In this document: positions 1 through 64,000 of the stretch, in pieces
Layout: each line of letters starts with the position of its first letter
Position numbering within the stretch: the stretch's first letter is position 1
Origin: Plantibacter sp. PA-3-X8
Lineage (GTDB): Bacteria > Actinomycetota > Actinomycetes > Actinomycetales > Microbacteriaceae
NCBI RefSeq assembly: GCF_003856975.1
Contig: NZ_CP033107.1
Location: forward strand, 2,914,001-2,978,000
Direction of reading: 5' to 3'
DNA length: 64,000 nucleotides
Made by a program: the position numbers and the translations under genes
The notes under the pieces: generated by a model
Databases searched by the model: none
The model's input: only the letters and a program-made list of their open reading frames with translations
Told to the model about the DNA's origin: nothing

Positions 1-1
1 T

Positions 2-595
2 GTGGTGATCCTGCTGATGTCCTGGCGTCAGGGCTTCCGGCTCTCCCTCGCCGGGATAGCAGGTCTCATCGTCGCGATCGGTTTCACCGCGGACTCGTTC
101 ATCGTGTACTTCGAACGCATCAAGGACGAACTCCGCGACGGCCGCGGTCTGGAGTCCGCCGTCGAAGCCGGCTGGAAGCGCGCGAAGCGCACCATCTACG
201 CGGCGAAGGGTGTCAACCTCCTGTCCGCCGTTGTGCTGTACGTCCTCGCGATCGGCAACGTCCGCGGCTTCGCCCTCACCCTCGGCGTGACCACGATCAT
301 CGACGTCATCGTCGTCCTGCTGTTCACCCACCCGATGATGCAGCTCCTCGGCCAGACGAAGCTCTTCAACAGCGGCAAGCCGTTCACCGGTCTCGACCCG
401 TCGGCGCTCGGCGCCATCTACCGCGGTCGTGCAGAGTTCCGGAAGCCCGTCTCGGTGCCCGGCGCCAAGGCCGCGTCCAGCAGCCGTGAGGCGGCCAAGC
501 GCCAGACGATCGCCGAGCGCAAGCAGGCCGCCCTCGTCGGAGGCGGCTCCGACACCAGAGCAGACGATCTGCCGACCGATGGGAAGGACTCCTGA
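2..595 (+). CDS. secD: Protein translocase subunit SecD, C-terminal part (5' end outside window)
   Basis: SecD works with SecF in the inner membrane and uses the proton gradient to help SecYEG finish protein export. Only about the last 197 residues are in the window; the reading frame is open to the left edge, so the true start lies upstream. The visible part has the last membrane helices of the SecD fold (SLAGIAGLIVAIGFTADSFI, then the helix around VLYVLAIGNVRGF and one around VIVVLLFTHPMM) and a charged cytoplasmic tail typical of actinobacterial SecD. Its stop codon shares one base with the secF start (TGATG), so the pair is translationally coupled. The family call is secure from the sequence and the adjacent secF. 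Confidence 0.93.
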   Translation: MVILLMSWRQGFRLSLAGIAGLIVAIGFTADSFIVYFERIKDELRDGRGLESAVEAGWKRAKRTIYAAKGVNLLSAVVLYVLAIGNVRGFALTLGVTTIIDVIVVLLFTHPMMQLLGQTKLFNSGKPFTGLDPSALGAIYRGRAEFRKPVSVPGAKAASSSREAAKRQTIAERKQAALVGGGSDTRADDLPTDGKDS

Positions 596-1635
596 TGGGT
601 GCGTTCGCACGGTTCGGAAACGAGCTCTACACCGGGAAGCGCTCCTACGACTTCGTCGGCAAGCGCAAGATCTGGTACACGATCGCCATCGTCGCGGTCG
701 TCCTCTCGGTGTTGATCCCGGTCGTCAAGGGCGGATTCAACTTCGGCATCGAGTTCCGCGGTGGTTCGCAGTTCCAGATCGCCGACGTCAAGAGCACCGA
801 TCAGACGCTGGCCGAAGACGCGGTCGCGTCCGTCGTCAGCGGCGCGACCACCCACGTGACCGTCGTGGGCGGCAACTCGGTCCGCGTGCAGACCGACCAG
901 CTGAAGAACGACAAGGTCACCCAGCAGGTGTCGGCAGCCTTGGCCGAGGCCTACGGCGTCGAACAGTCCGACATCACGAGTTCGTTCATCGGCCCGTCAT
1001 GGGGTCAGGACGTCTCCAAGCAGGCGATCGTCGGCCTCATCGTGTTCCTCGTGCTCGCGGCGATCCTCATGGCCCTGTACTTCCGCACCTGGAAGATGTC
1101 CGCGGCCGCGCTGCTCTCCCTCATGCACGACCTCATCATCACGGCCGGTGTCTACGCCGCGACGGGCTGGGAGATCACGCCGGCCGCCATGATCGGTTTC
1201 CTCACCATCCTCGGGTTCTCGCTGTACGACACCGTCGTGGTGTTCGACAAGATCCGTGAGAACACGACGCTCGACGCCGACGGCGCGGCCCGGACGTTCG
1301 GGGAGTCGGTCAACCTCGCGGTCAACCAGACCCTGGTGCGCTCGATCAACACCGGCGTGGTGGCGGCGCTCCCGGTCGCGGCGATCCTGTTCTTCGGTGC
1401 CTTCGTCCTCGGTGCCGACACGCTGCGCGACATCTCGCTCGCTCTGCTCGTCGGTATCCTCGTCGGCACGTACTCGACGATCTTCGTCGCCGCACCGCTC
1501 TACGCGAACTTCCGGCACAACGAGCCCCGCATCGCCAAGCACGACAAGCGCGTGCTGCAGGCGCGCGAGCGCGCTCAGACCTCGGATGACGCCGAGGGCG
1601 AACGCACGGAAGCAGACGCGCCGCTGGCGCGTTGA
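595..1635 (+). CDS. secF: Protein translocase subunit SecF
   Basis: SecF is the partner of SecD in the accessory Sec export complex. The 346-residue protein has an N-terminal membrane helix (about residues 27-47), a periplasmic P1-like region with the conserved FGIEFRGGSQFQI segment, and five further helices from about residue 140, including the GFSLYDTVVVFDKIREN loop that marks SecF. The C-terminal tail is charged and cytoplasmic. The ATG overlaps the secD stop by one base. Length and motif order match the family; no oddities were seen. Confidence 0.96.
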   Translation: MGAFARFGNELYTGKRSYDFVGKRKIWYTIAIVAVVLSVLIPVVKGGFNFGIEFRGGSQFQIADVKSTDQTLAEDAVASVVSGATTHVTVVGGNSVRVQTDQLKNDKVTQQVSAALAEAYGVEQSDITSSFIGPSWGQDVSKQAIVGLIVFLVLAAILMALYFRTWKMSAAALLSLMHDLIITAGVYAATGWEITPAAMIGFLTILGFSLYDTVVVFDKIRENTTLDADGAARTFGESVNLAVNQTLVRSINTGVVAALPVAAILFFGAFVLGADTLRDISLALLVGILVGTYSTIFVAAPLYANFRHNEPRIAKHDKRVLQARERAQTSDDAEGERTEADAPLAR

Positions 1636-1683
1636 CCCTGACAGCGACCGACAACCGCGTGCACGAGCGCAGGGAGGCCTGAG

Positions 1684-3939
1684 ATGGCGGACACCACGAC
1701 ATCCTCGACGGCCTCCCTGCGCCGTCTCGTCCCACGGATCTTCTCGAAGGCACAGCCGGCCGGCGCCGTCGACACCCTGATGCGGACGGTGCGGCAGCAC
1801 CATCCCAAGGCCGACCTGGCGCTCATCGAACGTGCGTACACGGTCGCCGAGCGGGCCCACTCCGGGCAGAAGCGCCAGAGCGGCGAGCCGTACATCACGC
1901 ACCCGGTCGCCGTCTCCCAGATCCTGGCCGACCTCGGCATCGGACCGAAGACGATCGTCGCCGCCCTCCTCCACGACACCGTCGAGGACACCGACTACTC
2001 GCTCGACCAACTCCACGCGGACTTCGGCGACGAGGTCGCCATGCTCGTCGACGGCGTCACGAAGCTCGACAAGGTCAAGTACGGCGACAGCGCACAGGCC
2101 GAGACGGTCCGGAAGATGATCGTCGCGATGTCGAAGGACATCCGCGTCCTCATCATCAAACTCGCCGACCGGCTGCACAACGCCCGGACCTGGGGATTCG
2201 TCCCGGCCGAGAAGGCGGCGAAGAAGGCCACGGAGACCCTCGAGATCTACGCACCGCTCGCGCACCGCCTCGGGATCCAGGCGATCAAGTGGGAGCTCGA
2301 AGATCTGTCCTTCGCCGTGTTGTACCCGAAGCTCTACGCCGAGATCGAATCGCTCGTCAAGCAGCGGACGCCGCAGCGCGAGGAGTACGTGCAGCACGTC
2401 ATCGACGCGGTGAACGAGGATCTCAAGGCGCAGAAGATCCGTGGCAAGGTCGCCGGTCGTCCGAAGCAGTATTACTCGATCTACCAGAAGATGGTCGTCC
2501 GCGGCCGCGAGTTCGACGACATCTACGACCTTGTCGGCATCCGTGTCCTCGTCAACTCGCTCCGCGACTGCTACGCGGTCCTCGGGTCGATCCACGCGCG
2601 GTGGACCCCCGTCCCGGGGCGTTTCAAGGACTACATCGCCACGCCGAAGTTCAACCTGTACCAGTCGCTGCACACCACCGTCGTCGGACCGGGCGGGAAG
2701 CCCGTCGAGATCCAGATCCGTACGAACGAGATGCACCAGCGGGCCGAGTTCGGTGTCGCCGCGCACTGGAAGTACAAGGAGCGGATGAACAGCGGGAAGA
2801 CCGCGTCCTCCGCCGAGCCCGACAGCTCGATGGCCTGGCTCGCCCACATCTCCGACTGGCAGGCGGAGACGGCGGACCCGGGGGAGTTCCTCGACTCGTT
2901 GCGGTTCGAGATCGGTGCGAAGGAGGTCTACGTCTTCACCCCGAAGGGGCGTGTCGTCGGCCTGCCCGCCGGCGCGACGCCGGTGGACTTCGCCTACGCC
3001 GTCCACACGGAGGTCGGCCACCGGACGATGGGCGCCCGGGTCAACGGGCGGCTCGTGCCGCTGGAGAGCTCGCTCAACACCGGCGACGTGGTGGAGGTCT
3101 TCACCTCCAAGAACCCCGATTCCGGTCCGAGCCAGGACTGGTTGAACTTCGTCAAGAGCCCTCGGGCGCGGAACAAGATCCGCCAGTGGTTCACGAAGGA
3201 GCGACGCGACGAGGCCATCGAGCAGGGCCGTGACGCGATCGCGCGGGCGATGCGCAAGCAGAACCTGCCGCTCCAGAAGCTCATGAACCAGGACTCGTTC
3301 GCCGAGGTCGCGGCGCAGCTGCGCTACGAGGACGTCACGGCGCTCTACGCGGCCGTCGGCGAGGGCCACGTCTCGACGCAGTCCGTGCTCGAGAAGGTGG
3401 TCGCGCTCCTGCAGAAGGACGCCGACAGCGAGCACGCCGAGTACACCGTCCCGGTGCGCGGGAGCCGCCGTGAGCGGCTGCAGAACAGCGACTCCGGGGT
3501 CCTCGTGCTCGGTGCTCCCGACATCCTGGTCAAGCTCGCGAAGTGCTGCACCCCGGTGCCGGGTGATGAGATCGTCGGGTTCGTCACGCGGGGCTCCGGC
3601 GTCTCCGTCCACCGTTCGGACTGCCACAACGTCCAGGGACTCCTGCAGGAACCCGAGCGCATGATCGATGTGGAGTGGGCGCCGTCGTCGAAGAGCGTGT
3701 TCCTCGTCCAGATCCAGGTCGAGGCACTCGATCGAGCTGGACTGTTGTCGGATGTGACGCGGGTGCTGTCCGAGTACCACGTCAACATCCTGTCGGCGAC
3801 GGTGAACACCTCGAGCGACCGCCTGGCCATCAGCCGCTTCGTGTTCGAGATGGGCGACACCACCCACCTCGACCGGGTGCTGAACGCGGTCCGGCGGATC
3901 GACACCGTGTACGACGTCTACCGGGTCAACGGCGGCTGA
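1684..3939 (+). CDS. relA: Bifunctional (p)ppGpp synthetase/hydrolase Rel
   Basis: This enzyme makes and degrades the stringent-response alarmone (p)ppGpp. The 751-residue protein has the standard long RSH order. An N-terminal HD hydrolase domain has His73 and the HDTVEDT motif near residues 97-103. A synthetase domain follows (YQSLHTTV and EIQIRT motifs), then a TGS domain (starting [19 protein letters not shown]), a conserved CCTPVPGD segment, and a C-terminal ACT domain. With hydrolase and synthetase motifs intact it is probably bifunctional, as in other actinobacteria with a single Rel. The ATG has a good GGGAGG ribosome site eight bases away. Its 3' end overlaps the convergent AbiEi-like gene by 14 bp. 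The apt gene often found before rel in actinobacteria is absent here. Confidence 0.96.
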
Positions 3940-4603
3940 GCGGGAGCGACCAGGACGCCAGTTCGCTCCGAGTCGGCTCGAGGCCGGGGAGCATCACCTC
4001 GGTGGCACTCGACACGACACGGACGATCCGTGTGCCGCCGAGGACCCGCGGGACGGAGCGGACCCAGGCGACGACCTCCTCAGGGCTGGTGAGCCCGAGC
4101 AGGAAGTAGTTGCGGATCGTCGTCATGGCCTCCTCAGCTTCGGCCCCGGTGCGCCGTGCCAGATCCGCGACCGTGCGCGTGGGGGTCGTGACCCGCAGTG
4201 CGCCGCACCGCTCGCTGTCGTCGGGGCGGAGTGACACCTGACGCAGACGCAACCGGGGCGAACGCGCGCTTCGCCGTTCCATCGACACGAAGCCCGTGTG
4301 GACCCTCGGTGCGATGAGCGCCGCGCCGTGCAGCCAGGCGGCACTCGTCTCAGCGATGACCGCGCCGGCCAGCCCGGGCAGCTGTTCGAGGACCGCCGCG
4401 CGCAGCCTGACGGTGTCGGGTTCGTCGACACTGCAGTAGCCGTCTTCGAAGGCGAAGAGCTCGCCGTCGAGCCGCGCGGCGGCGAGCTCGGCGACGGAGA
4501 GCTCAGGTGGCTGGAGGTAGGCGGGGAGGCGGCTCGTGGAGGCCGAGGGATCCGTCGCGCAGTCTGGCTCGATGGGGGAGGACGTCTGGAGTGCCGTGGA
4601 CAT
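3926..4603 (-). CDS. AbiEi-like antitoxin-domain protein, no toxin partner nearby
   Basis: The 225-residue protein resembles the actinobacterial 'type IV TA system AbiEi family antitoxin' group. It has an N-terminal segment [20 protein letters not shown] like the winged-helix start of those proteins, then an AWLHGAAL block and a [13 protein letters not shown] block. In AbiE systems AbiEi is a transcriptional repressor and antitoxin for the nucleotidyltransferase AbiEii, but no AbiEii gene is adjacent, so the role here is unknown. The start is ATG at 4603 with a perfect AGGAGG six bases upstream. That site lies inside one arm of a 14-bp hairpin (4605-4646). The 3' end overlaps rel in convergent orientation. 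The family call is from remembered motifs, so moderate. Confidence 0.62.
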
Positions 4604-4604
4604 A

Positions 4605-4646
4605 CGACGATCCTCCTGTAGCCGTCCGGCAGCAGGAGGATCGTCG
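4605..4646 (-). promoter_or_regulatory. Perfect 14-bp inverted repeat covering the ribosome binding site of the AbiEi-like gene
   Basis: Positions 4605-4618 (CGACGATCCTCCTG) and 4633-4646 (CAGGAGGATCGTCG) are exact reverse complements with a 14-nt loop. On the minus-strand mRNA the 3' arm holds the AGGAGG ribosome site and ends one base before the ATG; the 5' arm is its exact anti-sequence. Such a stem would block translation initiation unless opened. Alternatively the palindrome could be a DNA operator for the encoded DNA-binding domain. Confidence 0.7.
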
Positions 4647-4697
4647 ACGGATCTGTGGAGAACCGCGACCGTCACGCGGTTGGTGGAGCGGATCCGC

Positions 4698-5927
4698 CTA
4701 GCGGATCGCCCCGAGCCACGCCTTGCGTGCATCCAGCGCCTCGATGGCCGCGGTGAGCCGGTCGGCGTCACCCGAGGCTCGTGCAGCCTCGACCTCGTCC
4801 TCGAGCTTGGCGATGGCGTCGGCGAGCTGGCTCGCGAGCCCCTCGGTACGCGCCTTCGTCTCGGGGTTGTTGCGCTTCCAGTGCTCGTCCTCGAGCTGCT
4901 TGACGTGGGTCTCGATCTTGCGGAGACGGTCTTCGACGACGCGGACCTGCTCGCGCGGGACCTTGCCGATCTCGTCCCACCGACGCTGGATGTCGGTGAG
5001 CGCCTTGCGCGCCGAGTCCCGGTTCGTGTCGGCGAGGATCGGCTCGGCATCCGCCAACACCGCGAGCTTCAAATCCAGGTTGCCCTGGAACTCCTCGTTG
5101 TCGCGCGCGTCGATCTCGGCCTTCGCGCCGTAGATCGCGTCGCCCGCGGCCTTGAACTTCGCCCAGAGCGCGTCATCCTGGCGCTTCCCGGCACGCGGGG
5201 AGGCCTTCCACTCGTCGAGCAGGCTGCGGTAGGCGGGGATGCCCTCGGCGCCCTTGGCGATGAGGGCCTCGGCGCGCTCGACGAGCTTCTGCTTGATCGC
5301 GCGTGCTTCCTTGTGGACCGAGTCCAGCTCCGTGTAGAACGCACGACGGTGCTGCTCGATCGTCGCGCGCGCCGTCCGGAACCGCTTCCAGAGGTCGTTG
5401 GCGTCGTTCTTCGCGAGACGCGGACCGTCGTGCTGCTGACGCTGCCACTCGGCGAAGAGTTCGTCGAGTCGCGCCGAGGTCTGCTTCCACTGCACCCGTG
5501 CCGGATCCTGCTGCGCGAGCTGCTCGGCTTCCTCGACGATCGCGAGACGCGCACGTGCCGCCTCCTCGAGGGCTGCCTTGGTCTCCTGGCTCTGCGCCTC
5601 GGTCAGCTCGCTCACGGTGCCGTCGAGCGCCGCGAGGCGGGTCAGGAGCGCCTGGAGGTTGCCGACCGCGTTGGCGGACTCGACCTGCTTGGTGATCGAC
5701 TTCACGGCCTTCGCGACGTCCGTCGCCGGTGCACCACGCTTCGCGCGCTGCTCGAGGAGCGTCACCTGTCCGGCGAGGTCCGTGAACTTGCGCTCGAAGT
5801 ACGCGAGCGCCTCCTCCTTGGAACCGTCGGGGTACTGTCCGACCGCTCGTTCACCGTCGGCCTCACGGACGTAGACGGTGCCGTCGTCGTCGACACGACC
5901 CCACGGTTCGATCTCTGGACTGGTCAC
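4698..5927 (-). CDS. DUF349 domain protein, coiled-coil rich
   Basis: This is a cytoplasmic protein of about 409 residues, almost all helical, with at least three DUF349-type repeats. Their cores begin near QWKQTSARLDELFAEW, AYRSLLDEWKASP and ALTDIQRRWDEIGKV, each followed by a long charged helix. The N-terminal 35 residues (WGRVDDDGTVYVRE and on) are the conserved head of the actinobacterial family. The function is not known. The start is uncertain: GTG at 5927 has AAGGG eight bases upstream, while ATG at 5933 and GTG at 5936 sit too close to that site. It lies downstream of the cyclophilin gene on the same strand, probably with its own promoter because a hairpin separates them. Confidence 0.88.
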   Translation of the reverse strand: MTSPEIEPWGRVDDDGTVYVREADGERAVGQYPDGSKEEALAYFERKFTDLAGQVTLLEQRAKRGAPATDVAKAVKSITKQVESANAVGNLQALLTRLAALDGTVSELTEAQSQETKAALEEAARARLAIVEEAEQLAQQDPARVQWKQTSARLDELFAEWQRQQHDGPRLAKNDANDLWKRFRTARATIEQHRRAFYTELDSVHKEARAIKQKLVERAEALIAKGAEGIPAYRSLLDEWKASPRAGKRQDDALWAKFKAAGDAIYGAKAEIDARDNEEFQGNLDLKLAVLADAEPILADTNRDSARKALTDIQRRWDEIGKVPREQVRVVEDRLRKIETHVKQLEDEHWKRNNPETKARTEGLASQLADAIAKLEDEVEAARASGDADRLTAAIEALDARKAWLGAIR

Positions 5928-5993
5928 GCGCATCACCCTTGCTGTGTGTTGACCGCCGTTCGTGGCGATCGTGATCGATCCACAAGCCTATTA

Positions 5994-6012
5994 CCCCGAG
6001 TCCTGCTCGGGG
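5994..6012 (-). terminator. Possible weak terminator after the cyclophilin gene
   Basis: A 7-bp perfect stem (CCCCGAG/CTCGGGG) with a 5-nt loop lies 50 bp past the cyclophilin stop. On the minus strand it is followed by TAATAGGCTTG, which has only a poor T run, so it may be a weak terminator or part of the DUF349 upstream region. Confidence 0.4.
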
Positions 6013-6060
6013 CGACCGCTTGCGCCGGTCGGTTCCGTCTGGTGCAGGTTACTGCACGCG

Positions 6061-6867
6061 CTACTGGACCGTCACCGAGGTGATGGTGGCGGGGACCGCT
6101 GGAGCACCGTCACCGCTGCCGTCTGCGACACCGCCGGACACGACACCCGAGACGAGCTGGTCGAGACCGCTCGTGATCTGACCGAGCACGGTGTAGCCGC
6201 CGGCGGCGTCGGACGGGATGGTCGAGTCCTGGTACACGAGGAAGAACTGCGAACCGTTGCTGTAGCCGTTCCCTCCCTGGCGTGCCATGGCGATGGTGCC
6301 GGCCGGGTAGACGTCGTCGGTCGGTGCGTTCTCGACCGGGCCGTAGCTGTAGCCGGGGCCACCGGTGCCGGTGCCGTCGGGGTCGCCGCACTGCAGGACG
6401 TAGATGCCGCTCGTCGTGAGACGGTGGCAGGTGACGCCGTCGTAGAAGCCGGATTGGGCGAGGGAGATGAAGGAGGAGACGCCCTGCGGCGCGCAGGCGC
6501 CGTCGAGGGTGAGGTTCATGACGACGTCGTTGATCGTCATCTCACCACTCCAATCGCGGTCCTCGGCGATGGTGCTCGCGGGGACCTCGCCGGTGTTCGC
6601 GCCGTCCGTGGCCCCGGTGACACCGCAGGCCCCTGCCTCGGCGGAAGCCGTGGGCGTCGCGACCGGGGTGCCCGGACCGCCGGCGAAGAAGAACACCTGC
6701 GCAGCCGTGGCACCGGCCAGGATGACGACGAGCGCCGCCGCGGCGATCACGTTGTCGCGGACGCGGCGCTTCGAGCGGTGCTCGTGCACGGTGCGCCGGG
6801 CGTTGTAGGCGCGCAGTCGTGCGCGTGCTGCGCGTGCCTCTTTGTCCGGACCCTTGCTCGTTGCCAC
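6061..6867 (-). CDS. Membrane-anchored cyclophilin-type peptidyl-prolyl isomerase
   Basis: Peptidyl-prolyl cis-trans isomerase of the cyclophilin family, expected to help fold proteins outside the membrane. The 268-residue protein has a basic cytoplasmic N-terminus rich in Arg/Lys, one membrane helix at about residues 40-62 (VIAAAALVVILAGATAAQVF), and then a cyclophilin domain. Family signs include SFISLAQSGFYDGVTCHRL, GTIAMAR and NGSQFFLVY. The start is GTG at 6867 with GGAGGGAAC just upstream. The neighbourhood near rel matches the common actinobacterial placement of ppiB-like genes. Confidence 0.93.
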   Translation of the reverse strand: MATSKGPDKEARAARARLRAYNARRTVHEHRSKRRVRDNVIAAAALVVILAGATAAQVFFFAGGPGTPVATPTASAEAGACGVTGATDGANTGEVPASTIAEDRDWSGEMTINDVVMNLTLDGACAPQGVSSFISLAQSGFYDGVTCHRLTTSGIYVLQCGDPDGTGTGGPGYSYGPVENAPTDDVYPAGTIAMARQGGNGYSNGSQFFLVYQDSTIPSDAAGGYTVLGQITSGLDQLVSGVVSGGVADGSGDGAPAVPATITSVTVQ

Positions 6868-7039
6868 GTCGTTCCCTCCAGGTGCCGTCGGCCGAGCGGC
6901 GGCATCGCGCTGTCATCTGGCACCACGCCCGCGGCGGACTGCCCAGGAGAACCTTACGGGGAGCGCTCCGCGCGGACCAAACGACGCACGACGGCGGCGA
7001 CCCCGTTCTGCAGCGGGTCCGCGTGTCGCAGGCTGCGGC

Positions 7040-7052
7040 TAGCCTGGTGGAA
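7040..7052 (+). promoter_or_regulatory. -10 element giving a leaderless rarA mRNA
   Basis: TAGCCT at 7040-7045 places the expected +1 seven bases after its last T, exactly at the A of the rarA ATG (7052). No clear -35 box and no ribosome site are visible. Confidence 0.6.
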
Positions 7053-8497
7053 TGTTCAGTCGAGGACCCGGCATCGCCGGCGCACCGGTTCCGCTCGCCG
7101 TGCGCATGCGGCCCCGCAGCCTCGAGGAGGTCGCCGGCCAGAAGCACCTGCTCCGTCCCGGCTCGCCGCTCGTCCGCCTGGCGAGCGACAACGAGGGGAC
7201 GCAGGCGGCCGTGTCCGTCATCCTCTGGGGCCCACCGGGCACCGGGAAGACGACCCTGGCGCAGGCCATCGCGCACAGCTCCGGCCGCCGGTTCGTGGAG
7301 CTCTCGGCCGTGACGGCGGGCGTCAAGGACGTCCGGCAGGTCATGGAGGAGGCGATGTCGAGCCGCGACCTCTACGGCAGCTCGACCGTCCTCTTCCTCG
7401 ACGAGATCCACCGGTTCACGAAGGCCCAGCAGGACGCCCTGCTCCCCGGCGTGGAGAACGGCTGGGTCATCCTGGTCGCCGCGACGACCGAGAACCCGTC
7501 GTTCTCGGTCATCTCCCCGCTGCTGTCGCGTTCGCTGCTCCTCACGCTCGAACAGCTGAGCGACGACGACCTCGGCATCCTCATCGACCGCGCCGTGACC
7601 GACCCGCGAGGCCTGGCCGGTCGCTTCACCGTGACGCCGGAGGCCCGCGCCGCGATCATCCAGTTGTCATCCGGCGATGCCCGACGAGCCCTGACTGCAC
7701 TGGAGGCGGCCGCGATCGCCGCCGACTCCGATCTCGGCGCTCCGGTCGACCCCGACGAGCTCGATCTCGACGACGCGGGCCTCCTTGACGTCGGCGATGA
7801 GGATGATGAAGACGACGAAGGCGGGGTGGACTCCGACACCGCGACGCGGGCGCCCCGCGGTCCCGTGATCACCGATGAGCTCGTCTCGCAGGCGGTCGAC
7901 CGCGCCCTGCTCCGATACGACCGCAACGGCGACGAGCACTACGACGTCATCAGCGCGTTCATCAAGAGCATCCGCGGATCCGACGTCGACGCCGCGCTGC
8001 ACTACCTCGCTCGGATGATCGAGGCGGGGGAGGACCCGCGCTTCATCGCCCGCCGCATCATCATCTCCGCGGCCGAGGACATCGGCATCGCCGACCCGCA
8101 GGCGCTGCCCATCGCCGTGGCGGCCGCCGACGCCGTCCAGTTCATCGGCATGCCCGAGGGTCGCATCCCGCTGGCCGAGGCCGTGGTGTACCTGGCCACG
8201 GCCGCCAAGTCGAACGCGGCCTACGTCGCCATCGACCAGGCCATCGCCGACGTCAGGGCCGGAGCCTTCGGACGCGTGCCGAAGCCGATGCGCGACGCCC
8301 ACTACGCGGGCGCCAAGCGTCTCGGACACGGCAAGGGCTACCGCTACCCGCACGACCACCCGATCGGTGTCGTCGCCCAGCAGTACCTGCCCGACGAGCT
8401 CCGCGACGTCCGGTACTACCAGCCCACCGACCACGGCCACGAACGCGACATCTCGGCGCGGTTGGACAAACTCCGGAAGATCGTCCGGGGCGAGTGA
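7052..8497 (+). CDS. rarA: Replication-associated recombination ATPase RarA (MgsA)
   Basis: AAA+ ATPase of the RarA/WRNIP1 family, which acts at stalled replication forks. The 481-residue protein has a Walker A motif GPPGTGKTT (about residues 60-68), Walker B DEIH (117-120), and the sensor region ATTENPSF. The C-terminal tetramer domain has the family signature [20 protein letters not shown]. Between the lid and that signature, residues about 225-268 form a very acidic insert ([14 protein letters not shown]) that looks longer than the short linker usual here. The start is ATG at 7052, fixed by the -10 element seven bases before it. Confidence 0.95.
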
Positions 8498-8538
8498 TCC
8501 TCGGGTCGCGGCGGCCCGGCGACCGGGGCACGTCGTGC

Positions 8539-8719
8539 TAGTATTGATCCGCCTAGAACCGGTGTGACTGCGCGGCTGCTCGATCACCGTGTTCGACGGG
8601 CGTGTTCTGTAGCCGAACAGCCCCGGCGGACCCCTCTGACTTTGTCCGGTGTGATTCCGGATCACCGACGCGTCTTCGCGCCGGTCATTCATCGTTTGAG
8701 ACTTCATCGAAAGGAAACC
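8539..8719 (+). promoter_or_regulatory. rpsD promoter (-10 TAGTAT) and long 5' leader
   Basis: TAGTAT at 8539-8544 is a good -10 and predicts a start of transcription near 8551, giving a leader of about 169 nt before the rpsD GTG. The leader holds a repeated CCGGTGTGA (8559 and 8646) and a short stem around 8647-8668. It ends with an AAAGGAAA ribosome site. S4 often represses its own mRNA in other bacteria, so an autoregulatory leader is possible but not shown. Confidence 0.5.
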
Positions 8720-9349
8720 GTGTCTACCAAGTCACGTACCCGCAGCAAGACCCGCCTCTCGCGGGCACTCGGCATCGCCCTCACCCCGAAGGCCGCCAAG
8801 TACCTCGAGAAGCGTCCCTACGCTCCCGGTGAGCACGGCCGCACCAAGCGCAAGGCCGACAGCGACTACGCCGTCCGTCTGCGCGAGAAGCAGCGTCTGC
8901 GCGCCCAGTACGGCATCCGCGAGGCTCAGCTCAAGATCGCCTTCCAGGAGGCACGTCGCACCCAGGGCCTGACGGGTGAGAACCTCGTCGAGATCCTCGA
9001 GACCCGTCTCGACGCGCTCGTCCTCCGTGCCGGCTTCGCCCGCACCACGGCTCAGGCTCGCCAGATGGTCGTGCACCGCCACATCATGGTCGACGGCCAG
9101 CTCGTCGACCGCCCGTCCTTCCGCGTGAAGCCGGGTCAGCTCATCCACGTCAAGCCGCGCTCCGAGGGCACCGAGCCCTTCCAGGTCGCCGCTGCCGGCG
9201 GTCACGTCGACGTCCTGCCGAAGGTGCCCGCGTACCTCTCGGTCGAGCTCGACAAGCTCCAGGCACGTCTCGAGCGTCGTCCGAAGCGCGCCGAGGTCCC
9301 CGTGACCTGTGAAGTGCAGCTCGTCGTCGAGTACTACGCAGCCCGCTAG
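8720..9349 (+). CDS. rpsD: 30S ribosomal protein S4
   Basis: S4 binds 16S rRNA early in small-subunit assembly. The 209-residue protein starts at GTG 8720, with AAAGGAAA six bases upstream. The N-terminal domain (KSRTRSKTRLSRALGIALTP, then KRPYAPGEHGR) has no cysteines, so it is the zinc-free type of S4. The S4 RNA-binding domain follows (RLDALVLRAGFARTTAQARQ, then VVHRHIMVDG). The gene stands alone after rarA and is not inside the rpsM-rpsK-rpoA operon; such placement is known in Actinobacteria. A strong terminator follows at 9378. Confidence 0.97.
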   Translation: MSTKSRTRSKTRLSRALGIALTPKAAKYLEKRPYAPGEHGRTKRKADSDYAVRLREKQRLRAQYGIREAQLKIAFQEARRTQGLTGENLVEILETRLDALVLRAGFARTTAQARQMVVHRHIMVDGQLVDRPSFRVKPGQLIHVKPRSEGTEPFQVAAAGGHVDVLPKVPAYLSVELDKLQARLERRPKRAEVPVTCEVQLVVEYYAAR

Positions 9350-9377
9350 GACTGCGGCCCGGCTCAGGGCACCACAC

Positions 9378-9409
9378 GAAGAGGCATCGGCTCCGGCCGG
9401 TGCCTCTTC
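9378..9409 (+). terminator. Rho-independent terminator after rpsD
   Basis: A 14-bp stem (one G-U pair) with a TCCG tetraloop, arms 9378-9391 and 9396-9409, sits 29 bp after the rpsD stop. It is followed by ATCGTTG rather than a full T run, which is common in high-GC genomes. Confidence 0.8.
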
Positions 9410-9509
9410 ATCGTTGCAGGACGCCATCGGTCCACCGCGCTCGACTACGATGGATGCTTGGTACGCCCGGCGACGCCCGGGTGGTCGCACCGCAGATGAG
9501 GAGTTCCCC

Positions 9510-9743
9510 ATGAAGAACGTGTTCTGGCTGATCGTCGGCATCGGCGCCGGCTTCGTCGTCGCCCACGAGATCAACAAGACACAGTCCGGCAAGCGGTTCT
9601 TCTCCGAGCTGGACTCACGCGTCAGGGAGTTCACCGACACCGTCGGCGACGCCTACAAGGAGCGCGAGGCGCAGCTGCGCGACACGGCGGAGACCGTCGT
9701 CGCGCGCGTCGAGGACGCCGCAGAAGACCTCACCAAGCCGTAG
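9510..9743 (+). CDS. Small membrane-anchored protein, YtxH-like
   Basis: This 77-residue protein has one hydrophobic helix at the N-terminus (about residues 4-20, VFWLIVGIGAGFVVAHEI) followed by a charged amphipathic helical tail rich in Glu/Arg. The shape resembles YtxH/DUF948-type actinobacterial proteins often found between rpsD and alaS. The function is unknown. The start is ATG at 9510 with GAGGAG six bases upstream, so it is translated in its own right. A TACGAT at 9446-9451 could be its -10. Confidence 0.8.
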   Translation: MKNVFWLIVGIGAGFVVAHEINKTQSGKRFFSELDSRVREFTDTVGDAYKEREAQLRDTAETVVARVEDAAEDLTKP

Positions 9744-9812
9744 CGGCACGCCCGGACGGGCATCGCCGCAGCGCACGAACATCGACACGCACACCCCTGA
9801 CGTACGGACACC

Positions 9813-12467
9813 ATGGACACCGCTGACATCCGCTCCCGCTGGCTCACCTTCTTCGGCGATCGGGGGCACACCGTCGTCCCCTCCGCCTCCCTCGTCAGCG
9901 ACGACCCCTCGCTCCTCTTCACGGTCGCCGGCATGGTGCCGTTCGTGCCGTACCTCACGGGCGTCGTCCCCGCGCCGTTCGACCGCGCCACGAGCGTCCA
10001 GAAGTGCATCCGCACCAACGACATCGAAGAGGTGGGCAAGACGCCCCGGCACGGCACCTTCTTCCAGATGAACGGCAACTTCTCCTTCGGCGACTACTTC
10101 AAGGAGGGGGCGATCACCTACGCGTGGGAGCTCCTGACCGGCAGTGAGTCGAGCGGCGGCCTCGCCTTCGACGAGAAGGACCTCTGGGTCACCGTGTACA
10201 AGGACGACGACGAGGCGATCGACCTCTGGAAGCGCGTCGCTGGGCTCCCCGAGCACCGCATCCAGCGGCTCGACAAGGACACGAACTACTGGTCGACGGG
10301 TCAGCCCGGCCCGGCCGGCCCGTGCTCGGAGATCTTCTTCGACCGCGGTCCCGCGTACGGAGCCGACGGCGGCCCGGCGACCGACGACGACCGGTACGTC
10401 GAGATCTGGAACCTCGTCTTCATGCAGTACCTGATCGAGAACGTCCGCGGCAAGGTCGACTTCGACATCGTCGGCGAACTCCCGAAGAAGAACATCGACA
10501 CCGGCATGGGGCTCGAGCGGGTCGCGTTCCTCAAGCAGGGCGTCGAGAACATGTACGAGATCGACCAGGTGCGCCCGGTCCTCGATCGCGCCGCCGAGTT
10601 GAGCGGCCGTCGCTACGGTGCCGACCACGACGACGACGTGCGGATGCGCGTCATCGCCGACCACGTGCGTTCCTCGCTCATGCTCATGAGCGACGGCATC
10701 ACCCCGTCGAACGAGGGACGCGGGTACATCCTCCGCCGCCTCATGCGACGCACCGTCCGTGCGATGCGCCTCCTCGGTGTCGACACCGCGACGTTCCCCG
10801 AGCTGTTCTCCGCGTCGCGCGACGCCATGAAGGCCGCCTACCCCGAGGTCGAGACCGACTTCGGCAGGATCTCGCAGAGCGCCTACGCCGAGGAGGAGAC
10901 CTTCCTCCGGACATTGGCCAGCGGGACGACCATCCTCGACCTCGCGCTCGAGCAAACGAAGGGCACGGGCCGGACGGCCCTCGCCGGCGACTCCGCGTTC
11001 CTCCTGCACGACACCTACGGGTTCCCGATCGACCTGACCCTCGAGATCGCGGAGGAAGCCGGCCTCTCCGTCGACCGCGACGCGTTCGATTCGCTCATGA
11101 CCGCGCAGCGCCAGCGGGCGAAGGCCGACGCGAAGGCGAAGAAGAGCGTCCTCGCCGACCTCTCGGTCTACAGCGACATCCGCGCCAAGGGCGAGACCGT
11201 GTTCACCGGCTACACCGAGCTCGAGACCGAGAGCCGCATCCTCGGCATCATCGTGGGCGGACACCCGGTGCAGCGCGCGGTCGCCGGTGACATCGCCGAG
11301 GTGATCCTGGCGGAGACCTCGCTGTACGCCGAGTCCGGCGGGCAGGAGGCAGACCAGGGCGTCATCGTCGGTCCCGGATACGAGCTCGAGGTGCTCGACG
11401 TGCAGAAGCCGGTCAAGGGTCTCATCGCCCACAAGGTGCAGGTGAGCCAGGGCGAGGTCGGCGTGGACGCACCAGCGACGACCATCGTCGACGCGAGCTA
11501 CCGCCGCGGCGCGCAGCAGGCGCACTCCGGCACGCACATCATCCACGCCGCCCTGCGACAGGTGTTGGGCGACAGCGCCCACCAGTCCGGTTCGTCGAAC
11601 AAGGCCGGGTATCTGCGGCTCGACTTCACTTGGAACCAGCCGCTGTCGCCGGCGACGAAGTCGGAGATCGAAGAGATCTCCAACAACGCCATCCGCGACA
11701 ACCTGCAGGTGAGCACCCGCGAGATGGCGCTCGACGACGCGAAGGCGCTCGGCGCCATGGCACTGTTCGGCGAGAAGTACGGCGAGACCGTCCGCGTCGT
11801 CGACATCGGCGGACCGTGGTCGCGTGAGCTGTGTGCGGGCACCCACGTCAGCTCCAGCGCCGAGATCGGGTTGATCAACCTCGTCAGCGAGTCGTCAGTC
11901 GGCTCGACGAACCGTCGGGTGGAGTCGCTCGTCGGACTCGAGGCCTTCCGCGACCTCGCCGCCGAGCGGGCGCTCGTGTCACAGCTCTCCGGCAGCCTCA
12001 AGACGCCGAAGGAGCAGCTGCCCGACCGCATCGCCGAACTCGTCGCGAACCTCAAGGCCGCTGAGAAGAAGATCGCCGCGTTCGAAGCCCGTGGGCTGAG
12101 CGAACGCCTCCCGGCACTGGCGCAGACCGCTCACCGCGTCGGCCCGGTGTCGCTCGTCGCCGAGCACCTGGGCGAGCTCGGGTCACCGAACGACGTCAGG
12201 ACGCTCGTCACGCAGCTCCGCGAGCAGCTCGGCGCGAGCCCGGCGGTCGTCGCCCTGGGCGCGGTCGTCGGCGGGAAGCCCGCGATCGTCGTCGCGACGA
12301 ACCAGGGTGCCCGCGACGCCGGACTCAAGGCAGGCGTCCTCGTCCGGGTCGCTGCCGGTGTCCTCGGCGGCAACGGTGGCGGGAAGGACGATCTCGCACA
12401 GGGTGGCGGCGTCGACGCCACCGCGCTCGGCGACGCCCTCTCGGCGATCGCACGCGAGATCGCCTGA
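9813..12467 (+). CDS. alaS: Alanyl-tRNA synthetase
   Basis: Charges tRNA-Ala and edits Ser/Gly mischarging. The 884-residue protein has the class II catalytic core at the N-terminus (RTNDIEEVGKTPRHGTFFQM, then NGNFSFGDYFK), a tRNA-recognition region, and an editing domain with the zinc motifs HSGTHIIH and CAGTH. The C-terminal DHHA1-type domain follows (VVALGAVVGGKPAIVVATN). Full family length and all key motifs are present. The start is ATG at 9813, giving the usual MDTADIRSRWLTFF opening; the ribosome site is weak. ruvX starts two bases after the stop. Confidence 0.97.
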   Translation: MDTADIRSRWLTFFGDRGHTVVPSASLVSDDPSLLFTVAGMVPFVPYLTGVVPAPFDRATSVQKCIRTNDIEEVGKTPRHGTFFQMNGNFSFGDYFKEGAITYAWELLTGSESSGGLAFDEKDLWVTVYKDDDEAIDLWKRVAGLPEHRIQRLDKDTNYWSTGQPGPAGPCSEIFFDRGPAYGADGGPATDDDRYVEIWNLVFMQYLIENVRGKVDFDIVGELPKKNIDTGMGLERVAFLKQGVENMYEIDQVRPVLDRAAELSGRRYGADHDDDVRMRVIADHVRSSLMLMSDGITPSNEGRGYILRRLMRRTVRAMRLLGVDTATFPELFSASRDAMKAAYPEVETDFGRISQSAYAEEETFLRTLASGTTILDLALEQTKGTGRTALAGDSAFLLHDTYGFPIDLTLEIAEEAGLSVDRDAFDSLMTAQRQRAKADAKAKKSVLADLSVYSDIRAKGETVFTGYTELETESRILGIIVGGHPVQRAVAGDIAEVILAETSLYAESGGQEADQGVIVGPGYELEVLDVQKPVKGLIAHKVQVSQGEVGVDAPATTIVDASYRRGAQQAHSGTHIIHAALRQVLGDSAHQSGSSNKAGYLRLDFTWNQPLSPATKSEIEEISNNAIRDNLQVSTREMALDDAKALGAMALFGEKYGETVRVVDIGGPWSRELCAGTHVSSSAEIGLINLVSESSVGSTNRRVESLVGLEAFRDLAAERALVSQLSGSLKTPKEQLPDRIAELVANLKAAEKKIAAFEARGLSERLPALAQTAHRVGPVSLVAEHLGELGSPNDVRTLVTQLREQLGASPAVVALGAVVGGKPAIVVATNQGARDAGLKAGVLVRVAAGVLGGNGGGKDDLAQGGGVDATALGDALSAIAREIA

Positions 12468-12468
12468 C

Positions 12469-12939
12469 GTGACGGACGAGTTCCGCCGCGGAGTCCGACT
12501 CGGGATCGATGTCGGGAAGGCCAGGGTCGGGGTCGCGAGAAGCGATCCCGACGGCCTGTTGGCCACGCCGGTGGAGACGGTCCCAAGGGACCTCGGGGGC
12601 GATGCCGACATCCGGGCGATCGCGGTCATCGCCGAAGAACTCGGCGCGGTGGAGCTCGTCGTCGGTCTCCCGATCGCCCTGTCGGGGAAGGACACGGCGT
12701 CCACGCAGGACGCCCGGGAGTTCGCGGCCCGGCTCAGATCGATCACCGGTGTCCCGGCCCGTCTCGTCGACGAGCGCCTGACGACGGTGACCGCCCACAG
12801 CGCCTTGCGCTCCGCTGGGAAACGACAGAAGCAGACCCGCTCGATTGTCGATCAGGTGGCGGCCGTCATACTCTTGCAGTACGCCCTCGACGCCGAACGC
12901 GGTTCGGGGCGACCCCCCGGAAGCCCCGTCGACCCGTGA
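12469..12939 (+). CDS. ruvX: RuvX/YqgF family nuclease (putative Holliday junction resolvase)
   Basis: Member of the RNase H-fold YqgF family, linked to 16S rRNA 5'-end maturation and possible Holliday junction cleavage. The 156-residue protein has the GIDVGKARVGVARSDPDG active-site start, a VGLPIALSGKD block, DERLTT, and a C-terminal DQVAAVILLQYALD helix. The GTG start at 12469 is one base past the alaS stop, which implies coupling. The alaS-ruvX-mltG order is a well-known actinobacterial arrangement. Confidence 0.93.
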   Translation: MTDEFRRGVRLGIDVGKARVGVARSDPDGLLATPVETVPRDLGGDADIRAIAVIAEELGAVELVVGLPIALSGKDTASTQDAREFAARLRSITGVPARLVDERLTTVTAHSALRSAGKRQKQTRSIVDQVAAVILLQYALDAERGSGRPPGSPVDP

Positions 12940-12952
12940 ACAGGACGTGCCT

Positions 12953-14503
12953 GTGTCGAATCTGACACCTCAGAACAACCCAGCAGACGATCCGCTCGCC
13001 GACCTCTTCACGTCCGAACGGAACGCCGCGGGGGAGCAGCCGGTGCCACTGTCCCGACGCGAGGCACGTCAGCAGCGTGAGGCCGCGGAAGCGGCCTCGA
13101 CGCCGTCCGAGCCCGTCGCGGAAGACGCCGCGAGCGACCCGGCCGAACCGGCCCCGACCGCTGCGTCGTCGGCCGACCCCACGACGGCGTCGTCGGGTGA
13201 CTCCAGTGTCAGCGAGCCTGCCGCGAGCGACACACCCCTGAGCGGGCCGACCTCACGTGCGCCCGAGTCGGACGACACCGATTCCTCAGCGTCCCGGGCC
13301 AGGACCACGACCATCCCCGCGTTCGAGGACCTGCTCGCCGAGGACGACACGGCGAACGACAGTGGGCCGCAGCCGATCCATCGGGGGCGCCGTCGTGCGC
13401 TGGCCGGCGGGGAACCGCCGAAGCGCCGACGTGGTCGACGCGGACTCATCGCACTCATCGTGTCGATCGTCGTCGTCGGGGGTCTCGTCGCGTGCGCCGC
13501 GGTCGTGTGGACGAGTTACGAGCCGCAGATCCGCAAGGTCCTCGGCTGGGAGGAACCGAACGACTACGAGGGTGCCGGCAGCGGCGAGGCCGTCGTCATG
13601 GTCAACGAGGGCGACATCGGCGAGGACATCGCGACGAGCCTGCACGACGCGGGGGTCACGAAGTCGTTCGACGCCTTCTACGACCTCCTCCTCGCACAGC
13701 CCACCCAGCCGGAGTTCTTCCCGGGCGCCTACAAGCTGAAGCTCAAGATGAGCGCCGAATCCGCCCTTGCCGCCCTGACCGATGAGGCGAACCGCATGGA
13801 GGACACCTTCGTCATCCCCGAGGGCACCGCTGAGCAGGACGCCCTGCCGTCGATCGCGGAAGGCACCGGCATCCCGCTGGAGGAACTCCAGGCGGCGGCC
13901 GCCGACGTCGCGTCCTTCGGCCTCCCCGCCGAGGCGACCTCGCTCGAGGGGTTCCTCTTCCCGGCGACCTACAGCCTCCCCGACGGCGGCGATGCGCACG
14001 CGGTCCTCCAGACCCTCGTGAACCGGTCGTTCCAGGCGCTCGACGACGCCGGGGTGAAGCCCGAGGACCGTTGGAAGACCATCGTCCTGGCCTCGCTCAT
14101 CCAGAAGGAGGCCGGCCTCCGCGACGACTACTACAAGGTGTCGCGGGTCTTCCTCAACCGGCTGGACCCGGCCCAGTGGGAGAGCGGTCTGCTGCAGTCC
14201 GACGCCACGGTCGCGTACGGGACGGGCAACACCCACCGGGTGTCGACCACGGACGCCGAGCGCGCCGACGCCTCGAACCCGTACAACACCTACGTCCACC
14301 CGGGCATGGTCGTGCGACCGATCTCGAACCCGGGCGACCTCGCGATCGACGCCGCGCTGCACCCGGCCGACGGACCATGGCTCTACTTCGTCACCTGGAA
14401 CCTCGACTCCGGCGAGACGATCTTCTCCACCACCCAGGAGGAGCACGAGGCCGCGGTCGACAAGTGGCTGTCCTGGATGGACGAGCACCCCGAGTACCAG
14501 TAG
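12953..14503 (+). CDS. mltG: Endolytic transglycosylase MltG
   Basis: Membrane lytic transglycosylase (YceG family) that cuts new glycan strands and sets their length. The protein of about 516 residues has a long low-complexity cytoplasmic region (residues 1-160, rich in Ala/Ser/Pro/Glu) and one membrane helix (about 164-186, GLIALIVSIVVVGGLVACAA). The extracellular YceG domain contains the LASLIQKEAG motif with the catalytic Glu at residue 386. The GTG at 12953 is preferred because AGGA lies seven bases upstream; GTG 12947 is an in-frame alternative. The long N-terminal tail is common in actinobacterial MltG and may bind divisome partners. Confidence 0.93.
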   Translation: MSNLTPQNNPADDPLADLFTSERNAAGEQPVPLSRREARQQREAAEAASTPSEPVAEDAASDPAEPAPTAASSADPTTASSGDSSVSEPAASDTPLSGPTSRAPESDDTDSSASRARTTTIPAFEDLLAEDDTANDSGPQPIHRGRRRALAGGEPPKRRRGRRGLIALIVSIVVVGGLVACAAVVWTSYEPQIRKVLGWEEPNDYEGAGSGEAVVMVNEGDIGEDIATSLHDAGVTKSFDAFYDLLLAQPTQPEFFPGAYKLKLKMSAESALAALTDEANRMEDTFVIPEGTAEQDALPSIAEGTGIPLEELQAAAADVASFGLPAEATSLEGFLFPATYSLPDGGDAHAVLQTLVNRSFQALDDAGVKPEDRWKTIVLASLIQKEAGLRDDYYKVSRVFLNRLDPAQWESGLLQSDATVAYGTGNTHRVSTTDAERADASNPYNTYVHPGMVVRPISNPGDLAIDAALHPADGPWLYFVTWNLDSGETIFSTTQEEHEAAVDKWLSWMDEHPEYQ

Positions 14504-14519
14504 CGGGAGCGTGGCGCAC

Positions 14520-15419
14520 ATGAGTGGAACAGGGGCGGGTCACGGCGAGGACGGACAGCCGCGGCTCGCCGTGCTCGGCGCGCCCATCACCCACTCCAAG
14601 TCCCCGGCACTGCACGAGGCCGCCTACCGGGTGCTCGGGCTCGACTGGGACTACGGTCGCCACGAACTCGAGGCGGCCGACCTCTCGGCCTTCCTCGACG
14701 ACCTCGGCTCGGACTGGCGGGGGCTCTCACTGACCATGCCCCTGAAGCATCGCGCGCTCGAGCTGGCCGACGTGGCCGACCGCGCTGCAACCGAGACCGG
14801 GGCGGTCAACACGCTGCGTCTCCGCCGAGCCGAGGATGGATCCCGTCGGATCGAGGGGTTCAACACCGACGTCGGCGGCATCGTCCGCGCGATCGGGGCG
14901 GCCGGCGTCGACGCGATCGCCTCCGCTGTCGTCCTGGGCGGGGGAGCGACGGCGTCCTCGGCGATCATGGCCGCGGCGGACCTCGGTGCCGAGCACGTCC
15001 ACGTGGCGCTCCGACGACCGGCCCAGGCGCGACCACTCGAGGACCTCGCCGGCCGGCTGGGGCTGCGGTTCGCCTCAGGGCCGCTCGACGGTGAGACGCC
15101 TGACGCACCACTCGTGATCAGCACCCTTCCCGGCGGCGCCCTCACCGAACCGGGTCCGGTCCTGTCCCATGCTCCAGGCGCGCTCCTCCTCGACGTCGCG
15201 TACGACCCGTGGCCGAGTGTGCTCGCGGAGGCGTGGTCGCAGGCCGGCGGGTCGGTCCTCAGCGGACTGTCCATGCTCGTGCACCAGGCGTTGCTCCAGG
15301 TCCGGATCTTCGTCCTCGGCGATCCGCTCCTGCCGCTCGAGGACGAGACGACGGTGCTCCGGGCGATGCTCGACACGGTCCACCTCGATCACACCGGGGC
15401 GCCGGTCGCCTCGCACTGA
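14520..15419 (+). CDS. aroE: Shikimate dehydrogenase
   Basis: Reduces 3-dehydroshikimate to shikimate with NADPH. The protein of about 299 residues has the substrate-binding [12 protein letters not shown], the lysine motif [18 protein letters not shown] and FNTDVGG, and a Rossmann region with [16 protein letters not shown] 14520 is preferred because GGGAG lies ten bases upstream; GTG 14511 is a possible earlier start but sits one base from that site. First gene of the aroE-aroC-aroK-aroB-aroQ cluster. Confidence 0.93.
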
Positions 15420-15513
15420 CCGCGCCGGACGCATCCGTCGCCCACTTGCACACCCGCCGGGCCGTCGACCGAAGGCGCACGGTCGCGTCCCGGCTCTATG
15501 GAAGGATAGGACC

Positions 15514-16728
15514 ATGCTTCGTTGGCTCACTGCCGGAGAGTCTCACGGCCCGGAACTCATCGCCGTCCTCGAGGGACTCCCGTCCGGCGTCCCCATCTCC
15601 ATGGACGGCGTCCGCGCCGACCTCGCCCGACGGAAGCTCGGCTACGGCCGAGGATCCCGCATGAAGTTCGAGGAGGACGAGCTCAACCTGTCCGGCGGCG
15701 TCCGCCACGGCTTCTCCATGGGCAGCCCGATCGCGATCCGCATCGGCAACACCGAATGGCCGAAGTGGGCCGAGGTCATGAGCCCCGAGCCGACCGAGAT
15801 CTCCGACAAGTCGCGTGGCCGCAGCGCCGCGCTCACCCGCCCGCGTCCCGGGCACGCCGACCTGACGGGCATGCAGAAGTACGGTTTCGACGAGGCGCGT
15901 CCCGTGCTCGAACGCGCCAGCGCACGCGAGACCGCTGCGCGAGTGGCCCTGGGTGCCGTCGCGCGCTCCTTCCTCGGCGAGCTGGGCATCACCCTGGTCA
16001 GCCACACGCTGTCGATCGGGCCCGTGCGCGTTCCCGAAGACAGCCCGCTGCCGGTCCCGGCCGACGTCGACGCGCTCGACGCCGATCCGCTGCGCTGCTT
16101 CGACAAGGGGACCTCGGAGCGCATGGTCGCCGAGGTCGATGCGGCCAAGAAGGACGGCGACACCCTCGGCGGCATCGTCGAGGTCCTGGCCTACGGACTC
16201 CCACCGGGACTCGGCTCCTACGTCCACTGGGACCGCCGACTCGACGCACGGCTCGCAGCAGCGCTCATGGGCATCCAGGCCATCAAGGGTGTGGAGGTCG
16301 GCGACGGCTTCCTCACGACGACGCGTCGCGGTTCCGCGGCCCACGACGAGCTCGTCCAGGAGAGCGACGGCATCGCACGACAGAGCGACCGCGCCGGCGG
16401 CACCGAGGGCGGCATGACCACCGGCACCGTCCTCCGTGTCCGCGCCGGCATGAAGCCGATCGCGACCGTCCCGCACTCGCTCCGCACCGTCGACGTCGCG
16501 ACGAGCGAGGCCGCCACCGCACACCACCAGCGCTCGGACGTCTGCGCGGTCCCGGCCTCCGGTGTCGTGGCCGAGGCGATGGTGGCCCTGGTCCTCGCCG
16601 AAGCGGTCCTCGAGAAGTTCGGTGGCGACTCCGTCCCCGAGACGAAGCGCAACCTCGACGGGTACCTGGCAGCGATCCCGTCCAACCTGCGCACGCGAGG
16701 CGACCACGCCTCCAGCGCCGATGCCTGA
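15514..16728 (+). CDS. aroC: Chorismate synthase
   Basis: Converts EPSP to chorismate using reduced FMN; the final shared step for aromatic compounds. The 404-residue protein opens with [15 protein letters not shown] and has the other family signatures [36 protein letters not shown] and [17 protein letters not shown]. The start is ATG 15514 with AAGGA seven bases upstream; the frame is open further upstream but that part overlaps aroE and has no family match. Overlaps aroK by 8 bp. Confidence 0.97.
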
Positions 16729-17239
16729 GCAGGCCGCCGATCTCCGACTCCCCGTCGTCCTCATCGGACCGATGGGGTCGGGGAAGAGCCGGGTCGGCAA
16801 GCAGTTGGCGAAGCGGCTGGGCCTGCCGTTCGTCGACACCGACAGCGTCGTGTCCGGCGAGCACGGCGCGATCGCGCGCATCTTCGAGCAACACGGCGAG
16901 GCGCACTTCCGCGCCCTGGAGCGGGCGGCGGTCGCCGCCGCGCTCGAGCAGCCGGCGATCGTGTCGCTCGGCGGGGGAGCGGTCCTCGACGAGGACACGC
17001 AGCGTGATCTCGCCGACGCACGCGTCGTGCTGCTGACGGTCACCGAGGAGGCCGTGCTGGCACGGGCCAACCTCGACAAGCGTCCACTGCTCCGCGACGA
17101 CCCCGGCGCGTGGTCGCGCATCGCCACCGCCCGGCGTCCCGTGTACGAACGACTCGCGGATGTCACCTTCGACACCTCGCACCGACCCATCTCAGGCATC
17201 GTCGACGAGCTCGTCGCCTGGGTGAAGGAGCCTGCATGA
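16721..17239 (+). CDS. aroK: Shikimate kinase
   Basis: Phosphorylates shikimate with ATP. The 172-residue protein has a Walker A motif [11 protein letters not shown], the shikimate-binding FVDTDSVV segment, GGGAV, and the lid region RPLLRDD. The start ATG 16721 overlaps the end of aroC by 8 bp. It overlaps aroB by 4 bp (ATGA). Confidence 0.96.
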
Positions 17240-18333
17240 GCACCGAACCGACCACCCCGACCGAGCGGACCGTCATCGAGGTGACGGGATCCTCCCCGTA
17301 CCCCATCACGATCGGGAGAGGGCTGGAGGACGTGCTCGTCGACGCCCTCGGGACCGGCGTGCAGCGGGTCCTCATCGTCCACCCGGCGACGCTGGGCGAG
17401 AAGGCGGCCAAGCTGCGCGAGACCCTGAGCGACCGGTACCAGGTGCTGCTCGCCGAGGTGCCGGACGCCGAGGCCGGGAAACGGGTCGAGGTCGCCGCGT
17501 TCTGCTGGGGAGTCCTCGGGCAGGCCGACTTCACGCGGTCCGACGCGGTCATCGGCTTCGGCGGTGGCGCGGTCACCGACCTCGCGGGCTTCGTCGCCGC
17601 CACCTGGCTGCGCGGCGTCCGACTCGTGCAGGTCCCCACGACGGTCCTCGGCATGGTCGACGCGGCCGTGGGCGGTAAGACGGGCATCAACACCGCGGAA
17701 GGCAAGAACCTCGTCGGCGCCTTCTACGCCCCGGCCGCCGTCGTCTGCGATCTCGACACGCTCGACACCCTCCCGAAGAACGAGATCCTCGCCGGGTTCG
17801 CCGAGGTGGCCAAGGCCGGGTTCATCCGCTACCCGGAGATCCTCGACCTCATCGAGGCCGACGTCGACGCCGCGACCGACCCCGACACGCCCGCCTTCCG
17901 CCGCTGCATCGAGCTCGCGATCCGGATGAAGGCCGACGTCGTCAGCGAGGACTTCACCGAGCAGGGCCTCCGCGAGATCCTCAACTACGGGCACACGCTG
18001 GGGCACGCCATCGAGCACGCCGAGCGGTACCAGTGGCGACACGGTGCCGCGGTGGCGATCGGCATGATGTACGTCGCCGAGCTGTCCCGCCTCGCCGGCC
18101 GACTGTCGGACGAGGCCGTCGACCGCCACCGTCGCGTCCTGGAGCTCCTCAGCCTGCCGATCGCCTATCCGGTGGGTCGCTGGAACACCCTGCTCGCGAC
18201 GATGCAGCGCGACAAGAAGACGCGTGGTTCGATGTTGCGGTTCATCGTGCTCGACGACCTCGCCAAGCCGACCGTCCTCCAGGGGCCCGAGGCCTCGCTG
18301 CTCTTCGCCGCCTACCAGGAGATCGGCTCCTGA
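17236..18333 (+). CDS. aroB: 3-dehydroquinate synthase
   Basis: Cyclises DAHP to 3-dehydroquinate using NAD and a divalent metal. The 365-residue protein has the NAD-binding GFGGGAVTDLAGFVAATWLR block, VPTTVLGMVDAAVGGKTGIN, and the metal site with GHTLGHAIEH. The start ATG 17236 overlaps the aroK stop. Length is normal. Confidence 0.97.
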   Translation: MSTEPTTPTERTVIEVTGSSPYPITIGRGLEDVLVDALGTGVQRVLIVHPATLGEKAAKLRETLSDRYQVLLAEVPDAEAGKRVEVAAFCWGVLGQADFTRSDAVIGFGGGAVTDLAGFVAATWLRGVRLVQVPTTVLGMVDAAVGGKTGINTAEGKNLVGAFYAPAAVVCDLDTLDTLPKNEILAGFAEVAKAGFIRYPEILDLIEADVDAATDPDTPAFRRCIELAIRMKADVVSEDFTEQGLREILNYGHTLGHAIEHAERYQWRHGAAVAIGMMYVAELSRLAGRLSDEAVDRHRRVLELLSLPIAYPVGRWNTLLATMQRDKKTRGSMLRFIVLDDLAKPTVLQGPEASLLFAAYQEIGS

Positions 18334-18373
18334 CCGACGCCGGCGCGCTCCGCGAGCGCTCGTCCCGAACGGA

Positions 18374-18386
18374 TACCCTCGACTCA
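18374..18386 (+). promoter_or_regulatory. -10 element giving a leaderless aroQ mRNA
   Basis: TACCCT at 18374-18379 ends seven bases before the aroQ ATG at 18386, so the predicted first mRNA base is the A of the start codon. No ribosome site is visible. Confidence 0.6.
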
Positions 18387-18829
18387 TGACCACCGTGCTC
18401 GTCCTCAACGGACCGAACCTCGGACGCCTCGGCAGCCGTGAACCCGACGTCTACGGCTCGGCCGACCTCGATGCGCTGCGCACCGTGCTCGAGACCGACG
18501 CTGGCGACGGGACGCGGATCGACCTGCGTCAGACGGACGACGAAGGCGAGCTGATCGGCTGGCTCCACGAGGCCGTCGACTCCGGGACGTCCGTGATCCT
18601 GAACCCCGCGGCGTTCACCCACTACAGCTACGGGCTCCGCGACGCGGCGGCCATGGTCACGAAGGCGGGCCTCCTGCTCGTCGAGGTGCACCTCTCGAAT
18701 CCGCATGCCCGCGAGGCGTTCCGTCACACGAGCGTGATCTCCGGTGTCGCGACCGGCGTGATCGCCGGTTTCGGCTTCGACTCGTACCGCCTCGCCCTCG
18801 ACCTCGTGGTCCGCCGCAGCACCGAGTGA
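18386..18829 (+). CDS. aroQ: Type II 3-dehydroquinate dehydratase
   Basis: Dehydrates 3-dehydroquinate to 3-dehydroshikimate. The 147-residue protein has the type II signatures [17 protein letters not shown] (with the catalytic Tyr of the flexible loop), [15 protein letters not shown], and [18 protein letters not shown]. The start ATG 18386 is supported by the -10 element just before it. It appears to be transcribed separately from aroB. Confidence 0.96.
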
Positions 18830-18837
18830 CGTGCGAG

Positions 18838-18860
18838 GCGCCCTGGTCCACCACGGGCGC
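18838..18860 (+). terminator. Probable terminator after aroQ
   Basis: GCGCCCTGG (18838-18846) pairs with CCA-C-GGGCGC (18851-18860) through a TCCA loop, with one bulged C. It lies 8 bp after the aroQ stop and directly before the efp promoter. Confidence 0.5.
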
Positions 18861-18861
18861 G

Positions 18862-18891
18862 TTGGTCACGGGTCCTCGCAGCGGTTACACT
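18862..18891 (+). promoter_or_regulatory. efp promoter
   Basis: TTGGTC (18862-18867) and TACACT (18886-18891) are separated by 18 bp, a standard housekeeping layout. The predicted leader is about 48 nt. Confidence 0.6.
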
Positions 18892-18945
18892 CGTTCGTTG
18901 GGTCGTATCCGGCCGCACACTTTCCACGAACGGACATTCTCGCGC

Positions 18946-19509
18946 ATGGCTTCTACCGCTGACATCAAGAACGGCATCGTCCTGAACATCGACGGGCAGC
19001 TCTGGACGGTGATCGAGTTCCAGCACGTCAAGCCGGGCAAGGGTGGCGCGTTCGTCCGCACCAAGATGAAGAACATCATGACCGGCAAGGTCGTCGACAA
19101 GACGTACAACGCCGGCACGAAGATCGACGTCGAGAACGTCGACCGCCGCGACTTCACCTACCTGTACGCGGACGGCGACTCCTTCGTCTTCATGGACAAG
19201 AGCGACTACGACCAGATCACCATCCCCGCCGTCGTCGTCGGCGACACCAAGAACTTCCTCCTCGAGAACCAGGACGTCACGGTCGCCCTCAACAACGGCA
19301 ACCCCCTGTACGTCGAGCTCCCCGCGTCGGTCATCCTCGAGGTCACCTACACGGAACCCGGGCTCCAGGGCGACCGCTCGACCGGTGGCACGAAGCCGGC
19401 GACCGTCGAGACCGGCTACGAGATCCAGGTCCCGCTCTTCCTCGAGACCGGCACCAAGGTCAAGGTCGACACCCGCACGGGTGACTACCTCGGTCGCGTC
19501 AACGAGTGA
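18946..19509 (+). CDS. efp: Elongation factor P
   Basis: Relieves ribosome stalling at polyproline. The 187-residue protein has the N-terminal KOW-like domain with the KPGKGG loop (residues 29-34, Lys32 at the tip), followed by two OB domains ending in the conserved [19 protein letters not shown]. Length matches the family. The start ATG 18946 opens [10 protein letters not shown], the usual actinobacterial EF-P N-terminus. No modification enzyme gene is nearby. Overlaps nusB by 4 bp (GTGA). Confidence 0.97.
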
Positions 19510-19922
19510 GCGCTCGTACCAAGGCGCGCAAGCGCGCCCTCGATCTGCTCTACCAGGCCGACGTCCGTCAGCAGACCCTCGCTGAAGTCCTGTCCGCGGA
19601 AGCCTCTCGCGCCGTCAGCGAGCCCGACCGCCAGGCCTCCTGGTTGTACGCGAGAGAGATCGTCGACGGTGTCGGTGACCACGCCGAGGAGATCGACGAA
19701 CAGATCGAGACGTACGCGCAGGGCTGGACGCTCGCGCGGATGCCCACGGTCGACCGGGCCATCCTCCGGATCGCGATCTGGGAGATCCTGTTCAACGACG
19801 AGGTGCCGCACGGCGTCGCCATCGACGAAGCGGTCGAGGCGGCCAAGACGCTGTCGACCGACGACTCGGCCGGCTTCATCAACGGCCTGCTCGGTAAGAT
19901 CTCGCAGATCAACCCGCGGTGA
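19506..19922 (+). CDS. nusB: Transcription antitermination factor NusB
   Basis: RNA-binding partner of NusE (S10) in rRNA antitermination. The 138-residue all-helical protein has the family features [41 protein letters not shown] and [12 protein letters not shown] start 19506 overlaps the efp stop; coupled with efp, the usual order. Confidence 0.95.
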
Positions 19923-20335
19923 CGATGAGCGACGAGACCGGCGCGGCCCTGCCGCTGAAGCGCGTGCACCACATCGCGATCATCGCCAGCGACTACGAGG
20001 CCTCCAAGCGCTTCTACACCTCGGTGCTCGGCTGCGAGCTGCTCACCGAGGTGTACCGGGCCGAGCGTGACTCCTGGATGGGCGACCTCGCCCTGAACGG
20101 TGAGTACCTCATCGAGCTGTTCTCCTTCCCGGACCCGCCGGCGCGCGCATCCGGGCCCGAAGCGCTCGGACTGCGGCACCTCGCCTTCGCCGTCGACGAC
20201 GTCGACGCCGGCCACGCCCGTCTGGTGGAGCTGGGTGTCCGCGTCGAAGACGTCCGGATCGACCCGCACACCTCGCGCAAGATGCTGTTCTTCTTCGATC
20301 CCGACGGCCTCCCGTTGGAGCTCTACGAGGCCTGA
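19919..20335 (+). CDS. VOC (glyoxalase-fold) family protein, YaeR-like
   Basis: The 138-residue protein has a single vicinal-oxygen-chelate fold. The opening VHHIAIIASDYEASKRFYTS, the GEYLIELFSFPDPP segment, LRHLAFAVDDVDA and the ending FFDPDGLPLELYE fit the YaeR/GloA2 subgroup and keep the metal-ligand His and Glu positions. The substrate is unknown. GTG 19919 overlaps the nusB stop; ATG 19925 is an alternative start. It sits at the end of the efp-nusB unit. Confidence 0.88.
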   Translation: MTMSDETGAALPLKRVHHIAIIASDYEASKRFYTSVLGCELLTEVYRAERDSWMGDLALNGEYLIELFSFPDPPARASGPEALGLRHLAFAVDDVDAGHARLVELGVRVEDVRIDPHTSRKMLFFFDPDGLPLELYEA

Positions 20336-20344
20336 TCCGACTGC

Positions 20345-20350
20345 TAGGCT
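20345..20350 (+). promoter_or_regulatory. Probable -10 element of the pyrR operon
   Basis: TAGGCT at 20345-20350 predicts transcription from about 20357, a leader of about 53 nt before pyrR. No good -35 was found at normal spacing. Confidence 0.5.
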
Positions 20351-20375
20351 CGGGTGTTGACCAAGACAACCTTTA

Positions 20376-20409
20376 AGACCGTCCAGAGAGGCGGAGAAGG
20401 GAGTCGGCG
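20376..20409 (+). promoter_or_regulatory. PyrR-binding-loop-like element overlapping the pyrR ribosome site
   Basis: The leader contains GTCCAGAGAGGC (20381-20392), which matches the conserved hairpin-loop core (UCCAGAGAGG) bound by PyrR in Bacillus pyr mRNAs. CCG and CGG flank it and can pair beneath the loop. The ribosome site AAGGGAG (20397-20403) follows at once. In mycobacteria a similarly placed loop lets UMP-bound PyrR block translation; the same is inferred here. No terminator hairpin was seen, so this looks like translational repression rather than attenuation. Confidence 0.72.
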
Positions 20410-20949
20410 ATGAGCGCACGTACCGTGCTGCACGAAGCTGACATCGCGCGGGCGTTGACTCGGATCTCCCACGAGATCCTCGAGTCCAACCGCGGAGCAG
20501 ACGACCTCGTGATCCTGGGCATCCCGACGCGCGGGGTCATCCTCGCCAAGCGGATCGCCGCCACGATCTCCTCGATCTCGGGCGCGACCATCGTCTCGGG
20601 TGCACTCGACGTCACGATGTACCGCGACGACCTGGCGAAGCACCCGACCCGTGCACCGCAGCCCACGACGCTCCCGCCACAGGGGATCGACGGGCGCACG
20701 GTCGTCCTCGTCGACGACGTCCTGTACTCGGGACGCACGATCCGCGCCGCCCTCGACGCACTGACCGACCTGGGCCGCCCGCGCGTCGTGCGGCTCGCCG
20801 CGCTCGTCGACCGCGGCCACCGCGAGCTCCCGATCCGCCCCGACTTCGTGGGGAAGAACCTGCCCTCCTCGCAGGCGGAGCGCATCTTCGTCCGGCTCAC
20901 GGAGTTCGACGGCGACGACTCGGTGACGATCGAGGGGAGCGGCGAATGA
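20410..20949 (+). CDS. pyrR: Bifunctional pyr operon regulator PyrR / uracil phosphoribosyltransferase
   Basis: RNA-binding regulator of pyrimidine genes with some uracil phosphoribosyltransferase activity. The 179-residue protein has the PRTase I fold with the PRPP loop [13 protein letters not shown], and the family segments [13 protein letters not shown] and [20 protein letters not shown]. First gene of the operon; its own leader carries the predicted PyrR target. Start ATG 20410 with AAGGGAG six bases upstream. Overlaps pyrB by 4 bp. Confidence 0.96.
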
Positions 20950-21905
20950 GGCACCTGCTGTCGACGAAGACCCTCACCCGCGACGAGGCGATCGAGATCC
21001 TCGACGTCGCGGAGGACATGGCCGAGACGCAGTTCCGTGAGGTCCGCAAGCTCCCGACCCTCCGTGGGAAGACGGTCGTCAACCTCTTCTTCGAGGACTC
21101 GACCCGCACGCGCATCTCGTTCGAGGCTGCCGCCAAACGGCTGTCCGCAGACGTCATCACCTTCAGCGCGAAGGGGTCGAGCGTCTCGAAGGGCGAGAGC
21201 CTGAAGGACACCGCACAGACCCTCGCCGCGATGCACGCCGACGCCGTCGTGATCCGACACTCCGCCTCCGGTGCGCCGCAGACCCTCGCCGACAGCGGCT
21301 GGATCGACGCCGGCATCCTGAACGCGGGGGACGGGACGCACGAGCACCCGACGCAGGCCCTCCTGGACGCGTTCACGATGCGCAAGCGCCTCCACGGCGA
21401 GCGTTCCCGCGGTCGCGCGCTCGACGGGGTGGCGGTGACGATCGTCGGCGACATCCTGCATTCCCGGGTCGCCCGATCGAACGTCTGGCTGCTCGACACG
21501 CTCGGCGCCGAGGTCACCCTCGTCGCCCCGCCGACACTGCTTCCGGTGGACCTCGGCCCCTGGCCGGCAACGGTCCGCTACGACCTGGACGACGCGATCG
21601 CCCAGCGTCCCGACGTGCTGATGATGCTCCGGATCCAGTCCGAACGCATGCACGCCGCCTTTTTCCCGAACAGCCGGGAGTATTCCAGGCGCTGGGGGCT
21701 CGACGACGAGCGGCTCGCCCGCCTCGATCCGGCTAGCATTGTCATGCACCCCGGGCCGATGAACCGCGGTCTGGAGATCTCGTCCGGGGCAGCCGACTCA
21801 CCCCGGTCGACCGTCCTCGAACAGGTCGCCAACGGGGTGTCGGTCCGGATGGCCGCGTTGTACCTGCTGCTGTCCGGCGATCGAGAGGAATCCACCCGTG
21901 TCTGA
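20946..21905 (+). CDS. pyrB: Aspartate carbamoyltransferase, catalytic chain
   Basis: Joins carbamoyl phosphate and aspartate. The 319-residue protein has the carbamoyl phosphate loop [13 protein letters not shown] (STRTR at residues 52-56), [15 protein letters not shown], a [16 protein letters not shown] block, and HPGPMNRG near the C-terminus. No regulatory chain pyrI is present, as usual in actinobacteria. It overlaps pyrR by 4 bp and pyrC by 8 bp. Confidence 0.97.
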
Positions 21906-23265
21906 GCCCACTTCGAACCACGACGTCACCCTGATCACCGGAGCGACGCTCGCCGACGGGACACGCACCGACATCCTCCTGCGCGACGGACGGATCGCGG
22001 AACGCGGCTCCGGGCTGAGCGCCGTCGGCGCGACCGTCGTCGACGCGGACGGCCTCCTCGCGCTGCCCGGGCTCGTCGACCTCCACACGCATCTCCGGGA
22101 ACCCGGGTTCGAGCAGAGCGAGACGGTGCTCACCGGCACGCGTGCCGCAGCCGCCGGCGGCTTCACCGCGGTGTTCGCGATGGCCAACACCTCGCCGGTG
22201 GCCGACACGGCCGGGGTCGTCGAGCAGGAGCAGTCGCTCGGTGAGCGCGCCGGCTACGCCACGGTGCAGCCGATCGGTGCCGTGACGGTCGGACTCGCCG
22301 GAGAACGACTCGCCGAACTCGGCGCCATGGCCTCCTCACGCGCCAAGGTCCGGGTCTTCTCGGACGACGGCCTCTGCGTGTCCGACCCGCTGCTCATGCG
22401 TCGCGCGCTGGAGTACGTGAAGGCCTTCGACGGCGTGATCGCCCAGCACGCGCAGGAGCCCCGACTCACTGTCGGTGCGCAAATGAACGAGGGCGCACTC
22501 TCCGGCGAGCTCGGTCTCACCGGATGGCCGGCTGTCGCTGAGGAGTCGATCATCGCCCGCGACGTGCTCCTCGCCGAGCACGTGGGTTCCCGCCTCCACA
22601 TCTGCCACGTCTCGACGGCCGGTTCCGTCGACGTCATCCGCTGGGCGAAGGCCCGGGGCATCCCCGTCACGGCCGAGGTCACGCCGCACCACCTGCTGCT
22701 CACGGAGGAGCTGGTGGCGAGCTACGACGCCCGGTACAAGGTGAACCCGCCCCTGCGACGGGCGGAGGACGTCCAGGTGCTGCGCGAGGCCCTCGCGGAC
22801 GGCACGATCGACATCGTCGCGACGGACCACGCACCGCACCCGGTCGAGGCCAAGGACTGCGAGTGGGACGCCGCCGCGAACGGCATGGTGGGCCTCGAGT
22901 CCGCCCTCTCCGTCGTGCACGCGTCGATGGTCGCGACCGGGCTCCTGGACTGGAACGACGTCGCCCGGGTGCTCTCGGCGACGCCGGCGAGGATCGGACG
23001 GATCACCGGGCAGGGGGCTTCGATCGAGGCCGGTGCTCCGGCGGAGGTCGTGCTCTACGACACCGCCGCCACCCGTCCGTTCGGCACGGCCGACCTGGCC
23101 GGCAAGGGCGTGAACTCGCCCTACCTCGGCCTGGAGCTGCCCGGCCGCGTCGTCGCCACCTTCCACCGGGGCTACGCGACCGTCCTGGACGGCGCCGTGC
23201 TCCCGACGGAGCAGGTCGCGGCCGCAGCACGCCGTGCCGCGCGATCCGCGGAGGTCGAGCACTGA
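21898..23265 (+). CDS. pyrC: Dihydroorotase (class I)
   Basis: Zinc amidohydrolase that closes N-carbamoyl-aspartate to dihydroorotate. The 455-residue protein has the metal motif [10 protein letters not shown] (His63 and His65), the HAQEP and [10 protein letters not shown] segments holding further ligands, and the ATDHAPHP block near the catalytic Asp. GTG start 21898 overlaps pyrB by 8 bp. Its stop shares a base with the next start (TGATG). Confidence 0.96.
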
Positions 23266-23852
23266 TGGACGGGCGGATCCTCGCGGCCGTCCTCGTCGCC
23301 CTCGTCCTCCTCGGCATCCTCGCCCTCATGGCCTTCGCCTGGCGACGCCGCGTCGCGCGCGACGCCCAGGTCGGTCCCCTCGCGGAGCTCCCCGACCCGC
23401 GGCCGGTCCCGTCACTGACGGTCGAGGTCCTCTACGTCGCGACGTCGAAGCACGACCAGCCGCTCGAACGGCTGGCGTTGCAGGGACTGCGCTACCGATC
23501 CCGGGTCACGCTCGAACTCGGTGCCGCCGGAGTCGTCGTCGACGTCCCGGGGGAGCGGCCGACGTTCATCCCGGCGACGAGCATCGTCGGCGTCGACCAG
23601 ACCAACCTCACGATCGACCGGGTCGTCGAGCCGGGCGGGCTCATCCGCCTGAGCTGGCGCCCCGTCCCGACGGTGATCGCGGACAGCACCTTCCGCGTCC
23701 TCGAGCAGGCGGACCGCGCCCGCATCATCGACACCGTCACGAGCCTCATCCCCGCCGCGGACGCCGGACTCCGGCCGACCGGCACCCCAGACACCGTCGC
23801 CGACATCACCTCGGCCGACGACTCCACCCCACCGCCTCACGAGAGGGCTTGA
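23265..23852 (+). CDS. Membrane protein with PH-like domain, conserved between pyrC and carA
   Basis: The 195-residue protein has one N-terminal membrane helix (about residues 4-25, [20 protein letters not shown]) and a beta-rich soluble part ([19 protein letters not shown], then [14 protein letters not shown]). The tail is Thr/Asp rich. The same position in mycobacteria holds Rv1382, a membrane protein of unknown role, and this is likely its counterpart. It may be in the operon only for position, or it may link membrane state to pyrimidine synthesis; nothing here decides that. Confidence 0.85.
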
Positions 23853-23854
23853 CC

Positions 23855-25020
23855 ATGACCTCCTTCACCCCACCCAGTCCAGCGGTACTCGTCCTCGAGG
23901 ACGGCAACCGTTACGTCGGGCACGCCTACGGCGCGACCGGCCGCACGCTCGGCGAGGTCGTCTTCGCCACCGGCATGACCGGCTACCAGGAGACGCTGAC
24001 CGACCCGTCCTACGCCGGACAGATCGTCCTGATGACCGCGCCGCACATCGGCAACACCGGCGTCAACCGCGAGGACATGGAGTCCGCCCGCGTCTGGGTC
24101 GCCGGATACGTGGTGCGTGACGCGTCGCGCGTCGTCTCGAACTTCCGAGCGGACCGCTCGCTCGACGACGAACTCGTCCAGGACGGCGTCGTGGGCATCA
24201 GCGGCATCGACACCCGCGCGGTGACCCGGCACATCCGTTCCGCCGGTTCCATGCGCGGCGGCGTGTTCTCCGGCGAGGACTTCGAGTTGTCCGGCGCCGA
24301 GCAGCTCAGTCTCGTCCGGGCCGGCGCGCAGATGGCCGGTCTGAACCTGTCGAGCGAGGTCTCCACGACCGAGCAGTACACCGTGCCGGCGGTGGGCGAG
24401 CGCGTTGGTTCCGTCGCGGTCCTCGACCTCGGCGTCAAGACGTCGACGCTCAACCACCTCGCCGCTCGCGGCTTCGACGTCGTGGTGCTGCCGCAGTCGG
24501 TGACCTCGGCCGAGGTCCTCGCGCTCGAACCGTCCGCACTGTTCTTCTCCAACGGCCCCGGTGACCCGGCTGCGAGCGACGCGCACGTCGCCCTCCTGCA
24601 GGACGTGCTCCGCGCGGGCGTGCCGTACTTCGGCATCTGCTTCGGCAACCAGCTACTCGGGCGCGCGCTCGGCTTCGAGACCTACAAGCTGCCGTTCGGT
24701 CACCGCGGGATCAATCAGCCGGTGCTCGACAAGGCGACCGGTCGGGTGGAGATCACCTCGCAGAACCACGGTTTCGCGGTCGACCTCCCGATCGAGGGCA
24801 GACACGAGACGCCCGCCGGGTTCGGCCTCGCCGAGGTCAGCCACTACAGCCTGAACGACGAGGTCGTCGAGGGCATCAACTGCATCGACATCCCCGCGTT
24901 CTCCGTCCAGTACCACCCCGAGTCCGCCTCGGGTCCGCACGACGCGGTCTACCTGTTCGACCGGTTCCGCGACCTCGTGACCGGCCACGCCACCACTTCC
25001 AGCACCAAGGAGAACAACTA

Positions 25021-25021
<1 letters not shown>
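23855..25021 (+). CDS. carA: Carbamoyl-phosphate synthase, small (glutaminase) subunit
   Basis: Supplies ammonia from glutamine to CarB. The 388-residue protein has an N-terminal CarA domain ([20 protein letters not shown]) and a class I glutaminase domain with the nucleophile Cys262 in [10 protein letters not shown] and the His-Glu of QYHPE. It starts two bases after the previous stop. Its TAG overlaps the carB GTG by one base, and AAGGAGA inside its 3' end serves carB. Confidence 0.97.
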
Positions 25022-28307
<3,286 letters not shown>

Positions 28308-28311
<4 letters not shown>

Positions 28312-29153
28312 CGGCTTCCTTCGGAACCCGACTGGACGAGGTCTTCATCCGGTCGGGCCGACTCTGCGTCGGCATCGATCCGCACCGCTTCCTGCTCGAG
28401 GCGTGGGGGCTGCCCGACACCGCCGCCGGCGCGGGGGCCTTCGGCCTCGCCGTCGTCGAGGCCGCAGCCGGTCGCGCCGGGATCGTCAAGCCGCAGGTGG
28501 CGTTCTTCGAACGGTTCGGGTCGGCCGGGTACATCGCCCTCGAAGGGGTCCTCGCCGCGGCACGCGACGCCGGGCTCCTCGTGATCGGCGACGCCAAGCG
28601 CGGTGAGATCGGGACGAGCATGGAGGGCTATGCCGAAGCGTGGCTGACCCCCGGTTCACCGCTGGAGGTCGACGCCCTCACCGTGAACCCCTATCTCGGC
28701 TTCGGCTCACTGCAGCCGGTACTCGAGCTCGCCGAGCAGCACGGCAAGGGCGTGTTCGTGCTGACGGCGACCTCGAACCCGGAGGGTCGCGACGTCCAGC
28801 TCGCCGAGGACAGGGCCGGCCTCACCGTCGCGGCGTCGATGCTCGAGGAGATCGACCACTGGAACGCACGGCACCACCCCGGGGCTACCGGTTCGATCGG
28901 TGCGGTCATCGGAGCCACGCTCCGTCTCGAGGAGTTCGGCCTGACGGAGGTACCGCCGACGACCACGCTCCCGATCCTGGCACCCGGGTTCGGCCACCAG
29001 GGGGCCTCGGTCGCCGACCTCGGATCCATCTACGGCGACCTCGCGCCGGGCGTCATCGTCTCCGAGTCCCGGAGCCTCCTCGCGGCTGGACCCTCGGGGA
29101 TCGCGGACGCCGTCGAACGTTCCGTCGCAGCCGTGAGGAGCGCCCGTGGTTGA
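28308..29153 (+). CDS. pyrF: Orotidine 5'-phosphate decarboxylase (type 2)
   Basis: Converts OMP to UMP. The 281-residue protein is the longer type 2 form with the catalytic Lys98 in [11 protein letters not shown], the opening LCVGIDPH, and the phosphate site APGFGHQG near the C-terminus. GTG start overlaps carB by 4 bp. It overlaps the IHF-Gmk gene by 8 bp and supplies its AGGAG ribosome site. pyrD and pyrE are not in the window. Confidence 0.95.
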
Positions 29154-30060
29154 CCAGGAGCAGGACCAGCCCAGTAGGAACATGCCGGAGGTCGACCGGG
29201 CCGCCGCCTCACGTGAGGCCGTTCGCAAACGCCGCGCGCGTGCGACCGTCAAGGCGTCCATCGCCTCCGGTGCCCGCACCCCCTTGGAGGTACTCGACGC
29301 CGCGACCGCCGATCCGGACGGTATCGAGGGCGGCATCCGCATCACCGAGTACCTCCTCAGCATCCCGAGTGTCGGCGTCACCAAGCTCGGGCGCATCCTC
29401 GAATCGCTCGGCATCTCCTCGGTGAAGCGCCTCGGCGGTCTCGGGCGGTTGCAGCGGGATCGCCTCCGCGCCTTCATCGCCGAGCGCTACCCGGGGAACG
29501 CGCGCAGCCGACTCGTCGTGCTCGCCGGCCCGACGGCCGTCGGCAAGGGGACGGTGGCCGCGTACATCCGCGACCACTACCCGGAGGTGCACCTCTCCGT
29601 CTCGGCCACGACGCGCAAGCCCCGACCGGGGGAACAGCACGAGGTGAACTACTACTTCGTGACCGACGACGAATTCGACGGCCTCATCGAGGGCGACCGC
29701 CTGCTCGAGCACGCCACGGTCCACAACGCGTACCGCTACGGCACGCCACGCGAGCCGATCGAGCGTGCGCTCGCGGCCGGCGACAGCGCGTTGCTCGAGA
29801 TCGACATCCAGGGTGCCCGGCAGGTCCGGGAGGCGATGCCGGAGGCGACCCTGGTGTTCCTGCTGCCCCCGAGCTGGGACGAACTGGTCCGTCGACTGGT
29901 CGGACGAGGCACCGAGGACGAGGAGGAACGGGAGCGCCGACTGCGCACCGCGAAGGTCGAACTGGCCGCCGCGGACGAGTTCGACCACCGTGTCGTCAAC
30001 GACGACGTGGCCCGCGCGGCCCAAGAGGTCGTAGACTTGATGAAGATTCACGGGGATTGA
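29146..30060 (+). CDS. gmk: Fusion of actinobacterial integration host factor (mIHF) domain and guanylate kinase
   Basis: The 304-residue protein has two parts. Residues about 19-113 match mycobacterial integration host factor: a basic helix ([18 protein letters not shown]), a long helix, and the helix-two-turn-helix [18 protein letters not shown] (73-90) with a KRLGGLG loop. This domain binds DNA. Residues about 121-304 are guanylate kinase (GMP + ATP to GDP + ADP) with P-loop GPTAVGKGT (128-136), the GMP-binding [13 protein letters not shown] and NYYFV, and [10 protein letters not shown]. In Mycobacterium mihF and gmk are separate adjacent genes in this same place, so a join of neighbours is the likely origin. 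One open frame with no internal stop; GTG start with AGGAG six bases upstream. An internal start for free Gmk cannot be excluded. Confidence 0.92.
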
Positions 30061-30128
30061 CGTCCGACGCGCACCCCGCATCGATCCGATCTTCCCCGAA
30101 CACAACCACACGAGGAGTGTGAACCTGC

Positions 30129-30386
30129 ATGGCTGACAAGCTCAAGGGCATCATCGATCCGCCCATCGACTCCCTGCTCACCAAGGTCGAGTCCAAGTAC
30201 GCACTCGTGATCTTCGCGTCCAAGCGCGCGCGCCAGATCAACGACTACTACGCCGACCTCCACGAGGGCAGCCTGTTCGACAACGTCGGGCCGCTGGTCG
30301 ACTCGTCCGTCGAGGACAAGCCGCTCTCGATCGCGATGCACGAGATCAACGAGGACAAGCTCCAGATCAAGCCGATCGCCGAATAA
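30129..30386 (+). CDS. rpoZ: RNA polymerase omega subunit
   Basis: Small subunit that helps fold and assemble the beta' subunit. The 85-residue protein opens with [20 protein letters not shown] and has the family core [25 protein letters not shown] ribosome site lies 12 bases before ATG 30129. A TAGACT at 30032-30037 inside gmk could be an extra promoter. coaBC, which commonly follows rpoZ in actinobacteria, is absent; a strong terminator follows instead. Confidence 0.95.
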
Positions 30387-30395
30387 CCGCTTCAC

Positions 30396-30440
30396 CACGA
30401 CGAATCCGCCGGGCGCCAGACGACCGGCGGATTCGTCGTG
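30396..30440 (+). terminator. Strong hairpin terminator after rpoZ
   Basis: A perfect 17-bp stem, arms 30396-30412 and 30424-30440, with an 11-nt loop, begins 10 bp after the rpoZ stop. There is no T run, as in many actinobacterial terminators. It marks the end of the long pyr-gmk-rpoZ unit. Confidence 0.82.
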
Positions 30441-30505
30441 TCGGGCCCGTTCCCACCACCGCGACGCCTTGCGTCATGGACGGACGACGTGTCCGAGGCC
30501 TCGAC

Positions 30506-30511
30506 TAGAGT
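30506..30511 (+). promoter_or_regulatory. Candidate -10 element of metK
   Basis: TAGAGT at 30506-30511 is the best -10 match upstream of metK and predicts a leader of about 71 nt. No clear -35. I saw no SAM-riboswitch-like core in the leader. Confidence 0.4.
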
Positions 30512-30588
30512 GATGAACGGTCCGGCCCCGGAACACCGCGACGGCCGATCCCTCCACCATCGCACCACCACTTCCGACGGGAGACCGC

Positions 30589-31782
30589 ATGACCGAGCTG
30601 CGCCTGTTCACCTCCGAATCCGTGACCGAGGGACATCCCGACAAGATCTGCGACCAGATCTCGGACAGCATCCTCGACGCACTCCTCGAGGTGGATCCGC
30701 GCAGTCGAGTCGCCGTCGAGACGCTCGTCACCACCGGGCTCGTCCATGTCGCCGGTGAGGTCTCCACGAGCGGCTACGTCGACATCCCGACGATCGTCCG
30801 CGAGCGCATCCGGTCCATCGGCTACACCTCGTCCGACATCGGATTCGACGGCGACTCCTGCGGCGTGAGCGTCTCGATCGGCTCGCAGTCCGCCGACATC
30901 GCCGCCGGAGTCGACCATGCCTTCGAGTCCCGCGAGCAGTCCAGTGTCGACGCCTACGACCTCCAGGGCGCGGGCGACCAGGGCATCATGTTCGGGTTCG
31001 CGACCACCGAGACGCCGCAGTACATGCCGCTGCCCAGCTGGATCGCACACCGTCTCGCGGAGCGACTCGCCGAGGTCCGCAAGTCCGGCCAGCTCGACTA
31101 CCTGCGCCCGGACGGCAAGACCCAGGTCACCATCGGGTACGACGGCTTCCTCCCGAAGACCGTGGAGACGGTCGTGGTCTCCACGCAACACAATCCGGGT
31201 GTCTCCACGGAGCAGCTGCGTCGCGACGTCCAGCGTCACGTCATCGAACCGGTCCTCGCGACGGTCGAACTCGACAGCTCGAACGTGACGCACCTGATCA
31301 ACCCGACCGGTATCTTCGTCGTCGGTGGCCCGATGGGCGACGCGGGGCTCACCGGACGCAAGATCATCATCGACACCTACGGCGGAGCGGCTCGACACGG
31401 CGGTGGGGCCTTCAGCGGGAAGGACCCGTCGAAGGTGGACCGCTCGGCCGCATACGCCATGCGCTGGGTGGCGAAGAACGCGGTCGCCGCCGGATTCGCC
31501 GAACGTCTCGAGGTGCAGGTCGCCTACGCCATCGGCAAGGCCGCGCCGGTCGGACTCTACGTCGAGACCTTCGGGACGGCCCATGTGCCGGAGGCGGACA
31601 TCACGCGCGCGATCCGCGACGTCTTCGACCTCCGTCCAGCCGCGATCATCGCCGACCTCGACCTCATCCGCCCCATCTACGCCGCCACGGCGGCGTACGG
31701 GCACTTCGGCCGCGAGCTCCCCGACTTCACGTGGGAGCGTCTCGACCGGGTGGAGGCGTTGCGGTCAGCAGCCGGGCTGTAG
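30589..31782 (+). CDS. metK: S-adenosylmethionine synthetase
   Basis: Makes SAM from methionine and ATP. The 397-residue protein opens with [20 protein letters not shown] and has the other family signatures [12 protein letters not shown] and [23 protein letters not shown] 30589 has GGGAG seven bases upstream. priA starts three bases after its stop. Confidence 0.97.
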
Positions 31783-31784
31783 CC

Positions 31785-33743
31785 GTGGTCGGCGCGAGGG
31801 TCGCCAGGGTGGTACTCGACTCCCCGTTGCCACAGCTCGACCACCTGTTCGACTACGCCATTCCCGACGACCTGGCCGATGACGCCGTGCTCGGCGCGCG
31901 CGTCTCGGTGCCGTTGCGCTCGGCCGGACGGTCTGCGAACGGGTTGATCGTCGACCTCGCCGACTCGAGCGAGTTCGGCGGGGCGCTCAGCCCGCTGAGC
32001 TCGGTCGTGTCGTCGGTACCGGTCCTGACCCCGACCCTGTGGACGCTCGCACGCCGTATCGCGGATCGCAGCGCCGGGAGCGCGATGGACGTCCTGCGTC
32101 TCGCCATTCCGCCGCGACAGGTCCGGGTGGAGAAGACCTGGACCGCCGCGACCCCGCCGGAGCCTCCGTCGGTCGAGCGGCGCACCGTCCCGGGGTTCGC
32201 CTCCGGCACCCTCGACCGCCTCGCGCCGGGGGAGCGGTACGCGATCAGCGCGATCCCCACCCTGACCGCGACGAGCGCGGGCGTCTGGCTCCCGGACTGG
32301 TCCTTCACGCTGGCGGCTCTCGCCGTGAACCAGCTGGCCGAGGGCAGAAGCGCGATCCTGTGCGTCCCCGACTACCGGGACGTCGAACACCTCCTTGCGG
32401 CGTTCGACGACCTCGGTGTCGGTGCCGCGGTCGCGAGGGCCGACGCCAAGCAGACCCCCGCTGCTCGCTACCGCTCCTACCTGGACGGACTGCATCCGGT
32501 GCCGCGGATCGTCGTCGGCAACCGGTCGGCCGTCTATGCACCGGCGCACGACCTCGGACTCATCGCCCTCTGGGACGACGGCGACCCCCTCCATCAGGAG
32601 CAGCTCGCCCCCTATGTGCACGCCCGCGACGTCGCGTTGACCCGGCAGGAGATGAGCGGATCCGCCCTCGTCTTCGCCGCGCACTCGCGCAGTACCGAGA
32701 CGCAGCGACTCGTCGAACTCGGCTGGCTGCACGAGGTCGCACCGACCCCGCCGATACGACCGAGAGTCGTCGTGTCCCGGGCCAGCGGCGACGACGCCAT
32801 GACGAGCCAGGCGAGGATCCCGTCGAGCGCGTGGCGCGCGGTCGACGAGGCATTGCATCACGGGCCCGTGCTGGTCCAGGTCGCGCGGCCGGGGTACGCG
32901 CCGCACCTCGCCTGTCGACGGTGCGGGACGAGGGCCCACTGCTCGGTGTGCCACGGTCCACTCCAACTCGCCACAGCCCGTTCGCAGCCCTCCTGCCGGT
33001 GGTGCGGTCACCTCGCGGCTGGGTGGTCGTGCGAGACCTGTCACGACACCGCGTTCCGCGTCACGGCCGCCGGCACCGGCCGGACCGCCGAGGAACTGGG
33101 CCGGGCGTTCCCCCGGTACCGGGTCGTGGTGTCGGACGGAGACGCCCCCAAGTTCGAGGTCGGCCCGGAGCCGGCGCTGGTGATCGCGACCCGAGGCGCG
33201 GAGCCCGTCGCCGCGGGCGGCTATGCCGCCGTCCTCCTGGTCGACGCCGACCGCATGCTGGCGCGGGAGTCGCTCCGCGTCGCCGAGGACTGCCTGCGGT
33301 GGTGGTCGAACGCCGCAGCTCTGGCCGCTCCACGCGCGCCGGTGCTCCTGATCGGCGTCGAGGCCCCCGTGGCGAACGCCTTCGCTCTCTGGCAGCAACC
33401 GCGGTTCGCGAGTGAGGAACTCGCCGAGCGCAGAGAGCTCGGGTTCCCTCCCGCGGTCCGGAGCGCGACCCTCACCGGCACCCGCGACGCCGTCGACGCC
33501 GCTCTCGCCGCACTGCCCGCCGAGTACCGGAGCCGCGTGCTCGGCCCGACCGTCGACGAAGCGGGGGACAGCGTCGCGATCCTGCGGGTCGACTACGGCC
33601 ACGCCAGGGCGGTCGCCGAGCAGTTGCGGGCGACCGTCGTCGCGCAGGCGGCGAAGCGTCGACGGCCGACCCCCGGCAGGCGGGCGCCGAAAGCCCCGCC
33701 TACACTCAGAGTACGATTCGACGATCCGGAGATGCTGTCATGA
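31785..33743 (+). CDS. priA: PriA-like primosomal protein N', helicase motifs lost
   Basis: Counterpart of the replication-restart protein PriA. The protein of about 652 residues keeps the N-terminal DNA-binding domain (LDSPLPQLDHLFDYAIPDD) and the zinc-binding cysteines (CRRCGTRAHCSVCHG, then CRWCGHLAAGWSCETCH). However, the Walker A position reads AEGRSAILCVPDY and the usual DEEH box reads DDGD. Actinobacterial PriA proteins are known to lack working helicase motifs, so this is typical for the group. The start is uncertain: GTG 31785 is chosen because it abuts metK; GTG 31809 has a better-spaced GAGGG. The metK-priA-fmt order is conserved. Confidence 0.88.
   Translation: MVGARVARVVLDSPLPQLDHLFDYAIPDDLADDAVLGARVSVPLRSAGRSANGLIVDLADSSEFGGALSPLSSVVSSVPVLTPTLWTLARRIADRSAGSAMDVLRLAIPPRQVRVEKTWTAATPPEPPSVERRTVPGFASGTLDRLAPGERYAISAIPTLTATSAGVWLPDWSFTLAALAVNQLAEGRSAILCVPDYRDVEHLLAAFDDLGVGAAVARADAKQTPAARYRSYLDGLHPVPRIVVGNRSAVYAPAHDLGLIALWDDGDPLHQEQLAPYVHARDVALTRQEMSGSALVFAAHSRSTETQRLVELGWLHEVAPTPPIRPRVVVSRASGDDAMTSQARIPSSAWRAVDEALHHGPVLVQVARPGYAPHLACRRCGTRAHCSVCHGPLQLATARSQPSCRWCGHLAAGWSCETCHDTAFRVTAAGTGRTAEELGRAFPRYRVVVSDGDAPKFEVGPEPALVIATRGAEPVAAGGYAAVLLVDADRMLARESLRVAEDCLRWWSNAAALAAPRAPVLLIGVEAPVANAFALWQQPRFASEELAERRELGFPPAVRSATLTGTRDAVDAALAALPAEYRSRVLGPTVDEAGDSVAILRVDYGHARAVAEQLRATVVAQAAKRRRPTPGRRAPKAPPTLRVRFDDPEMLS
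33701..33706 (+). promoter_or_regulatory. Candidate -10 element of fmt
   Basis: TACACT lies inside the 3' end of priA, 65 bp before the fmt ATG. It matches the -10 form seen before efp, lgt and the HGxxPAAW gene. Confidence 0.4.
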
Positions 33744-33771
33744 TCCACCCCGTCCACGAAGTCCGAACCGC

Positions 33772-34701
33772 ATGAGGCTGGTCTTCGCCGGCACCCCCGC
33801 CGTCGCCGTCCCGACGCTCGACGCCCTCGTCTCGGCCGGGCACGAGATCGCGGCCGTCGTGACTCGACCCGACGCCCCGCTCGGCCGCAAGCGGGTCCTG
33901 ACCCCGTCGCCGGTGGCAGCGGCCGCCGAACGGCTCGGGCTCCCGGTCATCCGCGCTGCACGTCTCGACGACGACGCGACCGCGCGGATCGTCGCGCTCC
34001 GTGCGGAACTCGGCGTGATCGTCGCGTACGGCGGACTCGTCCGCGAACCCCTCCTGTCCGCGCCGGCACACGGTTGGATCAATCTGCACTTCTCATTGCT
34101 GCCGGCCTGGCGCGGCGCGGCTCCCGTCCAGCGGTCCGTGATGGCCGGAGACGCAGTCACCGGTGCATCGGTCTTCCAGCTCGTGCCGGCTCTCGACGCC
34201 GGAGACGTCTTCGCGACGGTGGAGACGCCGATCGGCGAGGGCGAGACCTCGGGGGAGCTCCTCGACCGCCTCGCCGAGCTCGGCGCACCGCTCACCGCGG
34301 AGGTCGTCGCCGCCATCGCCGCCGGCACCGCGGTCGCGGCCCCGCAGCAGGGCGAGGTGTCGCTCGCGCCGAAGCTCGACGGCCAGGACGGTCGGATCGT
34401 CTGGGACCGCCCCGTCGCCGACGTGTGGTCGCAGATCCGCGGGGTGACCCCCGAACCGGGCGCGTTCACCCTCCTCGACGAGTCACGGCTGAAGGTGCAC
34501 CGCGCCGTCCCCGCGACGACCATGCCGACGGACCCACCAGCGCCCGGGACGATCGCGTCCGTCGACGGCCTCGTCCTGGTCGGCACGGCGGACACACCGT
34601 TGCAACTGCTGCAGGTGCAGCCGGCCGGGCGCACGGCGATGCCCGCCGCCGACTGGTGGCGCGGCGCATCCGCTGGAACCGATCGGCTGGTCACCGCGTG
34701 A
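33772..34701 (+). CDS. fmt: Methionyl-tRNA formyltransferase
   Basis: Formylates initiator Met-tRNA. The 309-residue protein has the formyltransferase fold with Asn104, His106 and the SLLP loop (108-111) in NLHFSLLPAWRGAAPVQ, and the catalytic Asp in LDAGD (about 145). A C-terminal OB-like domain follows. ATG 33772 is 28 bp after priA. It overlaps rsmB by 4 bp. Confidence 0.96.
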   Translation: MRLVFAGTPAVAVPTLDALVSAGHEIAAVVTRPDAPLGRKRVLTPSPVAAAAERLGLPVIRAARLDDDATARIVALRAELGVIVAYGGLVREPLLSAPAHGWINLHFSLLPAWRGAAPVQRSVMAGDAVTGASVFQLVPALDAGDVFATVETPIGEGETSGELLDRLAELGAPLTAEVVAAIAAGTAVAAPQQGEVSLAPKLDGQDGRIVWDRPVADVWSQIRGVTPEPGAFTLLDESRLKVHRAVPATTMPTDPPAPGTIASVDGLVLVGTADTPLQLLQVQPAGRTAMPAADWWRGASAGTDRLVTA

Positions 34702-36185
34702 GCGGCCAGCAGCCCGAGGGCCAGCGACGCCGCGACCGACGGCCCCGCAACGAGGAACCCCGACGCGGACGCCAGCGTCCCACGCGTCCGCGTGACTCGG
34801 CGACCGTGCAGCCGGCACGCCGAGTGGCCTTCGACGTCATCCACGCCGTCAGCACCTCGGACGCCTACGCGAACCTCCTCCTGCCGCACCGGCTGGCCGA
34901 GGCGAAGTTGAGTCCGGCGGACGCCGGCCTCGCGACCGAGCTGACGTACGGCACCCTTCGCCGACGCGGGTACTACGACCGCGTCATCGCGCACGCGGCG
35001 AAGCGTCCCGTGACCGAGATCGACGACGCGATCCTCGACGTCCTGCGGCTCGGTGCCCATCAGCTGCTCTCCATGCGCGTCGCAGGCCACGCCGCTGTGA
35101 ACGAGTCCGTCGAACTCGCCCGGTCCGCCGGTTCGCGGTCGGCGGCCGGCTTCACCAACGGTGTCCTCCGCACCATCTCGCGGACCGAACCCGCCGAGTG
35201 GGAGCGGATCCTGCTGGGTGAGGTCACGAACGACACCGATCGCCTGGCGGTGAGCACCGCCCACCCGTCGTGGGTCGTTCGGGCCATCAGGCAGGCGCTC
35301 GACCTGCAGGACCGCGGCGACGAACTCGAGGAGGCGCTGGCCGCGGACAACCTCGCCCCGCAGGTGAACCTCATCGCGCTCCCGGGGCTCGCCGACCGGC
35401 CTGAGGACGCCGAGCCGAACCGCTTCTCCCCATACGGCTTCCGCAACCCCGGCGGCGACCCGGTCCAGCTCGTCGGGACCGGCGGCGGCCGCCTCCGCGT
35501 CCAGGACGAGGGCTCGCAGCTCGCCGCGCCCGCGCTGACGCGGGCAGTACCGGTGCGGCCCGGCGAGCGATGGCTCGACCTGTGCGCGGGCCCGGGTGGC
35601 AAGGCGGCACTCCTGGCCGCCGAGGCTCTCGCCGGGGAGGCACGCCTCGATGCGAACGAACTGGTCCCTGCGAGGGCCCGTCTCGTGGAACGCGCCCTCG
35701 CGGGTGTCCCGCTCGAGGTGTCGGTCTCGACCGCCGACGGCACGAAGCTCGCTGCGGAGCATCCTGCGACCTACGACCGAATCCTCCTCGACGCCCCGTG
35801 CACCGGGCTCGGCGCGCTGCGACGACGACCGGAGGCGCGGTGGCGGAAGACCCCGAAGGACGTCTCCGAACTCACCCGACTGCAGGGCTCACTGCTCGAC
35901 GCCGCCATCACCGCGCTCGCTCCCGGCGGGATCGTGGCGTACGTGACCTGTTCGCCGCACGTCGGCGAGACGGCACTGATCGTGGAGAGCGCGCTGCGAG
36001 CCCACCCCGGGATGGAGCGACTCGACACCTCCGCGGTGCTCGACCAGGTCACGACCGAACCGCTCGACGCCGCGGCGCCCGGTGGCGCGGTCCAGCTCTG
36101 GCCGCACCGCCAGGGCACCGACGCCATGTACATCGCGCTGCTCCGCAAACCCGCGGAGTCGGCCGGACCCGCTGTCGATCGATAG
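34698..36185 (+). CDS. rsmB: 16S rRNA m5C methyltransferase RsmB-like
   Basis: SAM-dependent cytosine methyltransferase of the RsmB/Sun family. The 495-residue protein starts with a basic Arg-rich tail (about residues 1-40), has a NusB-like RNA-binding domain (ARRVAFDVIHAVS through NGVLRTI), then the methyltransferase domain. That domain has the SAM site LDLCAGPGGKAALLA and the two catalytic cysteines in DAPCTGLG and VTCSPH. GTG start overlaps fmt by 4 bp. The rpe -10 element overlaps its stop codon. Confidence 0.94.
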   Translation: MSGQQPEGQRRRDRRPRNEEPRRGRQRPTRPRDSATVQPARRVAFDVIHAVSTSDAYANLLLPHRLAEAKLSPADAGLATELTYGTLRRRGYYDRVIAHAAKRPVTEIDDAILDVLRLGAHQLLSMRVAGHAAVNESVELARSAGSRSAAGFTNGVLRTISRTEPAEWERILLGEVTNDTDRLAVSTAHPSWVVRAIRQALDLQDRGDELEEALAADNLAPQVNLIALPGLADRPEDAEPNRFSPYGFRNPGGDPVQLVGTGGGRLRVQDEGSQLAAPALTRAVPVRPGERWLDLCAGPGGKAALLAAEALAGEARLDANELVPARARLVERALAGVPLEVSVSTADGTKLAAEHPATYDRILLDAPCTGLGALRRRPEARWRKTPKDVSELTRLQGSLLDAAITALAPGGIVAYVTCSPHVGETALIVESALRAHPGMERLDTSAVLDQVTTEPLDAAAPGGAVQLWPHRQGTDAMYIALLRKPAESAGPAVDR

Positions 36186-36196
36186 GCTCGAGCACA
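36183..36196 (+). promoter_or_regulatory. -10 element giving a leaderless rpe mRNA
   Basis: TAGGCT at 36183-36188, which includes the rsmB stop TAG, ends eight bases before the rpe ATG at 36196. No ribosome site is visible. Confidence 0.55.
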
Positions 36197-36864
36197 TGTC
36201 CGCGCGCATCAACCCGAGCATCCTGTCCGCCGATTTCGTGAACCTCCAGGCCGACCTGGAGCGGATCGCGAGCGCCGACCTCGTCCACGTCGACGTCATG
36301 GACAACCATTTCGTCCCGAACCTCACCTTCGGTCCGCAGATGGTCGGTCGCATCCAGGACGTGTCTCCGGTCCCGCTCGACGTCCACCTCATGATCTCGA
36401 ACGTCGATCGATGGGCTCCCGGCTACGCCGAGCTCGGGGCGTTCTCGGTGACGTTCCACGCCGAGGCCACCGGCGACCCCGTCGCCCTCGCCAGACGCCT
36501 GCGTTCCATCGGGGCGCGTGCCGGGATCGCGGTGAAGCCCGGCACACCCATCGAGCCGTACCTGGAACTCCTGCCGGAGTTCGACCAAGTGCTCGTCATG
36601 ACGGTCGAACCGGGGTTCGGCGGACAGTCGTTCATGCCGGAGACCATGCCGAAGCTGCAGGCGCTGTCAGCCGAGGTCGCACGCACCGGTCTCGACGTCT
36701 GGCTCCAGGTCGACGGCGGGATCTCCGCGGACACGATCGGGATCGCGGCCGCCGCCGGTGCCGACACCTTCGTCGCGGGGTCGGCCGTCTACAGCGGTTC
36801 CGATCCGGCCTCGAACATCGCGCTGCTCCGGGCCGCCGCCGAGGCGTCGACGCACACCCACTGA
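36196..36864 (+). CDS. rpe: Ribulose-phosphate 3-epimerase
   Basis: Interconverts ribulose-5-phosphate and xylulose-5-phosphate in the pentose phosphate pathway. The 222-residue TIM barrel has [12 protein letters not shown], the metal-site [34 protein letters not shown] and VDGGI. All active-site His and Asp positions are present. Start ATG 36196 is fixed by the -10 element. Confidence 0.97.
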
Positions 36865-36916
36865 CGCAGCGGGCCGGTCCAGCGCGTCTGCGGTGCGCGC
36901 CGCCGCCCGGAACCGG

Positions 36917-36930
36917 TACCCTGGAGCACG
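36917..36930 (+). promoter_or_regulatory. -10 element giving a leaderless hisE mRNA
   Basis: TACCCT at 36917-36922 ends eight bases before the hisE GTG (36930). A GGAG three bases from the GTG is too close to act as a ribosome site. Confidence 0.55.
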
Positions 36931-37193
36931 TGAAAACCTTCGACGAGCTGTTCGACGAGCTGCGCCTGAAGGCCGAGACCCGGCCGGAGGGTTCCGGCAC
37001 CGTCCGCGAACTGGACACGGGTGTGCACGGCATCGGGAAGAAGATCGTCGAGGAGGCCGCCGAGGTCTGGATGGCGGCCGAGTACCAGAGCGACACCGAG
37101 ACGGCCGAGGAGATCTCCCAGCTGCTCTACCACGTGCAGGTGATGATGGTGGCGAAGGGGCTCACCCCCGCCGACGTCTACCGACATCTGTAG
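36930..37193 (+). CDS. hisE: Phosphoribosyl-ATP pyrophosphohydrolase
   Basis: Second step of histidine synthesis. The 87-residue helical protein has the MazG-like metal motif [19 protein letters not shown] (E-E-A-E and D positions) and the ending [14 protein letters not shown]. Free-standing HisE, separate from HisI, is normal in actinobacteria. GTG start fixed by the -10 element. Confidence 0.95.
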
Positions 37194-37269
37194 GAGCACG
37201 TCGCGGCGCATCCGCCGCGCCTCCTGATCACCCTGTCGAGACACCATCGCACAACACGAAAGCCACCCC

Positions 37270-38109
37270 ATGCTGAGAGTCGCCGTGCCCAACAAGGGCT
37301 CGCTGTCCGAGACCGCCGTCGAGATGCTGCAGGAGGCCGGCTACACGACCCGTCGCGACACCAAGGAGCTCCACGTCGTCGACGCACGGAACGACGTCGA
37401 GTTCTTCTACCTCCGTCCGCGCGACATCGCGACCTACGTCGGTTCCGGCGCCCTGGACATCGGCATCACGGGGCGCGATCTGCTCCTGGACTCGCACTCC
37501 GCCGCGACTGAACTCGCCGAGCTGGGCTTCGGCGGGTCGACGTTCCGCTTCGCCGGTCCGGCCGACGAGTTCTCCGAGCTCTCCGATCTCGCGGGGAAGA
37601 CGGTCGCCACCAGCTACCCCGGCCTCGTCGGCAACTTCCTCCGCGACGCCGGTGTGGATGCGACGCTCGTCCACCTCGACGGTGCGGTCGAGTCGGCGGT
37701 CCAGCTCGGGGTCGCGGACGCGGTGGCCGATGTCGTGTCCACCGGCACGACCCTCCGGAAGGCCGGACTGGGCATCTTCGGCCCGGTGATCCTCGACTCC
37801 ACCGCCGTGCTCATCGCGTCGCCGGAGACGAAGCCCACCACCGCGACGCTCATCCGCCGACTGCAGGGCGTCCTCGTCGCGCGGCAGTACGTGCTCGTCG
37901 ACTACGACCTCCCGGTCCGGCTGCTCGAGCAGGCGACCGCCGTCGCCGGTGGCATCGAGTCGCCGACGATCTCGCCGCTCCGCGACCCCGAGTGGGTGGC
38001 GGTCCGGGTCATGATCCCTCGCGGCGACGCGAACGACGTCATGGACCGCCTCTACGAGCTCGGCGCACGCGCCATCCTCGTCACGGCCATCCACGCCGCC
38101 CGACTCTGA
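37270..38109 (+). CDS. hisG: ATP phosphoribosyltransferase (long form)
   Basis: First, feedback-controlled step of histidine synthesis. The 279-residue protein is the long type with an N-terminal catalytic domain ([58 protein letters not shown]) and a C-terminal ACT-like regulatory domain that usually binds histidine. ATG 37270 has no strong ribosome site. The 76-bp gap from hisE holds no clear attenuator. Confidence 0.94.
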
Positions 38110-38156
38110 ATCGCCCGTCCCTCACCACCCGTCCCAGTCGCTCTGCGGAGGCCTCC

Positions 38157-38921
38157 GTGTCACTCGCCACCCGAGTCATCCCCTGTCTCGACGTCGCCGA
38201 CGGGCGCGTCGTGAAGGGCGTCAACTTCCTCGACCTCCGCGACGCCGGCGACCCCGTCGAACTCGCGAAGCGCTACGCCGAGCAGGGCGCGGACGAACTG
38301 ACCTTCCTCGACGTCACGGCCACCGTCGCCGAACGCGACACCACCTACGACCTCGTCAGCCGGACCGCCGAGCAGGTCTTCATCCCGCTCACGGTCGGCG
38401 GCGGGGTCCGCTCGACCCAGGACGTCTCCCGGCTGCTGGCCAGCGGGGCGGACAAGGTCGGCGTGAACAGCGCCGCGATCGGCCGACCGGAGTTGCTGGG
38501 GGAGATCGCCGACCGCTTCGGCGCTCAGGTCCTCGTCCTCTCCCTGGACGTGAAGCGACACGCCGGCAGCGCATCCGGATGGATCGTCACGACACACGGC
38601 GGCCGACGTGAGACCGAACTCGACGCGCTCGCCTGGGCGACCGAGGCGATCGAACGCGGTGCGGGCGAGCTGTTGGTGAACTCGATCGACGCCGACGGCA
38701 CCAAGGCCGGGTTCGACACCGAGCTCATCAGCGCCATGCGCGAGATCAGCCGGGTTCCGGTCATCGCGTCCGGGGGAGCAGGCCGCCTCGCCGACTTCCC
38801 ACCCGCGATCGCCGCGGGTGCCGACGCCGTCCTCGCCGCGAGCGTCTTCCACAACGGCGAGTTGACGATCGGCCAGGTCAAACAGGAACTCGCCGACGCC
38901 GGTTGGACGGTGCGGGCATGA
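38157..38921 (+). CDS. hisF: Imidazole glycerol phosphate synthase, cyclase subunit
   Basis: Cyclase half of IGP synthase; makes IGP and AICAR using ammonia from HisH (not in window). The 254-residue TIM barrel has catalytic Asp12 in [16 protein letters not shown], the phosphate site GGGVRS, and [17 protein letters not shown] 38157 with GGAGG six bases upstream. Overlaps hisI by 4 bp. Confidence 0.96.
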
Positions 38922-39307
38922 GCGCGGACATCACCATCCCGGTGGGCGCCGACCCGGAGACCGCGATCGGCCAGCTCACCTTCGACGCGCAGGGCCTGCT
39001 CCCCGCGATCGTGCAGCAGTGGGACTCCCGCGAGGTGCTCATGCTCGGGTGGATGGACGCCGAGGCCGTCCGCCGGACGATGACCGAGGGTCGGGTCACC
39101 TACTGGTCCCGGTCACGACAGGAGTACTGGCGCAAGGGCGACACCTCCGGCCACGTGCAGTTCGTCCGGGCGCTCGCCTACGACTGCGACGGGGATACCC
39201 TGTTGGTGGAGGTCGATCAGCACGGCGCCGCCTGCCACACGGGTACGCGCAGCTGTTTCGACGGCCGGAGCCTCGACGTCGTCGCAGCGCCATCGCCGAC
39301 ACCATGA
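38918..39307 (+). CDS. hisI: Phosphoribosyl-AMP cyclohydrolase
   Basis: Third step of histidine synthesis. The 129-residue protein has the family core [34 protein letters not shown] and the metal cysteines in DCDGD and CHTGTRSCF. Start ATG 38918 overlaps hisF. In many actinobacteria trpE follows; here the next gene is the Trp-associated membrane protein. Confidence 0.95.
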
Positions 39308-39320
39308 ATCGAGTTGGAGC

Positions 39321-40013
39321 ATGACCGAGAGCACCGCAGCACCCCAGTCCGGGCCGGTGGAGCCGCCGAGGCCCGACGAACCGTCCGAGGCTGACGAGCT
39401 CGAGTCCAGGGCTCTCCGCAGTCGTCAGCGCCGCCTGAAGACCCTGCTCCTCGTCACCGCCGTCCTCGCCGACGCGCTCATCCTCGCAGCGTGGACCCAG
39501 ACCTGGCTCTCGATCAGCCTCGTGGGCGTCGGCCCGCACTCCGGCGCGCTCGACGTCGTCGGCTCCGTCGCCGCTCCCGCCCTGTCCGCACTCGCGCTCG
39601 CCGGTCTCGCCCTCGTCGCGGCGCTGGCCATCGCCGGGCCGGTGTTCCGCATCATCCTCGGCCTGCTGGAGGCCGTGATCGGCGCCTGCGTCATGATCTC
39701 GTCGATCGCGGTGCTCGCCTCGCCGGCGACCGCGGGCGCGGCGGCCGTGACCGAGGCCACGGGCGTCGCCGGAAGCCAGTCGACCATCGACCTCGTCGCG
39801 GCGACCACGCTCACCGCCTGGCCGGCGATCACCCTGGTGCTCGGCGTCGTGCTCGGACTCGCCGGGCTCGCGACCGTGCTCACCCACCGCCGGTGGCCCG
39901 GTCCGTCGAAGAAGTACCAGGCGGTCCGGTTCACGCAGGTCGAGACGGCCCCGAGCGCCGACCCGGTGGGCGCCTGGGACGACCTCAGCCGCGGCGACGA
40001 CCCGACGCGCTGA
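39321..40013 (+). CDS. Trp-biosynthesis-associated membrane protein
   Basis: The 230-residue protein belongs to the Trp_oprn_chp (TIGR02234) group of membrane proteins found only in actinobacterial trp clusters; the function is unknown. It has a charged N-terminus, a first helix (LLLVTAVLADALILAAW), an extracellular loop with TWLSIS, two central helices, and a last helix (AITLVLGVVLGLAGLATVL), ending in an acidic tail. ATG 39321 has GGAG close upstream. Confidence 0.85.
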   Translation: MTESTAAPQSGPVEPPRPDEPSEADELESRALRSRQRRLKTLLLVTAVLADALILAAWTQTWLSISLVGVGPHSGALDVVGSVAAPALSALALAGLALVAALAIAGPVFRIILGLLEAVIGACVMISSIAVLASPATAGAAAVTEATGVAGSQSTIDLVAATTLTAWPAITLVLGVVLGLAGLATVLTHRRWPGPSKKYQAVRFTQVETAPSADPVGAWDDLSRGDDPTR

Positions 40014-40093
40014 CCGCTCCGCCGAACCACGACGGCACCCCGGGCCACCTGGGAACTCGTGGCCCACGCACGGAACCGCGCACCGCTTGCCGG

Positions 40094-40099
40094 TACACT
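40094..40099 (+). promoter_or_regulatory. Candidate -10 element of the trp unit
   Basis: TACACT at 40094-40099 predicts a leader of about 23-28 nt before the HGxxPAAW gene. The leader has no run of Trp codons and no paired hairpins, so no attenuator is visible. Confidence 0.45.
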
Positions 40100-40128
40100 G
40101 GAACCCGCACTCGCACAGAAGGAGAACC

Positions 40129-40359
40129 ATGAGCACCGACCCCTCGGACCCCGGCCACGGACACTCGCCCGCCGCCTGGACGGCCGTGATCATCATGTTG
40201 GTCGCGTTCGCCGCCGGTACGGTCTTCTTCTGGCTCGACATGCCCGTCCTCGTCTGGGCCTCCGCCGGCGTCCTCCTCCTCGGGTGGATCACGGGCGGTG
40301 TCCTCGCCAAGGCGGGATACGGCGTCGGCGGGTCCAAGACCGTGGCGAAAGAGCACTGA
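40129..40359 (+). CDS. HGxxPAAW family small membrane protein
   Basis: The 76-residue protein has the family motif HGHSPAAWTAV near residue 10, followed by two membrane helices (VIIMLVAFAAGTVFFWL and VLVWASAGVLLLGWITG). This family is known only by its motif and its place beside trp genes in actinobacteria. AAGGAGAA lies five bases before the ATG. Confidence 0.88.
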   Translation: MSTDPSDPGHGHSPAAWTAVIIMLVAFAAGTVFFWLDMPVLVWASAGVLLLGWITGGVLAKAGYGVGGSKTVAKEH

Positions 40360-40361
40360 AC

Positions 40362-41138
40362 ATGCTCGCCGACCTCATGGCCGGCGCGAAGGAGGACGCT
40401 CTCGGGCGCCTCGCGGGCCGTCCGGCTGCAGTCGTCGAAGCCGCTGCTGTCGAGGCCCCTCCGGCCATCGACGCCCTTGCTGCGCTCGCCCCGGCCGACC
40501 AGGTCAAGATCATCGCCGAGGTCAAGCGGTCCAGTCCGTCCCGCGGCGCGTTGGCCGACATCCCCGACCCTGCGCTCCTCGCCTCGCTCTACGAGCAGGG
40601 TGGTGCCAGCGCGGTCAGCGTGCTGACCGAGGGTCGCAAGTTCGGTGGTTCGCTGCAAGACCTCGAGGCCGTCCGGGCCGCGATCCGCATCCCGGTCCTA
40701 CGCAAGGACTTCGTCTCCCTGCCGTACCAGGTGTTCGAAGCCCGGGCATCCGGCGCCGACCTGGTCCTCCTGATCGTCGCCGGACTCGACCAGGCCACGC
40801 TGTCGTCGCTGCACGAACTCGTCCTGCAGCTCGGCATGACCCCGCTGGTGGAGACCCACTCCGCCGAGGAGCTGGCCAGAGCGAGCGACATCGGTGCCCG
40901 GCTCATCGGCGTCAACGCGCGGAACCTCAGCACCTTCGAACTCGACCCACACCTCTTCGGATCGTTGACCGACCGTTTCCCCGCCGACGCCGTCAAGGTG
41001 GCCGAGTCAGCTGTGCTCCGCGCCGCCGACGTCGCCGCCTACCGACGTGACGGCGCCGACGTCGTCCTGGTCGGCGAGGCGCTCGTCACCGGCGACCCCG
41101 TCGCCACCCTCGAACAGTTCCTGGGAGCCACCGCATGA
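40362..41138 (+). CDS. trpC: Indole-3-glycerol phosphate synthase
   Basis: Closes CdRP to indole-3-glycerol phosphate. The 258-residue TIM barrel has [13 protein letters not shown], the catalytic [15 protein letters not shown] and AESAV. It starts two bases after the previous stop and overlaps trpB by 4 bp. Confidence 0.96.
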
Positions 41139-42385
41139 CCATGTCACCAGCCACCCCCGCCCACGCGGAACCGACGCACCTCCGAGACGAAGCCGGTCCG
41201 TTCTTCGGCGACTTCGGCGGACGCTACATGCCGGAGGCGCTCATCGCCGCGGTCGACGAACTCGCGACGGCCTACGAGGCCGCCAAGGCCGACGAGAGCT
41301 TCCAGGCCGAGCTGACGACGCTGCTCCGCGACTACGCCGGCCGCCCGTCGATCATCACCGAGGTGCCACGCTTCGCCGCATCGGCGGGTGGTGCACGCAT
41401 CTTCCTCAAGCGCGAGGACCTCAACCACACCGGCTCGCACAAGATCAACAACGTCCTGGGCCAGGCGCTCCTCACGAAGCGCATCGGCAAGACCCGCGTC
41501 ATCGCCGAGACGGGGGCCGGTCAGCACGGTGTGGCCACGGCCACCGCGGCCGCACTCTTCGGCCTCGACTGCACGATCTACATGGGCGAGGTCGACACCG
41601 AGCGTCAGGCGCTCAACGTCGCCCGCATGCGACTGCTCGGCGCGACCGTCATCCCCGTGACGACGGGCTCGCGGACTCTCAAGGACGCCATCAACGAGGC
41701 GTACCGCGACTGGGTCGCGTCGGTCGAGACCACGAACTACATCTTCGGCACCGCGGCGGGCCCACACCCGTTCCCGGTCATGGTCCGCGACTTCCAGAAG
41801 ATCATCGGAGAAGAGGCCCGCGCACAGCTCCTCGAGCTGAACGGTTCACTTCCCGACGCGGTCGTCGCCTGCGTCGGTGGCGGCTCCAACGCCATCGGCA
41901 TCTTCCACGCCTTCCTCGACGACGCGGACGTCGCGCTCTACGGAGTCGAGGCTGCCGGCGACGGCGTCGACACCCCACGGCACGCCGCGTCCATCGGCCG
42001 CGGTCGTCCGGGTGTCCTGCACGGTGCCCGCACCTTCGTCCTCCAGGACGACGACGGCCAGACCGTCGAGTCCCATTCCATCTCCGCAGGCCTCGACTAC
42101 CCGGGCGTCGGACCGGAGCACGCCTGGCTCGCCGACACCGGCCGGGCGACGTACGTCCCCGCGACGGACGCCGAGGCGATGGAGGCCTTCCGACTCCTGA
42201 GCCGCACCGAGGGGATCATCCCCGCGATCGAGTCCGCCCACGCACTGGCCGGGGCCATCGTCCTCGGCAAGGAGCTGGGCCCCGAGGCGACCATCCTGAT
42301 CAACCTCTCCGGGCGCGGAGACAAGGACGTCGAGACGGCTGCCACCTACTTCGGGCTCCTCGACGAAGCCGGGCGGAACGCATGA
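41135..42385 (+). CDS. trpB: Tryptophan synthase, beta chain
   Basis: Joins indole and serine with PLP. The 416-residue protein has the PLP Lys103 in [30 protein letters not shown], the phosphate-binding VGGGSNAIG loop, and the [14 protein letters not shown] opening. It is the standard TrpB1 type. It overlaps trpA by 4 bp. Confidence 0.97.
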
Positions 42386-43194
42386 CCGCCCCGGCCACCG
42401 ACCACACGACGGTCTCACCGGTCGCATCGGCGATCGACGCCGCCTCCGTGGACCGCCGCGGCGCCCTCATCGGGTACCTCCCCGTCGGATTCCCCGACCT
42501 CCAGACGAGTATCGACGCCGCCATCGCGCTCGCGCAGAACGGCGTCGACGTCCTCGAGCTCGGCGTGCCCTACTCCGACCCCGTCATGGACGGAGCGGTC
42601 ATCCAGGCCGCGACCATGACCGCCCTCGCGGAGGGGTTCCGGTTGCGCGACGTCTTCACGGCGATCAGCGCCATCCGCGCCGCCGTGGACGTCCCGGTCC
42701 TCGTCATGACGTACTGGAACCCGGTGCTGCAGTACGGCGTGGAGCGGTTCGCCTCCGACCTCGCCGCGGCCGGCGGAGCCGGGCTCATCACCCCCGACAT
42801 CACCCCCGACGCCGCGGCGGACTGGCTGGACGCCAGTGAACGACACGGCCTCGACCGGGTCTTCCTGGCAGCACCGACCTCGAGCGACGACCGCCTGTCG
42901 CTCGTGACCGAACGGTCCCGCGGCTTCGTGTACACCGTCTCCACGATGGGCATCACCGGTGCCCGGCAGGACCTCGACGCGGCCGCGAAGACCCTCGTCG
43001 GTCGTCTCCGCACGGCGGGGGCACAGCACGCGTGCGTCGGCATCGGCATCTCGACCGCGGAGCAGGTCCGCTCGGTCCTCGAGTACGCCGACGGAGCCAT
43101 CGTCGGCTCTGTGTTCGTCAAGGCTCTCGCCGACGGCGGCGTCCCGGCGATCACCGAGGTCGCCCGTTCACTCGCGGCCGGCACCGCCCGCTGA
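42382..43194 (+). CDS. trpA: Tryptophan synthase, alpha chain
   Basis: Splits indole-3-glycerol phosphate and channels indole to TrpB. The 270-residue TIM barrel has the catalytic Glu and Asp region [18 protein letters not shown], the TPDITPD loop, and [11 protein letters not shown]. The start overlaps trpB. Confidence 0.96.
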
Positions 43195-43229
43195 GGGTAT
43201 CCTCACCACGTCCGCGATGCTGAAAGCCG

Positions 43230-43235
43230 TACACT
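43230..43235 (+). promoter_or_regulatory. Candidate -10 element of lgt
   Basis: TACACT at 43230-43235 predicts a leader of about 28-33 nt with GAAAGG before the lgt GTG. It gives lgt expression apart from trp. Confidence 0.45.
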
Positions 43236-43269
43236 CGATCAGAGTTCGTAACGAAAGGCGACCACTGCA

Positions 43270-44283
43270 GTGATTGCACCCCTCAGCATCCCGAGCCCGA
43301 ACCCGGACATCGCGACCTTCAGCGTGGGCCCGTTCACGGTGCACATGTACGCGCTCTGCATCATCGCCGGGATCATCGCCGCCACCATCCTCACCTCCCG
43401 CCGGCTGACGAAGCGCGGTGCCGAGCCGGGCATCGTGCTCGACATCATCCTGTGGGCCATCCCCTTGGGGATCATCGGTGCGCGGATCTTCCACGTCCTG
43501 ACCCACCCCGGCGACTACTTCTACCCGGGTGCCGACCTCCTGCGGACGCTCTACATCTGGGAGGGCGGCATCGCGATCTTCGGTTCGCTCATCGGTGGAG
43601 CGGTCGGCGCCTACATCGGCTGCCGCATGACCGGGATCCGGTTCTGGACCTTCGCCGACGCCCTCGCGCCCGGCCTGCTGCTCGCCCAGGCGTTCGGTCG
43701 CCTCGGCAATTACTTCAACCACGAGCTCTACGGGCTCCCCACGGACCTGCCCTGGGGCCTCGAGATCGAGGCCAGCAACCCCGCGTTCCCGATCGGTCTG
43801 CCCGCCGGCACGCTGTTCCACCCCACGTTCCTGTACGAGATCATCTGGAACCTGCTGGGGGTGGCCGTCATCCTCTGGATCGGACACCGCTTCAACCCGC
43901 AGTGGGGCCGCCTGTTCGGTGTCTACCTCATCTGGTACGGCGCCGGTCGCACGGTCTGGGAGACCATCCGGATCGACCCGAGCGAGTACCTCTTCGGCAT
44001 CCGAGCCAACGTCTGGGCCGCGATCCTCGCGATCGTCGTCGGACTCGCGATCATCGTCATCCAGTCGCGTCGCCACACGGGTGCCGAGCCGTCGCCGTAC
44101 GTCCCCGGCCGTTCCTGGGCCGATCCGAAGGCTGCGGTAGACTACTACGACACCGACGCGGAGAACCTGGGGCTGCGCAGTGCCTCCGCCGACGACGATG
44201 CCGACGGATCAGACCGCACTGCGTCATCCACTCCGTCGTCCGAAGCCACGGTCGCCACAAGCAAGACCGGCTCTCGCTCCTAG
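43270..44283 (+). CDS. lgt: Prolipoprotein diacylglyceryl transferase
   Basis: Adds diacylglycerol to the lipobox Cys of prolipoproteins in the membrane. The 337-residue protein has about seven helices, the family signature [13 protein letters not shown], and GRTVWETIR near the C-terminus. A Ser/Thr/Asp-rich cytoplasmic tail of about 60 residues is typical of actinobacterial Lgt. Start GTG 43270. Confidence 0.96.
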
Positions 44284-44401
44284 GCTGAACGCACCCTCGT
44301 CGGCCCGGTGGATCCCGGCTCAGCAGGGGATCCATCACCCGTTTCGTCCCAGGGCCAGCGACGTCCCCCTTCTGATCCCCTTTCGTGAGGACGGTAATTC
44401 C
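44281..44401 (+). promoter_or_regulatory. gltB upstream region: -10 TAGGCT and a leader with a 10-bp hairpin
   Basis: TAGGCT at 44281-44286 overlaps the lgt stop. Arms 44307-44316 and 44327-44336 form a 10-bp stem (one G-U) with a 10-nt loop, followed by ACCCGTTTCG. If transcription starts at about 44293, the hairpin is in the gltB leader and could act as an attenuator. If not, it is the terminator of the lgt unit. The sequence alone cannot decide. Confidence 0.45.
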
Positions 44402-50414
<6,013 letters not shown>

Positions 50415-50506
50415 GCTTTCAGGCGGACGACAAGCGTCGGACGCATCATGCCGAGCAGTGAGTACCGAAGCGCCTCGTGCGCAGAAACCATGGAGAACAC
50501 ACACAC

Positions 50507-51922
50507 ATGAGACGAGCCAAGATCGTCGCAACGCTGGGGCCTGCAGTCTCCAGCTATGAGAACATCCGGGCCATCATCGATGCGGGGGTCGATGTCACCC
50601 GGATGAACCTGAGCCACGGCAGCTACGACGTGCACGAGGCCATCTACGCCAACGTGCGCAAGGCCACCGAGGACTCCGGCCGTGCCGTCGCCGTCCTGGT
50701 CGACCTGCAGGGCCCGAAGATCCGCCTCGGCAAGTTCGAGGGCGGCCCGTACGACCTCGCCGTCGGCGACATCTTCAAGATCACCATCGAGGACATCCTC
50801 GGTACCAAGGAGATCTCCTCGACGACGTTCAAGGGCCTGCCCCAGGACGTCAAGCCGGGCGACTTCCTCCTGATCGACGACGGCAAGGTCAAGGTCGAGG
50901 TCGTTGAAGCGGACGACACCGTCGTGACCACTCGCGTCATCGTCGCCGGCCCCGTGTCGAACAACAAGGGCATCAACCTTCCCGGTGTCGCCGTCAACGT
51001 CCCCGCGCTCAGCGAGAAGGACGAAGCGGACCTCCGATGGGGACTGCGTCTCGGCGCCGACCTCATCGCCCTGTCCTTCGTGCGCGACGCGGCCGACATC
51101 GACCGCGTCCACGAGATCATGGCGGAGGAGGGCCGCAAGGTCCCCGTGATCGCCAAGATCGAGAAGCCGCAGGCCGTCGAGAACCTCGAGAGCATCGTCG
51201 AGGCGTTCGACGCGATCATGGTCGCCCGTGGCGACCTCGGTGTCGAGCTCCCGCTCGAGGCCGTCCCGATCGTGCAGAAGCGCGCGGTGGAGCTCGCCCG
51301 TCGTATGGCGAAGCCGGTCATCGTCGCGACGCAGATGCTCGAGTCGATGATCTCCAGCCCCATCCCGACCCGCGCGGAGACCTCCGACGTCGCGAACGCG
51401 GTGCTCGACGGTGCTGACGCGGTCATGCTCAGTGGCGAGACGAGTGTCGGCGCCTACCCGGTGATCACGGTCCAGACCATGGCCAGGATCGTCGAGTCGA
51501 CCGAGATCCACGGTCTCGACCGCGTTCCGCCGCTCGGCACGAAGCCGCGCACCCAGGCCGGAGCGATCACGTTGGCGGCCGTCGAGGTGGCGGACTTCGT
51601 CGAGGCGAAGTTCCTCTGCGTCTTCACGGAGTCGGGCGAGTCGGTCCGCCGCATGGCCCGTCTCCGCAACCGGATCCCGATCCTGGCGTTCACGCCCGAC
51701 CCGGCCATCCGTCGTCGGATGGCGCTGAACTGGGGCGTCGAGTCCTTCGTCGTCGAGCGCGTCACGCACACCGACCAGATGGTCGCCCAGGTGGACGAGG
51801 TCCTCGTCGCCACGGGCAAGGCCGCCGTCGGTGAGCCGGTCATCATCATCTCCGGTTCCCCTCCCGGCATCCCCGGGACGACGAACGACATCCGCGTCCA
51901 CAAGGTGGGCGACGTCCTCTAG
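50507..51922 (+). CDS. pyk: Pyruvate kinase
   Basis: Makes pyruvate and ATP from PEP. The 471-residue protein has RRAKIVATLGPAVSS, MNLSHGSYDVH, the active-site KIEKPQAVENL, a VARGDLGVELPLEAVPIVQK segment, and a C-terminal allosteric domain. Start ATG 50507 with GGAGAA nine bases upstream, rather than the in-frame ATG 50477. Confidence 0.96.
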   Translation: MRRAKIVATLGPAVSSYENIRAIIDAGVDVTRMNLSHGSYDVHEAIYANVRKATEDSGRAVAVLVDLQGPKIRLGKFEGGPYDLAVGDIFKITIEDILGTKEISSTTFKGLPQDVKPGDFLLIDDGKVKVEVVEADDTVVTTRVIVAGPVSNNKGINLPGVAVNVPALSEKDEADLRWGLRLGADLIALSFVRDAADIDRVHEIMAEEGRKVPVIAKIEKPQAVENLESIVEAFDAIMVARGDLGVELPLEAVPIVQKRAVELARRMAKPVIVATQMLESMISSPIPTRAETSDVANAVLDGADAVMLSGETSVGAYPVITVQTMARIVESTEIHGLDRVPPLGTKPRTQAGAITLAAVEVADFVEAKFLCVFTESGESVRRMARLRNRIPILAFTPDPAIRRRMALNWGVESFVVERVTHTDQMVAQVDEVLVATGKAAVGEPVIIISGSPPGIPGTTNDIRVHKVGDVL

Positions 51923-51935
51923 TCGTCGACAGCAG

Positions 51936-51975
51936 CGAAGGCCGTGGTCCTCCCGTACGGGGACCACGGCCTTCG
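51936..51975 (+). terminator. Strong rho-independent terminator after pyk
   Basis: A perfect 15-bp stem, arms 51936-51950 and 51961-51975, with a 10-nt loop, begins 13 bp after the pyk stop and is followed by TCGTCC. Confidence 0.85.
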
Positions 51976-52023
51976 TCGTCCGCCGGGTGTGCGGTGGCAC
52001 CGCGATTCCGGAGGCCGTGGGTC

Positions 52024-52037
52024 TAGCCTGATGCCCA
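52024..52037 (+). promoter_or_regulatory. -10 element giving a leaderless CoA-transferase mRNA
   Basis: TAGCCT at 52024-52029 ends eight bases before ATG 52037. The nearer ATG at 52031 would lie only two bases from the hexamer, upstream of the predicted +1, so 52037 is taken as the start. Confidence 0.55.
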
Positions 52038-53377
52038 TGAACCGTTCCGTCCTCGTCGACGACACCCTCCGCATCGCCGTGGGCCTGGACCCGGGAGGAA
52101 TCGACCGTGAGGCGACCGGTGCGGCGGGACTCCTGGCCTCCCGATTCGCCGTCCTGGAGCTCGCCGCGGCCGCCGTCGGCGCCGTGGAGGATGCCGCCGA
52201 CCGACTCCGCATCGCCCTCGGATACGAGCCGATGCACACGGCTCTCGACCTCGAGCGGATCGCCGCGGCCTACCAGAGCGACCGCCTGTTGCGGATCGAC
52301 GGAGCAGCCGTGGACGCGTTCGCGCCACTGTCCGGCTTCTTCGCCGCGGCCGACGGCTGGGTGCGCACGCACGCGAACTACCCCCACCATCGTCGCCGCC
52401 TGAGCGCCATGCTCGGGATCGGCGACGATGCCACCCGCGCAGAGCTCGCCTCGGCGATCGCCTCCCGCTCGGCTCTCGACCTGGAATCGGAGGCCGCCGG
52501 GGTCGGCGCACTGCTCGTCGCCGTCCGGAGCGCTGCCGAATGGTCGTCCACACCGCAGGCCTCGGTCGGTGACGGACCGCTCGTCAGGCGCCACGGTGGC
52601 TCCACCGGCTCGAGGATCGCCTCGTGGGTGCGGCCGACGAGGCGGCAACCCTTGCGCGGCCTCCGCGTCCTCGACCTGACGCGGGTGATCGCCGGTCCGG
52701 TGTCCACGAGGACCCTCGCGCTCCTCGGCGCGGACGTCCTGCGCGTGGATCCACCGCAGGTCCCCGAGATCCCGTGGCAGCACACCGACAGCGGCCAGGG
52801 GAAGCGGACAGCGGCGCTCGACGCGTCGACACCGCGCGGCCTCGCGACACTGCAGACGCTGAGCGACGAGGCCGACATCCTGGTGACGGGGTACCGACCA
52901 CACGCCCTTGAGCGCCTCGGTCTGCGAGGTCGCGACGGTCTGGTCACCGGCTCCGTCGACGCCTGGGGTACGACGGGGCCCTGGGGTGATCGACGCGGTT
53001 TCGACAGCCTGGTCCAGGCCGCCACGGGCATCGCGCTGGTCGAAGGGAAGGACGGCGCCCCGGGTGCCCTGCCTGCTCAGGCGCTCGACCACAGCGCGGG
53101 ATACCTGCTGGCGGCGGCCATCGTCGACGACGTGGCGGCGGTCGTCGGCGGCGGTGATGCCGGCCGGTCGTCGGTGTCGCTCGCCCGCGTCGGTGCGGCG
53201 CTCCAGCGACTGCCACGATCCGAGGAACGCCCGCCGTCGGACCTCCCGGGAGCGCGGTGCCTGGTGACCCACGGTGCGGTGACGACGGCCCGCCCCGGGC
53301 TCAGCGCCTTCGACGACCATGCGTCCCCGGCGGCGGTCCTGGGGAGCGCCGAACCGCAGTGGACCCCGCGCAGCTGA
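52037..53377 (+). CDS. CaiB/BaiF-type CoA transferase with rearranged domain order
   Basis: Family III CoA-transferase-like protein, 446 residues. The usual N-terminal CoA-binding part (LRGLRVLDLTRVIAGPVSTR, ALLGADVLRVD, ADILVTGYRPHALERLGL) begins only near residue 205. It runs to the expected catalytic Asp351 in ALDHSAGYLLAAA. The first 170 residues (SGFFAAADGWVRTHANYPHH, then RAELASAIASRSALDLE) look like the segment that normally comes after the catalytic domain. So the order seems permuted. Substrate unknown; no pathway genes adjoin. Start ATG 52037 is set by the -10 element. Confidence 0.78.
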   Translation: MNRSVLVDDTLRIAVGLDPGGIDREATGAAGLLASRFAVLELAAAAVGAVEDAADRLRIALGYEPMHTALDLERIAAAYQSDRLLRIDGAAVDAFAPLSGFFAAADGWVRTHANYPHHRRRLSAMLGIGDDATRAELASAIASRSALDLESEAAGVGALLVAVRSAAEWSSTPQASVGDGPLVRRHGGSTGSRIASWVRPTRRQPLRGLRVLDLTRVIAGPVSTRTLALLGADVLRVDPPQVPEIPWQHTDSGQGKRTAALDASTPRGLATLQTLSDEADILVTGYRPHALERLGLRGRDGLVTGSVDAWGTTGPWGDRRGFDSLVQAATGIALVEGKDGAPGALPAQALDHSAGYLLAAAIVDDVAAVVGGGDAGRSSVSLARVGAALQRLPRSEERPPSDLPGARCLVTHGAVTTARPGLSAFDDHASPAAVLGSAEPQWTPRS

Positions 53378-53425
53378 TCCCGGCACACTCCGCACCGGGA
53401 GATGACCGCCGTCCGGTCGCTCGCC

Positions 53426-53438
53426 TACCCTGGAGGTA
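53426..53438 (+). promoter_or_regulatory. -10 element giving a leaderless histidine phosphatase mRNA
   Basis: TACCCT at 53426-53431 ends seven bases before ATG 53438. GGAGG lies too close (two bases) to the ATG to serve as a ribosome site. Confidence 0.55.
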
Positions 53439-54100
53439 TGCGCCTCATCCTCATCAGACACGGTCAGACCTCGTCCAACGTCGCCGGCCTGCTCGACACC
53501 GCGATCCCCGGCGCCGTCCTCACCGACCTCGGCGAGACGCAGGCGGCCGCCCTCCCCAAAGCGCTCGTGGGGGAGCGGATCGACGCGGTCTACGCCTCCA
53601 CCGCGGTGCGGGCGCAGCAGACCGCCGCACCTGTCGCCGAAGTCAGCGGGCTTCCCGTGATCGTCCGTGACGGACTCCGGGAGATCAGCGCCGGCGACAA
53701 CGAGATGCTCGGGTCGCCCGAGGCCGTCCAGGTCTACATCGACACCATCGTGGCGTGGGCGATGGGAGACCTCGACACCCGGATGCCGGGCGGCGAGAAC
53801 GGCCACGAGGTGTTCGCGCGCTTCGACGCCGTGATCGAGGAGCTCGAGGGTTCCGGACTGGAGAGCGTGGTGGTCGTGAGCCACGGAGCGATGCTCCGGT
53901 CCTGGCTCGGGCTGCGCGGGGCGAACGTCGACGGACACTTCATCGGCACGCACCCCATCACGAACACGGGCGTCATCATCGTCGACGGGGACACGACCAC
54001 CGGTTGGCGGGTCGACACGTGGACGGGCGACGCCGTCGGCGGACCGGAGCTGACGACGGAGGCCGACGGTCCGGCCGCCGCCGTCGAGCGCGGCTTCTGA
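53438..54100 (+). CDS. Histidine phosphatase (phosphoglycerate mutase-like) family protein
   Basis: The 220-residue protein has the catalytic RHG motif at residues 7-9 (LILIRHGQTSSN), a YASTAVRAQQTA block, a REISAGDNE segment, and the second active-site His in VVVSHGAML. It is a phosphatase or mutase of the branch 1 histidine acid superfamily; substrate not predictable. Its stop directly abuts the stop of the convergent small gene. Confidence 0.9.
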   Translation: MRLILIRHGQTSSNVAGLLDTAIPGAVLTDLGETQAAALPKALVGERIDAVYASTAVRAQQTAAPVAEVSGLPVIVRDGLREISAGDNEMLGSPEAVQVYIDTIVAWAMGDLDTRMPGGENGHEVFARFDAVIEELEGSGLESVVVVSHGAMLRSWLGLRGANVDGHFIGTHPITNTGVIIVDGDTTTGWRVDTWTGDAVGGPELTTEADGPAAAVERGF

Positions 54101-54373
54101 TCAGTTCGCGTCGTCGGCCGAGGTCGCGCCGTCCGTGAGGAACGGTCCGGGCTCTTCGCCGGGCTGACCCGGGAGTGAGCCGACGAGACGGTCGAGCTCG
54201 GCGGCGTCGACGTCGATGCCCTGGTCACTGAGACGGTCCGCCAGCGCTGCCCGGACGTCGAGGTCGGGAGTGAGGGACCGGTCGGCTGCGACCTGCACGA
54301 GGATGCCCTGGAGCCGGTCGTCGGTGCTGGCGTCGTGGACGTCCTGGCGCGGGTCGGTGTGCTCTGCGGTCAT
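54101..54373 (-). CDS. Small acidic hypothetical protein
   Basis: A protein of about 90 residues, rich in Asp, Leu and Ala, with no membrane helix. The core (DRLQGILVQVAADRSLTPDL, then RLSDQGIDVDAAELDRLVGS) is probably helical. I do not recognise a family. ATG 54373 is preferred because GGGA lies eight bases upstream; ATG 54388 is an in-frame alternative. Stops of this gene and the phosphatase are back to back with no gap. Confidence 0.6.
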   Translation of the reverse strand: MTAEHTDPRQDVHDASTDDRLQGILVQVAADRSLTPDLDVRAALADRLSDQGIDVDAAELDRLVGSLPGQPGEEPGPFLTDGATSADDAN

Positions 54374-54440
54374 GGTGTCGGGTCCCATCGTGTCGGACGA
54401 CGTGAGGTACGCCGTGCTCTCGACGGTACGCTACGGCGTC

Positions 54441-54480
54441 GCCGACACCTCCCGCAGGGGCTTGCGCAAGCTGTGTCGGC
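54441..54480. repeat. Nested inverted repeat at the end of the tRNA-Leu array
   Basis: GCCGACAC (54441-54448) and GTGTCGGC (54473-54480) are perfect inverted arms. Between them is the 12-bp palindrome GCTTGCGCAAGC (54460-54471). It lies just downstream of the array on the tRNA strand and could be its terminator, or a recombination site. Confidence 0.6.
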
Positions 54481-54510
54481 AGAGCATGTTGAGTGCACCC
54501 AACTGGGATT

Positions 54511-54740
54511 CCACTCGTTCGCGGTACCGGTGGTGGGACTCGAACCCACACGTCTTTCGACAAAGCATGTTGAGTGCGCCCGGAGGGCTTTCCCACTCGT
54601 TCGCGGTACCGGTGGTGGGACTCGAACCCACACGTCTTTCGACAAAGCATGTTGAGTGCGCCCGGAGGGCTTTCCCACTCGTTCGCGGTACCGGTGGTGG
54701 GACTCGAACCCACACGTCTTTCGACAAAGCATTTTGAGTG
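54511..54740 (-). repeat. Tandem 82-bp repeats containing the 3' half of tRNA-Leu
   Basis: Units 54511-54592 and 54593-54674 are identical. The third, from 54675, is identical for 58 bases and then becomes the intact tRNA-Leu gene. Each of the first two units carries the anticodon loop, variable arm, T arm and 3' acceptor strand of that tRNA but no 5' half, plus about 30 bp of spacer with a GCCC-TCC-GGGC stem. Both copies differ from the real gene at one anticodon-loop base (C for A). A decayed fourth copy lies at about 54472-54510. Confidence 0.92.
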
Positions 54741-54769
54741 CTCCGCGTCTGCCATTCCGCCACACCGGC
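54689..54769 (-). tRNA. tRNA-Leu (anticodon CAA)
   Basis: On the minus strand from 54769 to 54689 the sequence folds as a class II tRNA. The acceptor strands are GCCGGTG and CACCGGT, the D arm is GCGGAATGGCAGACGC, and the anticodon loop CTCAAAA has anticodon CAA (reads UUG). A short variable arm GTC-GAAA-GAC and T arm GTGGG-TTCGAGT-CCCAC follow, with A73 as discriminator. The first acceptor pair is G1-U72, not the usual G-C. CCA is not encoded (next bases are CCG). Its 3' half is repeated downstream. Confidence 0.95.
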
Positions 54770-54811
54770 GCGTCCGCCGCACGGCGAACAGCAACCTGCA
54801 TCAGAGTACCG

Positions 54812-54824
54812 TAGGATTTGAGGG
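54812..54824 (+). promoter_or_regulatory. -10 element giving a leaderless pdtaR mRNA
   Basis: TAGGAT at 54812-54817 ends seven bases before GTG 54824. Confidence 0.55.
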
Positions 54825-55429
54825 TGACCGAGCAAGAGACCCCTCCCGCAGCCCCACGGCGCGTCGTCGTCGCTGAGGACGAATCCCTCATCCGCCTCGA
54901 CATCGTCGAGATCCTCCGCGACAACGGTTTCGAGGTCGTCGGCGAGGCCGGCGACGGCGAGACCGCTGTCGCCCTCGCGACGGAACTCCGTCCGGATCTC
55001 GTGATCATGGACGTCAAGATGCCTCAGCTCGACGGCATCTCCGCGGCCGAGCGCATCGGTAAGGCGCACATCGCCCCGGTGGTCCTCCTCACGGCCTTCA
55101 GCCAGAAGGAGCTCGTCGAGCGGGCGAGTGAGGCAGGTGCCCTCGCCTACGTCGTGAAGCCGTTCACGCCGAACGACCTCCTTCCCGCGATCGAGATCGC
55201 CCTCTCGCGCTACCAGCAGATCATCACCCTCGAGGCCGAGGTCGCCGACATGGTCGAGCGCTTCGAGACCCGCAAGCTCGTCGACCGGGCGAAGGGCCTC
55301 CTCAACGAGAAGATGGGCCTCACCGAGCCCGAGGCGTTCCGCTGGATCCAGAAGGCCTCCATGGACCGCCGCCTCACCATGCACGATGTCGCGCAGGCCA
55401 TCATCGAGCAGCTCAGCGCCAAGAAGTAG
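54824..55429 (+). CDS. pdtaR: ANTAR-domain response regulator, PdtaR-like
   Basis: Response regulator whose output domain binds RNA hairpins and acts by antitermination. The 201-residue protein has a receiver domain with the acidic pocket VAEDES (Glu18-Asp19), phosphoacceptor Asp63 in IMDVKMP, Thr90 and Lys112. An ANTAR domain follows (LVDRAKGLLNEKMGLTEPEA, then WIQKASMDRRLTMHDVAQ). It matches mycobacterial PdtaR (Rv1626), whose kinase PdtaS is encoded elsewhere, as here. Start GTG 54824 is set by the -10 element. Confidence 0.93.
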   Translation: MTEQETPPAAPRRVVVAEDESLIRLDIVEILRDNGFEVVGEAGDGETAVALATELRPDLVIMDVKMPQLDGISAAERIGKAHIAPVVLLTAFSQKELVERASEAGALAYVVKPFTPNDLLPAIEIALSRYQQIITLEAEVADMVERFETRKLVDRAKGLLNEKMGLTEPEAFRWIQKASMDRRLTMHDVAQAIIEQLSAKK

Positions 55430-55447
55430 CGCTCCTCCCTCGTCGCA

Positions 55448-55481
55448 AGAGCGGCCCGTCCCCTCGGGGGCGGGCCGCTCT
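55448..55481. terminator. Strong terminator between pdtaR and the convergent thioesterase gene
   Basis: Arms 55448-55462 and 55467-55481 form a stem of about 15 bp (one G-U) around a CTCG tetraloop. It lies 18 bp after the pdtaR stop and 22 bp past the thioesterase stop, so it can serve both strands. Confidence 0.82.
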
Positions 55482-55503
55482 GCTGTGTCCGGTGCCGGGC
55501 TCG

Positions 55504-55926
55504 TCAGCCGGTCGGTGCGTCCTTGATGAGGTTCGTGATGCGGATCGTGGAGCATCGTCGTCCCTGCTCGTCGGTGACGGCGATCTCGTGCACGGTGAGC
55601 GAGCGACCGAGGTGGATCGGGGTGCAGACACCTGTCACGAGGCCCTCGGTGGCGGACCTGGTGTGCGTCGCGTTGATGTCGATGCCGACCGCGAGTTTGC
55701 CCGGGCCCGCGAAGAGGTTGGCGGCCATGGAGCCGAGGGACTCGCCGAGCACGACGTACGCCCCACCGTGCAGCAGCATCGCGGGTTGGGTGTTGCCCTC
55801 GACGGGCATGGTGGCGACGGATCGCTGCACCGTGAACTCGGTGAACTCGATGCCCATCTTGGCGGCGAGTGCGCCGCTGCCCCTCGTCCGCAGGAACTCG
55901 AGTGCGTCGTCGGTCTCGTTCGTCAT
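55504..55926 (-). CDS. Hotdog-fold acyl-CoA thioesterase (PaaI-like)
   Basis: The 140-residue protein has the hotdog family signature LLHGGAYVVLGESLGSMAA (HGG at residues 53-55, Glu62) and the later AVGIDINATHTRSATEGLV. It probably hydrolyses aromatic or small acyl-CoA esters; the exact substrate is unknown. Start ATG 55926 with AAGGTGG close upstream. Divergent from polA, 55 bp apart. Confidence 0.9.
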   Translation of the reverse strand: MTNETDDALEFLRTRGSGALAAKMGIEFTEFTVQRSVATMPVEGNTQPAMLLHGGAYVVLGESLGSMAANLFAGPGKLAVGIDINATHTRSATEGLVTGVCTPIHLGRSLTVHEIAVTDEQGRRCSTIRITNLIKDAPTG

Positions 55927-55969
55927 GTCCACCTTCGGATCGGGCCTGAGCCGTGTCGGCACCGGCTTG

Positions 55970-55982
55970 TAGGCTGGGCGCG
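55970..55982 (+). promoter_or_regulatory. -10 element giving a leaderless polA mRNA
   Basis: TAGGCT at 55970-55975 ends seven bases before GTG 55982; no ribosome site is visible. Confidence 0.6.
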
Positions 55983-58642
55983 TGTCGGAATCAGAAAAGC
56001 CTACCCTCCTCGTCGTCGACGGCCACTCGCTCGCATTCCGGGCGTTCTACGCCCTGCCGGTCGACAGCTTCCAAACCCGCGACGGTCAGCACACGAACGC
56101 CATCCACGGCTTCATCTCCATGCTGATCAGCCTGCTCAAGAACGAGAACCCGAGTCACATCGCCGTGGCGTTCGACATCTCGCGCCGTTCCTTCCGCACC
56201 CGCGAGTACCCCGAGTACAAGGGCACGCGGGGTGAGACCCCGGCGGAGTTCAAGGGACAGGTGCCGCTGCTCGAAGAGGCGCTCAAGGCGATGAACATCA
56301 CGACGATCAGCAAAGAGGACTACGAGGCCGACGACATCCTCGCCACCCTCGCCAAGCAGGGCGCGGAGGAGGGCTTCCGCGTGCTCGTCGTCTCCGGCGA
56401 CCGCGACACCATCCAGCTCGTCACCGACGACGTCACCCTGCTGTACCCGTCGAGCCAGGGCGTCTCCGCGCTCACCCGGTACGACGGAGCCAAAGTCTTC
56501 GAGCGCTACGGCATCCGGCCGGAGCAGTACCCGGAGATCGCGGCGCTCGTCGGCGAGACGAGCGACAACCTCCCGGGCATCCCGAAGGTCGGCGAGAAGA
56601 CCGCCGTGAAGTGGCTCAACCAGTTCGGCTCCCTCGAGCAGATCCTCGAGCGCGCCGACGAGATCGCCGGCAAGGTGGGGGAGAGCCTCCGCGAGCACAA
56701 GGAGAACGCGGTCCGCAACCGCCGCCTCAACCGGCTCCTCACCGACGTCGAACTGCCTGTCGGACCGAAGGACCTCGAACGCCGACCGATCGACGCGGAC
56801 GCGGTGGCGGCCGTCTTCGGGCGGCTCGAGTTCCGCACGCTGCTCGATCGGGTCCTCAAACTCGACGGACTCGAGGCCAACACGGATGTGTCCGCGCCGC
56901 AGGCGGGCGGCATGGTCATGCCACCGCAGAAGGAGCTGCTCGACGAAGAGCTCGAGGCGTGGATCACCCGTGCCGTCGCCGCACATCCCGCCGGGATCGG
57001 TCTCCACCTCGACCTCGACGGAGGCCTGCCGGTCGCAGCCGGCCTCGCGACGCCCACGGAGATCGTCTCGCTCGCCTGGCGTCCCGGTGAGGCCGACTAC
57101 GCGCCGCTCGAGGCGTGGTTGGCGAGCGACGCCCCGAAGATCATGCACGACGCCAAGCCGCAGCTCCAGGCGGTCACGCGCGCCGGCCTGACGGTCGGCG
57201 GTCTCGGCTACGACACCGCGGTCGCCGGTTGGCTCCTGCGTCCGAGCGGCGGCGACAAGACGATCGCCGACCTCATCACGCGCTATCTCGACGAGACGAT
57301 GCCGGTCGCCGACCCGAACCAGCTCGTCCCCGAGACCGACCCCGTGGGTGCCGGCGGCACCGCCTGGTACGCCCTCCGCGTCGCCGAGGCGACCCGCACG
57401 GCGCTCGACGCCGGGTCACTCGGCGTCCTGCTCGACATGGAGCTGCCGGTCCTCCAGGTGCTGGCCCACATGGAGCTGACCGGCGTGACGGTCGACCACG
57501 ATATCCTGAGCGGCCTGTCCGAGCAGCTCGGCAACCGGGCCGCGGAGCTCGCGAGCAACGCGTATGAGGAGATCGGCCGCGAGGTCAACCTCGGATCACC
57601 GAAGCAGCTGCAGGAGGTCCTCTTCGACCAGCTCGCCATGCCGAAGACACGCGCCAACAAGACGGGCTTCTCGACGGACGCCGGCGCCCTGGCCGATCTC
57701 CAGGAGAAGAGCCCGCATCCGTTCCTCGGGCTTCTCCTCGAACACCGCGATGCGACGAAGCTCCGCCAGATCGTGGAGACGCTCGACAAGGCGATCACGC
57801 CCGACGGCCGCATCCACACGACGTACGTGCAGATCGGGACCAGCACCGGTCGGATCTCCTCGACCGACCCGAACCTGCAGAACATCCCCGTGCGCACCGA
57901 GGAGGGACGCCGCATCCGTGCCGCCTTCCAAGCCGGCTCCGGGTACGAGACCCTGCTGACCGCCGACTACTCGCAGATCGAGATGCGGATCATGGCGCAC
58001 CTCTCCGGCGACGCCGGCCTCATCGAGGCGTTCAAATCCGGCGAGGACCTCCACCGCTTCGTCGGCGCGCGCATCTTCGGCGTCGCCGCCGAGGACGTCA
58101 CGCCCGCGATGCGCAACAAGGTGAAGGCGATGTCGTACGGACTCGCCTACGGTCTGAGCGCGTTCGGGCTCTCGAAGCAGCTGCGGATCTCGAGCGCTGA
58201 GGCGAAGCAGCTCATGGTCGACTACTTCGAGCGCTTCGGTGCGGTCCGCGACTACCTGCGCAACGTCGTCGAGCAGGCGAAGCTCGACGGCTACACCGAG
58301 ACGATCTTCGGTCGTCGGAGGCTCTTCCCCGAGCTCTCGAGCCCCAACCGACTGGTCAGGGAGAACGCCGAACGTCAGGCGCTGAACGCCCCGATCCAGG
58401 GTTCGGCCGCCGACATCATGAAGCGCGCCATGATCGGCATCGAGTCCGAGCTGCGCTCCGAATCCCTCAGCTCGCAGATGATGCTGCAGGTGCACGACGA
58501 ACTGATCTTCGAGGTCGCAGAAGGGGAGTGGGACGCCCTGGAGCGCATCGTCCGAGCACAGATGGCGGGTGCCGCCGAGCTGTCGGTGCCGCTGGAGGTC
58601 CAGATCGGCCGCGGGCACGATTGGGACGCCGCAGCCCACTGA
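55982..58642 (+). CDS. polA: DNA polymerase I
   Basis: Repair and Okazaki-fragment polymerase. The 886-residue protein has an N-terminal 5'-3' exonuclease domain (to about residue 290; VVDGHSLAFRAFYALP, VSGDRDTIQLV, GETSDNLPGIPKVGEKTA). A middle 3'-5' exonuclease-like domain lacks the first DxE motif (reads LHLDLDGG), so proofreading is probably lost. The family A polymerase domain has motifs A (TADYSQIEMRIMAHLS), B (RNKVKAMSYGLAYG) and C (MLQVHDELIFEV). Start GTG is set by the -10 element. Confidence 0.96.
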   Translation: MSESEKPTLLVVDGHSLAFRAFYALPVDSFQTRDGQHTNAIHGFISMLISLLKNENPSHIAVAFDISRRSFRTREYPEYKGTRGETPAEFKGQVPLLEEALKAMNITTISKEDYEADDILATLAKQGAEEGFRVLVVSGDRDTIQLVTDDVTLLYPSSQGVSALTRYDGAKVFERYGIRPEQYPEIAALVGETSDNLPGIPKVGEKTAVKWLNQFGSLEQILERADEIAGKVGESLREHKENAVRNRRLNRLLTDVELPVGPKDLERRPIDADAVAAVFGRLEFRTLLDRVLKLDGLEANTDVSAPQAGGMVMPPQKELLDEELEAWITRAVAAHPAGIGLHLDLDGGLPVAAGLATPTEIVSLAWRPGEADYAPLEAWLASDAPKIMHDAKPQLQAVTRAGLTVGGLGYDTAVAGWLLRPSGGDKTIADLITRYLDETMPVADPNQLVPETDPVGAGGTAWYALRVAEATRTALDAGSLGVLLDMELPVLQVLAHMELTGVTVDHDILSGLSEQLGNRAAELASNAYEEIGREVNLGSPKQLQEVLFDQLAMPKTRANKTGFSTDAGALADLQEKSPHPFLGLLLEHRDATKLRQIVETLDKAITPDGRIHTTYVQIGTSTGRISSTDPNLQNIPVRTEEGRRIRAAFQAGSGYETLLTADYSQIEMRIMAHLSGDAGLIEAFKSGEDLHRFVGARIFGVAAEDVTPAMRNKVKAMSYGLAYGLSAFGLSKQLRISSAEAKQLMVDYFERFGAVRDYLRNVVEQAKLDGYTETIFGRRRLFPELSSPNRLVRENAERQALNAPIQGSAADIMKRAMIGIESELRSESLSSQMMLQVHDELIFEVAEGEWDALERIVRAQMAGAAELSVPLEVQIGRGHDWDAAAH

Positions 58643-58683
58643 GCGCCCCGCAGGTCCGCACCCGGCGCCGGACGGGTGCGGAC

Positions 58684-58697
58684 TAGGCTCGACGTCA
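58684..58697 (+). promoter_or_regulatory. -10 element giving a leaderless mRNA for the DUF885 gene
   Basis: TAGGCT at 58684-58689 ends eight bases before ATG 58697. Confidence 0.55.
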
Positions 58698-60373
58698 TGT
58701 CCCACGAAGAACCTCGTCAGAGCACACCGATCGACGTCATCGCCGAGAGCTGGGTGGAGACCCTCGTCCAGCTGAAGCCGGAGGTCGGTACCTACATCGG
58801 CCGCACGGACATCGGCGGACGGTACGGCGATTACTCGCCGGCCGGGCACGAGGCGTACATCGAAGCCGCGTCGCGCACGCTTCGCGAGCTGCGGTCCGCC
58901 GCACCGGTCGACGCCGTCGACCGCGTCACCCAGACCGACCTCTCGGCGGAGCTGGAGCTCGACCTCGCCTCGTCGGAGGCCGGTCTCCAGTACCGCGACC
59001 TCAACGTGATCGCGTCGCCGTCGCAGGAGCTGCGCGACGTCTTCGACCTGATGCCGACGGCCACGGTCGAGGACTGGAGCACCATCCGGACCCGCCTCGG
59101 CGCGTTGCCGGACGCGGTCGACGGGTACATCGAGACCCTGCGCGCGGGCATCGCCCGGGGGATCACCCCGGCACGCCGTCAGGTGGCCGAGGTGTACGAG
59201 CAGGTCCTCCGCACCGGCGCCGGCGACGGGTTCTTCATCGGCTTCGCCGCCAACGCCGGACCGGCGGACGGCCAGCTCCCGGCGTCCCTCGCCGGCGAAC
59301 TCTCGACGGGTGCCGGTGCCGCAGCCGTCGCCTACAACCGTCTGGCGGACTTCCTCGCGCACGAACTGCTGCCTGCTGCAACCCAGGAGGACGCCATCGG
59401 CCGCGAGCTCTACGCGCTGCAGTCCCGCCGTTTCCTCGGCGCGACGGTCGACCTCGACGAGAGCTACGAGTGGGGCATCGAGGAACTGGCGCGCATGGTG
59501 TCGGAGCAGGAGGCGATCGCGAACGAGATCCTCCCCGGCGCGTCCGTCGAGGAGGCGGTCGCCTTCCTCGAACAGGATCCGGCGCGCAAGCTGCACGGCA
59601 CCGACGCGCTCCAGCGGTGGATGCAGGAGACGAGTGACCGTGCGGTCGAGGAGCTGGGGCGGACGCACTTCGACATCCCGCAGGAGATCCGCGCGCTCGA
59701 GTGCATGATCGCGCCGACGCAGGAGGGTGGGATCTACTACACCGGCCCGACGGACGACTTCTCTCGCCCTGGCCGCATGTGGTGGTCCGTCCCCGCCGGC
59801 GTCACCGAGTTCGACACGTGGCGCGAGCTCACGACCGTCTACCACGAGGGTGTGCCAGGACATCACCTGCAGATCGGGCAGGCCGTCGTCAACCGGAAGA
59901 CGCTCAACCTCTGGCGTCGACAGCTCGCCGGCACCTCCGGCCACGCCGAGGGCTGGGCGCTCTACGCCGAGCGCCTGATGGAACAGCTCGGATACCTCGA
60001 CGACCCGGCGGACCGCCTGGGCATGCTCGACGGTCAGCGGATGCGCGCTGCCCGCGTCGTCCTCGACATCGGCGTGCACCTCGGCAAGCCGCTCCCGGAC
60101 GGCAGCGGGACCTGGACCGCCGAGTACGCCTTCGACTTCATGGGTCGCAACGTCAACATGTCGCCGGAGTTCGTCCGGTTCGAGGTCAACCGGTACCTCG
60201 GTTGGCCCGGCCAGGCGCCGTCGTACAAGATCGGCCAGCGCATCTGGGAACAGCTCCGCGACGACGCGGCCCGCCGCGCCGGGGACGCCTTCGACATCAA
60301 GGACTTCCACCGTCGGGCACTGGACCTCGGTGGCGTCGGGCTCGACACGCTGCGGTCGGCGATGCTCGGATGA
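58697..60373 (+). CDS. DUF885 family putative metallohydrolase
   Basis: The 558-residue cytoplasmic protein (no signal peptide) has the family's active-site-like motif YHEGVPGHHLQ (residues about 382-392), which resembles a zinc-protease helix, and GHAEGWALYAERLMEQLGYL downstream. Members are thought to be peptidases, but biochemistry is scarce, so the reaction is inferred. It overlaps the following epimerase gene by 4 bp. Confidence 0.9.
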   Translation: MSHEEPRQSTPIDVIAESWVETLVQLKPEVGTYIGRTDIGGRYGDYSPAGHEAYIEAASRTLRELRSAAPVDAVDRVTQTDLSAELELDLASSEAGLQYRDLNVIASPSQELRDVFDLMPTATVEDWSTIRTRLGALPDAVDGYIETLRAGIARGITPARRQVAEVYEQVLRTGAGDGFFIGFAANAGPADGQLPASLAGELSTGAGAAAVAYNRLADFLAHELLPAATQEDAIGRELYALQSRRFLGATVDLDESYEWGIEELARMVSEQEAIANEILPGASVEEAVAFLEQDPARKLHGTDALQRWMQETSDRAVEELGRTHFDIPQEIRALECMIAPTQEGGIYYTGPTDDFSRPGRMWWSVPAGVTEFDTWRELTTVYHEGVPGHHLQIGQAVVNRKTLNLWRRQLAGTSGHAEGWALYAERLMEQLGYLDDPADRLGMLDGQRMRAARVVLDIGVHLGKPLPDGSGTWTAEYAFDFMGRNVNMSPEFVRFEVNRYLGWPGQAPSYKIGQRIWEQLRDDAARRAGDAFDIKDFHRRALDLGGVGLDTLRSAMLG

Positions 60374-61356
60374 CGACCGAACGGATCGTCGTCGCCGGCG
60401 CGTCCGGGTTCATCGGGCGTCGTCTGGTCGAGTCGTTCCGGGCCGACGGCGCCACCGTCTCCGTCATCGGGCGCGGTGCCGCCGACGCGCGGTGGGGTGA
60501 CCACACGGGCATCGCCCGGCTGGTCGACGGTGCCGACCTCCTGGTCAACCTCGCCGGGAAGAGTGTGAACTGTCGCTACACCCCGTCGAACCGCGCCGAG
60601 ATCCTCCGGTCCCGCGTGGACACGACGACGGAGCTGGCGCGGGCGGTGCGTGCAGCCGCCTCGCCTCCGCCGCTGTGGATCAACTCGTCGACCGCCACGA
60701 TCTACCGCCATGCCGACGACCGCCCGATGACGGAGGACGACGGCGAGATCGGTTCCGGGTTCTCCGTCGACGTCGCGACCGCCTGGGAGCAGGTGTTCTT
60801 CGCGGACGAGCTGCCCGGGACACGACGGGTCGCCCTCCGCATCGCGATCGTCCTGGGCGACGGCGGAGCGCTCACCCCGCTCCGTTGGTTGGCGCGCCTC
60901 GGCCTCGGCGGACCCCAACGGGACGGTCACTGGCCCAGTTCCCGATCGCGTCGTGCCGCCGGCACGGATCACCGGTTCGGGACGCCGGGCGGACGGCAGC
61001 GGTTCAGCTGGATCCATCTTGACGACGTCGTCGGCATCGTCCGGTTCCTCCGTGGCCGTCCCGAACTCGACGGGGTCGTCAACGTGACGTCCCCGAACCC
61101 CACCGACAACCGCGGATTCATGCGGACCCTGCGGTACGCGCTCGGGATGCCGGTCGGCCTCCCCGCGCCCCGCTGGTTGCTGGAGATCGGGATGTCCATC
61201 CTGCGGACCGAGAGCGAACTGGTCCTGAAGAGTCGCTGGGCGATGCCGGAGCGGTTGCTGCGGGCGGGCTACCGGTTCGAGCACCCGACGCTCGATCCAG
61301 CACTGCGGGACATCCTCTCCGACCGCGGCTTGCCGGCGCACCCGGAAAATCGCTAG
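60370..61356 (+). CDS. TIGR01777 family NAD-dependent epimerase/dehydratase-like protein
   Basis: The 328-residue protein is an extended short-chain dehydrogenase with the N-terminal GASGFIG dinucleotide loop (residues 10-16), NLAGKSVNCRYTPSNRAEI, RVALRIAIVLGDGGAL and GGRQRFSWIHLDDVVGIVRF. A C-terminal DUF1731-like part follows (LGMPVGLPAPRWLLEIGM). The SDR catalytic Tyr position reads STATIYRHADD. The substrate is unknown. ATGA overlap with the DUF885 gene suggests co-translation. Confidence 0.9.
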   Translation: MTTERIVVAGASGFIGRRLVESFRADGATVSVIGRGAADARWGDHTGIARLVDGADLLVNLAGKSVNCRYTPSNRAEILRSRVDTTTELARAVRAAASPPPLWINSSTATIYRHADDRPMTEDDGEIGSGFSVDVATAWEQVFFADELPGTRRVALRIAIVLGDGGALTPLRWLARLGLGGPQRDGHWPSSRSRRAAGTDHRFGTPGGRQRFSWIHLDDVVGIVRFLRGRPELDGVVNVTSPNPTDNRGFMRTLRYALGMPVGLPAPRWLLEIGMSILRTESELVLKSRWAMPERLLRAGYRFEHPTLDPALRDILSDRGLPAHPENR

Positions 61357-61359
61357 ACT
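61330..61359 (+). promoter_or_regulatory. rpsA promoter
   Basis: TTGCCG (61330-61335) and TAGACT (61354-61359) are 18 bp apart. Transcription would start near 61366, giving a leader of about 165 nt. Confidence 0.6.
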
Positions 61360-61364
61360 GGACT

Positions 61365-61378
61365 GTCACAATTGTGAC
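61365..61378. repeat. Perfect 14-bp palindrome at the predicted rpsA transcription start
   Basis: GTCACAATTGTGAC is an exact palindrome beginning at the predicted +1. It could be an operator, or in RNA a 5-bp stem with an AAUU loop at the very 5' end of the message. Confidence 0.6.
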
Positions 61379-61530
61379 GTCCTATCCGCCTGCCCGTCTC
61401 GCAGAGCGACACCGATCCCCGGATCGGTTCACACAACAGCATCGCTTCGATCAACGTCCGTGGTCATCCACGGATCCGGAGCCGTGCGCGAGGCTGGCCT
61501 GAATCATTGTCCACCTGGAGCAATTACTAC

Positions 61531-62988
61531 ATGACAAGCGCAACGACCGCCCCCAAGCAGGTCGCAATCAACGACATCGGATCTGCTGAGGACTTCCTCG
61601 CAGCGGTCGAAAAGACTCTGAAGTTCTTCAACGACGGCGACCTCATCGAGGGCACCGTCGTGAAGATCGACCGCGACGAGGTCCTCCTCGACGTCGGCTA
61701 CAAGACCGAGGGTGTCATCCCCTCGCGTGAACTCTCCATCAAGCACGACGTCGACCCCTCCGAGGTCGTCAACGTCGGCGACACGATCGAGGCTCTCGTT
61801 CTCCAGAAGGAGGACAAGGAAGGCCGTCTGATCCTGTCGAAGAAGCGCGCACAGTACGAGCGTGCTTGGGGCGACGTGGAGAAGATCAAGGAATCCGACG
61901 GCGTCGTCACCGGTTCGGTCATCGAGGTCGTCAAGGGCGGCCTCATCGTCGACATCGGCCTCCGTGGCTTCCTCCCGGCCTCGCTCATCGAGCTGCGCCG
62001 CGTCCGCGACCTCACGCCGTACCTCGGCCAGGAGATCGAGGCGAAGATCCTCGAGCTCGACAAGAACCGCAACAACGTGGTCCTGTCGCGCCGTGCGCTC
62101 CTCGAGCAGACGCAGTCCGAGAGCCGCACCACCTTCCTCAACAACCTCCAGAAGGGACAGGTCCGCAAGGGCGTCGTCTCCTCGATCGTCAACTTCGGCG
62201 CGTTCGTCGACCTCGGCGGCGTCGACGGTCTCGTCCACGTCTCCGAGCTCAGCTGGAAGCACATCGAGCACGCCAGCGAGGTCGTCGAGGTCGGTCAGGA
62301 AGTCACCGTCGAGATCCTCGAGGTCGACCTGGACCGCGAGCGCGTCTCGCTGTCGCTCAAGGCGACCCAGGAGGACCCGTGGCAGGTCTTCGCCCGCACC
62401 CACGCCATCGGCCAGGTTGCACCGGGTAAGGTCACCAAGCTCGTCCCGTTCGGTGCGTTCGTCCGCGTCGCAGACGGCATCGAGGGACTCGTGCACATCT
62501 CGGAGCTCTCCGGCAAGCACGTCGAGCTCGCCGAGCAGGTCGTTTCGGTCGGCGAAGAGGTCTTCGTCAAGGTCATCGACATCGACCTCGAGCGTCGCCG
62601 CATCTCGCTGAGCCTCAAGCAGGCCAACGAGGGTGTCGACCCCGAGGGCACCGAGTTCGACCCGGCCCTCTACGGCATGCTCACGGAGTACGACGAGCTC
62701 GGGAACTACAAGTACCCCGAGGGCTTCGACGCCGAGACGCAGGAGTGGAAGGAAGGCTTCGACGCCGAGCGCGAGAAGTGGGAGCAGGACTACGCTGCCG
62801 CCCAGGCTCGTTGGGAAGCGCACAAGAAGCAGGTCGCTGCCGCAGCCGTCGAAGAGGCCAACCAGGCTTCCTCGTCGACCGCGTCCTCGTCGGCCGGCTC
62901 CTCGTTCTCGAGCGACTCCGCCGGCGGCGGCACGCTCGCTGACGACGAGTCCCTCGCGGCCCTCCGCGAGAAGCTCTCGAGCAACTAG
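61531..62988 (+). CDS. rpsA: 30S ribosomal protein S1
   Basis: S1 binds mRNA leaders and helps start translation. The 485-residue protein has four S1 RNA-binding domains (cores beginning GDLIEGTVVKIDRDEVLLDV, DGVVTGSVIEVVKGGLIVDI, GQVRKGVVSSIVNFGAFVDL and GQVAPGKVTKLVPFGAFVRV). A charged linker and a Ser-rich tail follow. Four domains is usual for actinobacteria. ATG 61531 has GGAG ten bases upstream and is preferred over the in-frame TTG at 61507. Confidence 0.96.
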   Translation: MTSATTAPKQVAINDIGSAEDFLAAVEKTLKFFNDGDLIEGTVVKIDRDEVLLDVGYKTEGVIPSRELSIKHDVDPSEVVNVGDTIEALVLQKEDKEGRLILSKKRAQYERAWGDVEKIKESDGVVTGSVIEVVKGGLIVDIGLRGFLPASLIELRRVRDLTPYLGQEIEAKILELDKNRNNVVLSRRALLEQTQSESRTTFLNNLQKGQVRKGVVSSIVNFGAFVDLGGVDGLVHVSELSWKHIEHASEVVEVGQEVTVEILEVDLDRERVSLSLKATQEDPWQVFARTHAIGQVAPGKVTKLVPFGAFVRVADGIEGLVHISELSGKHVELAEQVVSVGEEVFVKVIDIDLERRRISLSLKQANEGVDPEGTEFDPALYGMLTEYDELGNYKYPEGFDAETQEWKEGFDAEREKWEQDYAAAQARWEAHKKQVAAAAVEEANQASSSTASSSAGSSFSSDSAGGGTLADDESLAALREKLSSN

Positions 62989-63017
62989 TCCCACCAGCGC
63001 CGACCAGCGTCGGTGTC

Positions 63018-63051
63018 CAGCAGGGGGTCGCCTTCGGGCGGCCCCCTGCTG
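63018..63051 (+). terminator. Strong terminator after rpsA
   Basis: Arms 63018-63032 and 63037-63051 form a 15-bp stem (one G-U) closed by a UUCG tetraloop, followed by CGTTGTG. A small CCGAC/GTCGG hairpin lies just before it. Confidence 0.85.
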
Positions 63052-63096
63052 CGTTGTGCGAGGGGCGCTCGTCGAAGGCGCTGCACGCTCCGCGGG

Positions 63097-63110
63097 TACG
63101 CTGGCTGACA
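63097..63110 (+). promoter_or_regulatory. -10 element giving a leaderless coaE mRNA
   Basis: TACGCT at 63097-63102 ends eight bases before ATG 63110. Confidence 0.5.
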
Positions 63111-63739
63111 TGTACCTCATCGGCCTCACCGGCGGGATCGCCTCCGGCAAATCGACCATCGCTGCCCGGCTCGCTGAACACGGCGCCGTCGTCATCGACG
63201 CGGACGTCCTCTCACGAGAGGCCGTCGAGCCGGGGACCCCGGGACTGGCCGCCATCGCGGAGCGCTTCGGCGCCGACGTGATCGGGCCCGACGGAGCACT
63301 CGACCGAGCTGCGCTCGGCTCCATCGTCTTCGCCGACGACCAGGCGCGGGCCGACCTCAACGCCATCGTGCACCCGGAGGTCAAGCGGTGTTCACAGGCC
63401 CGGATCGCCGAAGCCTCGAGCGACCCCGGCGCCGTCGTCGTCTACGACGTCCCGCTGCTCGTCGAGACCGGCCGCGCCGACGAGTTCGACCTCGTGGTCG
63501 TCGCCGCAGCTCCGGAGGGGGAGCGCGCCCGTCGGCTCGTCGACCTCCGCGGGCTCGACCGGGGCGAGGCGGAACGACGGATCGCGGCCCAGGCGACCGA
63601 GGAGCAGCGCGCCGCCGTCGCCGACGTGGTGATCGACACCGCCGGCTCGCTCGAGCACACCCTCAGCCAGGTCGACGCGGTCTGGCACCGCGCCGCCGCG
63701 GCCGCTGTACGGGCGCCCGACCGTCAGGACGGCGTCTGA
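63110..63739 (+). CDS. coaE: Dephospho-CoA kinase
   Basis: Last step of coenzyme A synthesis. The 209-residue protein has a Walker A motif in LTGGIASGKST (residues 6-16), the conserved VIDADVLSREAVEPGTPG substrate region, HPEVK and VYDVPLLVETG. The rpsA-coaE-uvrB order is conserved in actinobacteria. Confidence 0.95.
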   Translation: MYLIGLTGGIASGKSTIAARLAEHGAVVIDADVLSREAVEPGTPGLAAIAERFGADVIGPDGALDRAALGSIVFADDQARADLNAIVHPEVKRCSQARIAEASSDPGAVVVYDVPLLVETGRADEFDLVVVAAAPEGERARRLVDLRGLDRGEAERRIAAQATEEQRAAVADVVIDTAGSLEHTLSQVDAVWHRAAAAAVRAPDRQDGV

Positions 63740-63795
63740 GCGCTTCGCGCGCTCCGCTGTGGGCGAAGCGGGGCAGTGGTGTCGGTGGCCCTCCG

Positions 63796-63808
63796 TAGAC
63801 TCGGAGCA
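63796..63808 (+). promoter_or_regulatory. -10 element giving a leaderless uvrB mRNA
   Basis: TAGACT at 63796-63801 ends seven bases before ATG 63808. Confidence 0.6.
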
Positions 63809-64000
63809 TGGAACCAACACGCGCCGTCCGCCCCTTCGAGGTGATCAGCGAGTACGAGCCGAGCGGCGATCAGCCCGCCGCCATCGAGCAGCTGTCCGGG
63901 CGCATCAACGCCGGCGAGACCGACGTCGTCCTGTTGGGCGCCACAGGTACCGGCAAGTCCGCGACGACCGCCTGGCTCATCGAAGCCGTCCAGCGCCCGA
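63808..64000 (+). CDS. uvrB: Excinuclease ABC subunit UvrB, N-terminal part (3' end outside window)
   Basis: Damage-recognition helicase of nucleotide excision repair. Only about 64 residues are present: the opening [20 protein letters not shown] and the Walker A loop [10 protein letters not shown] (about residues 42-51) are diagnostic. The gene runs off the right edge in frame. Confidence 0.95.

Follow-up and report, generated by a model that had tools for sequence, protein, structure and literature searches.

A fusion of the nucleoid protein mIHF with guanylate kinase in Microbacteriaceae

The fusion gene and its neighbours

The DNA analysed here, called the window, is a stretch of 64,000 nucleotides from Plantibacter sp. 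PA-3-X8. One frame of the window, free of internal stops in the reading frame analysis, holds an mIHF domain followed by guanylate kinase (Gmk) (Table 1). The last 8 bases of the upstream gene pyrF overlap the start of this frame. The gene order pyrF, fusion, rpoZ corresponds to the order mihF-gmk-rpoZ with the first two genes joined. In M. tuberculosis mihF lies upstream of gmk and rpoZ according to PMC6155035, which also bears out the earlier note's statement that mycobacteria have mIHF and gmk as two adjoining genes. Directly 3' of rpoZ the window carries a gene recognised by eye as metK (30386-30589), while at another locus of the survey (L038) this place is taken by a frame that by eye resembles CoaBC.

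Table 1. Features of the fusion locus, in positions of the window
Feature	Position	Strand	Remarks
pyrF (orotidine 5'-phosphate decarboxylase), upstream gene	28308..29153	+	GTG start; name assigned by eye
GAGGAG ribosome-binding motif, 5 bases upstream of the GTG start	29135..29140	+	read from the sequence
mIHF-Gmk fusion gene	29146..30060	+	304 aa, GTG start
mIHF (H2TH) domain, residues 14-109	29185..29472	+	NF041260, PF22525 (residues 48-108), 6bek superposition (residues 22-112)
K94-R95-L96-G97, where stand-alone mIHF has its RRxR motif	29425..29436	+	third basic residue replaced by G
Linker, about residues 111-120	29476..29505	+	low-confidence block of the model, pLDDT 69
Guanylate kinase domain, residues 121-300	29506..30045	+	TIGR03263
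rpoZ (RNA polymerase omega), downstream gene	30129..30386	+	TIGR00690, 67.5 bits (cut-off 23.6)

NF041260 (actinobacterial IHF) matches residues 14-109 with a marginal 60.9 bits for a cut-off of 60 (62.7 bits in the whole-genome search), and TIGR03263 (guanylate kinase) gives an equivalog match to residues 122-299 with 211.7 bits (cut-off 160.45). Pfam is concordant, with 32.8 bits for H2TH_5 (cut-off 27) and 132.4 for Guanylate_kin (cut-off 25.2). In the predicted structure the domains themselves are well predicted and their relative placement is poor (pTM 0.66, with the weak linker block given in Table 1), so that a fixed interface between them is not supported by the model. The mIHF part is modelled with a long N-terminal helix and the H2TH fold of sIHF, and the model superposes on DNA-bound sIHF and on M. 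tuberculosis Gmk. Profile matches and superposition together confirm that the window gene encodes one protein, in which a short linker joins an mIHF domain to a complete guanylate kinase, in the domain order read earlier from the sequence. In the Gmk part, residues G133 K134 G135, S151, T155 T156 R157 R160, as well as E188, Y198, E218 D220, R250 and R254, are invariant in 26 fusions; these are residues of the P-loop and of GMP binding in guanylate kinase.

Searched over the genome at E<=1, NF041260 returned the fusion and a single further match of 14.7 bits, which by eye is ribosomal protein S13 and was rejected as a second mIHF. The stand-alone copy that the earlier note had considered was thus not found by this search. 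The fusion profile gave one match in the window genome (G000) at E<=1e-10, with 6 and 16 of 29 first-look candidates scored in two scans. Within the reach of these searches, the genome has no mIHF and no Gmk other than the fusion.

Distribution and origin of the fusion

Among 299 Microbacteriaceae genomes, 278 matched NF041260 at E<=0.001; four of these matches were weak (E 2e-4 to 9e-4), leaving 274 genomes with a clear mIHF. The domain is fused to Gmk in 272 of the 274, which answers the earlier note's proposal to map the fusion across the family with profiles. The 272 comprise the window, 30 loci read directly, and 66/67, 56/56, 80/80 and 39/40 genomes. Inspection of all 11 family rows in which a stop had been counted showed, in each, both domains in one frame upstream of that stop. 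Two genomes, G258 and G147, are broken by contig ends; in each, one piece spans mIHF into Gmk. Only two genomes depart from the rule. In G009 the domains lie in two overlapping frames (assembly completeness 86, contamination 5), and in G292 mIHF and Gmk are two genes (L041) on a contig, C7, that looks foreign by eye. With these exceptions only, an assembly or frameshift artefact was rejected, and the fusion is a real and old trait of Microbacteriaceae.

The survey could be anchored to names, since the locus DNA of two family genomes is common to Frondihabitans sp. PhB188 and Agreia sp. Leaf283, which identifies the surveyed family as Microbacteriaceae. Of the best 80 named loci listed, 79 are fused (76 filed under Microbacteriaceae, 3 unplaced); among these 80 the fused loci include Microbacterium, Curtobacterium, Leucobacter, Cryobacterium and Agromyces. 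Rothia amarae, the sole two-gene locus among the 80, was rejected as a fused outsider: its two genes are separated by one in-frame stop. The much reduced family genome G015 (0.93 Mb), which may be Tropheryma, still has the fusion, here with an extended linker (L045).

Twenty-five Microbacteriaceae genomes have no clear mIHF. Gmk was sought in 16 of them and stands alone behind pyrF in 13; the other three, without Gmk, have completeness of 75-88. Family members without mIHF have Gmk above the family cut-off. In four such loci (L046, L047 and L048 of genus g70, L039 of g65) the frame of RpoZ has a long C-terminal extension, acidic and rich in alanine; these stop-to-stop frames measure 138-157 aa, compared with an 85-aa protein in the window.

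In a tree of Gmk, PyrF and RpoZ (111 rows, quick IQ-TREE search) the fused and Gmk-only family rows form one clade (SH-aLRT 99) without any two-gene member. The simplest account is a single origin of the fusion near the base of Microbacteriaceae. Gmk-only rows form two separate groups, one of four rows next to a fused row (93) and one of eight rows on a branch of its own (98). The four-row group most likely lost mIHF from the fused state; with the weak branching at the base of the family clade, the eight-row branch may have lost it on either side of the fusion event.

Outside the family the two-gene state prevails in the order. A sample of 119 genomes contains 8 Microbacteriaceae, all fused, and 111 genomes from 19 other families, where none of 100 mIHF-bearing genomes (mIHF at E<=1e-4) has the fusion and the two genes adjoin. 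In 88 of these 100 the mIHF frame is shorter than 180 aa. The 12 longer frames were rejected as hidden fusions, as all 12 give two separate matches. One family of the order, f4, has no mIHF match in any of its eight genomes (G301, G318, G334, G349, G363, G376, G389 and G402), with Gmk present in 7 of the 7 searched.

A class sample of 394 genomes contained, among the matches listed, a second fused group, f44, an actinomycete family of small genomes, perhaps Nanopelagicaceae (order Nanopelagicales). It counts 40 genomes of 1.2-2.2 Mb: in 34 one row spans both domains, four have two genes and two have one match each. Fifteen of the 34 spanning rows were opened and all 15 are single frames. In the family f51 the fusion occurs in 2 of 17 genomes (genus g219); mIHF lies in frames of 104-190 aa in nine and is missing from six. 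The other 21 spanning rows on the class list, outside f1, f44 and f51, all contain a stop and are two genes in 21 of 21 cases among the matches listed. A phylum sample of 149 genomes gave no further fusion among the matches listed; it has 27 spanning rows, and the 26 inspected, all but G877, each hold two genes.

In a tree of mIHF and Gmk the f44 and f51 fusions stand apart from the Microbacteriaceae clade (99), and a Gmk tree places two genera with separate genes, g250 and g239, outside the fused rows of f44. Because of these two placements the join in f44 looks independent, and the fusion there seems to have arisen separately from that in Microbacteriaceae; f51 is possibly a third origin, with a support of 90 only. 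The two-gene genus g248 falls among the fused f44 rows on the Gmk tree, with weak placement, and might represent a return to two genes.

How the genes came to be joined can be approached from two-gene relatives. We opened 44 loci, most of them chosen because one match spanned both domains, and 41 are two-gene loci; mIHF and gmk share a frame in 39 of the 41, and exactly one stop lies between them in 34, where the loss of a single stop would therefore give the fusion. In the order, in contrast, both genes are in one frame in only 7 of 52 two-gene loci, so that stop loss alone would not suffice in most of these; the frames differ in the other 45, and a small deletion or insertion is therefore as likely as stop loss. 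Near the base of Microbacteriaceae, neighbouring mihF and gmk would thus have been joined by loss of the intervening stop or by a small deletion.

Residues and selection in the fused mIHF domain

We compared basic residues among distinct domain sequences, 88 stand-alone and 153 fused (140 from Microbacteriaceae, 11 from f44, 2 from f51), in the numbering of L050; these rows are related by descent and not independent. Twelve positions are basic in more than 80% of the 88 stand-alone proteins. Eight of them, R12, R23, R26, K30, K57, K72, R86 (as K) and R87, are basic in 129-140 of the 140 Microbacteriaceae fusions, with R23, R26, K30 and K72 basic in all 140 and K57 in 139. K18, K34 and K55 are basic in 28, 14 and 32 of the 140 respectively. 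At R89, the last arginine of RRxR, a basic residue is present in 79 of the 88 stand-alone proteins, versus 1 of 140 Microbacteriaceae fusions and 1 of 153 fusions overall.

The two other fused groups show the same loss at R89. In the 11 f44 fusions R89 is basic in none, K18 in 7 and the other ten positions in 10 or 11; neither of the two f51 fusions has a basic residue at R89 or K18, and both have one at each remaining position. R89 is thus the sole position lost outright in all three groups. The mycobacterial counterpart of R89, within the RRxR arginines, is reportedly needed for DNA binding. Nevertheless R89 is not basic in 9 of the 88 stand-alone proteins either, including two-gene members of f44 and f51 (both loci of g248 in f44, and 3 of 8 two-gene loci in f51), so that fusion as the cause of the arginine loss is not established. 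Loss of DNA-contact residues, which would have told against the earlier note's reading, is therefore found only in part: most contact residues are kept, and almost every fusion has another residue in place of one conserved arginine.

Both parts appear constrained. Across six genomes of one genus, Nei-Gojobori counts give a mean dN/dS of 0.076 in mIHF and 0.023 in Gmk, by which measure both domains are under purifying selection. Between species, the ratio of mIHF to Gmk divergence is 1.75 in Microbacteriaceae fusions (first 70 rows) and 1.37 in f44 fusions, against a range of 0.37-1.98 within two-gene families. The fused mIHF domain thus diverges faster than most, yet within the two-gene range. 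Genus g31 (L121, L122 and L124; genomes of 1.2-1.8 Mb) has a strongly diverged fused mIHF whose KR motif has worn away, which looks like decay in situ: all three rows have lost the first arginine of the pair, and two of them the second as well.

Proposed function, alternatives and known systems

We propose, with a probability of roughly 0.55, that the protein would be a functional GMP kinase whose DNA-binding module has been retuned, so that a share of the kinase is held on the nucleoid and the dose is fixed. The Gmk part would have normal guanylate kinase activity, and the mIHF part, a monomeric H2TH module on a short flexible tether, would still bind DNA, probably more weakly than stand-alone mIHF or in a different manner. 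The kinase would in this way spend time on the nucleoid, both activities would come at a fixed 1:1 dose, and the full-length protein would be the working form. The family-wide single frame, the single clade, the low dN/dS, the 8 of 12 basic positions kept, the adjoining genes outside the family, the match of the model to DNA-bound sIHF and M. tuberculosis Gmk and the retention of the fusion in L045 favour this proposal. Counted against it are the loss of R89, the loss of K18, K34 and K55 in most Microbacteriaceae fusions, the mIHF divergence 1.75 times that of Gmk and the motif erosion in g31. Nor can tethering be essential everywhere, as 13 of the 16 mIHF-less family genomes searched have Gmk on its own. 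The probabilities given to the proposal and to its rivals overlap and do not sum to one.

A neutral fusion, in which two independent modules are simply tolerated on one chain without new function, overlaps the tethered kinase, which adds the tethering to it. We hold it to be possible, with the odds against it. The genes adjoin outside the family and are one in-frame stop apart in some lineages, and within the family no reversion to two genes is seen besides the doubtful G009 and G292. At least two separate fusions, with the same arginine lost in each, hint instead at adaptation, although some two-gene relatives also lack this arginine.

Somewhat less probable, and in our view unlikely though, like the neutral fusion, a serious rival, is that the fused mIHF domain is off DNA and kept for the structure of Gmk, as an appendage for folding, stability or oligomer formation. 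Such a role is consistent with the third arginine missing from the fused groups, a divergence above that of many two-gene families, the degenerate motif of g31 and the persistence of stand-alone Gmk where the mIHF domain is missing. But a mere appendage needs no such charges as those at R23, R26, K30 and K72 (140/140) and K57 (139), and family members that lack the domain still score Gmk above the cut-off.

More speculative, and rather improbable, is the extension that the fusion would be a repeatedly evolved device placing GDP/GTP supply or sensing on the chromosome, the arginine being lost as DNA contact was retuned to the state of the kinase.

The earlier note had raised the idea that DNA binding by mIHF responds to GMP, ATP or (p)ppGpp on the Gmk part. 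The domains are physically linked and both are kept family-wide, and (p)ppGpp inhibits the Gmk of several phyla according to PMC6783271. The linker, however, is short and variable, and the model, with its low pTM and uncertain linker, predicts no fixed interface; we found no support for this control and consider it highly doubtful. The note's premise that (p)ppGpp inhibits Gmk elsewhere stands for those phyla and does not extend to Proteobacteria (PMC6783271), nor readily to M. tuberculosis, whose Gmk is said to be regulated differently in PMC6892785. As the effect depends on the phylum and Gmk regulation in M. tuberculosis is said to differ, control by ppGpp cannot be assumed here.

Least probable of all, by a very low estimate, is that Gmk comes chiefly from an internal start or that the protein is cleaved in two: GTG and TTG codons are present ahead of the Gmk part, but from 40 codons before the Gmk motif to 2 codons into it a start codon with a ribosome-binding motif occurs in only 5 of 30 fused genes, at differing positions and not in the window gene, and the linkers of 26 fusions have no common cleavage motif by eye. 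The conserved internal start envisaged by the earlier note was thus not found in these 30 genes, and support for an internal start or cleavage otherwise was not found.

PMC6155035 and PMC10028186 describe mIHF as essential in mycobacteria and, in M. tuberculosis, as one of the most abundant proteins. In Microbacteriaceae, a family of bacteria common in the environment, and the doubtful G009 and G292 apart, the domain of this essential mycobacterial nucleoid protein is found only within a metabolic enzyme. The fused, separate and missing states are natural experiments on the role of mIHF and on whether its high dose is needed, and they bear also on the coupling of a nucleotide-supply enzyme to chromosome structure. 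When about 300 aa long, a "guanylate kinase" from Microbacteriaceae should not be taken as a plain enzyme.

Both parts belong to known families. The mIHF-Gmk fusion was not found among the titles and abstract openings listed in searches of the open-licence literature, and the same holds for its family-wide reach and its second origin. NF041260 is typed equivalog_domain, so NCBI curators may know of longer carriers. Among the closest known systems, mycobacterial mIHF (Rv1388) and Streptomyces sIHF (SCO1480; 4itq, 6bek) share the sequence family and the fold, and most of their conserved basic residues are kept in the fusion; they differ in being stand-alone, of about 105 aa, and in having the RRxR motif. 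M. tuberculosis Gmk (Rv1389; 1s4q, 1znw) is a chain without an mIHF domain, unlike the fusion. A guanylate-kinase fold within a multidomain protein is also found in the MAGUK proteins (PSD-95 and relatives), eukaryotic scaffolds whose non-catalytic GK part is joined to SH3 and PDZ domains; the fusions, in contrast, keep their Gmk residues invariant.
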